NCBI RefSeq assembly: GCF_001907695.1
Contig: NZ_KV880638.1
Coordinates: forward strand, 1,054,882 to 1,118,881
Direction of reading: 5' to 3'
Source: Thalassospira sp. TSL5-1
GTDB lineage: Bacteria; Pseudomonadota; Alphaproteobacteria; Rhodospirillales; Thalassospiraceae
DNA: 64,000 nucleotides
Shown here: positions 1 through 64,000 of the stretch, piece after piece
How positions within the stretch are numbered: position 1 is the stretch's first letter
How the letters are laid out: each line of letters opens with the position of its first letter
Notes under the pieces: generated by a model
What the model was told of the DNA's origin: nothing
The model's input: only the letters and a program-made list of their open reading frames with translations
Databases searched by the model: none
Position numbers and translations under genes: made by a program

Positions 1-72
1 GGTTTGAAACGTCCGGCCCTGGTGGGGCAGAAACCCGCCGATGAAAACACTTCCAAAACGGCAAAATCCTGA
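1..72 (+). CDS. C-terminal end of an upstream gene (partial)
   Basis: Frame 1 is open from the window edge to a TGA at 70-72 and encodes 23 residues ending in NTSKTAKS. The stop lies 3 bases before the ATG of the next gene, so the two are probably co-transcribed. The tail is hydrophilic and lysine-rich, as at the end of a membrane protein. In many alphaproteobacteria the gene before the MidA-like methyltransferase and pgeF is lgt (prolipoprotein diacylglyceryl transferase). That identity is inference from gene order; too little sequence is present to prove it. Confidence 0.5.
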   Translation, partial: GLKRPALVGQKPADENTSKTAKS

Positions 73-75
73 ACC

Positions 76-1209
76 ATGACCGATAAAGAAAACCAGACAT
101 CGCCGCTGCTGGATCATTTAAAACGCCGGATTTCGATTGCCGGGCCGATTTCGGTTGCGGACTATATGACCGAGGCCCTGGCCCACCCGCAATGGGGATA
201 TTATCGCAAGCAGGACCCGTTCGGCCAGGCGGGCGATTTTGTGACGGCCCCGGAAATCAGCCAGATGTTTGGTGAACTGATTGGCCTGTGGGTTGCTGTA
301 ACCTGGCAGCAGATGGGCAGCCCGTCGCGCCTGCAGCTGGTGGAACTGGGGCCGGGGCGCGGCACCCTGATGGCCGATGCCCTGCGCGCGGTGCGCAATG
401 TGCCTGGTTTTTGCGATGCCCTGACCGTGCGTTTTGTCGAAACCAGCCCGGTTTTGCGCACCCATCAGCAAACCTCGATTATGCCTTATGGTGTTCCCGC
501 TGTATGGCATGACAGTTTCGAGGATATTCCCGAAAATCAGAATGCACCGATGGTGGTGATCGCCAACGAGTTTTTCGATGCCCTGCCAGTGCGCCAGTTT
601 CAGTTTGGCAAGGATGGCTGGCGCGAAAGGCTGGTGGCGATTTCGGCCGAAAGTGGTGAATTGTGTTTTACCAATGGGCCCTTGGCCCCAATGACCGATG
701 CGCTGGTGCCGGTGAAATTGCGCCCGACCGCCAAGGTCGGCGATGTGTTTGAGGCATCGCCAATGGCCATTTCGATTGCCAACCAGATTGCGCATCGCAT
801 CAACCGCGATGGCGGGGCCGCGCTGATGATTGATTATGGTCATCCCCATAGTGCCTTTGGTGATACCCTGCAGGCCCTGCGGCATCACAAATATCATCCT
901 GTTCTTGCCATGCCGGGCGATGCCGATTTGACCACCCATGTTGATTTTGGTGCTTTGGCGCGGACCTTTTCCCAGGCGGATGCCCGCACGGGTGCGGTGC
1001 TGGGTCAGGGAACATTTTTGAAAATGCTGGGCATCGAGCAGCGGGCGGAATTGTTAAAACAGTCCGCCACGGTTGATCAGGCAAAGGCCATTGATGCCGC
1101 CCTTAACCGCCTTGTCGATGCCGACCAGATGGGAACGCTTTTTAAAGTGCTGATCGCCTATGGTCGCGAGAGTGCGCCGCCCCCCTGTGTAAGCGGGGCC
1201 GAGGGATAA
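76..1209 (+). CDS. SAM-dependent methyltransferase, MidA/NDUFAF7 (DUF185) family
   Basis: 377 residues, normal for the family. Residues 53-67 (GDFVTAPEISQMFGE) are the DUF185 hallmark, 90-97 (ELGPGRGT) the SAM-binding glycine loop, and NEFFDALP around 165 a second family signature. The mitochondrial relative NDUFAF7 methylates an arginine of a complex I subunit; the bacterial substrate is not established, although a complex I role is plausible. It starts at an ATG 3 bases after the upstream stop and is followed 52 bases later by pgeF, so the three probably form one operon. Family assignment is firm, substrate is not. Confidence 0.92.
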   Translation: MTDKENQTSPLLDHLKRRISIAGPISVADYMTEALAHPQWGYYRKQDPFGQAGDFVTAPEISQMFGELIGLWVAVTWQQMGSPSRLQLVELGPGRGTLMADALRAVRNVPGFCDALTVRFVETSPVLRTHQQTSIMPYGVPAVWHDSFEDIPENQNAPMVVIANEFFDALPVRQFQFGKDGWRERLVAISAESGELCFTNGPLAPMTDALVPVKLRPTAKVGDVFEASPMAISIANQIAHRINRDGGAALMIDYGHPHSAFGDTLQALRHHKYHPVLAMPGDADLTTHVDFGALARTFSQADARTGAVLGQGTFLKMLGIEQRAELLKQSATVDQAKAIDAALNRLVDADQMGTLFKVLIAYGRESAPPPCVSGAEG

Positions 1210-1261
1210 GAATGCAGGCTGATTTTGCAGGCGTTGCAGGTGAATCGGATGGAGGAAGCTG

Positions 1262-2065
1262 ATGCCAGATAACCTGATTAAAACCGATAGCGGTATTTCG
1301 TATCTGACGTCGGATGTTTTTGGTGGCATGAGCGGCCTTAAACACGGCTTTTTCACCCGTGAAGGGGGAATGAGCAACGGTATTCATGCTGGTTTGAATG
1401 TGGGTTTTGGCTCGGATGATGATGCGGAAATTGTTGCCCGTAACCGTGCGCTTGCTGCGGCTGCCTTCGGGACGACATCTGACAGGCTGACAACGGTTTA
1501 CCAGGTGCATGGCACCGATGTTGCGGTGCTTGAACGTCCGCTTACGCGTGATGAACTGCCCCGCGCTGACGCGATGGTGACGGACCGCGAAAATGTCATG
1601 CTGGGTATTTTAACGGCCGATTGCACACCAGTTCTGTTTTGTGACCCGGTCAAGCAGGTGATTGGGGCATGCCATTCGGGCTGGCGCGGGTCCTTTGCCG
1701 GTGTGTCGGAAAGCACGGTTGTGGCGATGGAAAAGCTGGGTGCCAGCCGCGCAAATATTGTTGCCGCCATTGGCCCCTGCATTGGCCGTGCTTCTTACGA
1801 GGTGGATGCCGGGTTTCGCGCGCGCATCCTTTCTGGTCCGCGCGGCGATGATGACCTGTTTGATCCTTCAGACCGTGACGGGCATTACATGTTTGATTTG
1901 CCGGAATATGTATATCGGCGCACCTGTGATACCGGCATTGCAAAGGTTGATCTTCTGGCCTGCGATACACTGGTCGAAGAACAGTTGTTTTTCAGTTATC
2001 GTCGCACCACATTGCGCGGCGAGCCCGATTATGGGCGCCAGCTTTCGGCGATTATGCTGGGCTAG
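1262..2065 (+). CDS. pgeF: Polyphenol oxidase/laccase-domain protein (YfiH/PgeF family)
   Basis: 267 residues. The metal-binding residues of the family are visible: His83 in QVHG, Cys121 in TADC and His138 in CHSGWRG. Family members were first called multicopper laccases. E. coli YfiH is now described as a purine nucleosidase-like or peptidoglycan-editing factor that removes wrongly incorporated L-Ser from muropeptides. A purine-rich stretch (GGAGGAAGC) 3-11 bases before the ATG serves as ribosome site. Cytoplasmic, no signal peptide. It follows the methyltransferase on the same strand, an order common in alphaproteobacteria. Confidence 0.93.
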   Translation: MPDNLIKTDSGISYLTSDVFGGMSGLKHGFFTREGGMSNGIHAGLNVGFGSDDDAEIVARNRALAAAAFGTTSDRLTTVYQVHGTDVAVLERPLTRDELPRADAMVTDRENVMLGILTADCTPVLFCDPVKQVIGACHSGWRGSFAGVSESTVVAMEKLGASRANIVAAIGPCIGRASYEVDAGFRARILSGPRGDDDLFDPSDRDGHYMFDLPEYVYRRTCDTGIAKVDLLACDTLVEEQLFFSYRRTTLRGEPDYGRQLSAIMLG

Positions 2066-2106
2066 CCAGTACTGCGGATGACGAAAGGGTTTTGGCCGTG
2101 CCCCAT

Positions 2107-2169
2107 ATGATCATGTTATTTGCCTTTATCATCATAGCGTCGATGGTGGGCTGTGTGGCGATGATGTGA
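2107..2169 (+). CDS. Possible 20-residue hydrophobic leader peptide
   Basis: An ATG at 2107 opens a 20-codon frame encoding a single hydrophobic segment with a lipobox-like SMVGC near its end. Its TGA (2167-2169) overlaps a GTG at 2166 that is in frame with the downstream lipoprotein gene, which would allow translational coupling. There is only a weak AAAGGG about 15 bases upstream. Short frames of this kind arise by chance, so this is a low-confidence call resting only on the overlap and the hydrophobic composition. Confidence 0.2.
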   Translation: MIMLFAFIIIASMVGCVAMM

Positions 2170-2177
2170 AGACAGAT

Positions 2178-3182
2178 ATGACAATGGCTTTGCGTTTTTT
2201 GACTATTGTGATGCTGGTTGGGCTTTTGGCAGCCTGTGGTCAACTGCCACGGCCGTTTGAAGGGGCGGGGCGCGAAGGCAACCCGGAACTTCTTGATGTG
2301 CCCGATGCCCAAACCGTGAAGGTGGATATCGCGCGTGATTTGCCCGATGGTGCGGCGCGCCATTTGGCCCGGGCAATGGTGCGTACCCTGCGTGCAGGCG
2401 ATATCGCCGCTTATTCCGAAGATCCCTCGCCGGGGAAATATGTGCTCCATCCCAATGTAACAGCCCGGCTAGATGATGGTGGGCAGGCCCATGTTGATGT
2501 GACGTGGCTGTTATATAATGATCAGGGTCTTGCGATAGACTCGATGTCCAATACCGGCCAGATCAGTGCGCAAAGCTGGTTTGCCGGTGGGCCAACCGGC
2601 TCCGAAGACGGGTCAATGAATGTGCCGCCCGATATTGCCCGCAAGGTTTCCAGACTTTCCAACGGGGGGGGACAACAAGATGACCCAGCCGCCCTTGAAT
2701 TTGACCAGTTGGTAAAGGCCCCGGCAGCGTGGGTGGTGACAAAGATCAGCGGTGATCGCCCATCAATGGCAATGGCAAAGCCGTTAAAGGTGGCCCTTGT
2801 TGCATTTGCCGGTGCGCCCGGCGATGGCAATGAGGCCCTGAAGCGCTCCGCCCGTGCATTTTTGCAGGCCAAGCGCATTACGGTGGATGATGATATCGGC
2901 CCGCAAACCATTGTCCTGTCTGCGTCGATCACTGTGCAGCCGGTGAAAAAGGCCCAGGGCACGCCCGAGATTGACCGGGTATCGATTGACTGGGTGCTGT
3001 TAGATGATAGCGGCCATGAACTGGGCCAAATGACGCAGAACAATGCCGTCCCGCATGGCAAGCTGGATCAGAAATGGGGCAGTGTTGCATCCCTGGCCGC
3101 CCAGGCGGCGGTGGATGCGCTTGAAGGGGCCCTGGGGCAGATTGCCCGGGACCGAGGCCTGTTGTTGCGTCCCGATAAATAA
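2178..3182 (+). CDS. Outer-membrane lipoprotein, unknown function
   Basis: 334 residues from the ATG at 2178; a GTG at 2166 and an ATG at 2184 are alternatives. The N terminus is a lipoprotein signal: one arginine, a hydrophobic run and the lipobox LAAC, with acylation expected on that cysteine. The residue after the cysteine is Gly rather than Asp, so transport to the outer membrane is expected. The remainder is soluble, with two segments starting 'VKVDIARDLPDGAARHLARAM' and 'LKVALVAFAGAPGDGNEALK' that look like two related alpha/beta repeats. I do not recognise a characterised family. It follows pgeF on the same strand. Confidence 0.8.
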   Translation: MTMALRFLTIVMLVGLLAACGQLPRPFEGAGREGNPELLDVPDAQTVKVDIARDLPDGAARHLARAMVRTLRAGDIAAYSEDPSPGKYVLHPNVTARLDDGGQAHVDVTWLLYNDQGLAIDSMSNTGQISAQSWFAGGPTGSEDGSMNVPPDIARKVSRLSNGGGQQDDPAALEFDQLVKAPAAWVVTKISGDRPSMAMAKPLKVALVAFAGAPGDGNEALKRSARAFLQAKRITVDDDIGPQTIVLSASITVQPVKKAQGTPEIDRVSIDWVLLDDSGHELGQMTQNNAVPHGKLDQKWGSVASLAAQAAVDALEGALGQIARDRGLLLRPDK

Positions 3183-3423
3183 GGGGCACTGGCGTAAGGG
3201 TGCGGTAAAGCCCGTGATAAAACAAATGGATAAATTCCGTGCTGCCGCGCAAGGGGACTCGGTTACAGTGTGAAACCTTCCCTTGGGTGAACGGTATGTT
3301 GCTACTGGCAACTCGTGGTTTTGTGTTTGTTGGTGTGAAATCTGATAGGATGCACTGGCCGTGCCTACGGGCTTTGCATATCTTTCATGCGTGAAAAGAC
3401 CGGCCTGTTAGCCATAGCGACCA
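3183..3423 (+). other. Non-coding stretch before prs
   Basis: Between the lipoprotein stop and the prs promoter there is no convincing gene. The short frames here have no ribosome site. No strong terminator is visible after the lipoprotein gene. Confidence 0.5.
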
Positions 3424-3452
3424 TTTACAGACTGTTAAGGTCTGGTTATAAA
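3424..3452 (+). promoter_or_regulatory. Sigma-70 type promoter of prs
   Basis: TTTACA at 3424-3429 and TATAAA at 3447-3452 are separated by exactly 17 bases. Transcription would start near 3459, giving a leader of about 70 bases before the prs ATG at 3527. Confidence 0.6.
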
Positions 3453-3526
3453 GCCGCCGCGGTCCCTATGGGGGGCTGCGTAGGCACATTTATCGCTTTC
3501 CCGGCACCCATAAACCGAGGCCCCAC

Positions 3527-4459
3527 ATGAAAATCCTCGCCTGTAACAGCAATCTGCCGTTGGCAGAATCCATTGCGGATCATTTGAATCTGCCGTTGAC
3601 CCGTGCAGATGTGAAACGATTCTCCGATCAGGAAATCTGGTGTGAAATTCAGGAAAACGTCCGCGGTGAGGACGTTTTTGTGATTCAGAGTACATCTTTT
3701 CCGGCAAATGACAATTTAATGGAACTGCTGGTGATGCTTGATGCGCTGCGTCGCGGTTCCGCGCGTCGTATCACCGCCGTTATGCCCTATTTCGGGTATG
3801 CCCGCCAGGACCGCAAATCCGGGCCCCGCACCCCGATTTCGGCCAAGCTGGTTGCCAACCTGATTACGGTTGCTGGTGCCGACCGCGTTTTGACGATGGA
3901 CCTTCATGCCGGTCAGATTCAGGGCTTTTTCGACATTCCGCTTGATAACCTGTTTGCATCGCCTGTTTTGACCAGCGACATCCGCGCGAAGTTTGAAGGC
4001 CAGAAACTGGTCATCGTCAGCCCGGATGTGGGCGGTGTGGCCCGTGCGCGTTCGGTTGCAAAACGCCTGGACGCGGAACTGGCGATTATCGATAAACGCC
4101 GCCCCAAGGCCGGTATTTCCGAAGTCATGCACGTTATTGGTGATGTAAAGGATGCGGCCTGCATCCTGGTTGACGATATTGTGGATTCCGCTGGTACCCT
4201 GTGCAATGCGGCAACAGCTCTTAAGGAACGCGGGGCATCGTCGGTTGCGGCTTATGTCAGCCACGGTGTTTTGTCCGGCCCGGCAGTGGAGCGTATTGCC
4301 AATTCGCCGATGAGCGAAGTTGTCACAACGGACTCGATCAAAGCCTCCGAAGCAGTGCGCGGGTGTGCGAAAATTCGTCAATTGCCCATCGCGCCCCTGA
4401 TGGCAGAAGCAATTCGTCGTATTTCGGAAGAAAAATCTGTTTCCGTTCTTTTTGATTGA
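3527..4459 (+). CDS. prs: Ribose-phosphate pyrophosphokinase
   Basis: 310 residues, the standard length of class I PRPP synthetase. It makes 5-phosphoribosyl diphosphate from ribose 5-phosphate and ATP for nucleotide, histidine, tryptophan and NAD synthesis. Visible motifs are [10 protein letters not shown] near residue 32, the catalytic flexible-loop segment [11 protein letters not shown] (87-97), [11 protein letters not shown] (125-135) and the PRPP-binding loop DDIVDSAGT (216-224). It has its own promoter and is followed by a terminator-like hairpin, then rplY and pth on the same strand, a conserved neighbourhood in many bacteria. Confidence 0.97.
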
Positions 4460-4477
4460 GGGTATAAGGCCCTCGCT

Positions 4478-4513
4478 GCGCTGGCACCCCTGGAGGCCAG
4501 CGCGCTTGTTTTC
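4478..4513 (+). terminator. Putative terminator after prs
   Basis: An 8-bp perfect stem GCGCTGGC/GCCAGCGC (4478-4485 and 4496-4503) with a 10-base loop, followed by GCTTGTTTTC. The T-run is interrupted, so termination may be partial and allow read-through into rplY. Confidence 0.5.
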
Positions 4514-4582
4514 GTGGGCTTTCAGCGGTGAGTCACACCGACCTGCGGAAACGATACTGTCTTAGTTCAAGGAGCTTTTCCG

Positions 4583-5200
4583 ATGGCAAATGCCACTCTT
4601 ACTGCGGAAATCCGTGAACGGGCCGGAAAGGGGGCCGCCCGTGCCGTGCGTCGTGCCGGTATGGTCCCTGGTGTCATCTATGGTGCAAAACAAGAACCTG
4701 TTATGTTCCAGATTGACCCGCGTCCGCTCGTGAAACTGCTGCACAAGCCGGGTTTCTTCTCGCACGTGTTGACCATTGATGTTGCTGGCACGTCCTATGA
4801 CGTTCTGCCGCGCGACGTTCAGTTTGACAAAGTGACCGACGAACCGATCCATGTTGACCTTCTGCGCTTTGCAAAAGATCACAAGCTGACGGTTGAAGTT
4901 CCGGTTCGCTTTATCAATGAAGAAAAATCTCCGGGCCTGAAACGCGGTGGCGTTCTCAACATCGTTCGTCATGATGTTGAACTGAACTGCGATCCGAAGG
5001 CAATTCCGGAAGAGCTGGTCTTCGATCTGAGCGGTTTTGAAGTTGGCGACTCGATTCACATTTCGGCAACGACCCTGCCGAAAGGTGCCGAGCCGACCAT
5101 TACCGACCGTGACTTCACCGTTGCAACCATTGCTGCACCGTCATCTTTGAAATCCGAAGATAACGCTGCTGGTGATGAAGAAGACGCAACCGAAGAATAA
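4583..5200 (+). CDS. rplY: 50S ribosomal protein L25, general stress protein Ctc type
   Basis: 205 residues: an N-terminal L25 5S-rRNA-binding domain (about 1-95) followed by the beta-rich TL5/Ctc C-terminal domain (about 96-185) and a short acidic tail rich in Glu and Asp. This is the long Ctc form rather than the 94-residue E. coli form. AAGGAG lies 8 bases before the ATG. pth begins 15 bases after the stop, so the two genes are almost certainly co-transcribed. Confidence 0.96.
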   Translation: MANATLTAEIRERAGKGAARAVRRAGMVPGVIYGAKQEPVMFQIDPRPLVKLLHKPGFFSHVLTIDVAGTSYDVLPRDVQFDKVTDEPIHVDLLRFAKDHKLTVEVPVRFINEEKSPGLKRGGVLNIVRHDVELNCDPKAIPEELVFDLSGFEVGDSIHISATTLPKGAEPTITDRDFTVATIAAPSSLKSEDNAAGDEEDATEE

Positions 5201-5215
5201 AATCGGGGACTTGCG

Positions 5216-5989
5216 ATGTTTTTGGTGGTTGGACTGGGAAACCCGGGTTCGGGATATGCCGGCAATCGTCACAATATCGGCTTTATGGCGGCGGACGAAA
5301 TCGTCCGCCGCTATTCTTTTGGCCCCTGGCGGCGCAAGTTTCAGGGGCAACTGGCCGAAGGCGATATTGACGGGATCAAGGTTTTGGTTTTGAAGCCTGA
5401 AACCTTTATGAACCTGTCCGGGCAATCGGTCGGGGAAGTGCTGCGGTTTTATAAAATTCCGATTGAAGATGTGATCGTCCTGCATGACGAACTGGATTTG
5501 CCACCGGGCAAGTTGCGGGTCAAACGGGCAGGCGGGCATGGCGGGCATAATGGCCTGCGTTCGATCGATGCCCATTGTGGTAAGGATTATCGCCGGGTAC
5601 GGCTGGGCATTGGCCATCCGGGCGACAAGGCGCTGGTGCATGGTCATGTTTTGGGGGATTTTTCCAAATCCGAACAAAATGGCTGGCTGACAGCCCTTCT
5701 TGACGGAGTCGCGCAGGAATTGCCGCGCCTGATCAAGGGGGATGAAAGTGCCTTTATGAGCAAGGTTGCCAATTTTGTTTCGCCGCCCAAACCAAAGGCG
5801 GAAAAACCGGTAAAGCCGCAAAAAGCAACTGGTGCGCCCGACGGGGCAAAAAACACAGGCCAGGGCCCGGTGAAAGAAAAGCCGGCAAAGGAAAATTCTG
5901 CGGCGAAGAACGCCGGAAGCGACCAGAAGGACGATGCGCCGACCTCGATGGCCGCAGCCCTTGCCAAGGCATTTCGCCTGAAAAAATAA
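5216..5989 (+). CDS. pth: Peptidyl-tRNA hydrolase with long C-terminal tail
   Basis: 257 residues. The enzyme recycles peptidyl-tRNAs released from stalled ribosomes. The catalytic set is visible: Asn9 (GLGNPG), His19 (NRHNIGF) and the Asp of VLHDELDL near 92, plus [11 protein letters not shown]. The catalytic domain ends near residue 185. The last 70 residues are a Lys/Ala/Pro-rich tail ([15 protein letters not shown]) that ends in [13 protein letters not shown] and is absent from the 194-residue E. coli enzyme. Tails of this sort occur in other alphaproteobacteria; they are probably disordered and may help RNA binding. Confidence 0.96.
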
Positions 5990-6077
5990 GTTTGCGCAAA
6001 AGTGAGTGACCGGCCCTGCCCATGTGTGGCATTGCGGGTGATATATTGAAATTCAGATGTGACGGAGCCCGAAAAAG

Positions 6078-7181
6078 ATGGGATTCAAATGTGGTATCGT
6101 TGGTTTGCCCAATGTTGGGAAATCGACCCTGTTTAACGCCCTGACACAGACGGCAGCCGCCGAAGCGGCCAATTTTCCGTTCTGCACGATCGAGCCGAAT
6201 ACCGGCCGTGTGAGCGTTCCCGATGATCGCCTTGATAAAATCGTTGCCATTTCCAAGTCGGCAACCATCATTCCGACCCAGCTGGAATTTGTTGATATTG
6301 CCGGTTTGGTGCGTGGTGCGTCCAAGGGTGAAGGCCTGGGCAACCAGTTTTTGGCTAATATCCGCGAAACCGATGCCATTGTGCATGTGCTGCGCTGCTT
6401 TGAAGATGGCGACATCACCCATGTTGAAGGCTCGGTTGACCCGGTGCGCGATGCGGAAACCATCGAAACCGAGCTGATGCTGGCCGATATGGAAAGCCTG
6501 GAAAAGCGTGTGACCGGCCTGCAAAAGCGTGCCAAGGGCAACGACAAGGATGCCAAGCTGACCCTGGAACTGGTCGAACGCACCCTGGAAGTGCTGCGTG
6601 ATGGCAAACCGGCGCGTGTTGTGGAAGTGAACAACGAAGACGAAGCCAAGGCGTTTCGCATGTTGCAGCTTCTGACCAGCAAGCCGGTTTTGTATGCCTG
6701 TAATGTTGACGAAGACAGTGCGGCGGACGGCAACGAATTTTCCGCCAAGGTGGCCGAAATGGCGGCCGCTCAGGGGGCACGTTCGGTGGTGGTTTCGGCC
6801 GCAATTGAATCCGAAGTTGCCCTGCTGGAAAGTGCCGAGGAAAAAGAAGAGTTTCTGGAAAGCCTGGGCCTTGAAGAAACCGGTCTCGCCCGTGTTATTC
6901 GCGAAGGCTACAAACTTCTGAACCTTCTGACCTTCTTTACTGTTGGTCCGAAAGAGGCCCGTGCCTGGACCGTGTTTGACGGCGCAACTGCGCCGAATGC
7001 GGCTGGTGTGATCCATACCGATTTCGAGCGCGGTTTTATTAAGGCCGAAACAATGGCCTATGACGATTTCATCGCTTGCAACGGCGAGGCCGGGGCGCGC
7101 GAGGCTGGCAAGCTGCGCCAGGAAGGGAAAAACTATATCGTCAAGGACGGCGATATTTTCCACTTTAAATTCAATGTCTGA
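6078..7181 (+). CDS. ychF: Redox-regulated ATPase YchF (OBG family)
   Basis: 367 residues, typical. G1/Walker A is GLPNVGKS (9-16). The G4 position reads NVDED instead of NKxD, which in this family shifts specificity from GTP to ATP. A helical insertion follows the G domain and a TGS domain forms the C terminus. It associates with ribosomes and is a negative regulator of the oxidative stress response in E. coli. It is separated from pth by 88 bases and followed by a terminator. Confidence 0.97.
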
Positions 7182-7208
7182 TCACTCGATGTGATTTCGA
7201 AATTTCAG

Positions 7209-7241
7209 GCCGTCATGTGGTGTGCATGGCGGCCTTTTTTG
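7209..7241 (+). terminator. Terminator after ychF
   Basis: Stem GGCCGTCATG paired with CATGGCGGCC, one internal mismatch, followed by TTTTTT. Confidence 0.7.
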
Positions 7242-7429
7242 TCGCCATGGGTGTAAAATGGTGGCTGTTGGCAGAAATATGTCGCAAGAACCTTGCCTTT
7301 GTGCGGTGCAACCGTCACCCTGTTCTAAACTGGAATGATGCAAACCACACATGCCGGTTGGTTCTGTCGGAACTTTGCCAGGCACCGTGATGGATTGCAA
7401 AATGGCAAGATGAAAACAGGAATGATGCT

Positions 7430-8170
7430 GTGAATTGTCTTTCGGGTTTAGCACAGGTTCTGTTGGTTTTTAATTCGGCCCACGGTCGCCCTGGCCGGGT
7501 GGGCCGGGTTCTGGCCGAGATGGGATATACGTTTGATATTCGCCGTCCCGGCGAGGGCGAGGATTTGCCAACGGATCTTTCTGCCTATCAGGGGGTAATC
7601 GTTTTTGGTGGCCCCATGAGCGCAAATGACGATCACGAACCCAACGTTGCCCGTATCATGGAATGGTTGCCGCGTGTCGTGGATGCCGATGTGTGGTATC
7701 TGGGCATTTGCCTTGGCGCCCAGATGATGGCGCGCAATCTGGGTGCTGCGGTGCGCCCGCATGATCGGGAACAAACCGAAATCGGTTATTATCCGGCCTA
7801 TGTGACCCCGGCCGGACGAGACCTTTTTCCTGCCCATATGATGGTCTATCACTGGCATAGTGAAGGTTTCGACGTTCCTGCCGGGGGTGAATTGTTGATG
7901 ACGGGCGATGTGTTTCCCCATCAGGCCTATCATGTGGATCATCGAATTTGGGGCCTTCAGTTTCATCCCGAAGTCGATGACGAAATACATGAAAGCTGGC
8001 TTGAGAAAGCGGCAGATAAAACAGCCCAGGCCAACGCCCAGAACCCTGATCAGCAACGTGCAGGTCGGCAAAAATATGATGCCGCCTTTGGTCAATGGTT
8101 TGCGACTTTTGCCCGGCAGGTTTTATCACCTGCAACCTCTGTATCAAGGTGCTCGACACGAGGCCGTTAG
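7430..8170 (+). CDS. Class I glutamine amidotransferase (GMP synthase-like domain protein)
   Basis: 246 residues from a GTG start; an AGGA element sits about 9 bases upstream. Residue Cys94 in LGICLGAQ is the nucleophile, and the His-Glu pair appears in FQFHPEVDDE. It is a stand-alone GATase of the GuaA-like family without a synthetase domain. Such proteins are often annotated as GMP synthase subunit or gamma-glutamyl hydrolase-type enzymes; the acceptor of the ammonia or glutamyl group cannot be read from the sequence. It has no partner gene alongside. Confidence 0.88.
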   Translation: MNCLSGLAQVLLVFNSAHGRPGRVGRVLAEMGYTFDIRRPGEGEDLPTDLSAYQGVIVFGGPMSANDDHEPNVARIMEWLPRVVDADVWYLGICLGAQMMARNLGAAVRPHDREQTEIGYYPAYVTPAGRDLFPAHMMVYHWHSEGFDVPAGGELLMTGDVFPHQAYHVDHRIWGLQFHPEVDDEIHESWLEKAADKTAQANAQNPDQQRAGRQKYDAAFGQWFATFARQVLSPATSVSRCSTRGR

Positions 8171-8262
8171 TTCGCTAGACCATTGTACATGTCTTTAAAG
8201 CGCAAAGGGAGGGTCTCTCCCTGTCACATGATGCGCTTTTTCATTTTAACGGGAGAATAAGA

Positions 8263-8805
8263 ATGCTGTTTGGCAAGGCGACGCTGGTTCGGTGTGTGTT
8301 TGCCGCCGTCGGTGCGTTTATGGCTGTTTCTGCGGTATCGGCCCCGGCAATGGCACAGGATGCCGGCAAGGACCCGCTGTGGAAAAAAGAATGTGACCAA
8401 AAGAACCCGGACCGTTGCCAGATTGGCCAGCAGGTGTTCCTGCAAAAGGATGTGGATGGCAAAAAGGAAACTGTCGGTCGTATCCTGGCCGTGACGGTGC
8501 AAAAAGCCACCAATCCCAAAACCAAGGAACAATTCTCGGTTCTTAACATGCAATTGCCGCTGGGCGTTGATTTGCGTCCGGGCATCGTCATCAAGGTGGA
8601 TGAGGGCAAGGAAATCAAGGTCATTTACAGCAAATGCACCAATGCAGGCTGTGATGCCGCTTTGGTCATGAATGATGAACTTGTCGGCGCGATGAAGGCT
8701 GGTGCGACCCTGTTTGTCGGCTTCCGCGCCTGGGGGAACGAACAGACCCAGGTGATCAAGGCATCGCTGAGCGGCTTTACCGCTGCGCTGAATTCCTTGA
8801 GTTAA
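8263..8805 (+). CDS. Invasion-associated locus B (IalB) family periplasmic protein
   Basis: 180 residues. Residues 1-31 form a Sec signal peptide ending SAPAMAQ. The mature part carries two cysteine pairs (ECDQKNPDRC and KCTNAGC) that probably form disulfides, the pattern of the IalB family. GGGAGAA lies about 7 bases before the ATG. In Bartonella IalB contributes to erythrocyte invasion, but homologues are widespread in non-pathogenic alphaproteobacteria and their role there is unknown. Confidence 0.88.
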   Translation: MLFGKATLVRCVFAAVGAFMAVSAVSAPAMAQDAGKDPLWKKECDQKNPDRCQIGQQVFLQKDVDGKKETVGRILAVTVQKATNPKTKEQFSVLNMQLPLGVDLRPGIVIKVDEGKEIKVIYSKCTNAGCDAALVMNDELVGAMKAGATLFVGFRAWGNEQTQVIKASLSGFTAALNSLS

Positions 8806-8851
8806 CGGTTCCGAAGGCCGGTATCCCCGGCATGGGCTTGGTCTGAAAAAG

Positions 8852-8889
8852 ATGCCGGTTATCGCGTGTGTGATACCCGGCATTTTTTG
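8852..8889 (+). terminator. Terminator between convergent genes
   Basis: Stem ATGCCGG/CCGGCAT followed by TTTTTTG, between the stop codons of the IalB-like gene and the convergent alcohol dehydrogenase. It serves the plus strand; the flanking A-run (8846-8850) suggests weaker use on the minus strand. Confidence 0.7.
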
Positions 8890-8911
8890 TTATTGTCGAT
8901 TGGGTACGGCG

Positions 8912-9952
8912 TTAAAAACGGTCAATGACCGTGACACCGGTGCCGACAAAACTGTCCATATTCATAAGGGCGGTGGCCCCTTCGGCCAGGGTAATGCGAT
9001 CACCAATCAGCTTTTGCGGCACGATCTTGCCTGTCGCAATCATGTCGAGCATGGCATCATAGCGAAAGGCCTGCATGCCGTGGCTGCCCAGAACTTCAAG
9101 TTCGTGGGCGACAACCCGGTCCATCGGAATTTTGGCATGGGCATGATCGCCGGTCATAAGGCCGATCTGGATATGTTTGCCGCGTTTGCGCAGGCAGGAT
9201 ACGGAATTAAAGCACGTTACAGCACTGCCAAGCCCGTCAACCGAAATATGGGCCCCGCCGCCAGAAAGATCGCGAACCGCCCCGGCAACATCTTTGATCG
9301 ATTTGGCATTGATGGTGGCATTGGCACCGATGGTTTTGGCAAAGGCGAGTTTTTCGTCGTCAATGTCCACGGCAATCACATTTGCCCCGGTGGCAGCCGC
9401 AATCATGATGGCCGAAAGACCAACACCGCCACAGCCATGCACCGCCACCCATTGACCAGCCCGCACCTGGCCCTGGTCAATCACGCCGCGAAAACTGGTT
9501 GCGAACCGGCAGCCAAGGCTGGCAGCGGTGACGTAATCCAGTTCTTCGGGCAGGGCGACAAGGTTGCCATCGGCATAATCAATCGCAACATATTCGGCAA
9601 AGCTGCCCCATGCGGTGAATCCGGGCTGAAACTGACGGTCGCAAACCTGCTGGTTACCACTGCGGCATTCCGGGCAGTGCCCGCAGCCCGAAACAAACGG
9701 CACCGTGACGCGGTCACCCACGCGAAAGCGTTTTACGTTTTTGCCAATGGCCACAATGCTGCCGGCAAATTCGTGGCCTGGTACGTGGGGCAACTGAATG
9801 TCGGGATCGTGGCCCATCCAGCCGTGCCAGTCGCTGCGGCACAGCCCGGTCGCGCCGACTTCAATCACCACACCATCCTCGGCTGGCTCGGGGTCCGGCA
9901 GTTTCTGGACTTCGATCGGTCCCTGAAATTCCTCAAAAAATGCAGCACGCAT
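8912..9952 (-). CDS. Zinc-dependent alcohol dehydrogenase (MDR family)
   Basis: 346 residues from the ATG at 9952, chosen because GGAGAT lies just upstream; the longer frame lacks a ribosome site. Catalytic zinc ligands Cys38 and His60-Glu61 (GHE) and the structural zinc set Cys90, Cys93, Cys96 and Cys104 are present. The nucleotide-binding turn is GCGGVGLSA followed by an acidic residue in VDIDDEK, favouring NAD over NADP. The exact alcohol or aldehyde is unknown. It stands alone, convergent with the IalB-like gene. Confidence 0.93.
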
Positions 9953-10125
9953 CAGGTATCTCCAGTGAAAACAAAACGCGACGGGAAACCCTTCCCAAGC
10001 CATTAAATATCAATAGTCTATCGTGGTTTTGCTGGTGCCGAAACCATCGGGAAAGAACTTTTTACCAGTGGTGTGACGTTTCACGCCAGACGATTTCGCA
10101 TGTCGGCCTGTTTTGGTGGCGTGTT

Positions 10126-11220
10126 TTAATCCGCATTCCCTTTGGGCGGTTTGCGACGCACGCCCGGTACACCAATGCCGTGCCGTTTGGGCCGATTGGC
10201 GGGGGAAGCATGCGAGGTATTATTTGTTTCCTGATCCGGCGATGGTCCCCAGGGCTGCGGGCCTGGTTTGTTTGAAGGGGCGTTTTTATCGCTTAGATCA
10301 TCCCCATAAATCACATCGCCGGGACGCCAGGTCCAGGGGGGTGAATTGTCTTTTGACTGTTGCGTGCCCGAAGAAGGGGCCCTGGAAAACCCGTGCCGGG
10401 CATCGCGTTTTTGGGCCTTTTCACGCTCATAGGCAGCGGCCCAGGGCGGCGCATCAAAGCGGAATTCGGGGCTGGTGCCACCCTTGCTGTTGCGATAGCG
10501 GCCGGGGCGATAAACCCCAAAAACCGGTTGTTGTTTTGGCCCACCCTGCCACAGGGGGACATGGCGATATTTGAAAAACGGAATCAAAAGCAAACCGGCG
10601 GCAAAACCGGCAACATGGGCGGCCCACGCCACACCATCATTGACCCCGCTTGTCAGGTTGATCACCTGCATGCCGATCCAGAATCCCAGCACAACAACGG
10701 CCGGAACATAAAAAATAAGCACCCAGAAAAACCACACCAGAACCCGCGCCTTGGGATAAAGCAGAAAATAGGCCCCCAAAACCCCGGCCAGGGCACCGGA
10801 GGCGCCGATCATGGGGATTTGGGATGATGTATCGGCCAGGGCATGGCCCAGGGCGGCCGCCACACCGCACAAAAGATAAAAGGCCAAAAACCGCCAATGC
10901 CCCATCGCATCTTCGACATTATTGCCAAAAACCCACAGATACAGCATGTTGCCGCCAATGTGCATCCAACCCCCATGCATGAACATGGCGGTGAAAATGG
11001 TCAGAAATTCGTAACCAGGCGGGAAGGCAGCCAGCTCTGACGGTAGTTCGACATGACCAAACAGCACTGCCGGGATCGCCCCATATTCGATATTGGCGCG
11101 AATGATGCCACGGTGCCCCAGGGACAGGGTCATCAGGAAAACAATGACATTTACGGCAATCAGGCCCCATGTGACCCAGGGTGTCAGGGTAGTGGGATTG
11201 TTATCCTTGATGGGCAGCAT
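10126..11220 (-). CDS. Rhomboid family intramembrane serine protease
   Basis: 364 residues with about six membrane segments in residues 14-215 and a long, charged, probably disordered cytoplasmic C-terminal tail (about 225-364). The catalytic dyad is Ser141 in GASGALAG and His202 in AAHVAGF. The L1-loop/TM2 motif HGGWMHIGGNMLYLWVFG (82-99) is well conserved. Rhomboids cut transmembrane segments of other proteins within the inner membrane. Substrate unknown. Neighbours on both sides are unrelated. Confidence 0.93.
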   Translation of the reverse strand: MLPIKDNNPTTLTPWVTWGLIAVNVIVFLMTLSLGHRGIIRANIEYGAIPAVLFGHVELPSELAAFPPGYEFLTIFTAMFMHGGWMHIGGNMLYLWVFGNNVEDAMGHWRFLAFYLLCGVAAALGHALADTSSQIPMIGASGALAGVLGAYFLLYPKARVLVWFFWVLIFYVPAVVVLGFWIGMQVINLTSGVNDGVAWAAHVAGFAAGLLLIPFFKYRHVPLWQGGPKQQPVFGVYRPGRYRNSKGGTSPEFRFDAPPWAAAYEREKAQKRDARHGFSRAPSSGTQQSKDNSPPWTWRPGDVIYGDDLSDKNAPSNKPGPQPWGPSPDQETNNTSHASPANRPKRHGIGVPGVRRKPPKGNAD

Positions 11221-11336
11221 GGGCGTTTGGTTCCGTAAAAATTCTCTGATCGGTCAATTTGGTAAATATATTTTGTTGGGTGCAGCTTTGGCACGATGTC
11301 AGTTTAGGTGTCCGGGCTGCGATGTTCGGGAGACTT

Positions 11337-12260
11337 TCAGGCAACATCGGCGGCTTTACAAGGGTTTAGTGACCCACGCAAATAGGCTCCCAGTTTGCGG
11401 TATTCGGCCTTGCGGGCCGAGCTGCGACGCCACACCAGGCCAATCCGGCGAACCGGCACCGGGTTTTCAAAGGGCAAAATGGCGATGGTATCGCGGCGGC
11501 GAGCCTCAACTTCCAGGGCCATTTCAGGTAACAGGGTCGATCCGATGCCCGCTGCGACCATTTGCACCAGGGTGGACAGGCTGTTGGCCTGAAAGTCGGC
11601 GGATTTGCTCCAACCTGCACGCTGGCAGATTTCCAGTGCCTGATCGCGCAGGCAATGGCCGTCTTCAAGCAACAGCAGCTTTTCGTCCTTGATATCGTCG
11701 ATATTGATTTTCTTTTTGGCCGTTAACGGATTGTCCGGGCTGCAGGCAAAAACGAATCTGTCTTCAAACAGGTCCATTTCCTCAAGGCCGTTTTCCTCTA
11801 TTGGCAGGGCAATCAGGGCCAGGTCCAGTTTGCCGCCCAAAAGCAGATCCACCAGCTTGGCTGTCTGGTCTTCGCGCAGGAAGGGCTGCATTTTGGGAAA
11901 ACCACTGCGCAGGCGCGCCATGACATCGGGCAGAAGATAGGGGCCGATGGTGGGGATGACGCCGATATTGATCGGGCCGACCAATGGCTGGTTGGCGGCA
12001 TGGGCAACAACGGCCAGTTCGTCGACCTCGCGCAAAATATGCCGCGCCCGCGAAACAACTTCCTGCCCCAGGGCGGTAATCAGCACCTGGCGCTTGTTGC
12101 GTTCCACAAGTTGTGCACCCAGCAGGTTTTCAAGCTCGCTGATTGCGGCTGACAGGCTGGGCTGCGTGATGAAGCAGGCCTCGGCAGCGCGACCGAAATG
12201 GCCGGTTTCCGCCAGCGCGACCAGATATTTGAGCTGTTTGATGCTGGGTTGGGCCGCCAT
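11337..12260 (-). CDS. oxyR: Hydrogen peroxide sensor and regulator OxyR
   Basis: 307 residues: a LysR helix-turn-helix (about 8-65) and a substrate-binding-like domain. The segment LLLEDGHCLRDQALEICQ carries Cys203 and Cys212 with the spacing of E. coli Cys199 and Cys208, the pair that forms a disulfide on peroxide exposure. This separates OxyR from general LysR proteins. It is divergent from ahpC-ahpD, the classic OxyR target, across 166 bases containing a likely OxyR site. Confidence 0.96.
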   Translation of the reverse strand: MAAQPSIKQLKYLVALAETGHFGRAAEACFITQPSLSAAISELENLLGAQLVERNKRQVLITALGQEVVSRARHILREVDELAVVAHAANQPLVGPINIGVIPTIGPYLLPDVMARLRSGFPKMQPFLREDQTAKLVDLLLGGKLDLALIALPIEENGLEEMDLFEDRFVFACSPDNPLTAKKKINIDDIKDEKLLLLEDGHCLRDQALEICQRAGWSKSADFQANSLSTLVQMVAAGIGSTLLPEMALEVEARRRDTIAILPFENPVPVRRIGLVWRRSSARKAEYRKLGAYLRGSLNPCKAADVA

Positions 12261-12295
12261 AAATTTTTCCTATCGAAAAACCAGATTTATTTTAT
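12259..12295. promoter_or_regulatory. Candidate OxyR binding site, oxyR-ahpC intergenic region
   Basis: Reading ATAG-N7-CTAT-N7-ATAG-N7-CTAT from 12259, the window has ATAA, CTAT, CCAG and TTAT at the right spacing, 12 of 16 positions by eye. The first element overlaps the oxyR start codon, which would suit autorepression plus activation of ahpC. An extra ATAGG follows at 12301-12305. Confidence 0.4.
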
Positions 12296-12426
12296 TGGTC
12301 ATAGGTAAAGCAATTAACTACAAATCGCCACCAGCGATGTTGCTTTTTGCACATGCAAACTAAATCTAGAGAGGCCCATCGGGGGCCTTACAGGGATTAT
12401 AAACATCAAGCGTTAGGAGTACAGCA

Positions 12427-12954
12427 ATGCTCACCGTTGGAGATACCCTCCCGGAATTCAATCTTACCGGTGTTTCGGGCAAAACCGCAGACAGCTTTGC
12501 CCCGGTTACAGACAAATCTTTTGACGGAAAATGGAAGATTCTGTTCTTCTGGCCGAAGGACTTTACCTTTGTCTGCCCGACCGAAATCGTTGGTTATGGC
12601 GAACTGAACGGCGATTTTGAAGATCGTGATGCCGTTCTGCTCGGTTGCTCGACCGATACCGATTTTGTCCATGCTGCATGGCGTACCCACCACGAAGACC
12701 TGGGCGACAGCCCGTTTGTCTGGCTGGCTGACGAAAAGAAAGAACTGGCAAATGCGCTGGGCGTGATCGCAAAGGGCGAAGGCGTTGCTCTGCGTGCGAC
12801 CTTCATCGTTGATCCGGAAGGCATTATCCGCCACGTTCAGGTGAACGATCTTTCTGTGGGTCGTAACCCGCAGGAAACCCTGCGTATTCTCGATGCACTG
12901 CAGACCGACGAGCTTTGCCCGTGCAACTGGAACAAGGGTGAAGCCACCCTCTAA
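12427..12954 (+). CDS. ahpC: Alkyl hydroperoxide reductase/peroxiredoxin (AhpC, AhpD-linked type)
   Basis: 175 residues. The peroxidatic cysteine is Cys50 in FVCPTE; the C terminus carries CPC (164-166) followed by NW, supplying the resolving cysteine. It reduces hydroperoxides. The pairing with ahpD and not ahpF indicates electrons come through AhpD from a lipoyl system, as in mycobacteria. It is preceded by TTAGGAG and divergent from oxyR. Confidence 0.95.
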   Translation: MLTVGDTLPEFNLTGVSGKTADSFAPVTDKSFDGKWKILFFWPKDFTFVCPTEIVGYGELNGDFEDRDAVLLGCSTDTDFVHAAWRTHHEDLGDSPFVWLADEKKELANALGVIAKGEGVALRATFIVDPEGIIRHVQVNDLSVGRNPQETLRILDALQTDELCPCNWNKGEATL

Positions 12955-12983
12955 GCCTTTGGCTTGGACCTCGCTTGAATTTC

Positions 12984-13036
12984 GGACCGGGCAGGTAATG
13001 CCCGGTCCATCCTGGCCCGCACGGAATTTGCCGTGC
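12984..13036 (+). promoter_or_regulatory. Intercistronic hairpins between ahpC and ahpD
   Basis: A perfect 10-bp stem GGACCGGGCA/TGCCCGGTCC with a 5-base loop (12984-13008) is followed by GCACGG/CCGTGC (13019-13036). Neither has a T-run. They probably stabilise the ahpC part of the message and lower ahpD expression. Confidence 0.5.
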
Positions 13037-13131
13037 CATTCGGGTCACGCGCAGCCAAACAAGGTTGCGCCGGTTCGCCAAGGCGTGCCGGAAGTAGCGT
13101 TAATTTCTTCACAAAATTCAGGATGTTTTCG

Positions 13132-13665
13132 ATGTCTATCGCTGAAATTAAAGACTCCTTGCCGGCCTATGCCAAGGACTTGAAGCTGAACCTGGGAACC
13201 CTGTTTTCCAACCCGGGCATGACCGACCAGCAGATTTACGGAACGGCCCTGGCCTGTGCCTATGCGTCGCGCAATGCAAAATTGCTGCGTGCTGTAGCCG
13301 CCGAAGCCGACGGGAAACTCTCAGACGAAGCGATTGAAGCGTCCAAGGGCGCTGCGGCCATTATGGGCATGAACAATATCTATTATCGCTTCACGCATCT
13401 GGTGTCGGAAAAAGAATATGCCACCATGCCTGCCCGCCTGCGCATGAACATTATTGGCAAGCCGGGTATTGATAAAGCGGATTTCGAGTTGTTTTCTCTT
13501 GCAGTATCTGCGATCAACGGTTGTGGCATGTGCATCGATAGCCACGAAAAGGTATTGAAGCAGGCAGGGTTCAACAAGGAAATTGTTCAGAACGCCGTGC
13601 GTATCGCTTCGGTCATTCATGCGGTCGCTGCCGTTCTGGATGCCGAGGAAGCCCTCGAGGGATAA
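13132..13665 (+). CDS. ahpD: Alkylhydroperoxidase AhpD
   Basis: 177 residues from the ATG at 13132, chosen because AGGA lies 8 bases upstream; frames opening earlier have no ribosome site. The redox centre is Cys131-Gly-Met-Cys134 with His138 nearby, matching Cys130/Cys133/His137 of M. tuberculosis AhpD. It passes electrons from dihydrolipoamide proteins to AhpC. It lies 177 bases after ahpC on the same strand, with hairpins between. Confidence 0.95.
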
Positions 13666-13672
13666 TTTATTG

Positions 13673-13774
13673 CCTGTCCTTTTCCCCCAAAAGGACAGGA
13701 AGAATGGCAGAAGAAAAAAGTGCTGTCATTCTTGACCCTAACCCGATGGTCGCCCCCGGCCATCGGGTTTTTTT
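13673..13774 (+). ncRNA. ahpCD 3' UTR with C-rich hairpin loops and terminator; possible 3'-UTR sRNA
   Basis: Seven bases after the ahpD stop is a perfect 11-bp stem (13673-13683 with 13689-13699) closing a pure CCCCC loop. Next is a pairing of AAGAATG with CATTCTT (about 13700-13735), then the terminator CCCGATGG/CCATCGGG (13742-13767) whose loop also contains CCCCC, and a T-run. The hairpin-plus-C-loop design matches the tandem RNA units at 45.3-47.2 kb. It could be released from the ahpCD message as a separate RNA; that is inference. Confidence 0.45.
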
Positions 13775-13828
13775 GTAACTGATTTGAAGCCTGTTGTTTT
13801 GGGGAAAAATTGTAACATTCTGATTTAA

Positions 13829-14641
13829 CTAACAATAAGTGTCCAGAAAGTGACGAACCGACTCGAGAACGGCAGCGGGGGATTCAAGGTGGGGAATGTG
13901 CCCGCAACTGGGGATGATGTGGCTGGTAACGGGGCCGCTGACATGGTGGGCGATGGTGGTGACTTGTTCGTCACTGCCAAACTGGTCGTCATCGCCCTGC
14001 AGGATCAGGGCGGGGCAGGTGATGGCAGGCAGTTCGTCGATCATTTGCCAGTCGCGGAAGGCCGGTTGGCGCCAGGTATCGACCCAGGCGCGAAAGACGG
14101 TGTTGGTCTGGTCAAAATGGTGACGTTCAAGCCGTGATTTCCAGTCTGTGCTGGCATAGGTTCGGGCCGCCATTTCGATGCCGTCGATCGTGACATCCTC
14201 GACAAAAACATGGGCGGCCAGGCTGATGACGGCGCGGGGCACGGTGGGAAAACGGGCGGCATATTTTAGCGCAATGGTGGCCCCGTCACTGTGACCAAAC
14301 AGGATGGGATTTTTCAGCTTTAGGCTGGAAATCAGGCCATGCAGGAAACGGTCGGTTTCCTCGTTATGGAAATCTATCGGGCGTGGGACCACCGTTTGCG
14401 GGTCGGATGTGCCATGACCACGCCTTTCATATACCAGGCAGGAGAGCCCGGTTGCATTTGCCAGCCTTTGCGGAAAATCGCGCCACATGCGAATGGTGCC
14501 CAGGGCCTCATGCAGCAGGATGATGGTGGGGGCATCGGCCTGATCCTCCGCCCCGGCGCAAAGCCGGGAATGATCCGGGACAAGGTGCTGACAGGCAAGG
14601 CGAACACCGTCGACAATAGCGTGGAAATTGTCTTTTTGCAT
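13829..14641 (-). CDS. Alpha/beta hydrolase
   Basis: 270 residues. The oxyanion-hole region is LLHEALGTIRMW, the nucleophile Ser118 is in GHSDGAT, the acid is probably in QGDDDQFG and the catalytic His in SCGHIPHLE. The arrangement resembles the MhpC/epoxide hydrolase and pimeloyl-ester hydrolase group, but the substrate cannot be inferred. No signal peptide. Its gene ends opposite the ahpCD terminator. Confidence 0.88.
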   Translation of the reverse strand: MQKDNFHAIVDGVRLACQHLVPDHSRLCAGAEDQADAPTIILLHEALGTIRMWRDFPQRLANATGLSCLVYERRGHGTSDPQTVVPRPIDFHNEETDRFLHGLISSLKLKNPILFGHSDGATIALKYAARFPTVPRAVISLAAHVFVEDVTIDGIEMAARTYASTDWKSRLERHHFDQTNTVFRAWVDTWRQPAFRDWQMIDELPAITCPALILQGDDDQFGSDEQVTTIAHHVSGPVTSHIIPSCGHIPHLESPAAVLESVRHFLDTYC

Positions 14642-14983
14642 GGGAACCCTGAATTATCGGTATTTTGGTGCGTGAATATTGGTTTTATCATGGCGAAGAT
14701 TATGCCTCCCGGCAAGTGCAGCGGTGTGCAGCAGTGTGCAGCGGTGTTCCGAAGGCTCCCGTGCTCATGCCAGCTTTGTCTTGGATTAAAGAAAAACATC
14801 TGCGCATGGTGGTATATGCGTCACTGCGGGATGATCTAAACAGCCGGGCGTTTCAGAAGCTCTGCCAGTTGGAATTCTGGAAGGGGCAGGCCAAAGGGCT
14901 TCAAACCCCAACGATCAAAATCGCAAATCTGGTCATGATTGCGCTGCTATCACGGGCAGGTCGCCTGAAATGGACGATCATTT
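14642..14983. other. Intergenic region with a threefold 10-bp repeat
   Basis: No gene with a ribosome site is visible. A decamer GTGCAGCRGT is repeated three times head to tail at 14716-14745. Near the GntR stop, GCCTGAAA/TTTCAGGC (about 14960-14990) can form a hairpin that may end the minus-strand GntR transcript. Confidence 0.4.
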
Positions 14984-15691
14984 TCAGGCCGATGGAATGC
15001 CCAAATGATGGCGGGTAAAGCTGATCAGGCTTTGGACATGGACGGCAACCGTTTCGCGTACTTTTGCTTCGTCATGGGCGGACAGGGCCTCGATGATGGC
15101 GAGATGTTCTGACGAATCCGGTTGCAGGCGTTCTTTCAGACGGGCAATTTCAAACAGCCGCGTGGTTGCCCGCAGGCCCCGCAGGGTTTGTGCCATGACC
15201 TCGTTGCCACAATGATCGATGATCATATTGTGCAGGTTGTCGTCCGAAAACCAGTGGGCATCGGTGTGATAGGCTGTGCCATCCATCAGGTCTTCGATTT
15301 CGCGGCGCACGGACATCAATTGCTTGCGGGGGATGGCGCTCATGGCAAGAACGGCGGCTTCGGGTTCGATGATTTTACGCAGGCGCAGGCTTTGCAAATA
15401 TTCCCCGACATCAACACGTCGTACGACATAATTCCGTCCATCGCCCTTGCGTACCAGTCCTTCGCCTTCCAGGCGCTGGAGGGCTTCGCGAAGGGGGGTG
15501 CGGGAAATACCCAGTGTTTCGGCCAGACGTGCCTCGACAATCACATCGCCCCCATTGAGGCGGCGGTGACGGATCATCTCGGAAACGGCCTTGTAGGTTA
15601 ATGTCGCTAGGTTATGAGGCCCGCCGGTTTCCTCGCCACGCGCGATGATCATGGAATTTTCCTTGCTCCCCGACATGTATTTCCTTTTCAT
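14984..15691 (-). CDS. GntR family regulator, FCD (FadR-like) subfamily
   Basis: 235 residues: an N-terminal winged helix (about 28-92, with TPLREALQRLEGEGLV) and an all-helical FCD ligand domain whose metal-binding histidines probably include His150-161 and the C-terminal HLAIIEALSAHD region. FCD regulators usually sense the organic acid or amino acid handled by neighbouring genes. It is divergent from a second FCD regulator and the ABC/DapA/flavoprotein island, and shares with them a GGTATACC palindrome. Confidence 0.9.
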   Translation of the reverse strand: MKRKYMSGSKENSMIIARGEETGGPHNLATLTYKAVSEMIRHRRLNGGDVIVEARLAETLGISRTPLREALQRLEGEGLVRKGDGRNYVVRRVDVGEYLQSLRLRKIIEPEAAVLAMSAIPRKQLMSVRREIEDLMDGTAYHTDAHWFSDDNLHNMIIDHCGNEVMAQTLRGLRATTRLFEIARLKERLQPDSSEHLAIIEALSAHDEAKVRETVAVHVQSLISFTRHHLGIPSA

Positions 15692-15706
15692 TCTATCGGT
15701 TTCACG

Positions 15707-15716
15707 CGGTATACCG
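15707..15716. promoter_or_regulatory. Candidate FCD-GntR operator in divergent promoter
   Basis: CGGTATACCG, a perfect 10-base palindrome between the two GntR genes. The core GGTATACC recurs upstream of the ABC solute-binding gene at 16475-16484. Confidence 0.5.
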
Positions 15717-15754
15717 AATATATACTAATAAGAATCCAGCGTGAGTACAGATAA

Positions 15755-16405
15755 TTGAAAGAGCCATCAAACAGCACTCCCGACAATCAAAGCCTTGCAG
15801 ACAGTGTTTTTGCGCGTTTGTTAAAAAGCATCCTTGAGGGCCAACTGGCCGGGGGCACCATTGTGCAGGAACGTCGTCTTGCCGACCAAATGGGTGTTTC
15901 GCGTTCGCCCATGCGCGATGCGCTGGGCCGTCTGGAGGGGCAGGGGCTTTTGGTGCGCAATAGCCGGGGTATCCTGACGGTGCGGGTGGTAACGCTGGAG
16001 GATTATCTGAATTGCCTGAATTTGCGCCTTTTGATCGAGCCTACGGCGGCCGCGCTGGCGGCAGAGCGCATGAGTGCCGCGGATTTAAAGCGGCTCGACT
16101 CGTTATTAAGCGACATCGAAAACACATCGGATGTCGAGGCGGATGTGCTGTGGGATTTCGATGACATATTGCATCAAACAATTGGTGAAAGCAGCGGCAA
16201 CCCCTTTATTTTCAAGACAATTATCGAGATGCGCCGCTATACTGCCATCTTTGAACGCCACCAGCTTTCAGGGCGGGGCAAGCCCGGTTCTGCTGATCAC
16301 CGGATGATTGTGAATGCCCTTGCCGTGCATGATGCAGCGGGGGCAAAGGAAGCCATGCACCGCCATTTGCATGAAATAAGACAAAAAATTATCGAGAATT
16401 TTTAA
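15755..16405 (+). CDS. GntR family regulator, FCD subfamily (second)
   Basis: 216 residues from a TTG at 15755. No ATG or GTG start fits the frame before the helix-turn-helix, and no clear ribosome site is visible, so the start is uncertain. The winged helix contains RLADQMGVSRSPMRDALGRLEGQG; the FCD domain contains the helical ligand pocket. It stands between its divergent paralogue and the transporter genes it probably controls. Confidence 0.87.
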   Translation: MKEPSNSTPDNQSLADSVFARLLKSILEGQLAGGTIVQERRLADQMGVSRSPMRDALGRLEGQGLLVRNSRGILTVRVVTLEDYLNCLNLRLLIEPTAAALAAERMSAADLKRLDSLLSDIENTSDVEADVLWDFDDILHQTIGESSGNPFIFKTIIEMRRYTAIFERHQLSGRGKPGSADHRMIVNALAVHDAAGAKEAMHRHLHEIRQKIIENF

Positions 16406-16474
16406 GATCTTGCATGATTTTTGAGCAGGTGATTTTGTTGCACTTGTCGTGTGCATATTTTTTGTGTATTAAAG

Positions 16475-16499
16475 TGGTATACCAATCGAATGCGATTGG
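16475..16499. promoter_or_regulatory. Operator-like palindromes before the ABC solute-binding gene
   Basis: TGGTATACCA (16475-16484) is a perfect palindrome with the same core as the site at 15707. It overlaps by 3 bases a second dyad, CCAATCG/CGATTGG (16482-16499). Both lie 40-65 bases before the ATG. Confidence 0.5.
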
Positions 16500-16539
16500 C
16501 AAAAATGACATAGAAACAATATCACTCACAGGGGTTATC

Positions 16540-17364
16540 ATGCTTTCACGTCTGTTTTTTGCTACCGCCATTTGTGCAGCGGTTTTGGGTGTCGGCACGT
16601 CGCCTGTTTTTGCGGCATCCTGCAGCCCGGCTGTTCCCGATTCCGACTTGGTGAAGCCTGGCACGCTGATCATGTCCACCAACCCGACCTTGCCGCCATT
16701 ACAGTTCATCGATTCAAATGGCGATTTGAAAGGGATGCGAGTGGAGCTGGGTAAAATGATTGCCAAGCGTTTATGCCTGACCCCTGAATATATTCGCATC
16801 GAATTTTCGGCCATGATTCCGGGCCTCGCAGGGGGACGCTGGGACATGATCAATACCGGCATTTTCTATAACGAAGAACGCGCCAAGATCATGGAAATGA
16901 TCCCGTATGAAGACCAGGCCATCAGCATTTCGATGGCGCCGGGCACAGGCAAATCTGTCAGCAAAAAAGAGGATCTGGCCGGAAAGGTTATCGGTGTTGA
17001 AATTGGCGGTTTTGAAGAAAGCAAAACCCGGGCAATGGATGCCGAGCTGAAGGCCGAGGGGCTGAAAGGCCTGGATATTCGCACGTTTGATAATTTCGCT
17101 CTGGCCTATCAGGCCTTGCGGGCGGGGCAGGTTGACGGTGTTGTTTCGATTGATGCCGTTGCCAAGGAATATGATGCCCGTGGCGATTTTGACCGCGTGT
17201 TAAGCGGTCTGTATCCGGCCCCGGTGGCGCTGGCGTTTAAAAACCGTCCACTGGCCGAAGCCGTGCTGAAGGTCATGGACGATATGAAAGCCGATGGCAC
17301 CATCGCCAAACTGTTTGGCGAATATGGCATCGCGGTTCCCAAGGCCAAATACGAAATCAAATAA
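16540..17364 (+). CDS. ABC transporter substrate-binding protein, polar amino acid type (family 3)
   Basis: 274 residues from the ATG at 16540. A Sec signal peptide ends near SPVFAAS. The mature domain has PPLQFIDSNGDLKGMRVELG and GRWDMINTGIFYNEERA, typical of family 3 binding proteins for amino acids and related compounds. It is the first gene of the transport/catabolic operon, downstream of GGTATACC palindromes. Its permease follows, and the ATPase comes only after two enzyme genes. Confidence 0.92.
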   Translation: MLSRLFFATAICAAVLGVGTSPVFAASCSPAVPDSDLVKPGTLIMSTNPTLPPLQFIDSNGDLKGMRVELGKMIAKRLCLTPEYIRIEFSAMIPGLAGGRWDMINTGIFYNEERAKIMEMIPYEDQAISISMAPGTGKSVSKKEDLAGKVIGVEIGGFEESKTRAMDAELKAEGLKGLDIRTFDNFALAYQALRAGQVDGVVSIDAVAKEYDARGDFDRVLSGLYPAPVALAFKNRPLAEAVLKVMDDMKADGTIAKLFGEYGIAVPKAKYEIK

Positions 17365-17377
17365 CCCGGAACCACCC

Positions 17378-17429
17378 GCCGGAAACAGGAAGGCGTGTTT
17401 TCTCCCTTGCTTGTTGTTCTGTTTCCGGC
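17378..17429 (+). promoter_or_regulatory. Intercistronic stem-loop after the solute-binding gene
   Basis: An 11-bp perfect stem GCCGGAAACAG/CTGTTTCCGGC closes a 30-base loop that contains TCTCCC. There is no T-run. Such hairpins often protect the highly expressed binding-protein part of an ABC message. Confidence 0.55.
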
Positions 17430-17511
17430 ACCCCTCACATGGACAACATCATGTTCACAGGCCGATCCCGCGCGGCTTCTGTCTTGCCCTAACTTCCCGA
17501 AAGCGAACGAC

Positions 17512-18204
17512 ATGGAAACTTGGAACTGGCCCGGCTTTTTCGGATATTTGTTTAATTCCTATATCCTGGGCGGTGTTGTCACAACAATCTGGCTGACAGT
17601 CGTTTCCCTGATTGGCGGTTTGGTGCTGGGCTTTATCCTTGCCCTGATGCGGCGGTCACATGCGCAACCGGTTAAAATTTTTGCCCGTTTTTATATCTGG
17701 CTGTTTCGCGGAACTCCGCTTCTGGTTCAGTTGATCATTATTTACACAGCCCTTCCCCAGCTTGGCATCCGCTTTAGCGTGATTGAGGCCGCCTTGCTGG
17801 GCTTGGCTTTGAACGAGGCGGCCTATCTTGCCGAAATTATCCGTTCCGGGATCCAGGCCGTGCCCGAGGGGCAAACCCGTGCCGGTCGGGCATTGGGCAT
17901 GACCGAACGCAAAATCATGCGTCACATTGTGATGCCCCAGGCTTTCAAGGTGATTATTCCGCCCTTGGGCAATTCGGTGAATGGCCTGTTGAAAACCACG
18001 TCTGTGACGTCGGTTATTTCAATGGAAGAACTTTTGCGCCGCACCCAGGTTTTGATCCAGGAAAAATTCATGGTGCTGGAACTGTTTGCCGTTGCCGCCA
18101 TTTATTACCTGGTTCTGACCACATTGTGGGACCTGGTGCAGCGCAGAATTGAAAAAAGATTTGGCCGTTCGACGGCCCATGTATCGCTTGCAGAACAACG
18201 TTGA
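17512..18204 (+). CDS. ABC transporter permease, polar amino acid type (HisM/GlnP family)
   Basis: 230 residues from the ATG at 17512; upstream codons in the frame lack family similarity. Five membrane segments are likely. The EAA loop appears as EGQTRAGRALGMTERKIMRHIVMPQA, the contact site for the ATPase. One permease gene suggests a homodimeric channel. The gene ends 20 bases before the DapA-family gene. Confidence 0.92.
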   Translation: METWNWPGFFGYLFNSYILGGVVTTIWLTVVSLIGGLVLGFILALMRRSHAQPVKIFARFYIWLFRGTPLLVQLIIIYTALPQLGIRFSVIEAALLGLALNEAAYLAEIIRSGIQAVPEGQTRAGRALGMTERKIMRHIVMPQAFKVIIPPLGNSVNGLLKTTSVTSVISMEELLRRTQVLIQEKFMVLELFAVAAIYYLVLTTLWDLVQRRIEKRFGRSTAHVSLAEQR

Positions 18205-18224
18205 TTTTCCAGGATTTCGATAAA

Positions 18225-19115
18225 ATGAGCCTCAAGTTTCGCGGTGTTTTCACCGTTATGATTACCCCCCTTGCCGATGACGGCTCCCTGGATCTTAAAG
18301 CCCTTGTCGATTTTACCGACTGGCAAATTCGCCAGGGCATTCATGGCCTGATCCCGCTGGGATCAACCGGCGAATTTTTGTCGCTGTCACAGGAAGAACG
18401 CGATGCCGTTGCCCGCACCGTGATTGAAACCGTCGCCGGGCGTGTTCCGGTGTTGATTGGCACAGGGGCGGAAGATACCCGCGAAGCGGTCCGGCTCAGC
18501 AGGATTGCCCAAACAATGGGGGCGGACGGGGTGATGGTGATCCCGCCCTTTTATTCCACCCCGACCGATGATGAACTTGTGGTGCATTATCAGACCATTG
18601 CCGAGGCGATTTCCATTCCGGTTATGGTTTACAACAACCCGGCAACGTCGAATGTTGATTTGAAACCCGACCTGGTGGCCCGTATCGCGCAAATTGATGG
18701 CTGCGATTATATCAAGGAATCCACCCTGGAAATCACGCGCGTGCGCGACATTATCCGGTTCGCCGGGGAAAACATGACCGTGTTTGGCGGTATTCTTGGG
18801 TTTGAATCCTTTGTCATGGGGGCGCAGGGCTGGGTGGCGGTGGCATCCAATGTCGCGCCTGGGCCAATGGCACGCATTTTTGAACTGGTTGCCGATGAAG
18901 GCAAAATCGACGAAGCCCGTGCGCTTTACCTGAAATGGCTGCCGATTATTGAGGCAGTGGCCGGGCAGGCCTATGTCGCGGGGACAAAATCGTTATTGTC
19001 GCATATGGGGTTTCAGGCAGGGCCGCCGCGCCCGCCGCGCTTGCCTTTGCCCAGGGCCCAGGACCAGGTGATGCAACAACTGGTGTCGGATTTTAATCTG
19101 ACCTTTGCGCAATAA
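18225..19115 (+). CDS. DapA-family lyase/deaminase (dihydrodipicolinate synthase family)
   Basis: 296 residues from the ATG at 18225, with AGGA upstream. The Schiff-base lysine is in YIKEST and the catalytic tyrosine in VYNNPATSN; the substrate loop is LGSTGEFL. It is probably not lysine-pathway DapA, because it sits inside a catabolic operon next to a three-component-type amino acid dehydrogenase. Possible roles include a pyrroline-4-hydroxy-2-carboxylate deaminase (LhpC-like) or a sugar-acid or keto-acid aldolase; the sequence alone does not decide. Confidence 0.88.
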   Translation: MSLKFRGVFTVMITPLADDGSLDLKALVDFTDWQIRQGIHGLIPLGSTGEFLSLSQEERDAVARTVIETVAGRVPVLIGTGAEDTREAVRLSRIAQTMGADGVMVIPPFYSTPTDDELVVHYQTIAEAISIPVMVYNNPATSNVDLKPDLVARIAQIDGCDYIKESTLEITRVRDIIRFAGENMTVFGGILGFESFVMGAQGWVAVASNVAPGPMARIFELVADEGKIDEARALYLKWLPIIEAVAGQAYVAGTKSLLSHMGFQAGPPRPPRLPLPRAQDQVMQQLVSDFNLTFAQ

Positions 19116-19128
19116 GGCAAACTGGCCC

Positions 19129-22110
19129 ATGCAAAGCCCGTTCCCAACCACACCCCGCCCGGATGAAAGCACAGAAGTGCAATTCTTTTATGATGGGCGT
19201 GCCATGACCGCACAGCGCGGGCAAAGCGTTGCTGCCGCCCTTTATGCGGCGGGCATTCGCAACCTTGCACCTGTATCCGAAGCGCAGGGCCGGGGTGTGT
19301 TTTGCGGCATGGGCGTTTGCAACGAATGCCTGGTGACGATTGACCATGTTGCCAGCCAGCGATCCTGCATGACGCTGGTAGAACCCAACATGCAGGTCAG
19401 CACGCAGGCGGCCCGGCCCGCGATTGGCACGCCCTACGCCGCGACGACCAACACGATTACGGAAATCACCACCCCACCGACGAATATTTCCAGCGATGAA
19501 ACCGACATTCTTGTGGTTGGGGCCGGGCCTGCCGGGTTGGCAGCGGCGGTCATGGCTGCACAGGCAGGGGCCAGGGTGATGATGGTGGATGACCGGTCCG
19601 CACCGGGGGGGCAATATTTCAAACAGCCGTCATCGGGCACGGCACAGCAGCATTATCAGCATGATGCGCAAATATCGGCCGGCGCAAAGCTGATTACGCA
19701 GGCCCGTGATGCCGGGGTGAGTCTTTCCGAAAAAACCGTTGTCTGGGGGGCGGAACGCCAGGGGGATGGTCGCCTGAAAGTGGGTTTGTATGGCCCGGAA
19801 GGCGCGTTTTATGTGTTTCCCGGGGCTTTGGTCATTGCCACCGGGGCCTTTGAACGCCCGGCCCCGATCCCCGGCTGGACCCTGCCCGGTGTGATGACCA
19901 CAGGGGCAGCGCAAACCTTTTTGCGCAGTTATGGCACAGCGCCGGGCAAGCGTATCCTGATTGCGGGCAATGGCCCCTTAAATTTGCAAGTGGCAACGGA
20001 ATTGCGCAAAATCGGCGCGGATGTGGTGGCCGTGCTGGAGGCTGCACCATCGCCGTGGCAGCAACCGGCAAACTTGTTGCAACTGTTTCAAAAGGACCCG
20101 CAACTGGCCCTGCGTGGGGCACGGCAGGTATCCGCCCTTAGGCTGGGAGGCGTGCCGGTTTTATGGGGCAGCAGCGTCACCCGTATTCTGGCCAGTGAAA
20201 CAGGCACGGTGCAAACGGTCGAGGTTGCAACGCCCGACGGCGCCCGGGTTTTTAACGCTGATACCGTTCTTTTGGGGGGTGGGTTTACAGCATCAAACGA
20301 ACTGTCGCGTTTGCTGGGCTGCGCGCATGATGTGGTAAAGGGGCAACTGGTTGCCCGGCGCGATGCGACAGGCAAAACCACCCAGGATGACATTTACAGC
20401 ATTGGTGAAGCCGCGCAGTTTGGTGGTGCCCATGTTGCCCTGACCCAGGGCAAATTGACCGGAGCGACCCTTGCCCAAAAACTGGGTTTTGCAGTCCGTA
20501 CCGGGGGGATTGCGGCTAAACTGGCCCGCTATCAGGCGTTTCAACGCGCACTATGGTCGCTTTATCAGGTTGATGAAACCAGTGTTAATGATCTTCCCGG
20601 TGATACCGAAATTTGCCGGTGCGAAAAAGTGACCCTGCAAACCCTGCGTGCTCTTGCGCAAACCGCCTGCGATGATGTTGCCACGCTGAAACGATTGTCG
20701 CGTGCGGGCATGGGCCGTTGTCAGGGGCGGTATTGCAGCCACAATGTACAGGCGATTGCCGCAGCCCACCACATTCATCATGCCAGTCCAACGGGCCCTG
20801 GCAAACGCCAGATAAGTGAAAAAACCGGTTTCCTTGCCCCGCAAATGCCGTTGCGACCGGTGCCATTGGCGGCACTGGCACGCGAAAAACCCGAATGGGG
20901 CGGGCACAAACGCAGCTATTTGCCACAAAACCCACCGCTCTATTGCGCCGACCCGCTGCCGGTATCGCACACCGAAACACTGGTGATTGGCGCAGGTATT
21001 GCGGGCATTTCGACGGCATTGTTTTTGGCGCAGGCGGGCCGTGATGTTGTGGTGATAGACAGGGCCTATCCCAATTCGCTGGCATCGGGCGGGAATGCGG
21101 GCAGCCTGCATGCGCAGCTTTTATCGTTTGATCATGGTGCACGGGCCGAAGGCGGTGGAACGCCGGCCCAGCAAACCCTGCCGCTTCAACGCGATTCAAT
21201 CCAGTTATGGGCCGATTTGCAAAATGATCTCGCCGCCGATTTTGAAATGAAAATCACCGGTGGCGTCATGGTGGCCGAAAGCGACCATGACATGCGGTTT
21301 CTGGAGGCGAAAACCCGCGCGGAACGCAGCATGGGGGTGGATTGCCAGGTGATCGGCAGGGATGAATTGTTTGCCCTCGAACCAGCTCTGTCACGTAAAT
21401 TTGCCGGTGCGGCCTATTGCCCGCAGGAAGGCAAAATCAACCCGCTGGTTGCCACCCAATGCGTGCTGGATGCCGCCCGTGTTGCAGGTGCCAGTGTGTT
21501 TGACCGTGCCGAAGTGACCCGTATTGAAAAAGACGGGGCGTATTTTGCCGTCACCACCGGGCGCGGTGTCGTACGTGCTAAAAATATTGTCAATGCGGCG
21601 GGGGCTTACGCATCGCGCATTGGCAAAATGCTGGGCCTGGAGGTGCCGGTTTTTGGGGTACCCCTGCAAATGGTTGTGACCGAAGCCGTTGCGCCGCTGA
21701 TTGGCTGCCTTGTTGCCCATGCGGACCGGCATTTGACCTTAAAGCAGGCCAGCAACGGTAATTTCATTATTGGCGGTGGCTGGACGGCAGGGCTGGACCC
21801 GGTGCATCACCATCCGCGCCCGTTACTTGATAGTCTGGAAGGCAATTTGTGGGTCGCCCAGCATGTGGTGCCCGCCTTGCGCAAACTTCACATCATTCGC
21901 AGCTGGGCGGCGATGAACATCAATATTGATGGCGCACCCATTTTGGGGGAACACCCCGACCAGCCCGGCTTCTTTAATGCTGTTACCTCAAACGGCTACA
22001 CGCTTGGCCCGCTGGTGGGGCATATCACCGCCGGGCTGATTTCCGGCCAAAGGCAGGCACGCGGGCTTGAACCCTTTTCGATTTCACGTTTTTCCAAAGG
22101 ACAGCCATGA
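19129..22110 (+). CDS. Three-part fusion: 2Fe-2S ferredoxin domain + FAD oxidoreductase + BFD domain + second FAD (DAO) oxidoreductase
   Basis: 993 residues from the ATG at 19129 (AAGG about 12 bases upstream; a TTG at 19105 is also possible). Order: a plant-type [2Fe-2S] domain (about 16-92, Cys59, Cys64, Cys67, Cys80), an FAD domain with GAGPAG (131-136), a BFD-like iron-sulfur domain near 495-535 (CRC and CQGRYC), and a DAO-type FAD domain with GAGIAG near 619. These are the three subunits of HcnABC/opine/hydroxyproline (LhpBEF-type) dehydrogenases, normally separate genes, joined in one chain. It likely oxidises an imino or D-amino acid and passes electrons to the respiratory chain. The TGA overlaps the next ATG. 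Confidence 0.9.
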   Translation: MQSPFPTTPRPDESTEVQFFYDGRAMTAQRGQSVAAALYAAGIRNLAPVSEAQGRGVFCGMGVCNECLVTIDHVASQRSCMTLVEPNMQVSTQAARPAIGTPYAATTNTITEITTPPTNISSDETDILVVGAGPAGLAAAVMAAQAGARVMMVDDRSAPGGQYFKQPSSGTAQQHYQHDAQISAGAKLITQARDAGVSLSEKTVVWGAERQGDGRLKVGLYGPEGAFYVFPGALVIATGAFERPAPIPGWTLPGVMTTGAAQTFLRSYGTAPGKRILIAGNGPLNLQVATELRKIGADVVAVLEAAPSPWQQPANLLQLFQKDPQLALRGARQVSALRLGGVPVLWGSSVTRILASETGTVQTVEVATPDGARVFNADTVLLGGGFTASNELSRLLGCAHDVVKGQLVARRDATGKTTQDDIYSIGEAAQFGGAHVALTQGKLTGATLAQKLGFAVRTGGIAAKLARYQAFQRALWSLYQVDETSVNDLPGDTEICRCEKVTLQTLRALAQTACDDVATLKRLSRAGMGRCQGRYCSHNVQAIAAAHHIHHASPTGPGKRQISEKTGFLAPQMPLRPVPLAALAREKPEWGGHKRSYLPQNPPLYCADPLPVSHTETLVIGAGIAGISTALFLAQAGRDVVVIDRAYPNSLASGGNAGSLHAQLLSFDHGARAEGGGTPAQQTLPLQRDSIQLWADLQNDLAADFEMKITGGVMVAESDHDMRFLEAKTRAERSMGVDCQVIGRDELFALEPALSRKFAGAAYCPQEGKINPLVATQCVLDAARVAGASVFDRAEVTRIEKDGAYFAVTTGRGVVRAKNIVNAAGAYASRIGKMLGLEVPVFGVPLQMVVTEAVAPLIGCLVAHADRHLTLKQASNGNFIIGGGWTAGLDPVHHHPRPLLDSLEGNLWVAQHVVPALRKLHIIRSWAAMNINIDGAPILGEHPDQPGFFNAVTSNGYTLGPLVGHITAGLISGQRQARGLEPFSISRFSKGQP

Positions 22111-22835
22111 TTGAATTAACCGATGTAAGCAAATGGTATGGCGATTATCAGGTCCTGAAAAACTGCTCTACCGGTGTTGATAAAGGCGAAGTGGTCGTAA
22201 TTTGCGGGCCTTCCGGGTCGGGTAAATCCACCCTGATCAAATGCGTCAATGCGCTGGAGCCGTTTCAGGAAGGGTCCATCCGTGTGGATGGCATCGAGGT
22301 GGGCGACCCGGCAACCGACCTGCCAGATTTGCGCAGCCGGGTGGGCATGGTTTTTCAAAACTTTGAACTTTTTCCGCATTTAACGATCATCGACAATATC
22401 ATGCTGGCCCAGCGCACGGTTTTGGGGCGCAGCCCGGAATTGTCGCGCAAAAAGGCGCTGGAATTGCTTGATCGGGTGGGGTTGGCGGCACAGGCCCCCA
22501 AATATCCGCTTCAGCTTTCGGGCGGGCAGCAACAGCGCGTTGCCATTGCCCGTGCCCTGGCGATGGAACCGATGGCGATGCTGTTTGACGAGCCAACATC
22601 CGCCCTGGACCCGGAAATGATTTCGGAAGTGCTCGATGTGATGACCGGGCTTGCCCGTGACGGCATGACCATGATGGTCGTGACCCACGAAATGGGATTT
22701 GCCCGCCGGGTTGCCACCCGCATGATTTTTATTGATCGCGGTGAAATTGTTGAAGATTGCCCGACAGAAGAATTCTTTGCCGGAAACCGCAACCCGCGCA
22801 CCGAAGGGTTCCTTAGCAAAATTCTGGCGCACTAA
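22107..22835 (+). CDS. ABC transporter ATP-binding protein, polar amino acid type
   Basis: 242 residues. Walker A GPSGSGKST (about 33-41), Q-loop in VGMVFQNFELFPH, signature LSGGQQQRVAIARAL, Walker B MLFDEPTSALDPE and the switch His in VVTHEMGFA are all present. It belongs to the GlnQ/HisP group and should power the transporter encoded by 16540-18204, although two enzyme genes lie between. The start overlaps the fusion stop (ATGA). Confidence 0.95.
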   Translation: MIELTDVSKWYGDYQVLKNCSTGVDKGEVVVICGPSGSGKSTLIKCVNALEPFQEGSIRVDGIEVGDPATDLPDLRSRVGMVFQNFELFPHLTIIDNIMLAQRTVLGRSPELSRKKALELLDRVGLAAQAPKYPLQLSGGQQQRVAIARALAMEPMAMLFDEPTSALDPEMISEVLDVMTGLARDGMTMMVVTHEMGFARRVATRMIFIDRGEIVEDCPTEEFFAGNRNPRTEGFLSKILAH

Positions 22836-22869
22836 CCCCAACCGATCGACCAGCAAAGAGAGACGATCC

Positions 22870-24282
22870 ATGAGCCAGTTTGATCTTGTGATCAAAAACG
22901 GTGTCGTTGCCACGGCATCGGATACCTTCAAATGCGACATCGCCATTCGTGATGGAAAGATTGTACAGATGGGCGACAACCTGTCGGGCGGTGCACAGCA
23001 AATTGATGCCGCTGGCAAATATGTTCTGCCTGGCGGCATTGATAGCCATGTTCATATCTCGCAGCCCTCGGGCGAGGGGATTGTCATGGCCGATGATTTT
23101 GAAAGTGGTACGCTGTCGGCTCTTTTTGGCGGAAACACCACCATCATGCCCTTCTGCCTGCAGGAAAAGGGCACCCCGCTTCGTGAAACACTGAAGGATT
23201 ATCACGATCAGGCGGAGGGTAAATGTTACACCGATGTCAGCTTTCATCTGATCATTTGTGATCCAACGCAGGCCGTACTGGGCCAGGACCTGCCTGCCCT
23301 GATTGCTGATGGTTATACTTCGCTTAAGGTTTTTATGACCTACGAGGATTTGCGCCTGGATGATGCCGCGATTTTGCGCACCCTGGATGTGGCGCGTGAT
23401 ACCGGGGCCACGGTGATGGTGCATTGTGAAAACGAGGATGCCATTCGCTTTTTGATCGAAAAGCATGAAAAGGTGGGTGATGTTGCCCCGCGCACCCACG
23501 CGACCACCCGCCCGGTTGCGGTGGAACGCGAGGCCACCCATCGCGCCCTGGCCCTGGCCGAAGTTGTCGATGTGCCGATTGTGATTGTGCATGTTTCCAA
23601 TGGCGAAGCCCGCGATGAAATATCGCGTGCGCGCAGCCGGGGATCAAAGGTGGTTGGCGAAACCTGCCCGCAATATCTGATGTTAACGGCTGATGATCTG
23701 GACGGGATGGATTGGGAAGGGGCGAAGTTTGTCTGCTCGCCCCCACCGCGTGACAAGGCCGCCCAGGCCGAATGCTGGCGCGGCATTGAAACCGGTGTGT
23801 TTGATCTGTTTTCGTCCGATCATTGCCCGTTTCGTTATGATGACCCGCAAGGCAAGCGAACCCCCAAGGGCCTTACCAGTTTTCGCCATATCCCCAACGG
23901 CATTCCCGGTGTTGAAACCCGCATGCCGATCCTGTTTTCCGAAGGGGTGATGAAAGGGCGCATTGATATTAACCGCTTTGTTGCCATGACATCGACCAAC
24001 CACGCCAAAACCTATGGGCTGTATCCGCAAAAAGGCACCATTGCCATTGGGGCGGATGCCGATATTGCAATTTGGGACCCGGCGGAAAAACGCACCGTGC
24101 GCCATGCCGATTTGCATGATGGTTCCGATTATTCCCCCTATGAAGGCCTGGAATTGACCGGCTGGCCCACCACAATTGTGCTGGGTGGCAAGGTCATGGT
24201 CAGGGATGGCATCCTTACCGGGCAAAAAGGCGATGGCCGTTATCGCCCTGCCCATAATCGTTTATTCCCCGCTTCCGTTTGA
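22870..24282 (+). CDS. Dihydropyrimidinase/D-hydantoinase family amidohydrolase
   Basis: 470 residues from the ATG at 22870, preceded by AGAGAGACGATCC; the longer frame has no support. Metal ligands are visible as HVH in GIDSHVHISQP, the carboxylated lysine in YTSLKVFMTYED, further His in VMVHCENED and VIVHVSNGE, and the Asp in FSSDHCPF. It opens a cyclic ureide or imide ring (hydantoin, dihydropyrimidine or similar). No carbamoylase lies beside it, so its product must be handled elsewhere or the substrate is not a true hydantoin. It is followed 13 bases later by the DUF3830 gene. Confidence 0.92.
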   Translation: MSQFDLVIKNGVVATASDTFKCDIAIRDGKIVQMGDNLSGGAQQIDAAGKYVLPGGIDSHVHISQPSGEGIVMADDFESGTLSALFGGNTTIMPFCLQEKGTPLRETLKDYHDQAEGKCYTDVSFHLIICDPTQAVLGQDLPALIADGYTSLKVFMTYEDLRLDDAAILRTLDVARDTGATVMVHCENEDAIRFLIEKHEKVGDVAPRTHATTRPVAVEREATHRALALAEVVDVPIVIVHVSNGEARDEISRARSRGSKVVGETCPQYLMLTADDLDGMDWEGAKFVCSPPPRDKAAQAECWRGIETGVFDLFSSDHCPFRYDDPQGKRTPKGLTSFRHIPNGIPGVETRMPILFSEGVMKGRIDINRFVAMTSTNHAKTYGLYPQKGTIAIGADADIAIWDPAEKRTVRHADLHDGSDYSPYEGLELTGWPTTIVLGGKVMVRDGILTGQKGDGRYRPAHNRLFPASV

Positions 24283-24295
24283 TCAGGAGACTGCA

Positions 24296-24706
24296 ATGAA
24301 GTTGAAAGTTTACGCTGGCCCTTATGAATTCGATGCCTGGCTTGAATGCGAAAAGGCGCCGAAAACCTCGGAAGCGTTTCGTAAATTGCTGCCATATGAA
24401 GGTGATATCGTGCATGTGCGCTGGTCGGGTGAAGGGGTTTGGATTCCGCTGGGCGATTACACCTTTGGCGTGGATTATGAAAACCACACCAGCCACCCGG
24501 CACCGGGCCACATCATTTTGTATCCGGGCGGGATTAGCGAAACGGAAATTCTGCTGGCCTATGGCGGGGTGGATTTTTCATCGAAAATGGGCCAGTTGGC
24601 CGGCAATCACTTTATCACTATCACCTCAAACCTTGATAAATTGCCCGAACTGGGCAATGCGGTTTTGTGGAAAGGGGCGCATAAAATCCGTTTTGAAGCC
24701 GCCTGA
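24296..24706 (+). CDS. DUF3830 family protein (cyclophilin-like fold)
   Basis: 136 residues from the ATG at 24296 with AGGAGA 7 bases upstream. The sequence shows no signal peptide and a compact beta-rich pattern, with GDIVHVRWSGEGVWIPLGDY and PAPGHIILYPGGISETEILLAYGG typical of DUF3830. Members have a cyclophilin-like fold, but no reaction is known to me. Position immediately after the hydantoinase in a catabolic operon suggests a helper or second step of the same pathway. A bidirectional terminator follows. Confidence 0.8.
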   Translation: MKLKVYAGPYEFDAWLECEKAPKTSEAFRKLLPYEGDIVHVRWSGEGVWIPLGDYTFGVDYENHTSHPAPGHIILYPGGISETEILLAYGGVDFSSKMGQLAGNHFITITSNLDKLPELGNAVLWKGAHKIRFEAA

Positions 24707-24737
24707 TGACAGGCAAAGGGTTTTCGCCTGAAACAAC

Positions 24738-24765
24738 AAAGCCCGGTCCTTCTGGACCGGGCTTT
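24738..24765. terminator. Bidirectional terminator
   Basis: AAAGCCCGGTCC paired with GGACCGGGCTTT, between the convergent DUF3830 and aminotransferase genes. Confidence 0.7.
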
Positions 24766-24793
24766 GTCATGAGATGAACCTTGATGAAACGTC

Positions 24794-26089
<1,296 letters not shown>

Positions 26090-26277
26090 TTAGGCGCTTT
26101 TGCGGGTTCTTTGGGATGTTTTAAGGTCTTGATTACGGGTTCTGCGATGATACGGCCTGTTAAACGCGCTTGGCCGGTGTGGGTTCCGTAAAAGTTTTGA
26201 TGCTACTGGCGGCGCGTCCTGCTTTTGCCTGCACTGTGCAGGGGCAGGCTGGCAAAGGGTATCTGTGCCTTCGCCCT

Positions 26278-27219
26278 TTATAGTCGTAAGGACAACCGGA
26301 CATCGTCATCGAAAATATGACGCGCAAGCTCGGTGGTACGGTGTCGAATTTCGGTGGCGACTTCATCGACGATTTCGGTTCGATTGCGACCGGCCGGATA
26401 CAGAAACCCGTATTTTAAAATGCCACCGGGCTCAAAGGGCCGGATCACCAAATCGTCAACGCCGCTAGACAGGGCGACAAAAGGATCGGCAAGGCAGCAG
26501 CCAAGGTTAAGCCCCGCCATCTGACAGGCGATAACGCCGTTACGTGCCTCGACACGGACATTAAGGCGTTTCCCCGTTCTTTTGACAAGCGACTGAAGAT
26601 GCTGACCTAGCAGGGAACGCGCGTGAGTCGCAATGATTTGATGGCTGGAAAAATCATCAAACGTGACGATTTTTTGGGCAGCCAGGGGATGCGACGGGTT
26701 CATAACCGCGACCATTGGCAATTCCAGAAAGGGTTCGATGTTAAAAACACCCTCTTTAATTGGCAGGGGTGCGATGCCGAGATCAAAGGTTTCTTCTGTC
26801 ACCCAAACATCAATATCAAGGCGCACACGAGAGTCGATTTGAGCTGTCATATCGGGGCGGCGCATCATGATGTGCGCTAGGGTCTGGTTGATGACGGCAT
26901 GGGAAATAAAGGGGGCGGCGAGGATGCGAATATGTTCGGTTTTGCCGCGCCTGATTTGATCTGCGCGTAAATTCAGATCATCGTGGCACAGCATAAGCCT
27001 TTCTACTTCCTGATAAAATTCCTTGCCTTCTTTGGTGAGCCGAAGCCGTCGTCCGCGGCGAGATAACACGGGAAAACCAACCTCGTCCTCCAGCGCAGAA
27101 AGCAGGCGGCTTATTTGAGGGGCGGTTCTAAAAAGGCGATCCGATGCCCCGTTGACAGAGCCGGTTTCGACAAAGGCGCGCAGAGCCTCCAGCGATTTAT
27201 GATTGATCGGCAAGGCCAT
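26278..27219 (-). CDS. LysR family transcriptional regulator
   Basis: 313 residues from the ATG at 27219, preferred because GAGGGGGA lies directly upstream; an ATG 24 bases earlier is the alternative. Winged helix residues about 8-66 (SVNGASDRLFRTAPQISRLLSALE), then the effector domain. It is divergent from the CocE/NonD hydrolase gene across 125 bases carrying three alternating CACTTT/AAAGTG half-sites, so it very likely controls that operon. Confidence 0.9.
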   Translation of the reverse strand: MALPINHKSLEALRAFVETGSVNGASDRLFRTAPQISRLLSALEDEVGFPVLSRRGRRLRLTKEGKEFYQEVERLMLCHDDLNLRADQIRRGKTEHIRILAAPFISHAVINQTLAHIMMRRPDMTAQIDSRVRLDIDVWVTEETFDLGIAPLPIKEGVFNIEPFLELPMVAVMNPSHPLAAQKIVTFDDFSSHQIIATHARSLLGQHLQSLVKRTGKRLNVRVEARNGVIACQMAGLNLGCCLADPFVALSSGVDDLVIRPFEPGGILKYGFLYPAGRNRTEIVDEVATEIRHRTTELARHIFDDDVRLSLRL

Positions 27220-27242
27220 TTCCCCCTCAGTATAAACGCTCA

Positions 27243-27284
27243 CACTTTCGTAAAACGTAACTAAAGTGAAGAATAACTCACTTT
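27243..27284. promoter_or_regulatory. Candidate LysR operator: alternating CACTTT / AAAGTG half-sites
   Basis: CACTTT at 27243, AAAGTG at 27263 and CACTTT at 27279 form two overlapping inverted repeats in the divergent promoter region, the layout expected for recognition and activation sites of a LysR protein. Confidence 0.5.
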
Positions 27285-27344
27285 ACGCAAGTAAATTTAT
27301 TCGCTTGTCTAACTTATAAGAATAACAAACACGGAAGCATTTTG

Positions 27345-29159
27345 ATGACCTCCTTCCCGGACCTGCAAAGCCGAATTGCCGCCTATGAGGCAAAGCGCCC
27401 TGTGCCTTACACATTGCCGGAAAGCCCCGCATCCTTGTATGTGACGATGCGCGACGGCTGCCGACTAGCGGTCGATGTTTATTTGCCGCAAGGCGCAGAC
27501 CCGGAGGCAAAATTTCCTGCGTTGCTGCTTTTTACTCCCTATTTCCGCCGTTTTAAGCTGGCAGCGGGCTCGACAGAGATTCCAAACCCGAATACCGGGA
27601 AATTCAGCGATTATTTTGTCCCGCGTGGATATGCGGTGATTGTAATTGATGTGCGCGGTACCGGGGCCAGTTTTGGAACCCGGGACGGGTTTCGTTCCCC
27701 GGCAGAGCGTTTTGACAGCGCCGAGGTCGCTGATTGGGTGATCGACCAGAACTGGTCCAATGGTGTTATTGGGGCGACGGGTATTTCCTATCTTGGCGCG
27801 GCATCGGATTTTCTGGCATCGACGGGGCATCCGGCGGTAAAGGCCATCGCGCCGTTGTTTTCTGTTTGGGATACATATTCGGATAATTATTTTCCGGGGG
27901 GCATGCAGTGCGTTTCGCTGACCCGGGTATATGATGACCTGATGAAGGGGCTCGATCTTGATCAGCGGGCCTATCTCAAGAACTATAAATATTATGCCAG
28001 CCCGGATTATCTGGGGCCGCAACCGGTTGACGAGGACCCATCAGGGGCGTTGGTGGCCGAGGCGGTGGCAGAGCACCAGGCCAATTTCCGCCAGACCGAT
28101 TTCATGGCGGATTTGTCCTATCGCGAGCAGGGCCTGCCTTATGACCCCGATTATTCCAGTGCCTCCATCAGCCCTTATTCCTATTGTGATGGCGTAAATG
28201 AGGATGTCGCGATTTTGTCGATGTCTGGCTGGATGGATGGGGCGGGTTATGCCAATGGGGCGATTTCGCGGTTTTTGACGCTGAATAAAAACCCGCATCA
28301 CCTTTTGCTTGGTCCGTGGGATCATGGTGCCCGTATTGATGTTTCGCCGTGGCGCGCGTCGGAAACCCCGACATTTTCGATGTTGGGGGCCGTTTTGCGG
28401 TTTTTTGATACATATCTGATGGGCATGGATACCGGTTTGCGGACCGAGCCACCTGTTGCCTATTTCAAACTGCACGAAGAGGCATGGGGCGAGGCCGAAA
28501 CCTGGCCACCAAAACCGGCACAGCTTGTTTTGCATCCTGATCAGGCGGGCGGACTTGGCACGCACAGCGCAACCGGGACGGCAGCCTATCAATGTGTGCC
28601 AGAAACCGGAACCGGTTTTGAAACCCGTTACGAACGCATATCGGGGCTGGATTCACGGAACTATTATTTTGACTGGCAGGGGCGCACGGGCCTTATGTTG
28701 TCGTTCGATAGTGCGCCAATGACGGAAGATATTGCCCTTGCCGGCCATGCGGTGCTTGAGATGACAGCCCGTTTTGATGCACCGGATGCGGGGCTTTTCA
28801 TTTATTTGACCGAAGTGGAAGCCGACGGAACGGAGCGTTACATCACCGAAGGTATTTTGCGGGCGATTTTCCGTGATGAAGAGGACGCACCGGATAATAT
28901 TCGCATTAATTGGCCGTTTCGCAGCTATCACCGGGACAGTGCGCGCCCCTTGCCATTGAACGAGGCACAGCGCATTCGCATTCCGCTATTGCCGACGGCC
29001 TGGACCTTGGCGAAAGGCAGTAAATTGCGCCTTTCAATTACCGGGGCGGATAAGGATCACTTTAAAAAAGTGCCCCACGGCAAAATGGCAAATATCACGC
29101 TTGAATTGTCGGACACCCGGCTTGTGTTGCCGCTGGAACAGGAGACATCTGCAACATGA
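27345..29159 (+). CDS. CocE/NonD family hydrolase (X-Pro dipeptidyl-peptidase S15 type)
   Basis: 604 residues from the ATG at 27345. The alpha/beta-hydrolase core has VIDVRGTGASFG (about 100-111) and the nucleophile Ser148 in GISYLGAAS; a C-terminal jelly-roll domain typical of CocE and alpha-amino-acid ester hydrolases follows, including the later segment LRLSITGADKDHF. No signal peptide is visible, so it acts in the cytosol, probably on an imported ester, amide or short peptide. It is first in an operon with a GAF protein and a polyamine-type ABC transporter. Confidence 0.92.
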   Translation: MTSFPDLQSRIAAYEAKRPVPYTLPESPASLYVTMRDGCRLAVDVYLPQGADPEAKFPALLLFTPYFRRFKLAAGSTEIPNPNTGKFSDYFVPRGYAVIVIDVRGTGASFGTRDGFRSPAERFDSAEVADWVIDQNWSNGVIGATGISYLGAASDFLASTGHPAVKAIAPLFSVWDTYSDNYFPGGMQCVSLTRVYDDLMKGLDLDQRAYLKNYKYYASPDYLGPQPVDEDPSGALVAEAVAEHQANFRQTDFMADLSYREQGLPYDPDYSSASISPYSYCDGVNEDVAILSMSGWMDGAGYANGAISRFLTLNKNPHHLLLGPWDHGARIDVSPWRASETPTFSMLGAVLRFFDTYLMGMDTGLRTEPPVAYFKLHEEAWGEAETWPPKPAQLVLHPDQAGGLGTHSATGTAAYQCVPETGTGFETRYERISGLDSRNYYFDWQGRTGLMLSFDSAPMTEDIALAGHAVLEMTARFDAPDAGLFIYLTEVEADGTERYITEGILRAIFRDEEDAPDNIRINWPFRSYHRDSARPLPLNEAQRIRIPLLPTAWTLAKGSKLRLSITGADKDHFKKVPHGKMANITLELSDTRLVLPLEQETSAT

Positions 29160-29602
29160 GGGCGACGGCAAAGGGGATGGATACGATGCTGGGTCAAATG
29201 CGCGATGTGACAGACATCATCGCGGCAACGGCCCTGCGGTATTACCCCGACGGAGGCGAACGGATTTACTCGACCCATCCGGATCGTTTTCCGGATGCCG
29301 GTTTCAAGCGATTTGAGGATGCACCGACAATGGCGCGCGTTCGCGATGCCAAGGCCCCGGTATTAACTAACGGGCTGGAGGCATTGCAGGCCGGTTTTCC
29401 GGACTGGCAAAGAATTGTCGATGGGGGGTGTGACGCGATCGTCAATATTCCGGTTCGCGCACCGTCTGGCGAAGTGCTGGGACAGCTTAATTTGATGGCG
29501 CGGGCAGGGCGGTTTTCGACAGAAACCCTTGCCCGCCTGCAAACGATCGCAGATCAAAATGCGTCATGCTTTTTGGATCAGACTTCAAGGGAGATACTCT
29601 GA
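29156..29602 (+). CDS. GAF domain-containing protein
   Basis: 148 residues; ATG overlaps the hydrolase stop (ATGA) and AGGAG lies upstream. The sequence matches a single GAF fold: the C-terminal half AIVNIPVRAPSGEVLGQLNLMARAGRFS is the typical strand-turn-strand of GAF sensors. No output domain is attached. It may bind the transported or released ligand. Overlap on both ends (TGATG with the permease) shows tight translational coupling. Confidence 0.75.
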   Translation: MRATAKGMDTMLGQMRDVTDIIAATALRYYPDGGERIYSTHPDRFPDAGFKRFEDAPTMARVRDAKAPVLTNGLEALQAGFPDWQRIVDGGCDAIVNIPVRAPSGEVLGQLNLMARAGRFSTETLARLQTIADQNASCFLDQTSREIL

Positions 29603-30402
29603 TGCGGTTGACACGCCTGACCTACCGGGGCGTGATTATTCTCGCCTATCTTGTCATGTTGCTGCCGGTGTTTTTGCTGGTTTTGACATCCTTTTTCAAA
29701 GACACCATCATTACGTTTCCGCCTTCGGGCTTTTCGCTGGAATGGTATGCGAACGCAATTGATCGCGAAGAATTTCTGAGCGGATTTTTCGTCAGTTTCA
29801 AGGTGGCGGCACTGGCGACCATTATTGGTGTGCCATTGGGGATGGCAGCAGCATTGGCACTTACGCGCAGTGCAATCCGCGGCAAGCAGGCAATCACGAC
29901 CTTTCTTTTGGGACCTATTATTGTGCCGGGTATTGTGGCGGGCACGGCACTTTATCTTACTTTTCTGCTCGCGCAGAACCAGTTGGATATGGATATTGTC
30001 GGTACTTTGCCAGGCCTGGTCGCCGCGCATATCTTGCTGACGATCCCCTGGACCGTGCGGGTTGCTACCGCTGGATTACAGGGACTGGACAAAAGCATAG
30101 AAGAGGCCGCCGCCAACCTTGGCGCCCGCCCCTGGACTGTTTTTGTGCGGGTGACGCTGCCGATGATGCGCCCGGCGATTGTCGCCGCCTCGATGTTTTC
30201 CTTTATCCAGAGTTTTGAAAACCTTGAACTGACTTTGCTTCTTGTTGGTCCGGGAATGAGCACTCTGCCAATCGCGATGCTGAACTATCTTGAGTTCCAG
30301 ATCGACCCGACGCTGGCTGCGGTTGCGACCATTCAGGTTGTTGTCATCGCGGCGATGATGTTGATCACCGACCGTTACGTAAAACTCTCCCGCATCGTCT
30401 GA
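29602..30402 (+). CDS. ABC transporter permease, spermidine/putrescine type (PotC-like)
   Basis: 266 residues from the ATG at 29602, overlapping the GAF stop. Six membrane segments are likely. The EAA motif is EEAAANLGARPWTVFVRVTLPMM. The family transports polyamines, amino-acid derivatives or opine-like compounds. The gene order in this operon (permease, ATPase, binding protein, permease) differs from the usual ATPase, permease, permease, binding protein. Confidence 0.93.
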   Translation: MRLTRLTYRGVIILAYLVMLLPVFLLVLTSFFKDTIITFPPSGFSLEWYANAIDREEFLSGFFVSFKVAALATIIGVPLGMAAALALTRSAIRGKQAITTFLLGPIIVPGIVAGTALYLTFLLAQNQLDMDIVGTLPGLVAAHILLTIPWTVRVATAGLQGLDKSIEEAAANLGARPWTVFVRVTLPMMRPAIVAASMFSFIQSFENLELTLLLVGPGMSTLPIAMLNYLEFQIDPTLAAVATIQVVVIAAMMLITDRYVKLSRIV

Positions 30403-30419
30403 CATTGGAGATCGGATCT

Positions 30420-31463
30420 ATGAAATCTTTGGAACTTGTGAATGTCTGCAAGAAATTTGGCGAAGCGGTTGCCGTAACCGATATGAGCATGCACATCCTC
30501 AAAGGAGAGCTTGTATCGCTTCTTGGGCCTTCGGGATGCGGCAAGACAACCACATTGCGGATGGTCGCCGGGTTTGTCGAGCCCAGTGCCGGGTCGATCC
30601 TGATCAATGGCCGGGATGTTACAAATCTGCCGCCTTATGCACGCAATACGGCACTGGTGTTTCAGTCCTATGCGCTGTTTCCCCACATGACGGTTGCCCA
30701 GAATGTTGGTTTTGGCCTGGAAATGCGCAAAGTTGGCAAGGCCGAGCGCGAGGAAAAAAGTATCGAGGCACTCAAACGTGTCAGGCTTGATCACTTTGCA
30801 GACCGTTACCCGCGCCAGCTTTCAGGCGGGCAGCAGCAGCGGGTTGCGTTGGCACGCGGGCTTGTTCTGAACCCGGATGTCTTTTTGCTTGATGAGCCAC
30901 TTTCCAATCTTGATGCCAAATTGCGCGGGGAAGTCCGCAGCGAAATTCGCGGGCTTCAGCAGTCTTTGGAACTGACCACACTGATGGTGACGCATGATCA
31001 GGAAGAAGCCCTGACCATGTCTGACAAGCTTGTATTGATGGAAGCCGGTCGTGTACGCCAATCGGGCACGGCACAGGATTTATACGAGCAGCCAGCCGAT
31101 GCCTTTGTCGCCGATTTTGTCGGGCGGTCAAATGTCGTTAAGGGCCGTGTCGAGGACGGGCAATTCCGGACTGCAGACGGCACCGTTATGCCGACAATGC
31201 CCGGGATACAGGCTGATGCGCAATATTACACCTTGCGGCCCGAAAAAATCAGCTTGTCGCGTGACGGCGAGGGGGTCGAAGGCACCCTGCGCGAACGTCT
31301 CTATCTTGGGGCGCAAACGGAATACACGGTGATGGTTGGTGACACTTCGATCTCGGTTGTTATGGCAACACCGGGGCCGGATGACCAGCGCGCGGGCTTG
31401 CGTGTCGGGGATCCGGTTCGGCTTGACTGGGATGTCGCGTCGGTGCGGCTTCTTACCCACTAA
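30420..31463 (+). CDS. ABC transporter ATP-binding protein, spermidine/putrescine type (PotA-like)
   Basis: 347 residues from the ATG at 30420. Walker A GPSGCGKTT, signature LSGGQQQRVALARGL, Walker B FLLDEPLSNLDAKLR and the switch His in VTHDQEEAL are intact. A C-terminal TOBE domain follows (about 260-345), placing it with the PotA/FbpC/CUT2-like group. Confidence 0.95.
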   Translation: MKSLELVNVCKKFGEAVAVTDMSMHILKGELVSLLGPSGCGKTTTLRMVAGFVEPSAGSILINGRDVTNLPPYARNTALVFQSYALFPHMTVAQNVGFGLEMRKVGKAEREEKSIEALKRVRLDHFADRYPRQLSGGQQQRVALARGLVLNPDVFLLDEPLSNLDAKLRGEVRSEIRGLQQSLELTTLMVTHDQEEALTMSDKLVLMEAGRVRQSGTAQDLYEQPADAFVADFVGRSNVVKGRVEDGQFRTADGTVMPTMPGIQADAQYYTLRPEKISLSRDGEGVEGTLRERLYLGAQTEYTVMVGDTSISVVMATPGPDDQRAGLRVGDPVRLDWDVASVRLLTH

Positions 31464-31507
31464 CAATAAAAAATATCAAAATATCAAACATATATCAGGA
31501 GAGACTC

Positions 31508-32545
31508 ATGGCTAACTTAACCCGTCGTTCTTTTCTAGCTACGGCTGCGGCATTGTCGGCTGTTTCAATGGTGCCCGGAAAATTGATGGCACAAACAAAC
31601 GATGTTGTTGTCGGGACATGGGGGGGGACCTTTGGCGATTTGCTCAAGGCGAATGTTGACGAAACGGTTATGAAGTCCGCGGGCTATAACGTTCTTCAGG
31701 AAATATCCGGTCCGGTTCCCCGTCGTACCAAACTGATTTCCGAACGGATGCAACGTCGCGGCAGCATGGATGCTGCCCTGCTGGCAGATTTTGATATGTA
31801 CGCCGCCGCCAAGGTGGGCGCTGTCGAGAAACTGGATGCGTCCAACGTTCCCAATTACGACAATATTCTGCCGTTTCTGAAAAAGGCGCATTCGGTGCCA
31901 TTGATTTATTCGGCACATACGATTGTTTATCGCAAGGACCTGATCACAACCCCGCCGCAATCCATCGCAGAGCTGTGGAACCCGAAATATAAAGGCAAGA
32001 TCGGCCTGAGCGATTTTCTTTATACGTCCAACATGGCCTATGCGGCGATCCATAATGGCGGCACGCTGTCTGACTTTGACGGCAGTGAAAAGGGTGTTGC
32101 CGCCTGGAAAGAGCTGGATGCAAAGCTTTTGCCCTCTACAGAGGCTGTTGGTCAGGCGTTGGCATCGGGCGATATCTGGATCACGATTATTTCGGCGGCC
32201 CGTGGGTATAGCTGGTCCAAATCCGGAATTGATCTGGGCTGGGTTGTGCCCGAAGAAGGCGCTTTCCCTGCCGTTTACGAGGCTGCGGTGCCGAAAAATG
32301 CCCGCAACCCCGAGGGCGGAATGGCCTATATGAATGCGCTGCTTGATCCTGCAGTACAAAAGGCCTTCGCTGAGAAAATGGGCTATTTGCCGACCGTGAA
32401 GAACGGCCATATCAGCCCGGAACTAGAAGAAAAAATCGGCTTTTCCGAAGCCGAACAAAACCGCCTGTGGCAACCCGATTTTGACTTTATTCTGGAAAAC
32501 CAGACCAAGCTTCTGGATACCTGGAACCGCGTGCTCAAAGGCTGA
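31508..32545 (+). CDS. ABC transporter substrate-binding protein, spermidine/putrescine type (PotD-like)
   Basis: 345 residues. A twin-arginine signal (TRRSFLATAAAL, cleavage near KLMAQ) indicates possible Tat export. The mature domain begins VVVGTWGGTFGDLLKAN, the start of family 1 extracellular binding proteins of the PotD type, and has ELWNPKYKGKIGLSDF. AGGAGA lies 4-9 bases before the ATG. Ligand unknown. Confidence 0.93.
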   Translation: MANLTRRSFLATAAALSAVSMVPGKLMAQTNDVVVGTWGGTFGDLLKANVDETVMKSAGYNVLQEISGPVPRRTKLISERMQRRGSMDAALLADFDMYAAAKVGAVEKLDASNVPNYDNILPFLKKAHSVPLIYSAHTIVYRKDLITTPPQSIAELWNPKYKGKIGLSDFLYTSNMAYAAIHNGGTLSDFDGSEKGVAAWKELDAKLLPSTEAVGQALASGDIWITIISAARGYSWSKSGIDLGWVVPEEGAFPAVYEAAVPKNARNPEGGMAYMNALLDPAVQKAFAEKMGYLPTVKNGHISPELEEKIGFSEAEQNRLWQPDFDFILENQTKLLDTWNRVLKG

Positions 32546-32549
32546 CAAA

Positions 32550-33380
32550 ATGGCAAAACTTGTTCTTCCGGCGGGACTTCTTGTCCTTCTTCTGTTGGGC
32601 GGCCCCATGCTGTTGATGTTGCGGTATTCGTTTAACGAATATGATCCGCTTTACATCATGCAACAGGCATTCACGTTCGAGAATTATGCCAAGGCAGTCG
32701 TTGATCCGTACTATCAGAAAATCCTGGTAACGACGATTACCATTGCTCTGACCTGTACGGTGTTAACAACGCTGCTGGCTTATGGCCCTGCCTATTGGCT
32801 GGCACGGATGGAAGGCCGCTGGAAGAGCAAATGGACAATCCTGACAATGTTTCCACTGCTTGTGGGCGGTGTGGTGCGTTCGGCAGGATATATTGCGCTG
32901 TTAAGCACCACCGGGCTTATAAATGCGACATTGTTGGGACTTGGCATTATTTCCGAGCCCCTGACGTTGCTTTACACGCCCGGTGCCGTGATTTTCGCAA
33001 CGGTGGGCATCGTTCTGCCTTATATGATCCTGACGCTGGCGTCGGTTATTGAAAGTATCCCGCGCCAGGTTGAAGATGCGGCGGCCAATTTGGGCGCGCG
33101 TCCGACAACCGCCTTTTTCCGGGTGCTTGTCCCGCTGTCCCTGCCCGGTGTGCTGGCCGGTGCCTCACTGGTGTTCATTCTTTGCATGAATGCCTATGCA
33201 ACGCCGTTGTTGCTTGGAGGGCCGCAGTTTCAGATGATGGCACCTGTTGTGTATGAACAGTTCGCCAAGGCGTCAAACTGGCCTTTTGGTGCTGCGCTGG
33301 CGTTTATCTTGCTGATGGTGACGGTTATTTTGACGACGGTGGGCAGTTCCATTATCGCAAAGCGTTATAAGGCGGGCTGA
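32550..33380 (+). CDS. ABC transporter permease, spermidine/putrescine type (PotB-like)
   Basis: 276 residues from the ATG at 32550, just 4 bases after the binding-protein stop. Six membrane segments; EAA motif in EDAAANLGARPTTAFFRVLVPLSL. It pairs with the 29602 permease to form the heterodimeric channel. Last gene of the operon; uvrB follows after 150 bases. Confidence 0.93.
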   Translation: MAKLVLPAGLLVLLLLGGPMLLMLRYSFNEYDPLYIMQQAFTFENYAKAVVDPYYQKILVTTITIALTCTVLTTLLAYGPAYWLARMEGRWKSKWTILTMFPLLVGGVVRSAGYIALLSTTGLINATLLGLGIISEPLTLLYTPGAVIFATVGIVLPYMILTLASVIESIPRQVEDAAANLGARPTTAFFRVLVPLSLPGVLAGASLVFILCMNAYATPLLLGGPQFQMMAPVVYEQFAKASNWPFGAALAFILLMVTVILTTVGSSIIAKRYKAG

Positions 33381-33530
33381 GAACCTGGTTTTTGACTACT
33401 GTCTGGTGTCGTTTTGCCCAAGGGGGTGACAGCATAGTGACAAAACCTGTCAGGAACTGTCAGGAGCAGGGCTTGCGATTGGTCCTATCTACCTTATAAC
33501 TAGGGGCAGGATAAAACAGGGGTCTGCCCG

Positions 33531-35678
33531 ATGAATGCGCTGCCAGAATTTTTGACCAAACGCCGCCCGCCGGTTGAAGGATCGCGGAAGTTTAAGCTGG
33601 TGACGGAATATGAGCCGTCGGGCGACCAGCCGCAGGCGATTGCCGAGCTGTATGACGGCATCGAGCAGGGCGAGCGTGACCAGGTTTTGCTGGGTGTGAC
33701 CGGGTCGGGCAAGACATTTACCATTGCCAATATCATTGCCAAAACCCAGCGCCCGGCCCTGGTGCTGGCGCCGAATAAAACCCTGGCCGCCCAGCTTTAT
33801 TCCGAGATGAAAAGCTTCTTCCCGGAAAATGCGGTGGAATATTTCGTTTCCTATTACGACTATTACCAGCCCGAAGCCTATGTGGCGCGGACCGACACCT
33901 ATATTGAAAAAGACAGTTCGATCAATGAACAGATCGACCGGATGCGCCATGCTGCCACGCGCGCCATTCTAGAGCGCAATGACTGTATCATCGTGGCATC
34001 GGTGTCGTGCATTTACGGTATTGGCGCGGTGGAAACCTACCTTGAGATGACACAGCGCATTGCGGTGGGCGATGAAGTTGACCGCAACGACATTATGAAA
34101 CGTCTGGTCGAGCTGCAATATACCCGCAATGATGCTGCCTTTACCCGTGGCACCTTTCGCGTGCGCGGGGATGTTTTGGAAATTTTCCCGGCCCACTCCG
34201 AAGACCGCGCCTGGCGGGTATCGATGTTTGGCGACGAGATCGAGGAACTGGCCGAATTTGACCCGCTGACCGGGCATAAATATGCCAGCATGGATTCGGT
34301 CACGGTTTATGCCAATTCCCACCATGTGACACCACGTCCGACCCTGGTGCAGGCGATGCACGGCATTAAACAGGAATTAAAGGACCGGCTGGCGCAATTT
34401 CAGCAGGAAGGCAAATTGCTGGCCGCCGAACGGATTGAACAGCGCACCACCTTTGATTTGGAAATGATGGAAACGGTGGGTCACTGCAAGGGCATTGAAA
34501 ACTATTCCCGCTGGCTTTCGGGCCGTAATCCCGGTGAACCGCCGCCGACTTTGTTTGAATATCTGCCTGAAAATGCCCTGTTATTTGTCGATGAAAGCCA
34601 CGTTGCCGTGCCGCAGATCGGCGGCATGTTCAAGGGTGACTATAATCGCAAATTCACGCTGGCTGAACATGGCTTTCGCCTGCCTAGCTGTGTCGACAAC
34701 CGGCCGCTGAAATTTGACGAATGGGACGCGATGCGCCCGCAAAGCGTGTTTGTATCGGCCACACCGGGCCCGTGGGAAATTAACCAGACCGGTGGCGTTT
34801 TTGCCGAACAGGTTATTCGTCCGACTGGCCTGATCGACCCGGTTTGTATCATTCGCCCGGTCGAAACCCAGGTTGATGATTTGCTGGCCGAAGCGAAGGA
34901 ATGTGCGCAGAAAAGCCAGCGTGTTTTGGTGACAACCCTGACCAAGCGCATGGCCGAGGATTTGACCGAATATCTGCACGAAAATGGCGTGCGGGTGCGC
35001 TATTTGCATTCCGATATTGATACATTGGAGCGCATCGAGATCATCCGTGATTTGCGCCTTGGCGTGTTTGACGTGCTGGTGGGGATTAACCTTCTGCGGG
35101 AGGGGCTGGATATTCCCGAATGTGCGCTGGTGGCGATTTTGGATGCGGATAAGGAAGGCTTTTTGCGCTCCAAAACATCGCTGGTGCAGACGATTGGCCG
35201 GGCCGCGCGTAACCTGGATGGCCGGGTGATTTTATATGCCGATAAAATGACCGACAGCCTGGAATATGCGATTGGGGAAACCAACCGGCGCCGTGAAAAG
35301 CAGGTTGCCTATAACGAGGAACATGGCATTACCCCGGCCTCAATCCGCAGTCGTATCCATGATGTGATCGAAAGTGTGGCCGAGCATGATTATGTTACGG
35401 TCGATACCGGTGTTTCGGGCGATGTGATGATTGGGCATAATTTGCGTGCCCATATCGAGGAGCTTGAAAAGCGCATGCGCGAAGCTGCGGGCAACCTTGA
35501 ATTCGAGGAAGCCGCCCGCCTGCGTGATGAAGTCAAACGCCTGGAAAATCAGGAACTGGGCCTTGCCGAGGCCGGGCCGATGGCGCGTGATATCACGCCC
35601 AAAGATGGCAGCGCCGGGCCGGGCTCCAAATCGGCCAACAAGCCGAAATACAAGGGGCGGCGGCGTAAAGGCCCATAA
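33531..35678 (+). CDS. uvrB: Excinuclease ABC subunit B
   Basis: 715 residues. UvrB loads at damaged DNA with UvrA and positions UvrC for dual incision. Walker A is GVTGSGKT (55-62), the DNA-gripping beta-hairpin carries [11 protein letters not shown] (about 108-118), helicase motifs include DESHV and QTIGRAARN, and the C-terminal UVR domain with [17 protein letters not shown] contacts UvrC. The extreme C terminus is Lys/Arg-rich. I found no clear alphaproteobacterial LexA box (GAAC-N7-GAAC or GTTC-N7-GTTC) upstream. Confidence 0.98.
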
Positions 35679-35710
35679 GGGGGCTGAAGGATTTGGCATC
35701 AAACGCGAAA

Positions 35711-35741
35711 GGCTGCATCGTTGATGAATGCAGCCTTTTTT
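35711..35741. terminator. Terminator between uvrB and the cupin gene
   Basis: GGCTGCAT/ATGCAGCC with TTTTTT after and AAA before; likely used on both strands between convergent genes. Confidence 0.7.
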
Positions 35742-35764
35742 GCAGGCGTAGGAAAGGCGGGTTC

Positions 35765-36124
35765 TCAGGCGGCGTTGTAATGTACGCCACGTCCGTCAAA
35801 AAATACGGCCAGCCAGACGGTGTCGGTATCTTTTTCTGTCCAGGCAACCCGGTGGCGGCATCCGGGCGGGATGTAAAGATGGTCGCCGGGTTTCAGGACA
35901 TGGCCGTTATCTTCGCCTTCAAACACAATTTCGGCACTGCCAGTCAGCAGGATCACCCATTCGGCCGGTTGTTGGTCATACCAGCCAGTTTCGGGCGAGG
36001 ATTGGCCGCGTGACACAATGCGTTCGATCCGCAAGCACGGAGAGCGCAGGATTTCGTCGAAGATTTCGCTGTTTTTGGCATCTGGAAGTGCGGCAAAAAG
36101 ATTTGCCAGTGATGCGTCGGGCAT
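35765..36124 (-). CDS. Small cupin domain protein
   Basis: 119 residues from the ATG at 36124, with GGAGG about 9 bases upstream. A single cupin barrel: motif 1-like GWYDQQPAEWVILLTGSAEIVFEG and motif 2-like KPGDHLYIPPGCRHRVAWTE. The metal site appears reduced: motif 1 lacks the usual HxH, leaving mainly the motif 2 His, so metal binding and catalysis are doubtful. Related small proteins are annotated as phosphoribosylaminoimidazole carboxylase-like or mannose-6-phosphate isomerase-like cupins without proven function. Confidence 0.8.
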   Translation of the reverse strand: MPDASLANLFAALPDAKNSEIFDEILRSPCLRIERIVSRGQSSPETGWYDQQPAEWVILLTGSAEIVFEGEDNGHVLKPGDHLYIPPGCRHRVAWTEKDTDTVWLAVFFDGRGVHYNAA

Positions 36125-36139
36125 CGTGAGGACCCTCCG

Positions 36140-36176
36140 TTCCGGTTGTGGGGATTGCCCGCAACATAAACCGGAA
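36140..36176. promoter_or_regulatory. Strong inverted repeat upstream of the cupin gene
   Basis: TTCCGGTT/AACCGGAA forms an outer stem with an inner GGG/CCC pairing. It lies in the gap between msrP and the cupin gene, both on the minus strand. No T-run on either side, so it is more likely an operator or RNA-stabilising element than a terminator. Confidence 0.35.
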
Positions 36177-36238
36177 CGAAGGGCCGGCACAAAGCCGACC
36201 CTGACAAAGCAGCCATGCGTTTTAAACGCAAATGGCGA

Positions 36239-37207
36239 TTACATGTAAAGTTTTTCCCCTTCCATGCCTTTATACATGTCGGCGACATAGTCGGCATAGC
36301 CGTTAAACAACTGGGTGGGGACTTCTTCACCGTTTGACAGCAGGCGTTCCTGGGCCTGGCTCCAGCGGGGATGGGGCACCTTGGGGTTCACATTGGCCCA
36401 GAAACCATATTCGTTATCGGCAATCTGCTGCCAGTAACTGACCGGGCGTTTGTCGGTAAAGGTAAAACGCACAATGGATTTGATGTTTTTAAAACCGTAT
36501 TTCCACGGTGTGACCAACCTTAGTGGCGCGCCGTTTTGTTTGGGGATAGGCTCACCATACAGGCCGGTGGCAATCATTGTCAGTTCGTTGGTGGCCTCGG
36601 CCATTGTCAGGCCTTCAATATAGGGCCACGGATACCAGAACTGCTTGAGGCCCGGCATGGTGTCTTCCTGTTCGGCGGTTTGCATTTCGACATATTTTGC
36701 CCCCGATGTCGGCTTGGCAAAATCCACCAGGGCCTTCATGGGGAAACCGGTCCAGGGCACGGTCATGGCCCAGGCCTCGACACAGCGGAAACGATAAACC
36801 CGTTCTTCGAGCGGCATTTTGCGCACAAGTTCGTCGAAATCGATTTCGATGGGCTTTTCTACCATGCCGTCGATTTTTACTTTCCAGGGCGAAATTTTAA
36901 GCGCCTGTGCGGCATCGGCAATGAATTTGTGTGACCCGAACTCATAGAAATTATTGTAATGCGTTGCCTTTTCCTTGGGGGTAATCGGCCGATCCACTTT
37001 GTAGGCATCATTGCGTTTGGCCGGGTACAGGTCGGCATTTGGCATGGCCGCCTGGGCAAAGGCACGACCCAGCGGCAGGGTGCTTGCGGCGGCACCAATC
37101 GTGCCTGCGGCGATACCCTGAATGAATTTGCGGCGATTGCGGTAAATCGCCTCGGGTGTGGTCTCTCTCTCGGGGATTTCCCATCCCTTCCGAACGCGGA
37201 TTAGCAT
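36239..37207 (-). CDS. msrP: Protein-methionine-sulfoxide reductase catalytic subunit MsrP (YedY)
   Basis: 322 residues from the ATG at 37207, with GGAGGG upstream. A Tat signal (NRRKFIQGIAAG, cleavage near RAFAQ) sends the folded molybdoenzyme to the periplasm. The molybdenum-ligating cysteine is in YRFRCVEAWAMTVPW. MsrP repairs oxidised methionines in envelope proteins with electrons from the membrane haem protein MsrQ. No msrQ gene is next to it here; it may lie elsewhere. Confidence 0.95.
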   Translation of the reverse strand: MLIRVRKGWEIPERETTPEAIYRNRRKFIQGIAAGTIGAAASTLPLGRAFAQAAMPNADLYPAKRNDAYKVDRPITPKEKATHYNNFYEFGSHKFIADAAQALKISPWKVKIDGMVEKPIEIDFDELVRKMPLEERVYRFRCVEAWAMTVPWTGFPMKALVDFAKPTSGAKYVEMQTAEQEDTMPGLKQFWYPWPYIEGLTMAEATNELTMIATGLYGEPIPKQNGAPLRLVTPWKYGFKNIKSIVRFTFTDKRPVSYWQQIADNEYGFWANVNPKVPHPRWSQAQERLLSNGEEVPTQLFNGYADYVADMYKGMEGEKLYM

Positions 37208-37457
37208 ATGACCCTCCAATATGGCATGTGCCGATTTCGCGGCAAAAACCCGCTTAGGGCAAATCAAACATGGGTGATATGGCAGTGATGCCCTGCTTTG
37301 CGGCACGTTTAGGCGGTTTTTTATAGCTGTTTTATCCTACGTTCAGCGCACAACATCGGATTGATCGTGCCAGGCGATTGGTTTGGCGCTAACATGATCG
37401 AAAAACAGTCGCCCCTATTGTGACGTGGGGCATGCGAACAGGATATGCAGGCGAAAA

Positions 37458-38345
37458 ATGTTTGAATTCAAAGATATAGAGATTTTGCAGGATATTGTCC
37501 GGGCCGGTGGTTTTCGGGCGGCGGCGCAAAAATACAATTTGTCGCAATCGGCAATTTCGTCGCGGGTTTCCGCCCTGGAAAAGAAACTGGGCATGATGTT
37601 GTTTGACCGCAGCAACCGCCAGGTTCGACTAACCGCTGCGGGGCGGCGTTTTCTGGAGGAAGCGCAAAGATTATCGCGGGCGCGCGACAGGATCTGGCAG
37701 GAATTTACCCAGCGGGAAAAATTGAGCGGCACGGTCCGTATCGGGGTTGCCGAAACGATTGTCCATACCATCCTGACCGGAATGCTAAACAAGCTGAAAG
37801 ATGATTATCCCGATGTTCGCTTCGAGCTGTCGGTCGATACATCCGCGCAGCTTGCCACGGCTATGGCCGATGATGCACTTGATGTTGCCGTGCTGCTTAG
37901 GGAATCGTTGCCACAAGGTGCGGTTGCAGCGGCCCTGAAGCCGGTTCATCTTGGCTGGTTCTGTAGCGAGTCGATGGATCTGCCTGATACGCCCCTGTCG
38001 ATTGCCGACCTGGCAGCCCATGCGATTGTGACTTTTCCCAAGGGCACACCACCCTTTCGCGAGGTTGAAGGCATTTTTTCCGCCCCGGATATTTCGCCAC
38101 CCGCCCTGCATGGGTCGGCATCTCTTTCAACTGTAAAGCATCTGGTTGGCGATGGTTTTGGCATTGGTGTTTTGCCAACTTTGATGGTCAAAAATTCGGT
38201 TTGGAATGAGCGCATTAAGGCCATATCCGTCCAGCCCGAAGCCACGTTGAGCGACCTTCATTTTGTGGTGGGATATTACCCGGAACGAAACCGCGAAATT
38301 GGCGAGGCCGTGATCGAGGCTGCAAGGCTGTTTGATCACTTCTGA
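37458..38345 (+). CDS. LysR family transcriptional regulator
   Basis: 295 residues from the ATG at 37458. Winged helix about 2-62 (GGFRAAAQKYNLSQSAISSRVSALEKKLG), then the effector domain. It precedes, on the same strand, the hydro-lyase/TRAP/DUF2848/amidase cluster, whose promoter region carries three helically phased GATCGTT copies; it is the obvious candidate regulator. Confidence 0.9.
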   Translation: MFEFKDIEILQDIVRAGGFRAAAQKYNLSQSAISSRVSALEKKLGMMLFDRSNRQVRLTAAGRRFLEEAQRLSRARDRIWQEFTQREKLSGTVRIGVAETIVHTILTGMLNKLKDDYPDVRFELSVDTSAQLATAMADDALDVAVLLRESLPQGAVAAALKPVHLGWFCSESMDLPDTPLSIADLAAHAIVTFPKGTPPFREVEGIFSAPDISPPALHGSASLSTVKHLVGDGFGIGVLPTLMVKNSVWNERIKAISVQPEATLSDLHFVVGYYPERNREIGEAVIEAARLFDHF

Positions 38346-38362
38346 TTGTGTTGGAGCAACAT

Positions 38363-38424
38363 GATCGTTCTGATCTGTAAAATAGATCGTTTTTTTCTTT
38401 AAATGATTTATTGACAAGATCGTT
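38363..38424. promoter_or_regulatory. Three phased GATCGTT repeats before the hydro-lyase gene
   Basis: GATCGTT begins at 38363, 38385 and 38418, separated by 22 and 33 bases (two and three helical turns). TTGACA at 38411-38416 lies next to the last copy. The last copy lies 47 bases before the ATG at 38471. This fits an activator array at a promoter. Confidence 0.5.
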
Positions 38425-38470
38425 CCTGTTTCTCACAGTTATTGGCGAGGCTGAGAACAGGACAGATAAA

Positions 38471-39325
38471 ATGAATGCTGAAAAAAGCGCATCCTGTTCC
38501 TCGAGAGACGTGAAGGGGTCGATATCCACAGTCAAGCCGCTTGATTTGCGGCATGCGATCCGTTCCGGGAATCATCGGGGAACGACGACAGGCTATTCCG
38601 CCGGGTATCTGCAGGGCAATCTTGCGATTATTCCGCAAAAAGACGCGGCTGATTTTCTGTCTTTTTGTATGAAAAACCCCAAACCGTGCCCGCTCATCGG
38701 TGTTTCGGAACCGGGATCGCCCCATATTCCCGCCCTGGGGGCTGATCTGGATATTCGCACGGACCTGCCGGGGTACCGGGTTTTTCGTGGCAGTCGCGAT
38801 TATCAAAGTGTGACCGATCTTAACGCCGTGTGGCGGGATGATCTGGTGACATTTGTACTGGGCTGTTCTTTTTCGTTTGAAGCAGCGATTACATCGGCGG
38901 GCATCGCGCTGCACCATCTTGATGCGGGTCGTAATGTGCCGATGTATGTGACCAACATTGCCACATCCCCGGCGGGCCGTTTTCATGGGCCGCTGGTTGT
39001 TTCGATGCGTGCTTTCAAACCATCCGATGCCATTCGTGCCGTTTTGTATTCCGACCGCTACCGTCTTGCGCATGGTGCGCCGGTGCATTTGGGCGACCCC
39101 TCGGCCATTGGCATTGCCGATATCATGAAGCCCGATTTTGGCGACGAACCGGTTTTGAATGACGGGGATATTCCCGTTTTCTGGGCCTGTGGTGTGACAC
39201 CGCAAATGGCCATTCGCAATGCGCAACCGGACCTTGCGATTACCCACGAGCCCGGCCTGATGCTGGTGACGGATGTTCTGGCCGAAGCCGCAGAATTTAC
39301 CCTGCATGCCACCCAAACCGCCTGA
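38471..39325 (+). CDS. Putative hydro-lyase, UPF0317/DUF1445 (D-glutamate cyclase-like) family
   Basis: 284 residues from the ATG at 38471. Recognisable UPF0317 segments are GYSAGYLQGNLAIIP near the N terminus, FVLGCSFSFEAAI in the middle, GPLVVSMRAFKP, and the C-terminal FWACGVTPQMAIRNAQPDLAITHEPG. The related D-glutamate cyclase domain in mitochondria interconverts D-glutamate and pyroglutamate, and many members are called hydro-lyases, but the bacterial reaction is not established. It is first in a TRAP transporter/amidase cluster, suggesting action on an imported carboxylate or lactam. Confidence 0.85.
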   Translation: MNAEKSASCSSRDVKGSISTVKPLDLRHAIRSGNHRGTTTGYSAGYLQGNLAIIPQKDAADFLSFCMKNPKPCPLIGVSEPGSPHIPALGADLDIRTDLPGYRVFRGSRDYQSVTDLNAVWRDDLVTFVLGCSFSFEAAITSAGIALHHLDAGRNVPMYVTNIATSPAGRFHGPLVVSMRAFKPSDAIRAVLYSDRYRLAHGAPVHLGDPSAIGIADIMKPDFGDEPVLNDGDIPVFWACGVTPQMAIRNAQPDLAITHEPGLMLVTDVLAEAAEFTLHATQTA

Positions 39326-39364
39326 AACAAGTAATAAACTTTTATATCAGATGAGGATCAATCG

Positions 39365-40417
39365 ATGAAAAAGACCGTTTCTTCCGTGCTCGTCGCAACG
39401 GCGCTGGGGGCAAGTGCCCTTGCATCGCCCGCCTTTGCCGAAGAATTGTCCGTTGTTGGCAGCTGGAGCAGCCTGCCGCTGGACAAACAGTTTGAACAGC
39501 CTTTCTGGACCAAGGAATTGCCCAAGGCTTCCAATGGCGAAATCACGGTTCAGATGACCACACATGACCAGATGGGTGTTTCGGGCGGGGATGTGTTTCG
39601 CCTGCTGAGTGATGGCGTTTTTGATGTGGGTATGACGGTGGGCGATTATGCCGTGGGCGATGCCCCGGAACTGGAAGGGCTGGATGTGCCGCTGGTGGCA
39701 ACAACCGCCGCCGAGGCCGAGGCGATGGTGGATGCCGCCCGCCCGATGGTGGATGATATTTTCAAGGAACGTTTTAATTCCAAGGTGCTGGCAATTGCGC
39801 CCTATCCGCCGCAGGTGGTTTTCTGCAAGGGGGATGTTAAATCGCTGGCTGACCTGAAAGATAAAAAGGTGCGCGGCTCTGGCCGTATGACCACCAAATT
39901 CCTGCAGGCCCTGGGGGCCAATGGTGTCAATGTGGCATTTTCCGAGGTGCCCGGTGCGCTGGAACGCGGTGTGATTGATTGTGCTGTTACCGGTGCCGGT
40001 TCGGGATACAGTGCTGGTTGGTGGGAAGTGTCGGATCATTTATATGCTATTCCGCTGGGCGGCTGGGACCCGGTGGTGACGGCAATGAATATGGACAAAT
40101 GGAACAGCCTGTCGCCAGACCTGCAAAAACTGCTGACCACTGAAGTTAAAACCAAGTTCGAAGAACCGGCCTGGGCTGCTGCCGCCGGTGCCTATGAAAC
40201 CGACATTGCCTGCCTGACGGGCCAGGGTGACTGCCCGCTGGGCAAACCGGCAAACATGATGCTGGTGGAACCCTCGGATGCCGACCTTGCCAAGGCAAAG
40301 GAAATTCTGACCACGGTGGTTTTGCCGGAATGGGGCGAACGCGCCGGGGCTGAATGGGTCAAACGCTGGAATGACAGTGTTGGCAAAACCGTTGGCGTGA
40401 CTGTGCCGGCAAGCTGA
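39365..40417 (+). CDS. TRAP transporter solute-binding protein (DctP family)
   Basis: 350 residues. A Sec signal peptide ends ASPAFAEE. The mature part has the DctP/TAXI-like pattern, including KVRGSGRMTTKFLQALGANGVNVAFSEVPGALERGVIDCAVTG, with the conserved arginine (KVRGSGR) that binds a substrate carboxylate. The ligand is therefore probably an organic acid or amino acid derivative. Confidence 0.93.
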   Translation: MKKTVSSVLVATALGASALASPAFAEELSVVGSWSSLPLDKQFEQPFWTKELPKASNGEITVQMTTHDQMGVSGGDVFRLLSDGVFDVGMTVGDYAVGDAPELEGLDVPLVATTAAEAEAMVDAARPMVDDIFKERFNSKVLAIAPYPPQVVFCKGDVKSLADLKDKKVRGSGRMTTKFLQALGANGVNVAFSEVPGALERGVIDCAVTGAGSGYSAGWWEVSDHLYAIPLGGWDPVVTAMNMDKWNSLSPDLQKLLTTEVKTKFEEPAWAAAAGAYETDIACLTGQGDCPLGKPANMMLVEPSDADLAKAKEILTTVVLPEWGERAGAEWVKRWNDSVGKTVGVTVPAS

Positions 40418-40473
40418 TCAAGGCCGTCTTATGAAACCTTTGCTCTGACGCTCTGATTGGGGAACCTTCAGCC

Positions 40474-41022
40474 GTGATAGCCTTATTGATTGCGCGTTTG
40501 CGCCGTATCAACAGCATGATCGGGTTTATTGCCGGCCTCGTTCTGGTGGCCTGTGTGATCCTGATCCTTGCTGACATCATCTTGCGGGAAGCCGGTATTT
40601 CATTTGGCGGTGCCGAGGAAATATCGGGCTATGTGATGGCCGGTGTTGCCAGTTGGGGCATGTCTTATGCCCTGGGCGAGCTTGCCCATGTGCGGATCGA
40701 TCTGATCCGTCTGCGCCTGCAACAGCGGGGCCGCGCCCTGCTGGATCTGATTGCGATTGTCGCCCTGGCGGCAACGGCGGTTGTGATTGCGGTGCAAAGC
40801 TGGCCGGTGCTGGCCAAAACCATCGAACGGGGGTCCAGTGCCAATACCGTTCTGGCAACACCTTTGTGGATTCCGCAATCAATTTGGCTCTCTGGCTGGA
40901 TATGGTTTGCCGTCTTTAGCTGTGTCCTGGTGATCCTGACACTGGCCCTGTTGGTCAAGGGCCGGTTTGACGAGGCCGATGCCCTTGTCGGGGCCCGTTC
41001 CGAAGTGGAGCTGGAATCATGA
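40474..41022 (+). CDS. TRAP transporter small permease (DctQ family)
   Basis: 182 residues from a GTG at 40474 with GGGGAA upstream; an in-frame ATG at 40516 is the alternative. Four membrane segments are expected. Its stop overlaps the start of the large permease gene (4 bases), the usual dctQ-dctM arrangement. Confidence 0.9.
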   Translation: MIALLIARLRRINSMIGFIAGLVLVACVILILADIILREAGISFGGAEEISGYVMAGVASWGMSYALGELAHVRIDLIRLRLQQRGRALLDLIAIVALAATAVVIAVQSWPVLAKTIERGSSANTVLATPLWIPQSIWLSGWIWFAVFSCVLVILTLALLVKGRFDEADALVGARSEVELES

Positions 41023-42299
41023 TTTATGCGGTTACAGCTTCACTTCTGGGCTTTTTGGCCCTGTCCATTCCTGTCGGGATCGTGCTGTTTTTGCTTGGTT
41101 TCGGTGTGGACCAGTTCTTTTCCCCGTTTCCGCTGATCCGCGGGTTGGGGCAGGTTGTCTGGTCTTCATCGAATTCATCGACCCTGATTGCGATACCGTT
41201 TTTTGTTCTGCTGGGCGAAATCCTGGTGCGCGGTGGCATTGCAGAACGTACTTATGAAGCCCTGGATAAATGGTTTTCCTGGCTGCCGGGAGGGTTGATT
41301 CACGCCAATATCGGGACGGCCACCATGTTTTCGGCAACGTCGGGGTCATCGGTGGCAACAGCGGCAACCGTGGCAACGGTCGCCATGCCCCAGGCCGAAA
41401 AACTGGGATATGATCCAAGGCTGTTTTCCGGGGCCATTGCCGCAGGCGGCACCCTGGGCATCATGATCCCGCCGTCGATCAATCTGATCGTTTATGGCTT
41501 TTTAACCGAAACCTCCATTCCCCGCCTGTTTCTGGCAGGTTTGGTGCCCGGCCTGATGATGGCGGTTGCCTTTATGGTGATGACGGCGATTTTGTGCAAA
41601 ATCAAACCGACCCTCGGCGGCTCCAGCCGGTCTTTTGGCTGGGAAGAACGATTTGCCAGCCTGCGCCATCTTGTGCCGATTGTGGTGTTGTTTCTGGTGG
41701 TGATCGGCTCGATCTATGCCGGGTGGGCCACACCAACGGAATCAGCCGCGGTGGGGGTGGCAATCGCCTTTTTGATTGCGGCCTTTAACCGGGGTGTTTC
41801 AAAAGAAATGATCCATACCTGCCTGCAAGGCACGGTGCGGATTACCGCCATGATCATGCTGGTGATCATTGGGGCCTATTTCCTGAATTTCAGTCTGACC
41901 GCCGCCGGGCTTGGGCGGGAGCTCAAGGAGATGCTGGTCGGGCTTGATCTCTCCCCGATGGGCACGCTGATGGTGATTATCGGCCTTTATATTGTGCTGG
42001 GCTTTTTTATTGAAACCCTGTCGCTGATGGTGGCGACCATTCCCATTGTGGTGCCGATCATGACGGGCATGGGGTTTGACAAGGTCTGGTTTGGCATTTT
42101 GCTGATCGTCCTGATCGAAATGGCCCTGATTACGCCGCCGGTCGGCCTGAATCTTTATGTTGTGCAAAGTGCGCGTAAATCGGGCCGCCTGAGCGAGGTG
42201 ATGGTGGGAACCCTGCCTTTTGTCCTGGTGATGGTTGCCATGATTGCCCTGCTGGTGGCTGTGCCGTCCATCGCGCTGTTTCTGCCCGATCATTTTTAA
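41019..42299 (+). CDS. TRAP transporter large permease (DctM family)
   Basis: 426 residues, typical length, with about 12 hydrophobic segments. GTATMFSATSGSSVATAATVATVAMP and GGTLGIMIPPSINLIVYGFLTE are the conserved core loops of DctM. It forms the sodium-coupled channel with DctQ and receives substrate from the binding protein at 39365. Confidence 0.95.
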   Translation: MIYAVTASLLGFLALSIPVGIVLFLLGFGVDQFFSPFPLIRGLGQVVWSSSNSSTLIAIPFFVLLGEILVRGGIAERTYEALDKWFSWLPGGLIHANIGTATMFSATSGSSVATAATVATVAMPQAEKLGYDPRLFSGAIAAGGTLGIMIPPSINLIVYGFLTETSIPRLFLAGLVPGLMMAVAFMVMTAILCKIKPTLGGSSRSFGWEERFASLRHLVPIVVLFLVVIGSIYAGWATPTESAAVGVAIAFLIAAFNRGVSKEMIHTCLQGTVRITAMIMLVIIGAYFLNFSLTAAGLGRELKEMLVGLDLSPMGTLMVIIGLYIVLGFFIETLSLMVATIPIVVPIMTGMGFDKVWFGILLIVLIEMALITPPVGLNLYVVQSARKSGRLSEVMVGTLPFVLVMVAMIALLVAVPSIALFLPDHF

Positions 42300-42351
42300 A
42301 ACGGCAGCACCGTTTATTTCCTTACTCGTTCTGAAACATGGCTGTTGCCTG

Positions 42352-42389
42352 GCCAAACGCGGCGCCCCTTAGAGGGGGCCGCGTTTGGC
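42352..42389 (+). promoter_or_regulatory. Long intercistronic hairpin after the TRAP genes
   Basis: A perfect 12-bp stem GCCAAACGCGGC/GCCGCGTTTGGC (42352-42363 with 42378-42389), extended inside by CCCC/GGGG around a TTAGA loop. No T-run follows, so it probably acts as a stability or partial-termination element between the transporter and enzyme genes. Confidence 0.6.
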
Positions 42390-42434
42390 GGCCGGGTGCT
42401 TTACAGTCCCAATAACCAAAACTGGAATATCGCA

Positions 42435-43118
42435 ATGTTGATAGATTTTACCATTGATGGCGCACAACAGGATTTTGACATAACCCATTGCACCGTTGCC
42501 GGATGGACCGGGCGTGATGCGAGCGCGATCCAGCATCATATCGATGAACTTGCCGCGATTGGCGTTAAACCACCTTCATCGGTGCCGCTTTATTATCGCA
42601 CGGCATCTGCCATGCTGACCCGCGATGCCACAATTGAAGTTGTTGGCAATGGTACATCGGGCGAGGTGGAACCGCTGATCGTTGCCAAAGACGGCGTTTT
42701 GTATCTTGGTCTGGCGTCGGATCATACCGACCGCGCGCTTGAGGCCCATTCGGTGGCCCTGTCTAAACAGATTTGTGCCAAACCGATTGCTCGTACCTTG
42801 TGGCGTTACGACGAAGTGGCCGACCATATTGAAAAGCTGGAATTGAAATCCTGGATCCGGGAAGGGGCGGGGGATGACTGGCTGCTTTATCAGGAAGGCA
42901 CCATTGCCAGCATTCGCCCGCTGGCCGACCTGATTGACGGGGCCGGGCTGGTTGCGGCGGGCGCAAACGGCAAGGCGGCGGCCATGTTGTGCGGTACCTT
43001 TGGCGCAAAGGGCGGGGTGCGCCCGGCCTGTGCGTTTAAAATGGCAATGGTGGACCCGGTGCTGAACCGCACAATCGAGCATGTTTACGATATTGTTGAA
43101 CTGCCGGAAATTGCCTAA
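42435..43118 (+). CDS. DUF2848 family protein
   Basis: 227 residues from the ATG at 42435; GGAA lies 8 bases upstream. Segments VAGWTGRDASAIQHHIDELAAIGV, KPPSSVPLYYRTA and YLGLASDHTDRALE match the DUF2848 family, which resembles fumarylacetoacetate hydrolase-like folds. Function unknown to me. The family is often next to amidases and TRAP or ABC transporters, as here. Confidence 0.82.
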   Translation: MLIDFTIDGAQQDFDITHCTVAGWTGRDASAIQHHIDELAAIGVKPPSSVPLYYRTASAMLTRDATIEVVGNGTSGEVEPLIVAKDGVLYLGLASDHTDRALEAHSVALSKQICAKPIARTLWRYDEVADHIEKLELKSWIREGAGDDWLLYQEGTIASIRPLADLIDGAGLVAAGANGKAAAMLCGTFGAKGGVRPACAFKMAMVDPVLNRTIEHVYDIVELPEIA

Positions 43119-43159
43119 AACCGTGAAGAATAACGCAAACGCACAAGGGAGGTCGCAAG

Positions 43160-44443
43160 ATGGGTGCGATTATTGAAAAGGCACAGGCGGCAATCAATAA
43201 AGTTGATCAGCTTGGCGACCTTGCGGGCAAGATTTTTACCGATTTTGATCGCGAGCGCATCCTGCGCGATGCCGCCCATGCCGAAATCCTGGTGGTAAAC
43301 GCGCCCAAGCCTTTGCCGCTGGCAGGTCTGCTGGTTTCGGTTAAGGATTTGTATGACGAGGTGGGCAAGGTCACATCGGCGGCCTCCCGGTTGCTGAAGG
43401 ACCGTGCCCCGGCGGCGCGGGATTGCGAAATCATCGCCCGTATAAAGGCGGCGGGGGCAGTGCCCTTTGGCCGTACCACCATGAGCGAATTTGCCTATTC
43501 CGGTGTGGGGCTGAACCCGCATTACGGTACGCCAGGCAATGTGTTTGACCCTGATGGCATTCCCGGTGGGTCAACATCGGGCGGCGGGTTGACCGTCGCG
43601 CTGGGTCTGGTGGATATTGCCCTGGGTACGGATACCGGCGGATCGGTCCGTATTCCGTCTGCCATAAACGGGTTATATGGCTTTAAGGCCAGCCGTTTGC
43701 GCATGCCGGGCGATGGTATTCATCCGCTGGCAAAAAGTTTTGATACCGCTGGGCCGCTGGCACGCAACCTTGAAACCGCGATTGCGGCCTTTGAAGTGAT
43801 GGCCGGTATCGCCGTGCCGCCCGCATCGGCCGGTCAGGGCGGGGCCTTGCGCATTGGTGTGCCGGTCAATGCCTTTACCAATGATCTGGATGACCGGGTG
43901 AAACGGGATTTTTCTGCGATTTGCGCCACATTGCGCGCTGCCGGGCATGAACTGGTGGAAATTGATTTGGGATTTGTGGCCGAGAATGCGGTGCTCAACA
44001 AGATCCTGGTCGCAGCCGAAGCCCATGACATTTATGCGAAGGACTTTGCCAAACTTGAAACCTGTGGGGACGCGCGTGTGTTAAGCCGCATGCGCTTTGC
44101 CGACAGTCTAAGCCTGCAAGACCGTTGCGATGCCTATGCCAGGCGGACAGACGTGATTGCGCAGTTTAATACGGCTCTGGCGGATGTTGATGTCATGATC
44201 GCGCCGACCCTTGCCATGATGGCCCCCAAGATTAGCGAGGTCGAGGCGGACTTTGACCGGCTCAACGCGATGATGTTGCGCAATACATCCTATCTTAATC
44301 TGGTGGATGCCTGTGCCATTTCGCTTCCGGTGCCGGTTGCCGGGGAAGATGCGCCCGCCGCGCTGATGATTGCGGGCATACATGGCCAGGATTTTGCCGT
44401 GCTGGAGGCCGCCCACAAATTTGATGCGCTGTTGCAGTCCTGA
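43160..44443 (+). CDS. Amidase signature family enzyme
   Basis: 427 residues with AGGGAGG upstream of the ATG. The Ser-cisSer-Lys triad is visible: Lys62 in VSVKDLYD, the Ser pair in GIPGGSTSGGG and GTDTGGSVRIPSA. It hydrolyses an amide, perhaps the product made by the preceding enzymes. No GatB or GatC partner is near, so it is a catabolic amidase rather than the tRNA amidotransferase subunit. It ends the third catabolic cluster. Confidence 0.93.
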   Translation: MGAIIEKAQAAINKVDQLGDLAGKIFTDFDRERILRDAAHAEILVVNAPKPLPLAGLLVSVKDLYDEVGKVTSAASRLLKDRAPAARDCEIIARIKAAGAVPFGRTTMSEFAYSGVGLNPHYGTPGNVFDPDGIPGGSTSGGGLTVALGLVDIALGTDTGGSVRIPSAINGLYGFKASRLRMPGDGIHPLAKSFDTAGPLARNLETAIAAFEVMAGIAVPPASAGQGGALRIGVPVNAFTNDLDDRVKRDFSAICATLRAAGHELVEIDLGFVAENAVLNKILVAAEAHDIYAKDFAKLETCGDARVLSRMRFADSLSLQDRCDAYARRTDVIAQFNTALADVDVMIAPTLAMMAPKISEVEADFDRLNAMMLRNTSYLNLVDACAISLPVPVAGEDAPAALMIAGIHGQDFAVLEAAHKFDALLQS

Positions 44444-44469
44444 GCTGCATTATTTGGCATAAGAAAAAA

Positions 44470-44499
44470 GCCGCCTGGCACAATACCGGGCGGCTTTTT
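44470..44499. terminator. Bidirectional terminator
   Basis: GCCGCC/GGCGGC stem with A-run before and TTTTT after, between the convergent amidase and dps genes. Confidence 0.7.
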
Positions 44500-44543
44500 G
44501 TCTTTTTGTCTTTTTGTCGCGGGGGGGCAATTGCAAGCCGTGA

Positions 44544-45014
44544 TCAGCCTTCAAGCAGCGAACGCAGCATCCAGGCGGTTTTTTCGTGGGTTTGAATGCG
44601 CTGGGTCAGAAGGTCGGCGGTGGCATCGTCGTCGGCTTCATCGCACAGCGGATACAGGGCGCGTGCGGTTTTAATCACCGTTTCGTGGCCTTCAACCAGT
44701 TGCTTGATCATTTCCTTGGCGGCGGGAACGCCTTTTTCATCCGCAATCGAGCTTAATTCCGCAAAGGCCGAAAAGCTGCCCGGTGCAAATGCGCCGAGGG
44801 ACCGGATACGCTCTGCCAGTTCGTCAACGGCGGCTGCCAGTTCGGTATATTGCTGTTCAAACATGGTGTGCAGGGTCTGAAACATCGGGCCGGTGACATT
44901 CCAGTGGAAATTGTGGGTTTTCAAATACAGCGCATAGGAATCTGCCAGCACCCGGCCAAGACCCGATGCAATGTCGGTACGGTTCTGTTCGTTAATACCA
45001 ATGTCAATCTGCAT
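44544..45014 (-). CDS. dps: Dps family DNA-protecting ferritin
   Basis: 156 residues from the ATG at 45014, with AGGAG 7-11 bases upstream. Ferroxidase ligands are visible in [28 protein letters not shown]. Dps forms dodecamers that oxidise iron with hydrogen peroxide and coat DNA under stress. A perfect ATAG-N7-CTAT element lies 110 bases upstream, suggesting OxyR control. Confidence 0.95.
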
Positions 45015-45122
45015 GATGTTCTCCTGGTGTCTGAATATGGGTGTGACACATGATGTTTTTGGTGATGGCGTTATTATGGTGCAGAACAAAAAATAATGCC
45101 AATCAGTCCTTTAATCTTTCAG

Positions 45123-45139
45123 GATAGATAAAACCTATC
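45123..45139. promoter_or_regulatory. OxyR-like half-site upstream of dps
   Basis: GATAGATAAAACCTATC contains ATAG-N7-CTAT exactly, half of the OxyR consensus, and is palindromic at its ends. It lies between dps and the RNA cluster and could act on either side. Confidence 0.4.
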
Positions 45140-45257
45140 AAGGCCGGGAAGGGTGCGTTTGACAGGTATCGCGCGAGCTTCGCGGATGAATTTTGGCGAT
45201 GCCGGTTTTCCTGGCAGGTCTGGTCTTTATTGAATCATTTTGTATATCGCACCTGTT

Positions 45258-45285
45258 TTGACAGCCGAAATCAATATGATAAGAT
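45258..45285 (+). promoter_or_regulatory. Sigma-70 type promoter before RNA unit 1
   Basis: TTGACA (45258-45263) and TAAGAT (45280-45285) with a 16-base spacer. Transcription would start near 45292 and run through RNA unit 1. Confidence 0.5.
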
Positions 45286-45394
45286 GTAGACCTTAAATGG
45301 AAGGCTGCGGGCTTTGCTTTCTGGAAATGGGTTTCGCCATATTTATGACGTAATTTGCCTCCGAATTGCCATATCAGGCCTGCTTTCCAGCCTT

Positions 45395-45580
45395 ATTCGT
45401 CAGGCAGTGTCGCTCTTGTCAGCAGCACATATTGCCGGAACATTATTTCCCCCTCAATCGTATCCGGCCTGCTCTCTTCGTCCCCCCGTTCGAGAGCCAA
45501 TAGCTGCTAAAAGCTGACAGGTCTCCCCAAGACCATTAGACCCCAAAATGGGGGCGGGTAGTCCCGCCCTCTTTTTTTTT
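45395..45580 (+). ncRNA. C-rich-loop sRNA candidate, unit 1 of 6
   Basis: Hairpins in order: GCCGGA/TCCGGC (45434-45468) with CCCCC in its loop; GCTCTC/GAGAGC (45471-45497) with CCCCCC in its loop; GGTCTCCCCAAGACC (45520-45534) with loop CCCCA; then the terminator GGGCGGG/CCCGCCC (45552-45569) and ten pyrimidines, nine of them T. The 5' end is uncertain: the promoter at 45258 would give about 290 nt, whereas the part homologous to the other units starts near 45395. No frame has a ribosome site. C-rich loops match the anti-Shine-Dalgarno type. Confidence 0.65.
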
Positions 45581-45683
45581 GAGGGTATTCTTGTATCGGG
45601 GTTTTACAAAAGATTCAAAATTTGTTCGACTTGCCTTAATTCGCCCTGAAATTGCCCTAAGCGGCAGGATTTCATGCCGTAAT

Positions 45684-45886
45684 CGGCGTTCATAGTCTTT
45701 CTTGTCGAACGCAGCACACTAGGCAATGCGCCCCTCCCTCGTAATTTGCCTGGCCTGACGCCGTTGTCCCCAACAACGTTCTGCACCCCACAGGCCCTGT
45801 GCTCATGTGTTTGACTGGTCTCCCCAAGGCCATCTGTCCCCCCAAAAAAAGCGAGCCAGGTTCCCCCGACCTGTCTCGTTTTTTTG
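45684..45886 (+). ncRNA. C-rich-loop sRNA candidate, unit 2 of 6
   Basis: AGGCAA/TTGCCT (45721-45751) closes a loop with CCCCTCCCTC; CGTTGT/ACAACG (45762-45778) closes CCCCA; GGTCTCCCCAAGGCC (45817-45831) keeps pairing through a G-U pair; the terminator CGAGcCAGGT/ACCTGtCTCG (45852-45879) has loop TCCCCCG and seven T. The upstream box reads AAATTGCCCTAAG. The 5' end is an estimate. Confidence 0.68.
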
Positions 45887-45991
45887 TGTCTATCGTTGGG
45901 GTTGTCGTGGATATCGAGGAGGCGGTGACATAATTATGCCGCAAAGTGTCACGAAATGGCCCAGAGTGACCATTTTTCCTGCCGCAATCAC

Positions 45992-46191
45992 CGGGCATAT
46001 TCATACTTGTCGGACGCGATGACAGTCGGCCTGGTGCCTCCCTCACCATATGTCGGCGACCTGATGGCATGTCCCCCCAAGAAAGCCATCACCCCCAAGG
46101 TCATTAATTCCGCGTCCGTATGGTCTCCCCAAGACCATCTGTCCCCAAGAAATGGCGAAGCAGGTTCCCCCACCTGCTTCGCTTTTCTTTT
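45992..46191 (+). ncRNA. C-rich-loop sRNA candidate, unit 3 of 6
   Basis: TGGTG/CACCA (46032-46048) with loop CCTCCCT; TGATGGC/GCCATCA (46062-46091) with CCCCCC in the loop; linker with CCCCC; TGGTCTCCCCAAGACCA (46121-46137); terminator GCGAAGCAGGT/ACCTGCTTCGC (46155-46182) with loop TCCCCC, then TTTTCTTTT. It is the first unit of a duplicated two-unit block. Confidence 0.7.
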
Positions 46192-46360
46192 ACCTTTGAG
46201 GGGCGCCGATAACAGGGCGTGCCAGCTATGCGATCGCGGTTTTGTGAAGTTGATTTATCCTTGCGCATAATTGTGAAATCTTATCATGCTGTCGCGGCAC
46301 AAAAATGCCCCAAAAGGGCATGAAATGGCCCTAAGCCTCCGGTTTTTTTGCCTCATTCAC

Positions 46361-46548
46361 GGGGCATATTCATCCTTACCGAACACGATGTACCGGTGCG
46401 GTGCCCTCCCTCACCAACCACCGGGACCGGAATAGCGGCTCCCCTCCGGCTATTCATCCCCCACGGTCTGTTCCGTGTTCGGTCGGTCTCCCCAAGACCA
46501 TCTGTCCCCAAACGGGGTGGGTTTCCCTGACCCACCCCGTTTTCTTTT
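46361..46548 (+). ncRNA. C-rich-loop sRNA candidate, unit 4 of 6
   Basis: Nested stem CCGGTG/CACCGG (46393-46424) with inner GGTG/CACC around CCCTCCCT; GAATAGC/GCTATTC (46430-46455) with CTCCCCTCC in the loop; linker ATCCCCCA; CACGG/CCGTG; GGTCTCCCCAAGACC (46485-46499); linker TGTCCCC; terminator ACGGGGTGGG/CCCACCCCGT (46512-46540) and TTTTCTTTT. Nearly identical to unit 6. Confidence 0.72.
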
Positions 46549-46678
46549 GCGTGGCGATCCGTTTGCCAAGGATACGCGGACATGTGGTGCCGATACTGAA
46601 CCTGTGGAGAATGTGGCATTATCGGGCGATAAAAGACGCTAAATGGCCTTAGGTTTCCGGTTTTCTTGCCGTATTCAC

Positions 46679-46874
46679 GGGGCATATTCATTCTTGTCGA
46701 ACACGATGTACCGGTGCGGTGCCCTCCCTCACCAACCACCGGGACCGGAATAGCGGCTCCCCTCCGGCTATTCAACTCTCCCACGGTCTGTTCCGTGTTC
46801 GGCTGGTCTCCCCAAGACCATCTGTCCCCAAGAAATGGCGAAGCAGGTTCCCCCACCTGCTTCGCTTTTCTTTT
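46679..46874 (+). ncRNA. C-rich-loop sRNA candidate, unit 5 of 6
   Basis: The 5' two thirds equals unit 4 (same nested CCCTCCCT stem and GAATAGC/GCTATTC stem, linker CTCTCCCA), while its 3' end, TGGTCTCCCCAAGACCA (46804-46820) and the terminator GCGAAGCAGGT/ACCTGCTTCGC (46838-46865), equals unit 3. It is thus a mosaic of the two types, or was homogenised by gene conversion. Confidence 0.72.
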
Positions 46875-47044
46875 GCCTTTGGGTGTTATGGACAAAAGAT
46901 GTATTGAAAGCAGGTGATCGCAGAGTTGTGAAGCCATTTTAGCCTTGCGGATAGTTGCGAAATTTCCGTGTGATGTTGCGGCATAATAATGCCTCAAAAC
47001 GGCATGAAATGGCCCTAACTGCCCGGTTTTCCTGCCGTATTCAC

Positions 47045-47231
47045 GGGGCATATTCATCCTTACCGAACACGACGTACCGGTGTGGTGCCCTCCCTCACCA
47101 ACCACCGGGACCGGAATAGCGGCTCCCCTCCAGCTATTCATCCCCCACGGTCTGTTCCGTGTTCGGTCGGTCTCCCCAAGACCATCTGTCCCCTTCGGGG
47201 TGGGTTTCCCTGACCCACCCCGTTTTCTTTT
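47045..47231 (+). ncRNA. C-rich-loop sRNA candidate, unit 6 of 6
   Basis: Same order of hairpins as unit 4, with a G to A change at the edge of the GAATAGC/GCTATTC loop that leaves the stem intact. GGTCTCCCCAAGACC at 47169-47183; terminator CGGGGTGGG/CCCACCCCG (47196-47222) and TTTTCTTTT. It faces the 3' end of the convergent cyclase gene 36 bases away. Confidence 0.72.
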
Positions 47232-47267
47232 GTCTGCTGTGTCGTTAAGGGGCCCCGTGGCAAGCTG

Positions 47268-48620
47268 TCAGATTGTCTCGCTTTGACAGGCATGATGGTC
47301 CGTACTGAAAATCGGGGTGGGATGCGTGCGTCCGCGCACGGTAACCTCGCCTCGTCGCGTCCAGATCCCGGCGAAGGAATGGTCCTTGCAGTGGGCCACT
47401 GTTACCTCTGATGCCAGAATGTAGGTGCCATATTGTTTGTTCAGTGGTTCCAGCCTGGCTGCGATATTGACGGTGTCGCCATGCACGGTGAAGGTCAGTC
47501 GGTTTTCGCTGCCAATGGCACCCACAATGATATCGCCGGTATTGATACCGCAACGGGTTTTGAGTTTGCTGCCGTGGCAAAAATTTCGGGTTTCACACAG
47601 CTTTTGAATTTCCAGGGCGGTTTTGACCGCACTTTCGGCATGGTTGGCATCGGGCTTCAGGGCGTTAAAGGTGATCAGCATGGCGTCGCCCTGAAACTGG
47701 GTAATCACCCCGCCAAATTTTTCGATAATGGCGCTGGTGGCGGCGAAATATTCGTTGAGCATCCGGGCCAGTTCCGCCGGGCGCAGTTTTTCGGAAATGG
47801 TCGAAAAGCCTTCTATGTCCGTGAACATGATGGTCGCGTGAACCGCTTCGCCGTCGCCGGGTCGTATTTGCTGGTCGGCATGGGTGATGCGGTCTGCGAC
47901 CTCGCGCGAGACAAAGCGTGACAGGTCACGCACGGCGATTTCTTCGCTCACGGCACGTTTGAAGGAACGTTGTGCGCGCAGAACGGCAATTGCGAGCACG
48001 CTCGAGACCATAACAATGGAAATGATCTTGTCGATCTCGGCCCCGATCAGAATCGAATTTGAGGTCAGGTAGGTGACATAATCGCGCGTGATCATGCTGT
48101 GCCCGCCTTCGCTCCAGAGCACGTAAAACACCAGCGCCAGCCAGCCGAGCGCGGCACTGGCCCCGGCAAGCAGAATGTAGCGGGGGTCAAACCGCAGGGC
48201 ACGCAGTGAAATGAAGATAAACACATACATCATTGTTGGTGCCTTGAGATAAAAGCTGGCCGGTTGCATGTACTGGATGTGAAAGCTCCAGATCAGCACC
48301 ATCAGCAGGCTGATATCTGCAATGACGGAAAGGGTTAAAACCCAGGCGGGCAGATCGATGCGATAGGACAGAACCAGCCGGCTGAAGGTAATGATGAAAT
48401 ACAGGCCAAGGGCCCAGGGGACTGGATGGAATCCGTCGCTCATGGCGGTTTTGGGCGCAAGGGCATAAAGGGTGGCAAAAATTGTCACCAGTAGTAACTG
48501 TACCCAGCCGATCAGCTGTTCGCTTTTGCGCTGTTGATTGACGATGGCGGTGTTGACCCGCTCGGGAAGACTGTTTTCCGGTGCCCGACCAAACAGAAAT
48601 TCTGCGAAATTGTTTTTCAT
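47268..48620 (-). CDS. Membrane-anchored class III adenylate/guanylate cyclase
   Basis: 450 residues. About six membrane segments in residues 38-215 are followed by a short linker and a single cyclase domain (about 258-435). Metal-binding Asp268 in MFTDIEGFS and Asp312 in FQGDAML are present, so the domain looks active as a homodimer. Substrate choice between ATP and GTP cannot be settled by eye. It lies between the two RNA clusters and is convergent with unit 6. Confidence 0.9.
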   Translation of the reverse strand: MKNNFAEFLFGRAPENSLPERVNTAIVNQQRKSEQLIGWVQLLLVTIFATLYALAPKTAMSDGFHPVPWALGLYFIITFSRLVLSYRIDLPAWVLTLSVIADISLLMVLIWSFHIQYMQPASFYLKAPTMMYVFIFISLRALRFDPRYILLAGASAALGWLALVFYVLWSEGGHSMITRDYVTYLTSNSILIGAEIDKIISIVMVSSVLAIAVLRAQRSFKRAVSEEIAVRDLSRFVSREVADRITHADQQIRPGDGEAVHATIMFTDIEGFSTISEKLRPAELARMLNEYFAATSAIIEKFGGVITQFQGDAMLITFNALKPDANHAESAVKTALEIQKLCETRNFCHGSKLKTRCGINTGDIIVGAIGSENRLTFTVHGDTVNIAARLEPLNKQYGTYILASEVTVAHCKDHSFAGIWTRRGEVTVRGRTHPTPIFSTDHHACQSETI

Positions 48621-48864
48621 GAATGTGCCCCGCGATTTTACCGGGTCATAGTGATCGCTGTGACAGAGGCTGCCAAGTCAGAGCTATACACGGGCCTTCA
48701 CCTTTGCGTGTCGCGGGCTCTGTGCGGATGGCAAAGGGTAAGGAAATGCAATGTTTCGCGGTCATTGCCTGGGAAAGAATATTTGACAGCGTGTGCAGAT
48801 GGAAATGGGCTTTGCGGTAAAAGGGCCTTCAAGACGTCTGCCGGTCATTAAGAGGATTTTGGAC

Positions 48865-49060
48865 AAAAAAAAGCCGGGCATCAATGTGCCCGGCAAGTTT
48901 ATCAGGGAGGCTTCACGTCTGGGAGACGTAGGACCCCTCTCAGGGCCCTGGGTAAGCCGGGCAGGGCGCCCGGCTAAGACCGAAAAAACGGTCAGGGAGA
49001 AAACTCTGTACCGCGGTGCGGCGTTCACCGCTGCGGTTCGAGAGTCAAAATAGCGATTTA
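48865..49060 (-). ncRNA. C-rich-loop sRNA candidate A (minus strand)
   Basis: Read on the minus strand: CTCCCTGACC, a GCCGGGC/GCCCGGC hairpin, then ACGTCTCCCAGACGT (6-bp stem, loop CCC; 48916-48930), AAGCCTCCCTG, and the terminator GCCGGGCA/TGCCCGGC followed by eight T (48865-48894). The 5' end is an estimate. A palindrome CATGCGT/ACGCATG lies at 49096-49112, about 232 bases from the T-run. No coding frame with a ribosome site is seen. Confidence 0.65.
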
Positions 49061-49095
49061 ACCGGTGAATACCACTGACAAATTGCTCTTTCTGC

Positions 49096-49112
49096 CATGC
49101 GTAAAACGCATG
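49096..49112. promoter_or_regulatory. Palindrome upstream of sRNA A
   Basis: CATGCGT-AAA-ACGCATG. A matching palindrome with the same centre-to-terminator distance lies upstream of sRNA B. Confidence 0.45.
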
Positions 49113-49242
49113 TTTCTCGAATAGGTTCCCAATTTTAATTAATCAATTGAAATTAAAAGATTTTATCGTGATTAAAATTTAGCTAAAGCGCGGAAACCAT
49201 TATGTTCCATTTCTTTGACGGGAAAGAAGACCGCGTGTGAGC

Positions 49243-49440
49243 AAAAAAAACGGCAGCCTTGGCGGGCTGCCGTTAAGTCTCAACAGGGAGGCTTTAACGT
49301 CTGGGAGACGTGGAATCGCTTGGATTCCAGCCAAATAACGTTTTGGCAGGACGCCCCGGAACGGGGATAAAAAAAGATGAAAAAAGTCTTGGGTGTTGCG
49401 CGAAGCAACAACCACAGGTGAGAATATAGAAGGCTGCTGT
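49243..49440 (-). ncRNA. C-rich-loop sRNA candidate B (minus strand)
   Basis: Minus strand: a CCCCG/CGGGG hairpin, GGAATCC/GGATTCC-type pairing, then the same ACGTCTCCCAGACGT hairpin as sRNA A (49297-49311), AAAGCCTCCCTG, and the terminator CGGCAGCC/GGCTGCCG followed by eight T (49243-49271). TATATT on the minus strand near 49425-49430 is a possible -10 box. The stem sequence of the terminator differs from that of A although its form is kept. Confidence 0.65.
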
Positions 49441-49471
49441 TTCGTTTAAAAATAGAAAAGATACAATTCAA

Positions 49472-49490
49472 CCATGCGTAAGGCGCATGG
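49472..49490. promoter_or_regulatory. Palindrome upstream of sRNA B
   Basis: CCATGCG-TAAGG-CGCATGG, centre 231 bases from the sRNA B T-run, the same distance as in copy A. Confidence 0.45.
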
Positions 49491-49539
49491 CAAAAAAGTG
49501 GCAGTAAAATGAAGCCTTTATGACAGGGGGCGTGTTTTA

Positions 49540-49632
49540 ATGGTGCGTCGCGGCAGAAAACGCAAAGGATGGTCGGCGATTATCGCAAAAGAAACAGGAT
49601 TAAAAGTCGAAGGTATCGAGCGCGGTTTTTGA
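49540..49632 (+). CDS. Possible 30-residue basic small protein
   Basis: ATG at 49540 opens a frame of 30 codons ending at TGA 49630-49632, with AGGGGG about 9 bases upstream. The product starts MVRRGRKRKGW and is strongly basic at the N terminus, then amphipathic (IIAKETGLKVEGIERGF). The good ribosome site and composition support a real small protein; no family is recognised. Confidence 0.4.
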   Translation: MVRRGRKRKGWSAIIAKETGLKVEGIERGF

Positions 49633-49743
49633 TAGCCGGTTATTGGTTGCGCGGTCATTTATATACCCGCCGTCCGGGGCGATATCAGCCGCGACAAGAA
49701 ACGGTTTTTAACGCAGGTTTTTAAAGCGATTTGTCTTTAACAG

Positions 49744-49783
49744 GCAAAACCCCGGCAGGTTCTGCGAACTGCCGGGGTTTTGC
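49744..49783. terminator. Terminator after the minus-strand LysR gene
   Basis: A perfect 15-bp stem from GCAAAACCCCGGCAG to CTGCCGGGGTTTTGC with a 10-base loop; T-runs are built into both arms, so it works on either strand. Confidence 0.75.
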
Positions 49784-49807
49784 ATCGGGTTGTGCTGGTG
49801 TGGCGGG

Positions 49808-50716
49808 TCAGGCCGTTGCGGCGAGCCGTGCCTTTACCTCGTTGATTTTGTCGATCAGGAAGTCGCGGAACACACCGATTCGTTTGCTGTGGCGCAATTC
49901 TTCAGGATAGACGAAATAGGCATCAAAGCTGGGGCCTTCAAGCTCGGGCAGGATACGCACCAGTTTGCTATCCGCCGGGACCAGATAATCGGGCAGGGCA
50001 GAAATGCCCAAACCGGATTCGGTGGCGCGATAAATGCCGTAAATATTGTTCAGTTTCAGAATCGGCCGCATGTCGGGTTTGTATTGCAGGGCGGCATTCA
50101 TCATCCAGTTCACATTCGAGACCGGCGGACGGGCATCCTCGCCATAAATGATCAGGCGGTGGTCCTTCAGGTCTTCGGGTTTTTTGGGCAGGCCATGCGT
50201 TTTGATATATTCGGGGGATGCGAAGATATGATATCGCAGGGTCATCAATTGCCGCTGGACCAGATCGGCCTGACGGGGCGGCTGCATGCGGATGGCAACA
50301 TCCGCCTCACGCATCGCAAGGTCGAGTTCTTCGTCATTCAGGACCATTGAGAGTTCGATTTCCGGGTAGCGTTCCAGGAACTCGTTAATGCGCGGCGTCA
50401 GCCAGATGGAGCCAAAGGCCACCGTGGTGGTAATTTTGAGCGGACCAGACGGGCGTTCTTTCGATTCGCGGATGCGTGCCTCCGCCATCGAAAGTTTGGC
50501 AAAAACATCGTGCGCGGTGCGATACAGCAACTCGCCCTGCTCCGTCAGGATCAGGCCACGCGCGTGACGATGAAAAAGAGGTACCTTCACACTTTCTTCA
50601 AGTGCACTGATCTGGCGGCTGACCGCAGATTGGCTCAAATTCAGGTTTTCACCTGCGTGTGTAAAACTTCCTGCTTCGGCCACAGCGTGAAAGACACGCA
50701 GTTTGTCCCAATCCAT
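49808..50716 (-). CDS. LysR family transcriptional regulator
   Basis: 302 residues. Winged helix about 2-60 (GSFTHAGENLNLSQSAVSRQISALE), then the effector domain. It lies downstream of trxB on the same strand, separated by 380 bases and a terminator. The trxB-lysR pairing is common in alphaproteobacteria, which suggests but does not prove a redox or metal stress role. Confidence 0.9.
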   Translation of the reverse strand: MDWDKLRVFHAVAEAGSFTHAGENLNLSQSAVSRQISALEESVKVPLFHRHARGLILTEQGELLYRTAHDVFAKLSMAEARIRESKERPSGPLKITTTVAFGSIWLTPRINEFLERYPEIELSMVLNDEELDLAMREADVAIRMQPPRQADLVQRQLMTLRYHIFASPEYIKTHGLPKKPEDLKDHRLIIYGEDARPPVSNVNWMMNAALQYKPDMRPILKLNNIYGIYRATESGLGISALPDYLVPADSKLVRILPELEGPSFDAYFVYPEELRHSKRIGVFRDFLIDKINEVKARLAATA

Positions 50717-50991
50717 TGACCTGCTCCTTTGTCACCACCGTTTGGTCGGCACGATGGCCCCCTGATTAAGTCCCGTTTTTAAAAGCATTTGGTTTCCAGC
50801 TGGTTAACCGGATGCCATTGCCGCTTTTACAAGGCCGTCATCAAAGTAATATGAGGGCTTGGACGGGTTGTGCAAGCAAGCATTCACGTTTCGGGCAATT
50901 TTCACATCACCCGGTGCGAAAAACGCTGCTGTTTTTCCGTCTGTTCCCTATTCATTTGAACAGCCTGTTTTATGATCGTGCCCTAAAATGT
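50717..50991. other. Non-coding gap between trxB terminator and LysR start
   Basis: No gene, hairpin or repeat of note; it must hold the LysR promoter, but no good -35/-10 pair stands out. Confidence 0.4.
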
Positions 50992-51023
50992 GAAAAAGAC
51001 CAAAGACATATCGCTGTCTTTGG
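50992..51023 (-). terminator. Terminator after trxB
   Basis: Minus-strand stem CCAAAGACA/TGTCTTTGG followed by TCTTTTTC. Confidence 0.7.
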
Positions 51024-51096
51024 CCTTTTCCGAAAGTCATATTACCGCGCGTTCCGCCTTTTGTCAGGGGGGACGCGAACGGGTGTGAAGCGGTTC

Positions 51097-52047
51097 TCAG
51101 TCTGCCTGTTCGGCAAGGAACTTTTCAGCTTCCAGTGCTGCCATGCAGCCCATACCGGCTGCCGTTACCGCCTGGCGGTAAATTTTGTCGGTCACGTCGC
51201 CTGCGGCAAACACACCGGCAATATTGGTGCGTGTGGTGCCGGGTTCGACCAGGATGTAATTTTCGTCATCCATATTGACCTGGCCCTGGAAAACCTTGGT
51301 CGCCGGGTCATGACCAATGGCAACAAAGAAACCATCACACGGAATATCAAGCGTTTCGCCCGATTTGACATTACGAACTTTGACGGCCTCCACGCCATCC
51401 ATCGGGCCGTCACCGCCCAGAATATCCTCGATCACGCTATCCCAGACCACTTCGATCTTTTCATGTTTGAACAGGCGTTCCTGCAGCATTTTTTCGGCGC
51501 GCAGTTCATCGCGGCGGTGGATCAGGGTTACCTTGCTGCAAATCCCGGCCAGATACAGGGCTTCTTCAACGGCGGTATTGCCGCCGCCCACGACCGTGAC
51601 CGGTTTGTTGCGATAAAAGAACCCGTCGCAGGTCGCACAGGCCGAAACGCCGCGCCCGTTAAACTTTTCTTCGCCCGGCAGGCCCAGCCAGCGGGCCTGC
51701 GCCCCGGTGGAGATAATGACGCTATCGGCGATATAGGTGGCACCGGAATCGCCCTTGCAAACAAAGGGACGCTTGGAGAAATCGACATCGACAATCAGGT
51801 CATGCACCATTGTGGTGCCGACATGTTCGGCCTGGGCCTTCATCTGGTCCATCAGCCACGGACCCTGAATGACATCGGCAAAGCCGGGATAGTTTTCAAC
51901 ATCGGTGGTAATGGTTAACTGGCCGCCGGGTTGCAGACCCATCACCATCATGGGCGCAAGGTTTGCGCGGGCGGCATAGATTGCTGCAGTATAACCAGCC
52001 GGGCCGGACCCGATGATAAGGACGTTTACGTGGTGTTCCTGGGCCAT
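51097..52047 (-). CDS. trxB: Thioredoxin-disulfide reductase
   Basis: 316 residues from the ATG at 52047, the conserved family start; the longer frame is not conserved. FAD motif GSGPAGYTAA, redox centre CATC in SACATCDGFFY, NADPH motif GGGNTAVEEAL and C-terminal FAD motif GVFAAGDVTD are in the usual order. It keeps thioredoxin reduced with NADPH. A 334-base divergent region separates it from the Lrp-type gene. Confidence 0.96.
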   Translation of the reverse strand: MAQEHHVNVLIIGSGPAGYTAAIYAARANLAPMMVMGLQPGGQLTITTDVENYPGFADVIQGPWLMDQMKAQAEHVGTTMVHDLIVDVDFSKRPFVCKGDSGATYIADSVIISTGAQARWLGLPGEEKFNGRGVSACATCDGFFYRNKPVTVVGGGNTAVEEALYLAGICSKVTLIHRRDELRAEKMLQERLFKHEKIEVVWDSVIEDILGGDGPMDGVEAVKVRNVKSGETLDIPCDGFFVAIGHDPATKVFQGQVNMDDENYILVEPGTTRTNIAGVFAAGDVTDKIYRQAVTAAGMGCMAALEAEKFLAEQAD

Positions 52048-52381
52048 ATGAGATTCGCCATTGCCAGATGTTGTGAAACAATATTTGGAATTGGGACACG
52101 AACATATGGAGGAAGGCTGGCGAGTGCAACAGCCGGAACGCAACAAGCCGGGCTTTTTTGCGCGTTCCGGGAGATGGCTGTTATGCCTTTGGGGCTGGTG
52201 CACGTCGGGTGGTTTTGTTTTGCGCGGTTTTTATACCAAAAGTTTATTATTTTCGTGCGTGGTATCGGCTTTACGTTTGCGGAAAGTTGCAAAATGGACC
52301 CGAATATATTATTGCCAGCCTTCGGCCCCGCTGTAATATTGTTTCGTTCGGGGTGTATCAGCGCACAGAATCGAGGAATAG
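52048..52381. other. Divergent region trxB / Lrp-type regulator
   Basis: 334 bases without a supported gene; frames on both strands overlap each other and lack ribosome sites. It carries the promoters of both genes, but I could not assign -10/-35 boxes with confidence. Confidence 0.4.
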
Positions 52382-52867
52382 ATGCAACGGGTCAAACTCG
52401 ACAAGATCGACCGCAGAATTTTGCGCGATCTACAGGAAGATGGCCGTATGACCAATGTCGAGCTGGCACGTCGTGCCGGTATTTCGGCCCCGCCCTGTCT
52501 TCGCCGTGTTCGCGCACTGGAAGAAGCCGGGTTTATTCAGGGCTATCATGCCGACGTTGATTCACAGGCCCTGGGCTATAACGTGACGGTCTTTGCTCTG
52601 GTGGGGCTTGCCAGCCAGGCAGAACATGATTTGCGTGCCTTTGAAAAACGCGCAACCGAATGGCCCGAAGTCCGCGAATGCCACATGGTGGCAGGCGATA
52701 TGGATTTTCTGTTGAAAATTGTTTCCCATAGCTGGGATGAATATCAAAAATTCCTGACCACCGAATTGACCGTTGCCGAAAACGTCAATCACGTAAAATC
52801 GGCCCTGTCGATTCGCACCGCCAAGAACGTGCCGGGCGTGCCGATTGATATTGATGTCGAGGATTGA
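52382..52867 (+). CDS. Lrp/AsnC family transcriptional regulator
   Basis: 161 residues: helix-turn-helix (about 5-60; GRMTNVELARRAGISAPPCLRRVRALEEAGFI) and a RAM/AsnC ligand domain. The SAPPCLRRV recognition helix is typical of Lrp proteins that sense amino acids such as leucine. It is followed by a strong terminator and no target gene, so its regulon cannot be read here. Confidence 0.93.
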   Translation: MQRVKLDKIDRRILRDLQEDGRMTNVELARRAGISAPPCLRRVRALEEAGFIQGYHADVDSQALGYNVTVFALVGLASQAEHDLRAFEKRATEWPEVRECHMVAGDMDFLLKIVSHSWDEYQKFLTTELTVAENVNHVKSALSIRTAKNVPGVPIDIDVED

Positions 52868-52908
52868 TCCGCGAATGGGGTCATCCATCATCGCGATCCA
52901 TTGACGAA

Positions 52909-52935
52909 ATGCCGGGCATGTTCCCGGCATTTTTT
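52909..52935 (+). terminator. Terminator after the Lrp-type gene
   Basis: ATGCCGGG/CCCGGCAT followed by TTTTT. Confidence 0.75.
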
Positions 52936-53004
52936 ATGGTTGGTTGCCAAAGGTGCCATTTGCCTTTTGCCTGGGCGGGGTAGGGTGGCGATTTAGGCGG
53001 TGTG

Positions 53005-53487
53005 TTACCCGCCCAGGGTGGCAAGGGCCGTACCATCAATCTCGTATTGCAGTGCGCCGGAATTACGTGCGCCCAAGCGCTCGTAGAAACGGCAGGCACC
53101 TTCATTGCGTAGCAAAACCGACCACCAGATCGAAACATAGTCATTTTGTCCGGCATAATGTGCCAGGGCTGATACCAGCTTTTCCCCAACCTTTTGACCC
53201 CGCATGTCAGGCGTTACATAAAGCTCTGACATCCATAGGCCGGGTTTTGAATAATCCGGGTTGTAAAAGGGCTGAAAAACCACTTGTCCAGCAGCCCTGT
53301 TGCCTGCCCAGGCAATCAGGCTTTTGATCATGGCATTGGGGCCAAACATCATGGCGTGGATGCTGTTGGTGCTATGGGCCGGTTCGTCGCCGTCAAGCTC
53401 GATATGCAGCGCGTTGGAAAGAGCGACAACCTTGTCGCAGTCCTCCGGGGTGGCGGCCTTTATGATGATGTTGGGATTGTTCTTCAT
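53005..53487 (-). CDS. GNAT family N-acetyltransferase
   Basis: 160 residues from the ATG at 53487; the ATG at 53538 would add 17 hydrophilic residues and overlap the greA terminator, so it is less likely. The acetyl-CoA motif is PDMRGQKVGEKLVSALA, followed by NEGACRFYERLGARNSG, the usual GNAT C-terminal half. Substrate unknown. Confidence 0.85.
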   Translation of the reverse strand: MKNNPNIIIKAATPEDCDKVVALSNALHIELDGDEPAHSTNSIHAMMFGPNAMIKSLIAWAGNRAAGQVVFQPFYNPDYSKPGLWMSELYVTPDMRGQKVGEKLVSALAHYAGQNDYVSIWWSVLLRNEGACRFYERLGARNSGALQYEIDGTALATLGG

Positions 53488-53535
53488 GATTTGGGGTTTT
53501 TCATCAGCCGCTTGGTTGTGGCTGTTATTCAGACA

Positions 53536-53565
53536 CAAAAAAACGGCCCGAGACGATCGGGCCGT
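53536..53565 (-). terminator. Terminator after greA
   Basis: Minus strand ACGGCCCGA/TCGGGCCGT followed by TTTTTTTG, 25 bases beyond the greA stop. Confidence 0.75.
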
Positions 53566-53589
53566 TCCATAACCGAATGATCAGCGTGA

Positions 53590-54063
53590 TCAGACGAACT
53601 CGACCTTCAGGATTTCATAGGCCTTGGTCCCACCGGGAACGGTGACTTCCACGGAATCGCCAACCGCTTTGCCAATAAGTGCGCGGCCAATCGGGGAGGT
53701 GGTGGAAATCCGGCCTTTGTTGATGTCGGCTTCGATCGGACCGACAATCTGATAGGTGGTTTCTTCGTCTGTATCTTCGTCGACAAGCTCGACGGTTGCG
53801 CCGAATTTAACGACATTTCCCGCCAAAGAGGGAACGTCGATGACTTCGGCGCGGCTCAGAACATCTTCAAGCTCGGCAATGCGTCCTTCAGAAAAGCTCT
53901 GGCGTTCGCGTGCCGCATGATATTCGGCATTTTCCGACAAATCACCATGTTCACGCGCATCGGCAATCGCCTTGATGATCTCAGGGCGTTCAACCGATTT
54001 ACGGTGTCTCAGTTCTTCTTCGAGGCGCTGATGCCCTTGCGGGGTCATTGGTACTTTTTCCAT
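53590..54063 (-). CDS. greA: Transcription elongation factor GreA
   Basis: 157 residues from the ATG at 54063 (MEKVPMT, the family start); a GTG 9 bases upstream is possible. The N-terminal coiled coil has the acidic tip [21 protein letters not shown] that reaches the polymerase active site and triggers transcript cleavage; the C-terminal FKBP-like domain follows. It lies downstream of carB on the same strand. Confidence 0.97.
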
Positions 54064-54096
54064 CGCGCTCACAGCCTATTCGTTACAAGTCGACAT

Positions 54097-54136
54097 TACA
54101 AAATCAACCGCCCGGCCTGGACCGCCGGGCGGTTTA
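54097..54136 (-). terminator. Hairpin between carB and greA
   Basis: ACCGCCCGG/CCGGGCGGT (54107-54133) with TTGATTTTG after it on the minus strand; an imperfect terminator that may allow some read-through into greA. Confidence 0.5.
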
Positions 54137-54174
54137 AACTCGTTTACTTCTGGTTACGGTAAAAGCCGTTAACC

Positions 54175-57100
54175 TTAGTAGTCATCCCCAAGATATGCCT
54201 GAACGGGCTGCACTTCAAGCGCCCCGCGTTTCAGGTTGTCGATCGCCCGCAAGGTTGCACGGGCGCCGGCAATGGTTGTGTAGTAGGGGATATCGTTGGT
54301 CAGCGCCGTGCGACGGATCGAGAAACTATCGACCACAGCCTGTTTGCTTTCCGTGGTGTTAAACACCAGGTTGATATCGCCGTTCTTCATCATATCCACA
54401 ATATGGGGACGACCTTCCTGTACCTTATTGACCGGGGTAACGTCCAGCCCTTCTTTTTTAAGGGTCTCGGCAGTACCTCGGGTTGCAACAATCGAGAAGC
54501 CAAGGGCGATGGCATCGCGGGCCAGTTCGATGGCAGCAGGTTTGTCGTAATTCTTGACCGAAATGAAGATCTTGCCTTCACGCGGCAGTTTTTGGCCGGC
54601 CGCCATTTGTGCCTTGGCAAAGGCGCGGCCAAAGTCGGTATCAAGGCCCATAACCTCGCCAGTAGAGCGCATTTCCGGGCCCAACAGCGTGTCAACGCCC
54701 GGGAAACGGTTAAAGGGCAGAACGGCTTCCTTGACTGCAATATGCTTGAACGGGCCGTGATTGATCTTGAAGTCGGCAAGCTTTTCACCGGCCATGACCC
54801 GGGCGCCGATTTTGGCAATCGGGTTGCCGGTGGCCTTGGCAACAAAAGGTACCGTCCGCGACGCACGCGGATTGACTTCTATGAGGTAGATCACATCGCC
54901 CTTGATGGCATATTGCACATTCATCAGGCCAACCACATTCAGCGCCTTGGCAAGCTGAATGGTCTGTGCCTTCAGGCGGTCAATCATGTCCTGGCCCAGT
55001 GAATAGGGCGGCAGGGAGCAGGCCGAGTCACCGGAGTGAACACCGGCTTCCTCGATATGCTGCATGATCCCGGCGACAAAGACATTTTCGCCGTCCGATA
55101 CCGCATCGGCATCAATTTCGATGGCATCCTGCAGGAAGCTGTCGATCAGAACAGGACTTTTGCCTGAAACCTGCACGGCCTCGGCCATATAGCGCAGCAG
55201 ATCTTCGGTGGTGTGGACAATTTCCATTGCCCGGCCGCCCAGAACATAGCTGGGACGGATCACAACCGGGTAGCCAATGCCTTCGGCAATGGCAACGGCC
55301 TGGTCAACCGAACGTGCAATACCATTGGCGGGCTGTTTGAGGCCCAGCTTGTTGATCAGTTCCTGGAACCGGTCACGGTCCTCGGCAAGGTCAATGCTGT
55401 CCGGGCTGGTGCCCAGGATCGGAATGCCTGCTGTTTCCAGGGCTGCCGAAAGTTTCAGCGGGGTTTGGCCGCCATATTGCACGATCACGCCCAGAAGTTC
55501 GCCATTGGACTGTTCAAGCTGGCACAGCTCGATCACGTCTTCGGCGGTCAGCGGTTCAAAATACAGGCGGTCCGAGGTGTCATAGTCGGTTGAAACCGTT
55601 TCCGGGTTGCAGTTGACCATGATCGCTTCGATGCCAACTTCCCGCAGCGCATAGGCCGCATGCACACAGCAGTAATCGAACTCGATGCCCTGACCAATCC
55701 GGTTTGGGCCGCCGCCCAAAATGATCACCTTTTTGCGGTCGGTGACTTCGGCTTCGTTTTCCGGTTCGTTGAAATTGTCACCCTCGTAGATTGAGTACAT
55801 ATAGGAGGTACGTGAGGGGAATTCCGCCGCACAGGTATCAATGCGTTTGTAAACCGGGCGCAGGCCCAGGCCCTGACGAATCGCACGGACGTCGTCTTCT
55901 TCCTTGCCGGTCAGTTCGGCCAGGCGCGCATCCGAGAAGCCGAGTTTCTTGAGGCGCAGCAATTCGTTTTTGCTTTCCGGCAGGCCGTTTGCGCGAATTT
56001 TTTCTTCTTCATTCACCAGCATTTCAAGCTGGCGCAGATACCAGGGGTCAAACTTGGTTGCCGACTGGATTTCTTCGAGTGTCATGCCATGACGGAACGC
56101 CTGGGCCGCATAAAGAATGCGGAACGGAATGGGCTGGGTCAGCTTGGCGCGAATGGCGGCTTTGTCTGGTGCGCCTTCGATTTTCACTTCGTTCAGGCCG
56201 GTCAGGCCGGTTTCCATCGACCGCAGGCCTTTTTGCAGGCTTTCGGCAAAGCTGCCACCAATCGACATGGCTTCACCCACCGATTTCATCGCGGTGCCCA
56301 AAAGCGCCTGTGCGCCGGGGAATTTTTCAAAGGTGAAACGCGGGATCTTGGTGACGACATAGTCAATGGTCGGCTCGAACGAGGCTGGGGTCACGCCGGT
56401 AATGTCGTTATCAAGTTCGTCCAGCGTATAGCCAACCGCCAGCTTGGCTGCGATTTTGGCAATCGGGAAGCCGGTTGCCTTCGAGGCCAGCGCGGATGAG
56501 CGCGACACACGCGGGTTCATTTCAATGACGATCAGGCGGCCATCGTCCGGGTTCACGGCGAACTGTACGTTTGACCCGCCGGTATCAACGCCAATTTCGC
56601 GCAGAACCGCCAGGGAGGCGTCACGCATGATCTGGTATTCTTTGTCGGTCAGCGTCAGGGCCGGGGCGACGGTGATTGAATCGCCTGTGTGAATGCCCAT
56701 CGGATCGACGTTTTCGATCGAACAGATGATGATGCAGTTATCCGCATGGTCGCGAACAACTTCCATTTCATATTCTTTCCAGCCCAGAATAGATTCTTCG
56801 ATCAGCACTTCGTGGCTGGGCGAAATGGCGAGGCCGTTGCGAACAATCTGTTCAAATTCTTCGCGGTTATAGGCAATCCCGCCGCCTTCACCACCCAGGG
56901 TGTAGCTGGGGCGGATAATGGCCGGAAGGCCGGTATGTTCAACGGCTTCGACGGCTTCTTCAAAGGTGCGGACCAGGGCGGAACGCGCGCTTTCCAGGCC
57001 GATTTTGTCCATCGCATCGCGGAACAAAAGCCGGTCTTCGGCTTTGCGGATCACGTCTTTTTTCGCGCCGATCATTTCAACGCCGTATTTGTCCAGCGTG

Positions 57101-57417
57101 CCATCATCGGAAAGTTTAAGCGCCGTGTTGAGTGCCGTCTGGCCGCCCATTGTCGGCAGCAGCACATCGGGGCGTTCCTTTTCAATGATCTTGGCGACCA
57201 TTTCCGGGGTGATCGGTTCGATATAGGTGGCATCTGCCAGGTTCGGGTCGGTCATGATGGTCGCAGGGTTGGAGTTGACCAGAATGACACGATAACCTTC
57301 TTCCTTGAGCGCCTTGCAGGCCTGTGCCCCGGAATAGTCAAACTCGCAAGCCTGGCCGATCACAATCGGGCCGGCACCGATGATAAGAATTGATTTGATG
57401 TCTGTACGTTTCGGCAT
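54175..57417 (-). CDS. carB: Carbamoyl-phosphate synthase large subunit
   Basis: 1080 residues from the ATG at 57417 ([17 protein letters not shown]). Two homologous ATP-grasp halves, an oligomerisation domain between them and the C-terminal MGS regulatory domain are present; the first half holds [16 protein letters not shown] and the second [16 protein letters not shown]. It makes carbamoyl phosphate from ammonia, bicarbonate and two ATP for pyrimidines and arginine. It lies 84 bases after carA on the same strand. Confidence 0.98.
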
Positions 57418-57501
57418 GTCTTTTTCCGCTTTTGGCGTTGCGGCCGCGCCTGGCGCGGGCCGCATCATGAATGTCCGTTAGGTCGCTGTTGTCAGCAATG
57501 A

Positions 57502-58668
57502 TCAGGATTTCGCGTCTTCAATCAGACTGACGAAACGTTTGAACAAATAGTGGCTGTCATGCGGGCCGGGGGATGCTTCGGGGTGGTACTGCACCGCAAA
57601 GGCAGGCTTGTCTTCTACGCGCAGACCGGCAAGCGATCCGTCAAACAGCGAAAAGTGCGTGGCTTCGACATTGTCGGGCAGGGTGTCCTTGTCAACAACA
57701 AAGCCGTGATTCTGGCTGGTGATTTCAACCACACCGGTCGTGGTATCTTTGACCGGATGGTTGGCGCCACGATGGCCGACTTCCATTTTTTTGGTTTTGG
57801 CCCCAAGGGCCAGTGCCATCATTTGATGACCCAGGCAAATGCCAAACACCGGCTTGCCACTATCGATCAGCTTTTTGATGGTCGGCACGGCATATTCGCC
57901 GGTGGCCGCCGGGTCGCCCGGGCCGTTGGACAGGAAAATGCCATCCGGGTTCATCGCCAGAATTTCATCGGCCCCGGTTGTGGCCGGCACAACCGAAACC
58001 TTGCAATCCTGGGAGGCCAGGTTGCGCAGAATGTTGCGTTTGATCCCGTAATCGATGGCGACGACATGGTGTTTGGCATTGCCAAGCTTGCCATACCCGC
58101 CGGTGCGCGACCACAGGGTGTCTTCCCATTCATAGCCTTCAGTGCAGCTGTTTTCCTTGGCAAGGTCCATGCCCTCAAGACCGGGCCAGAGATTGGCCTT
58201 GGCAATCAGGGCGTCCACGTCAAAGGTGCCATCCGGGTTGTGGCAGATCACCCCATTGGGCGCGCCTTCGTTACGAATGCGTTTGGTCAGGCGGCGTGTA
58301 TCGACCCCGCTAATGCCGACACGGCCATTATTGGCCAGCCAGTCATTGAAATGGCCACTTGCGCGGTAATTTGACGGCTCGGTAATGTCCTGGCGCAGGA
58401 TGCAGCCAAGGGCGACCGGACTGGCATTTTCGATGTCTTCGTCGTTGACGCCGACATTGCCGATATGCGGGAAGGTGAAGGTGATCATCTGACCGGCATA
58501 GGAAGGATCGGTCATGATCTCCTGATAACCGGTGATCGAGGTGTTGAAGCAAACTTCACCAACTACCTCGCCTCGGGCGCCGATACCGCGTCCCCAGAAA
58601 ACTGAACCATCGGCAAGAACCAGAACGGCAGTGGCACCAGGAGGCGGGGTGTGCGTGGGCGCTGACAT
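57502..58668 (-). CDS. carA: Carbamoyl-phosphate synthase small subunit
   Basis: 388 residues from the ATG at 58668; the longer frame has no conservation. The N-terminal domain includes FNTSITGYQEIMTDPSYAGQ; the GATase domain has the nucleophile Cys in VFGICLGHQMM and the His-Glu pair in YHPEASPGP. It feeds ammonia from glutamine to CarB. A -10-like TATACT lies about 50 bases upstream on the minus strand. Confidence 0.98.
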   Translation of the reverse strand: MSAPTHTPPPGATAVLVLADGSVFWGRGIGARGEVVGEVCFNTSITGYQEIMTDPSYAGQMITFTFPHIGNVGVNDEDIENASPVALGCILRQDITEPSNYRASGHFNDWLANNGRVGISGVDTRRLTKRIRNEGAPNGVICHNPDGTFDVDALIAKANLWPGLEGMDLAKENSCTEGYEWEDTLWSRTGGYGKLGNAKHHVVAIDYGIKRNILRNLASQDCKVSVVPATTGADEILAMNPDGIFLSNGPGDPAATGEYAVPTIKKLIDSGKPVFGICLGHQMMALALGAKTKKMEVGHRGANHPVKDTTTGVVEITSQNHGFVVDKDTLPDNVEATHFSLFDGSLAGLRVEDKPAFAVQYHPEASPGPHDSHYLFKRFVSLIEDAKS

Positions 58669-59035
58669 TGGCGAATGTCCTTTCGATCTATCCACGGTGA
58701 GACACGGAGTCTTTGTATAGTATATAAACTTACCGGCAAGCCGATAAAAACAGCCCTGACTACCATCATGGCAGCCATGCAGATACGCGAAAAAACCCAG
58801 CATAAAAGTGCTGCAACCAAAAAGGCATCGGCATTTTATACTGCAGGCGAAATCGGCTTGTATCCCGTCGGGCAAATTGGCGGATGTCTACGGGAAGGAT
58901 ATGGTGCTGTCAAGAAGCGATCAAAACTTTTATTTATCTTTTGTTATCAGTGTTTTAGTGTGGGATGTTTTCTTTGCGCTAACTGTACTTTTGGGGTATG
59001 TTCACTCCTTTCTTCCACAGAATCAGAGATACGCC
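58669..59035. other. Divergent region carA / yqeY
   Basis: 367 bases. TATACT and TATACA are overlapping possible -10 boxes for carA on the minus strand near 58715-58725. The plus-strand frames covering this region lack ribosome sites and end in unrelated sequence. No attenuator or PyrR-like structure is apparent. Confidence 0.4.
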
Positions 59036-59491
59036 ATGCTGCGAGCGCAGCTCACTGAGGCTTTGAAAAAAGCTGTCCTGTCAAAAGACTCCGTTTCGGT
59101 TACAACAATCCGCCTTATTCTCGCTGCCTTGAAAGAGCGCGATATTGCCGCACGCGGCGAAGGCAACACCGATGGTATTTCGGACGCCGAAATTCAGAGC
59201 CTGCTGATGTCGATGGTCAAGCAGCGCCGCGAAAGCATCGAGATGTATACCAAGGGCAACCGGCCGGAACTGGCCGCCCAGGAAGCATCCGAGATTGATG
59301 TGATCGAACGGTTCCTGCCGCGCCAGATGGATGATTCGGAAATTGAAGTTGCCGTCAAGGAAACGGTTTCCGACATGGGGGCGACCTGCCTGAAGGATAT
59401 GGGCCGCACGATGGCCACCCTTCGCGAAAAATATAATGGCTGTATGGATTTTGGCAAAGCCGGTGTGGTCGCCAAAAGACTGCTGGGTTAA
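59036..59491 (+). CDS. GatB/YqeY domain-containing protein
   Basis: 151 residues from the ATG at 59036; the longer frame begins in non-conserved sequence. It corresponds to the stand-alone YqeY domain found at the C terminus of GatB and related to tRNA-binding helper domains. Segments ALKKAVLSKDSVSVTTIRLILAALKERDIAARG and FLPRQM are characteristic. It precedes dnaG and rpoD, a conserved order in alphaproteobacteria. Confidence 0.93.
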   Translation: MLRAQLTEALKKAVLSKDSVSVTTIRLILAALKERDIAARGEGNTDGISDAEIQSLLMSMVKQRRESIEMYTKGNRPELAAQEASEIDVIERFLPRQMDDSEIEVAVKETVSDMGATCLKDMGRTMATLREKYNGCMDFGKAGVVAKRLLG

Positions 59492-59520
59492 CCAAACAGC
59501 CTTTCGACATGCGATGACGA

Positions 59521-59545
59521 GCCGGATGCCTTGCGTCCGGCTTTT
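59521..59545 (+). terminator. Terminator after yqeY
   Basis: GCCGGATGC/GCGTCCGGC with a CTT loop and TTTT. Confidence 0.65.
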
Positions 59546-59616
59546 CTCATGCTTAAACTTTACGATTGATCGCAATCTTTTTCTTTTGGCTGTAACCTTT
59601 CACGGATGGGCACGGT

Positions 59617-61491
59617 ATGAGCTTTCCCCAGTCGTTTCTTGACGATCTGCGGGCGCGCGTTGGTCTGGCAGATATTGTCGGGTCATCGGTGAAGCTGATT
59701 AAACGCGGCCGGGAATATTCCGGTCTGTGCCCGTTTCATAACGAAAAATCCCCTTCCTTTACCGTGAACGAGCAAAAGGGTTTTTATCACTGCTTTGGCT
59801 GTGGCGCGCATGGCGATGTCATCAGTTTTGTGATGAATACCAGGGGGCTTACCTTCGTCGAGGCGGTTGAAGTTCTGGCCAACCAGGTGGGCATGGATGT
59901 GCCCAAACCCTCCCGCGAGGCCCAGGAACGCGAGAAAAAGGCCAAAACCCTTTATGAGGTGATGGAAGCCGCCTGCGTTTTTTTTGAACGCAATCTGCGC
60001 ATGCCCGAAGGGCGCGAGGGGCTGGATTATTTCCATCGGCGCGGGCTGGATGACAAAACCATCCATGATTTCCGCCTTGGCTATGCGCCGGATAATCGGG
60101 GGGCGTTAAAGGCCGCGCTTAAGCGCGAGGATATTGACGAACGCACCATGATCGAGGCCGGGCTTTTGATTGAGCCCGAAGATCAAAACCGGCAAAGCTA
60201 TGACCGGTTTCGCGGCCGGGTGATGTTTCCGATCCTGGATCGCCGGGGTCGGGTCGTGGCGTTTGGTGGCCGTGTGATGGGCGATGCCAAGCCAAAATAT
60301 TTGAATAGCCCTGATACACCTTTGTTTCATAAGGGCCAGTTGCTTTATGGCCTGCCCCAGGCACGCGAGGCATCGCAGCATGGCGCGGAAATTATTGTCA
60401 CCGAAGGCTATATGGATGTGATTGCCCTGCATCGGGCGGGGTATCGCGGGGCGGTGGCACCATTGGGCACCGCGGTGACAGAAGAACAGATTGGCGAGCT
60501 TTGGAAAATGACCAACGAGCCGATCCTGTGCCTGGACGGTGATGCGGCGGGCAAACGGGCCGCCGTGCGCGCCGCCGAGCGGGCCCTGCCGATTTTGCGC
60601 CCGGGAAAATCATTGCTGTTTTCCATCCTGCCCGAGGGGGAGGACCCCGATAGCCTGATTCAGGGCGGGGATGGCATGACGCGGTTTCGTAAAATCCTTG
60701 ATCAGGCGGTGCCCCTTGCCGAACTGGTCTGGCGGCTTGATACTGCCGGGAAACCGATTGATACGCCAGAGCGCCGGGCGGCCCTTGAGGCCGCAATTGG
60801 CGCACGCATTGCCGTGATTGGTGATGAATCGGTGCGGCATCAATATCAGTCGATGTTCCGCGACCGGACTTTTAAAATGTTTCGCGGGACTCGGGATAAT
60901 GCGCCGCGACCGCAGCGGGGTGGAAATAAAAAATCCGCCAGCTATGGCAAACGCGGAAATAAAAACTATGTTTGGGAACCAGCCGGTAAAGCAGTACCGG
61001 GAATGGCACGGCCAGCAACGGGCAATCGCCGCCTGGTGATGGATCGTATCCTGGTTGCAACCCTGATCAACCATCCGGCACTGCTTGATCATATCGGCGA
61101 ACGGCTCGGAGTTTACGTTTGTATTGACTCCGATCTTGACATTCTGCGGCGTGCAGTCTTAAAGCTGCTTGATGGTGATCCTGGACTTGACTCTGAAACA
61201 CTTAAGGGCCACTTGAAGCGCGACGGGCTGTCGGAAACAGTCTTGCGGGCGGTTGAGAGCGACGTTATGGCTCATGCCGCTTTCGCCAGGCCCGAAACGC
61301 CGCTTACTAGGGCCCTAGCGGGTTGGGAACAGGTTTTTTCGATGGCTGTAAGCTCCCTGGCGGACGAAGAGGCGAAATATGCCGTCCGACAGTTGGCAGC
61401 AGATGTCAGCGATGAGGAATGGGAAAGATTTTCGCATCGACGCGATGATCTGGCCCGACGCCGGGAAAATGTGTTCAAGCTCGACGACTGA
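59617..61491 (+). CDS. dnaG: DNA primase
   Basis: 624 residues. The CHC2 zinc finger is Cys38, His41, Cys59, Cys62; the TOPRIM catalytic core has VTEGYMDV and LDGDAAGKRA; the C-terminal DnaB-binding helical domain follows a basic linker (about 430-460, PQRGGNKKSASYGKRGNKN). It makes RNA primers for replication. It precedes rpoD by 110 bases, the macromolecular-synthesis arrangement. Confidence 0.98.
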   Translation: MSFPQSFLDDLRARVGLADIVGSSVKLIKRGREYSGLCPFHNEKSPSFTVNEQKGFYHCFGCGAHGDVISFVMNTRGLTFVEAVEVLANQVGMDVPKPSREAQEREKKAKTLYEVMEAACVFFERNLRMPEGREGLDYFHRRGLDDKTIHDFRLGYAPDNRGALKAALKREDIDERTMIEAGLLIEPEDQNRQSYDRFRGRVMFPILDRRGRVVAFGGRVMGDAKPKYLNSPDTPLFHKGQLLYGLPQAREASQHGAEIIVTEGYMDVIALHRAGYRGAVAPLGTAVTEEQIGELWKMTNEPILCLDGDAAGKRAAVRAAERALPILRPGKSLLFSILPEGEDPDSLIQGGDGMTRFRKILDQAVPLAELVWRLDTAGKPIDTPERRAALEAAIGARIAVIGDESVRHQYQSMFRDRTFKMFRGTRDNAPRPQRGGNKKSASYGKRGNKNYVWEPAGKAVPGMARPATGNRRLVMDRILVATLINHPALLDHIGERLGVYVCIDSDLDILRRAVLKLLDGDPGLDSETLKGHLKRDGLSETVLRAVESDVMAHAAFARPETPLTRALAGWEQVFSMAVSSLADEEAKYAVRQLAADVSDEEWERFSHRRDDLARRRENVFKLDD

Positions 61492-61601
61492 TCATTGCGA
61501 TTTTGCAGGATCAGTGATCGGGCTATTTGTGATTTGCGTTGCCTTGGGCAGCGTGCGGGATAACGTGGCGCGATTGTGCCAAAGCGGGAAACGGGGAATA
61601 G

Positions 61602-63716
61602 ATGTCGTCTAAGACTTCGAGCGCCGAAGAGAAAAAAAACTCTTCTGATAACGCAGACGGACCTCTTCTCGATACTTATAAAACAGCGATCAAGAAGCTG
61701 ATTGCCAAGGGCAAAGAGCAGGGGCACATCACTGTTGACGAGCTCAATGCTGCCCTGCCGTCAGAGCATTTTTCCTCTGAACAGATCGAAGACGTGATGA
61801 CCAATCTCAACGAGATGGGCATCAATGTTGTCGAGAATGAAGACGGGGATGACAGCGACTCGCCTGATGACGAGAAGGATGCTGACGCCAAAGGCAATAT
61901 TTCCGAAGATGATGTGGGCCGAACCGATGACCCGGTTCGCATGTATCTGCGGGAAATGGGTAGTGTCGAGTTGCTTTCGCGCGAAGGCGAAATTGCCATT
62001 GCCAAGCGTATCGAGGCTGGCCGCGAAATGATGATTGGCGGGATTTGCGAAAGCCCGCTGACCATTCAGGCTATTGTTAACTGGCACGACCAGTTGCAGG
62101 AAGGCAAGCTTCTGCTTCGTGACGTGATCGACCTTGAAACCACCTATGGCGGGGGCCCGGATGCGGCCGCGATTGGTGAAGAGGTTGAGGGCGAAGGCGA
62201 AGAGGATGATGTCGAAGCCGTATTCTCGCCGCTTGAATCGTCTGATGATGAAGACGAAGAAGACGAGAAGGAAGTTGAATCCCCCGAGCAGCCCTTGTCG
62301 GCCACTCCGGCGCGCGAACGTAAGGTTGCCGCCGGTGACGATGATGACGACGAGGAAGATAAGGATAAAGACGGGGAAGACGACGAGGACGGTGAAGGCC
62401 GTTCTGGCGACGATGATGATGACGAAGATGACGAGAACGAACAGGTCAACGTTTCTCTTTCCAAAATGGAAGAGGAACTGACCGAGCAGGTTCTTGAAAA
62501 ATTCGAGAAAATCGCCAAGACCTATGAGAAGCTGCACAAGGCACAGGAACAGCGCCTGGCCGCGATGAACAAGGGTGAGTCGGTTCCGGCGGCGACTGAA
62601 AAGCGCTATGGCAAGCTCAAGCAGGAAATGGTTGATCTGATGGAAGATGTTCATTTGAACAACTTCCGTATTGAAGAACTGCTGGACCATTTGACCGGGT
62701 TGAACAACCGTCTTTTGGGCCTGGAAGGCAAGCTTTTGCGCTTTGCCGACCGCTGCAAGATCAAACGTCCGGATTTCATCAAACAGTATCAGGGCAACGA
62801 GCTTGATCCGAACTGGATGGAACGTGTTGGTGCGCTTTCCGGCAAGGGCTGGAAGCTGTTTATCGAACGTTACCCCGATGAAATCGCCCAGCTCCGCGAG
62901 GGGATTGGCGGCGTTTCCGCTGAAGTCGGTTTGCCGATTGGCGAATTCCGCCGTGTTTATGGTGTCGTCAATAAAGGCGAACGCGAAGCGGCACGCGCGA
63001 AAAAGGAAATGATCGAGGCCAATCTGCGTCTCGTGATTTCGATTGCCAAAAAATATACCAACCGTGGTTTGCAGTTCCTCGATCTTATTCAGGAAGGCAA
63101 TATCGGCCTGATGAAGGCTGTCGATAAGTTTGAATATCGCCGTGGTTACAAATTCTCGACCTATGCGACCTGGTGGATTCGTCAGGCGATAACCCGTTCC
63201 ATCGCCGACCAGGCCCGGACCATTCGTATTCCGGTCCATATGATCGAAACCATCAACAAGCTGGTCCGCACCTCGCGTCAGATGCTTCATGAAATCGGCC
63301 GCGAGCCGACCCCGGAAGAACTGGCCGAAAAACTGCAAATGCCGTTGGAAAAAGTGCGCAAGGTTCTCAAGATCGCCAAGGAACCAATCTCTCTTGAAAC
63401 CCCGATCGGGGACGAGGAAGACAGCCATCTTGGCGACTTTATCGAGGATAAAAACGCCGTTCAGCCACTTGATGCGGCGATTCAGGCTAACCTGCGTGAA
63501 ACCACCACCCGGGTTCTGGCATCGCTCACCCCGCGTGAAGAACGTGTTTTGCGCATGCGTTTTGGTATTGGCATGAATACCGACCATACGCTTGAGGAAG
63601 TCGGTCAGCAGTTCTCGGTGACACGCGAACGTATTCGCCAGATCGAAGCCAAGGCGCTGCGCAAGCTTAAACATCCGTCACGTTCGCGCAAGTTGCGGTC
63701 GTTCCTGGATTATTAA
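61602..63716 (+). CDS. rpoD: RNA polymerase sigma factor RpoD (sigma-70) with a long acidic insert
   Basis: 704 residues. Sigma region 1.1 occupies about 22-95, region 1.2 starts near 110 ([11 protein letters not shown]), regions 2.1-2.4 include [19 protein letters not shown], and region 4.2 has [21 protein letters not shown]. Between 1.2 and 2, residues 192-281 form a low-complexity acidic stretch almost wholly Asp, Glu, Ser and Lys within the non-conserved region. Such inserts vary between alphaproteobacteria; this one is long. Confidence 0.98.
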
Positions 63717-63770
63717 AGCAGAAACACGGCGATACAGGCTTGACCTTTGCGCCAAAATCGCTAGTTTTCG

Positions 63771-63802
63771 GGACCGCACCTTAAGGGTGCGGTCCTTTTT
63801 CT
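63771..63802 (+). terminator. Terminator after rpoD
   Basis: GGACCGCACC/GGTGCGGTCC with a short TTAAG loop, followed by TTTTTCTTT. Confidence 0.8.
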
Positions 63803-63823
63803 TTGCCCGGACTTTTGTCTTGG

Positions 63824-63900
63824 GGGCCCGTAGCTCAATTGGTTAGAGCCGACCGCTCATAACGGTCTGGTTGGGGGTTCAAGTCCCTCCGGGCCTACCA
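63824..63900 (+). tRNA. tRNA with CAU anticodon, probably tRNA-Ile2
   Basis: 77 bases with an encoded CCA end. Acceptor GGGCCCG pairs with CGGGCCT; D-arm GCTC/GAGC; anticodon stem GACCG/CGGTC with loop CTCATAA; T-arm GGGGG/CCCTC with TTCAAGT. The CAU anticodon is shared by tRNA-Met and the lysidine-modified tRNA-Ile2. C4 and C5 in the acceptor stem match the TilS recognition pairs of tRNA-Ile2, and tRNA-Met elongators usually differ there. A tRNA of this sort after rpoD is common in alphaproteobacteria. Confidence 0.85.
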
Positions 63901-63941
63901 TTTTTCTAAATTATCATTATTTATCAATTTGTTATGGTAAG

Positions 63942-63974
63942 TTTTCCCCACAAAAATAAGGGCCGTGGGGAAAA
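63942..63974. repeat. Inverted repeat after the tRNA
   Basis: TTTTCCCCAC and GTGGGGAAAA (10 bp, perfect) separated by 13 bases. Neither strand shows a normal terminator T-run. It may end the tRNA transcript poorly or be an operator of the next gene outside the window. Confidence 0.4.
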
Positions 63975-64000
63975 GTCCTTTGATTGTGCTGGAAAACTTC

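Follow-up and report, generated by a model that had tools for sequence, protein, structure and literature searches.

Small RNAs (sRNAs) with C-rich loops are already known as a kind, and the CcsR sRNAs of Rhodobacter carry a C-rich loop motif. The action of sX13 of Xanthomonas depends on its C-rich loops and on G-rich motifs in the targets; compensating mutations failed to restore regulation, so that direct pairing is not fully proven even for sX13 (PMC3771888). NfeR1 silences ntrB via its anti-Shine-Dalgarno motifs (PMC10746234).

The window analysed here is a stretch of 64,000 nt (C2:1054882-1118881) of a Thalassospira genome of 4.97 Mb (G000). Between dps and a cyclase gene it carries an array of six sRNA units on the plus strand (45416-47232), with a spacing between copies of 297-364 bases. 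Two types can be told apart, A (U1) and B (U2-U6). In a repeat comparison U3+U4 and U5+U6 resemble a tandem pair, and U5 is a mosaic with a 5' core like that of U4/U6 and a terminator like that of U3. A first-pass annotation of this DNA had described six consecutive plus-strand units, each with a GGTCTCCCCAAGACC hairpin followed by another hairpin and a T-run, which was borne out for all six; the varying second-hairpin stems that it listed (GCTCTC/GAGAGC, CGTTGT/ACAACG, TGATGGC/GCCATCA and GAATAGC/GCTATTC) and its four different terminator stem types are likewise present in the sequence. Six copies of GGTCTCCCCAAGACC were found on the plus strand, the one in U2 with an A to G change that keeps the pairing as G-U, and no copy on the minus strand even when 3 mismatches were allowed. 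On the plus strand CTCCCC occurs nine times in 45395-47240 compared to twice in the rest of the window. Fold z scores of the units against dinucleotide shuffles (200 per unit) ranged from -5.5 to -7.5, whereas 30 random window pieces (60 shuffles each) had a median of -0.63 and went no lower than -3.64.

Table 1. Features of the array and its surroundings, in window coordinates. U2-U6 were used to build the covariance model (CM), and their CM matches therefore hold by construction.
Feature	Position	Strand	Evidence or remark
U1 (type A)	45416-45579	+	fold z -5.45; CM R1 match 45418-45546, 37.7 bits (U1 outside model)
U2 (type B)	45703-45887	+	fold z -6.74; CM match 104.3 bits
U3 (type B)	46008-46192	+	fold z -7.31; CM match 119.2 bits
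U4 (type B)	46375-46549	+	fold z -6.40; CM match 140.3 bits
U5 (type B)	46693-46875	+	fold z -7.47; CM match 135.2 bits
U6 (type B)	47059-47232	+	fold z -5.69; CM match 138.5 bits
H3 of U1	45520-45534	+	H3 of the other units starts at 45817, 46122, 46485, 46805, 47169; GGTCTCCCCAAGACC starts at the same six positions
Terminator of U1	45550-45571	+	terminator scan
Terminator of U2	45849-45880	+	loop CCCCC
Terminator of U3	46154-46183	+	loop UCCCCC; same type at 46837-46866 for U5
Terminator of U4	46510-46542	+	loop UCCCU; same type at 47196-47222 for U6
Promoter-like block of U3	45934-46017	+	alignment of upstream regions in 29 loci
-10-like GGCATATTC of U3	45994	+	exact also at 46363, 46681, 47047 for U4-U6
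Dps/ferritin-like flanking gene	44544-45014	-	PF00210, E 1e-31
Adenylate/guanylate cyclase, flanking gene convergent with array	47268-48620	-	PF00211, E 2e-25
MmgR/alpha-r8-like sRNA	48858-48934	-	Rfam suhB 28.3 bits, SorX 26.8 bits, both below gathering
Second MmgR/alpha-r8-like sRNA	49236-49316	-	Rfam suhB 35.1 bits, below gathering 41

When folded individually, the six window units and 12 units from five other Thalassospira contigs mostly have one plan in common: an outer stem P0 that encloses two hairpins, H1 and H2, followed by H3, a C-rich linker and the terminator. The few folds that depart from it belong to type A and to some close type-B units. The C-rich loops that the first-pass annotation had placed ahead of H3 are real, but their hairpins do not form the simple string it had suggested, being enclosed by the outer stem. 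The H1 loop reads CCCUCCCU in type B and UCCCCCCU in type A; H2 combines a C-rich apical loop with another C-rich stretch, which lies in the 3' internal loop of this hairpin; and the linker after H3 is UGUCCCC in type B and GACCCC in type A. H3 is a near-invariant hairpin, GGUCUCCCCAAGACC with the loop CCCCA, and unlike the other stems it is conserved in sequence. Unpaired bases of the six units comprise 48% C and 6% G, compared to 25% C and 15% G in random window pieces. In the predicted folds, U2-U6 each have six C-rich runs with over half of their bases unpaired and U1 has four, giving 34 altogether. The RNA that a unit can encode is compact, ~165-185 nt long, and predicted to display four to six C-rich unpaired sites.

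A simple terminator scan of 45000-47300 detected a site for every unit, strong in U1 and U3-U6 and weaker in U2; counting both strands, this region contains 18 terminator-like sites compared to 3.2 in shuffles. Upstream, the units have in common a conserved region, AATTTGCCC..AAATGGCC, then TTTTCCTGCC, then the -10-like GGCATATTC, with only a weak promoter-like match for U1 and U2. Across the family, 52 of 73 units match GGCATATTC at 8 or 9 of its 9 positions, and in 46 of the 73 it ends 5 bases ahead of the parsed start of the outer stem. Since the -35 region is poor, an activator likely drives the units, and the upstream repeats, spaced by 11 bases, would fit a response regulator of the winged-helix kind. 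The presence of a terminator and a conserved upstream block in each unit argues against one processed precursor, and the six units are probably transcribed independently. A search of the window's own genome with the promoter motif, allowing up to 2 mismatches, gave 15 places, compared to 5 in the control, and no regulon emerged from it: one place belongs to U2 of the array, and nine of the 14 off-array places were inspected by eye, of which eight look coding and one (L156) lies in a gap that precedes a response-regulator-like gene. The promoter was also read, by eye only, as a sigma-54 or an RpoH site, and both readings were dropped.

For type B, a covariance model built from 12 units served to align 43 matches, of which 42 are distinct, drawn from the window and 25 loci under an E-value limit set to exclude type-A and cut-off units; the full model search of 30 sources gave 76 matches. 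In the 42 distinct units 97.1% of pair cells are standard pairs, compared to 86.4% after shuffling, and the covariation score is 0.413, compared to 0.201 in shuffles (0 of 500 as high) and 0.04-0.09 in slid-partner controls. Double-sided changes affect 16 of 25 pairs in this alignment, whose fitting to the model favours covariation, and a structure-free MAFFT alignment of the 12 units already contains them in 14 of 25 pairs. The exception is H3, in which 4 of 5 pairs never vary across the type-B alignment. In type A (27 distinct of 28 units) the stems are replaced around loop strings that largely persist, such as UGUCCCCCCUCA, and RNAalifold detected 9 pairs without double changes, because the turnover of the stems is too fast for alignment. 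Computation thus shows that selection keeps the pairing and the C-rich loops of the units. The selection on RNA structure that had been claimed from covariation within the array is upheld by the covariation score, the fold z scores and the G-U excess, and covariation in orthologous loci, examined for type-B units, is present as well. G-U cells number 46 and A-C cells 4 (other mismatches, 26), from which the plus strand is taken as the RNA, though the model was built on that strand. A functional minus strand, whose loops GGGGA/GGGAGG contain GGA and could bind CsrA or form G-rich sponges, would draw on folds about equally stable on both strands; as T-runs come after the stems on the plus strand, and given the bias in G-U over A-C cells, we regard it as extremely improbable. 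There is hardly any more room for an array of protein-coding or inert DNA repeats. Open frames do span several units, e.g. one of 262 aa on the minus strand at 46353-47141, but aligned unit lengths fall into all three classes modulo 3 (11, 11 and 20 of 42), the stem changes are compensatory, and the array is conserved in 29 of 29 genomes. Fold, strand, loops and conservation are all supported by computation.

Both a DNA search and the model detected the family in 29 of 29 Thalassospira genomes. Across 297 genomes of the order these 29 matched strongly, and 5 of the 268 others gave short weak matches (E 7e-4 to 0.09, limit 0.1); in the class, 385 genomes including 2 of Thalassospira, there was one weak short match among the 383 others (E 0.003, limit 0.01). 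Both searches used stricter filters, by which weak relatives may be missed. L146 and L174, the two out-of-genus matches that were inspected, are G+C-rich, look coding or nondescript, and were rejected. The exact H3 17-mer is found in 29 of the 297 genomes of the order, all of them Thalassospira, and a plasmid search gave no match. Outside the genus, the order and class searches yielded no convincing member. Within the window's own genome, H3 recurs off the array at two places with 2 mismatches, below the reversed control (7), both coding by eye. On these comparisons the family is probably Thalassospira-specific.

The 29 loci of 1.5-3 kb contain 73 units (72 distinct; units within 260 bases of the locus start left out), 28 of type A and 45 of type B. 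H3 is present in two copies in 23 of the 24 loci outside one many-copy clade, and the remaining one (L109, the 24th) is truncated where its contig ends. In the many-copy genomes it numbers six (G000), seven (G014), five (G011 and G019) and four plus one 41 kb away (G010), and these five genomes form one clade, with support 1.0, in the tree of the SulP gene discussed below. G016, G021 and G022 gave 3-5 model matches, which include the SulP site and weak short matches, and in G021 also a second array and a split unit. By automatic parsing, CCC is present in 20 of 22 type-B terminator loops of the five many-copy genomes compared to 2 of 23 elsewhere, and in 0 of 28 of type A. The many-copy genomes with their frequent CCC terminator loops are one lineage, and one event may explain the pattern.

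The arrays of G010 and G021 (MAG SP131) seem to be interrupted by phage-like insertions of ~40 kb (L196, L176 and L195), both junctions of which end in AGTGTCGGTTAACA. The G010 copy looks identical to the IMG/VR contig IMGVR_UViG_2775506933_000002, and the insertion is possibly a transposable phage. Since in G021 one unit is split and an intact pair lies on another contig of the MAG, strains may be mixed in it.

The Dps protein beside the array has its best matches on five Thalassospira contigs (85-93% identity), and the cyclase gene adjoins the array in 27 of 29 loci. Upstream of the cyclase gene, on its far side from the array, lies a pair of MmgR/SorX-like sRNA genes, both of which miss the RF00519 gathering score of 41; sub-threshold matches to this model are also present in L007, L008 and L010. 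The one at 48858-48934 contains the hairpin ACGUCU-CCC-AGACGU and CCUCCCUG. Comparable pairs were seen in L006, L007, L008 and L010, and none in L009 with the pattern used. The MmgR-like hairpin GUCU-CCC-AGAC resembles H3, and L006 and L008 carry a further hairpin with a CUCCCC loop. In T. mesophila, an sX13-like match (L007:16987-17102, minus strand; 36.9 bits, gathering 50) with C-rich stretches and GGUCUCUCCCCGACC lies just downstream of an open frame. Elsewhere in the window, 24732-24803 (minus strand) weakly matches the threonine operon leader (32.3 bits, gathering 55).

Off the array, the H3 17-mer occurs once in each of eight genomes (G004, G013, G016, G017, G020, G022, G023 and G026), in all eight antisense to the gene of a SulP/STAS transporter (sulfate-permease family) and upstream of that gene; the G016 protein contains PF00916 and PF01740. 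The SulP mRNA leader would carry GAUGGUCUUGGGGAGACCUGUC, starting 121-139 bases ahead of the start codon, as the perfect complement of the genome's own type-B unit (H3 plus flanks) over 22 nt in six genomes, 20 in G022 and 18 in G017. Because a promoter-like sequence precedes the site on the mRNA strand, and the other strand has no terminator-like T-run, we read it as a target and not as an sRNA gene. On sequence grounds it is a candidate sRNA target, and it could instead be a copied piece of an sRNA gene that was not selected as a target. Its 22 bases are invariant in 8 of 8 genomes, but so is the neighbouring 22-base block (offset -44), and conservation alone does not single out the site. 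Minimum-energy folds of two leaders pair much of it within the leader. Duplex z scores against shuffled leaders (40 shuffles each, nine genomes) were -6.8 for G016 and -3.9 for G004, and -2.3 to +0.8 in the seven genomes without a perfect site.

A close SulP homologue is present in 28 genomes, and 20 of these, the window's own included, are without the long match. In the gene tree the eight site-bearing genomes fall within a group of 12 that also comprises G002, G003, G012 and G015, in which the leader matches in part or differs; a single origin of the site and its later decay are likely. Complements of the H3 core are scarce: apart from array and SulP, the 11-mer TCTTGGGGAGA occurs at only 11 places in the 29 genomes (reversed control 3). 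Eight of the ten regions inspected look coding; the 11th, G007:C24, was outside the ten. One place, at the start codon of a sister-clade membrane protein, had been considered as a Shine-Dalgarno site and was dropped: with an ATG in frame further upstream, the place is coding and covers codons 8-11. This protein was taken for an ABC exporter, and a Pfam search with 292 aa of it assigned no family. In G009 (L261 892, minus strand) TCTTGGGGAGA starts 38 bases ahead of an open reading frame that is rpoN-like by eye. The 12-mer complementary to the linker has only few scattered off-array places.

With moderate confidence, we interpret the array as six tandem, probably independently transcribed Thalassospira-specific sRNA genes whose C-rich sites would pair with G-rich ribosome-binding sites or leaders and lower translation or stability. 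By analogy with described sRNAs an anti-Shine-Dalgarno-like action is most likely: CCCUCCCU, UCCCC, CUCCCCAA and GUCCCC would base-pair with G-rich stretches of several mRNAs, located in the 5' leader or at the ribosome-binding site, additional copies and C-rich loops would raise the dose, and the SulP-family leader would be a concrete candidate target in 8 of the 28 genomes that have a close homologue. That these RNAs are expressed, pair and repress is our inference. The main point that loop pairing leaves unexplained is the unchanging H3 stem, which goes beyond the need of loop pairing alone and also suits protein recognition; the SulP match, which extends through this stem, may be the reason in some species, and recognition by a protein is the other possibility. 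CsrB/RsmZ-type RNAs titrate CsrA through GGA loops, and the array RNAs might in the same manner titrate an RNA-binding protein, with multivalent C-rich loops and H3 as recognition hairpin. Such a decoy would agree with the many C-rich sites, with the clade-specific rise in copies and C-rich terminator loops, and with an H3 conserved in its stem and not just in its loop. The loops differ in sequence, however, the SulP complementarity would be left unexplained, and we know of no bacterial protein with such a C-rich hairpin-loop specificity; we consider the decoy unlikely. That the units act as a sponge for one or several G-rich regulatory RNAs appears distinctly improbable: the RNAs would be stable, tandem and multicopy, and sponges exist in Alphaproteobacteria, where CrfA sequesters SisA-D in Caulobacter (PMC12559287), but the two sRNAs next to the array have C-rich loops of their own, nor did any G-rich partner RNA come to light incidentally. 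The first-pass annotation had assigned the array to the cuckoo/CcsR class. Tandem copies and C-rich loops conserved on fast-changing paired stems, a trait of cuckoo and alpha-r14 sRNAs, are indeed common to both. This membership was nevertheless not borne out: the hairpin-loop motif CCUCCUCCC of cuckoo, alpha-r14 and CcsR is absent from both strands of the window, no DUF1127 (CcaF1-like) gene lies beside the array (of four in the genome, only one is on the array's contig, ~580 kb away), and the separate upstream blocks and terminators argue against a single precursor from an RpoH promoter. The units also have a predicted three-way junction plus H3 and match no family of Rfam 15 at E <= 1, sX13 (RF02232) included. 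True but divergent members of the cuckoo/CcsR/alpha-r14 group are thus very unlikely.

In the literature searched, we found no description of the family, its junction fold, the H3 module or the copy-number history, and among the papers listed none is by its title on sRNAs of Thalassospira. The array thus represents a well-supported sRNA family that folds unusually and has many C-rich sites per locus; close relatives carry between two and seven copies, and a near-perfect candidate target is present in some species only. Tentatively, and with more doubt than conviction, we propose an evolution of valency in which one clade went from two to 5-7 copies and also carries C-rich terminator loops, the near-fixed H3 acted as common pairing module, the SulP leader gained its 22-nt complement once and lost it by decay in some descendants, and the dps-cyclase region became an sRNA island that includes the two MmgR-like genes with GUCU-CCC-AGAC. 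A joint evolution of sRNA dose, loop number and target complementarity would be directly testable in this marine genus.

The array resembles several known systems in part. Comparable features of sX13 are its three stems, whose apical CCCC/CCCCC loops act on G-rich motifs near start codons, and its loop motif UCCCCCU, to which the H1 loop of type A is similar (PMC3771888); sX13 is, however, a single 115-nt gene in another class, with neither an outer stem nor an invariant H3. Its repression through G-rich motifs does not require Hfq. Alpha-r14, NfeR1 and cuckoo RNAs are also multicopy and combine hypervariable stems with conserved anti-Shine-Dalgarno loops (PMC10746234, PMC7143759, PMC3927594), but their hairpins all carry CCUCCUCCC, whereas the array units are without it and their loops differ mutually. 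CcsR1-4 of Rhodobacter are four tandem sRNAs of an alphaproteobacterium as well; in contrast to the separate array units, they share an RpoH promoter and a transcript with the DUF1127 gene CcaF1, and RNase E processes them (PMC10253847). LhrC1-5 of Listeria are multicopy, with redundant UCCC in loops and linker and a promoter per copy (PMC4132741), and differ in phylum and architecture, the array having no Rfam match. MmgR/SisA (alpha-r8, RF00519) is represented by the neighbouring genes, whose GUCU-CCC-AGAC is common to H3; its model is 77 nt long and is not matched by the array units. Altogether, by analogy the array would work most like sX13, alpha-r14 and LhrC, with C-rich loops directed against G-rich ribosome-binding or leader regions.
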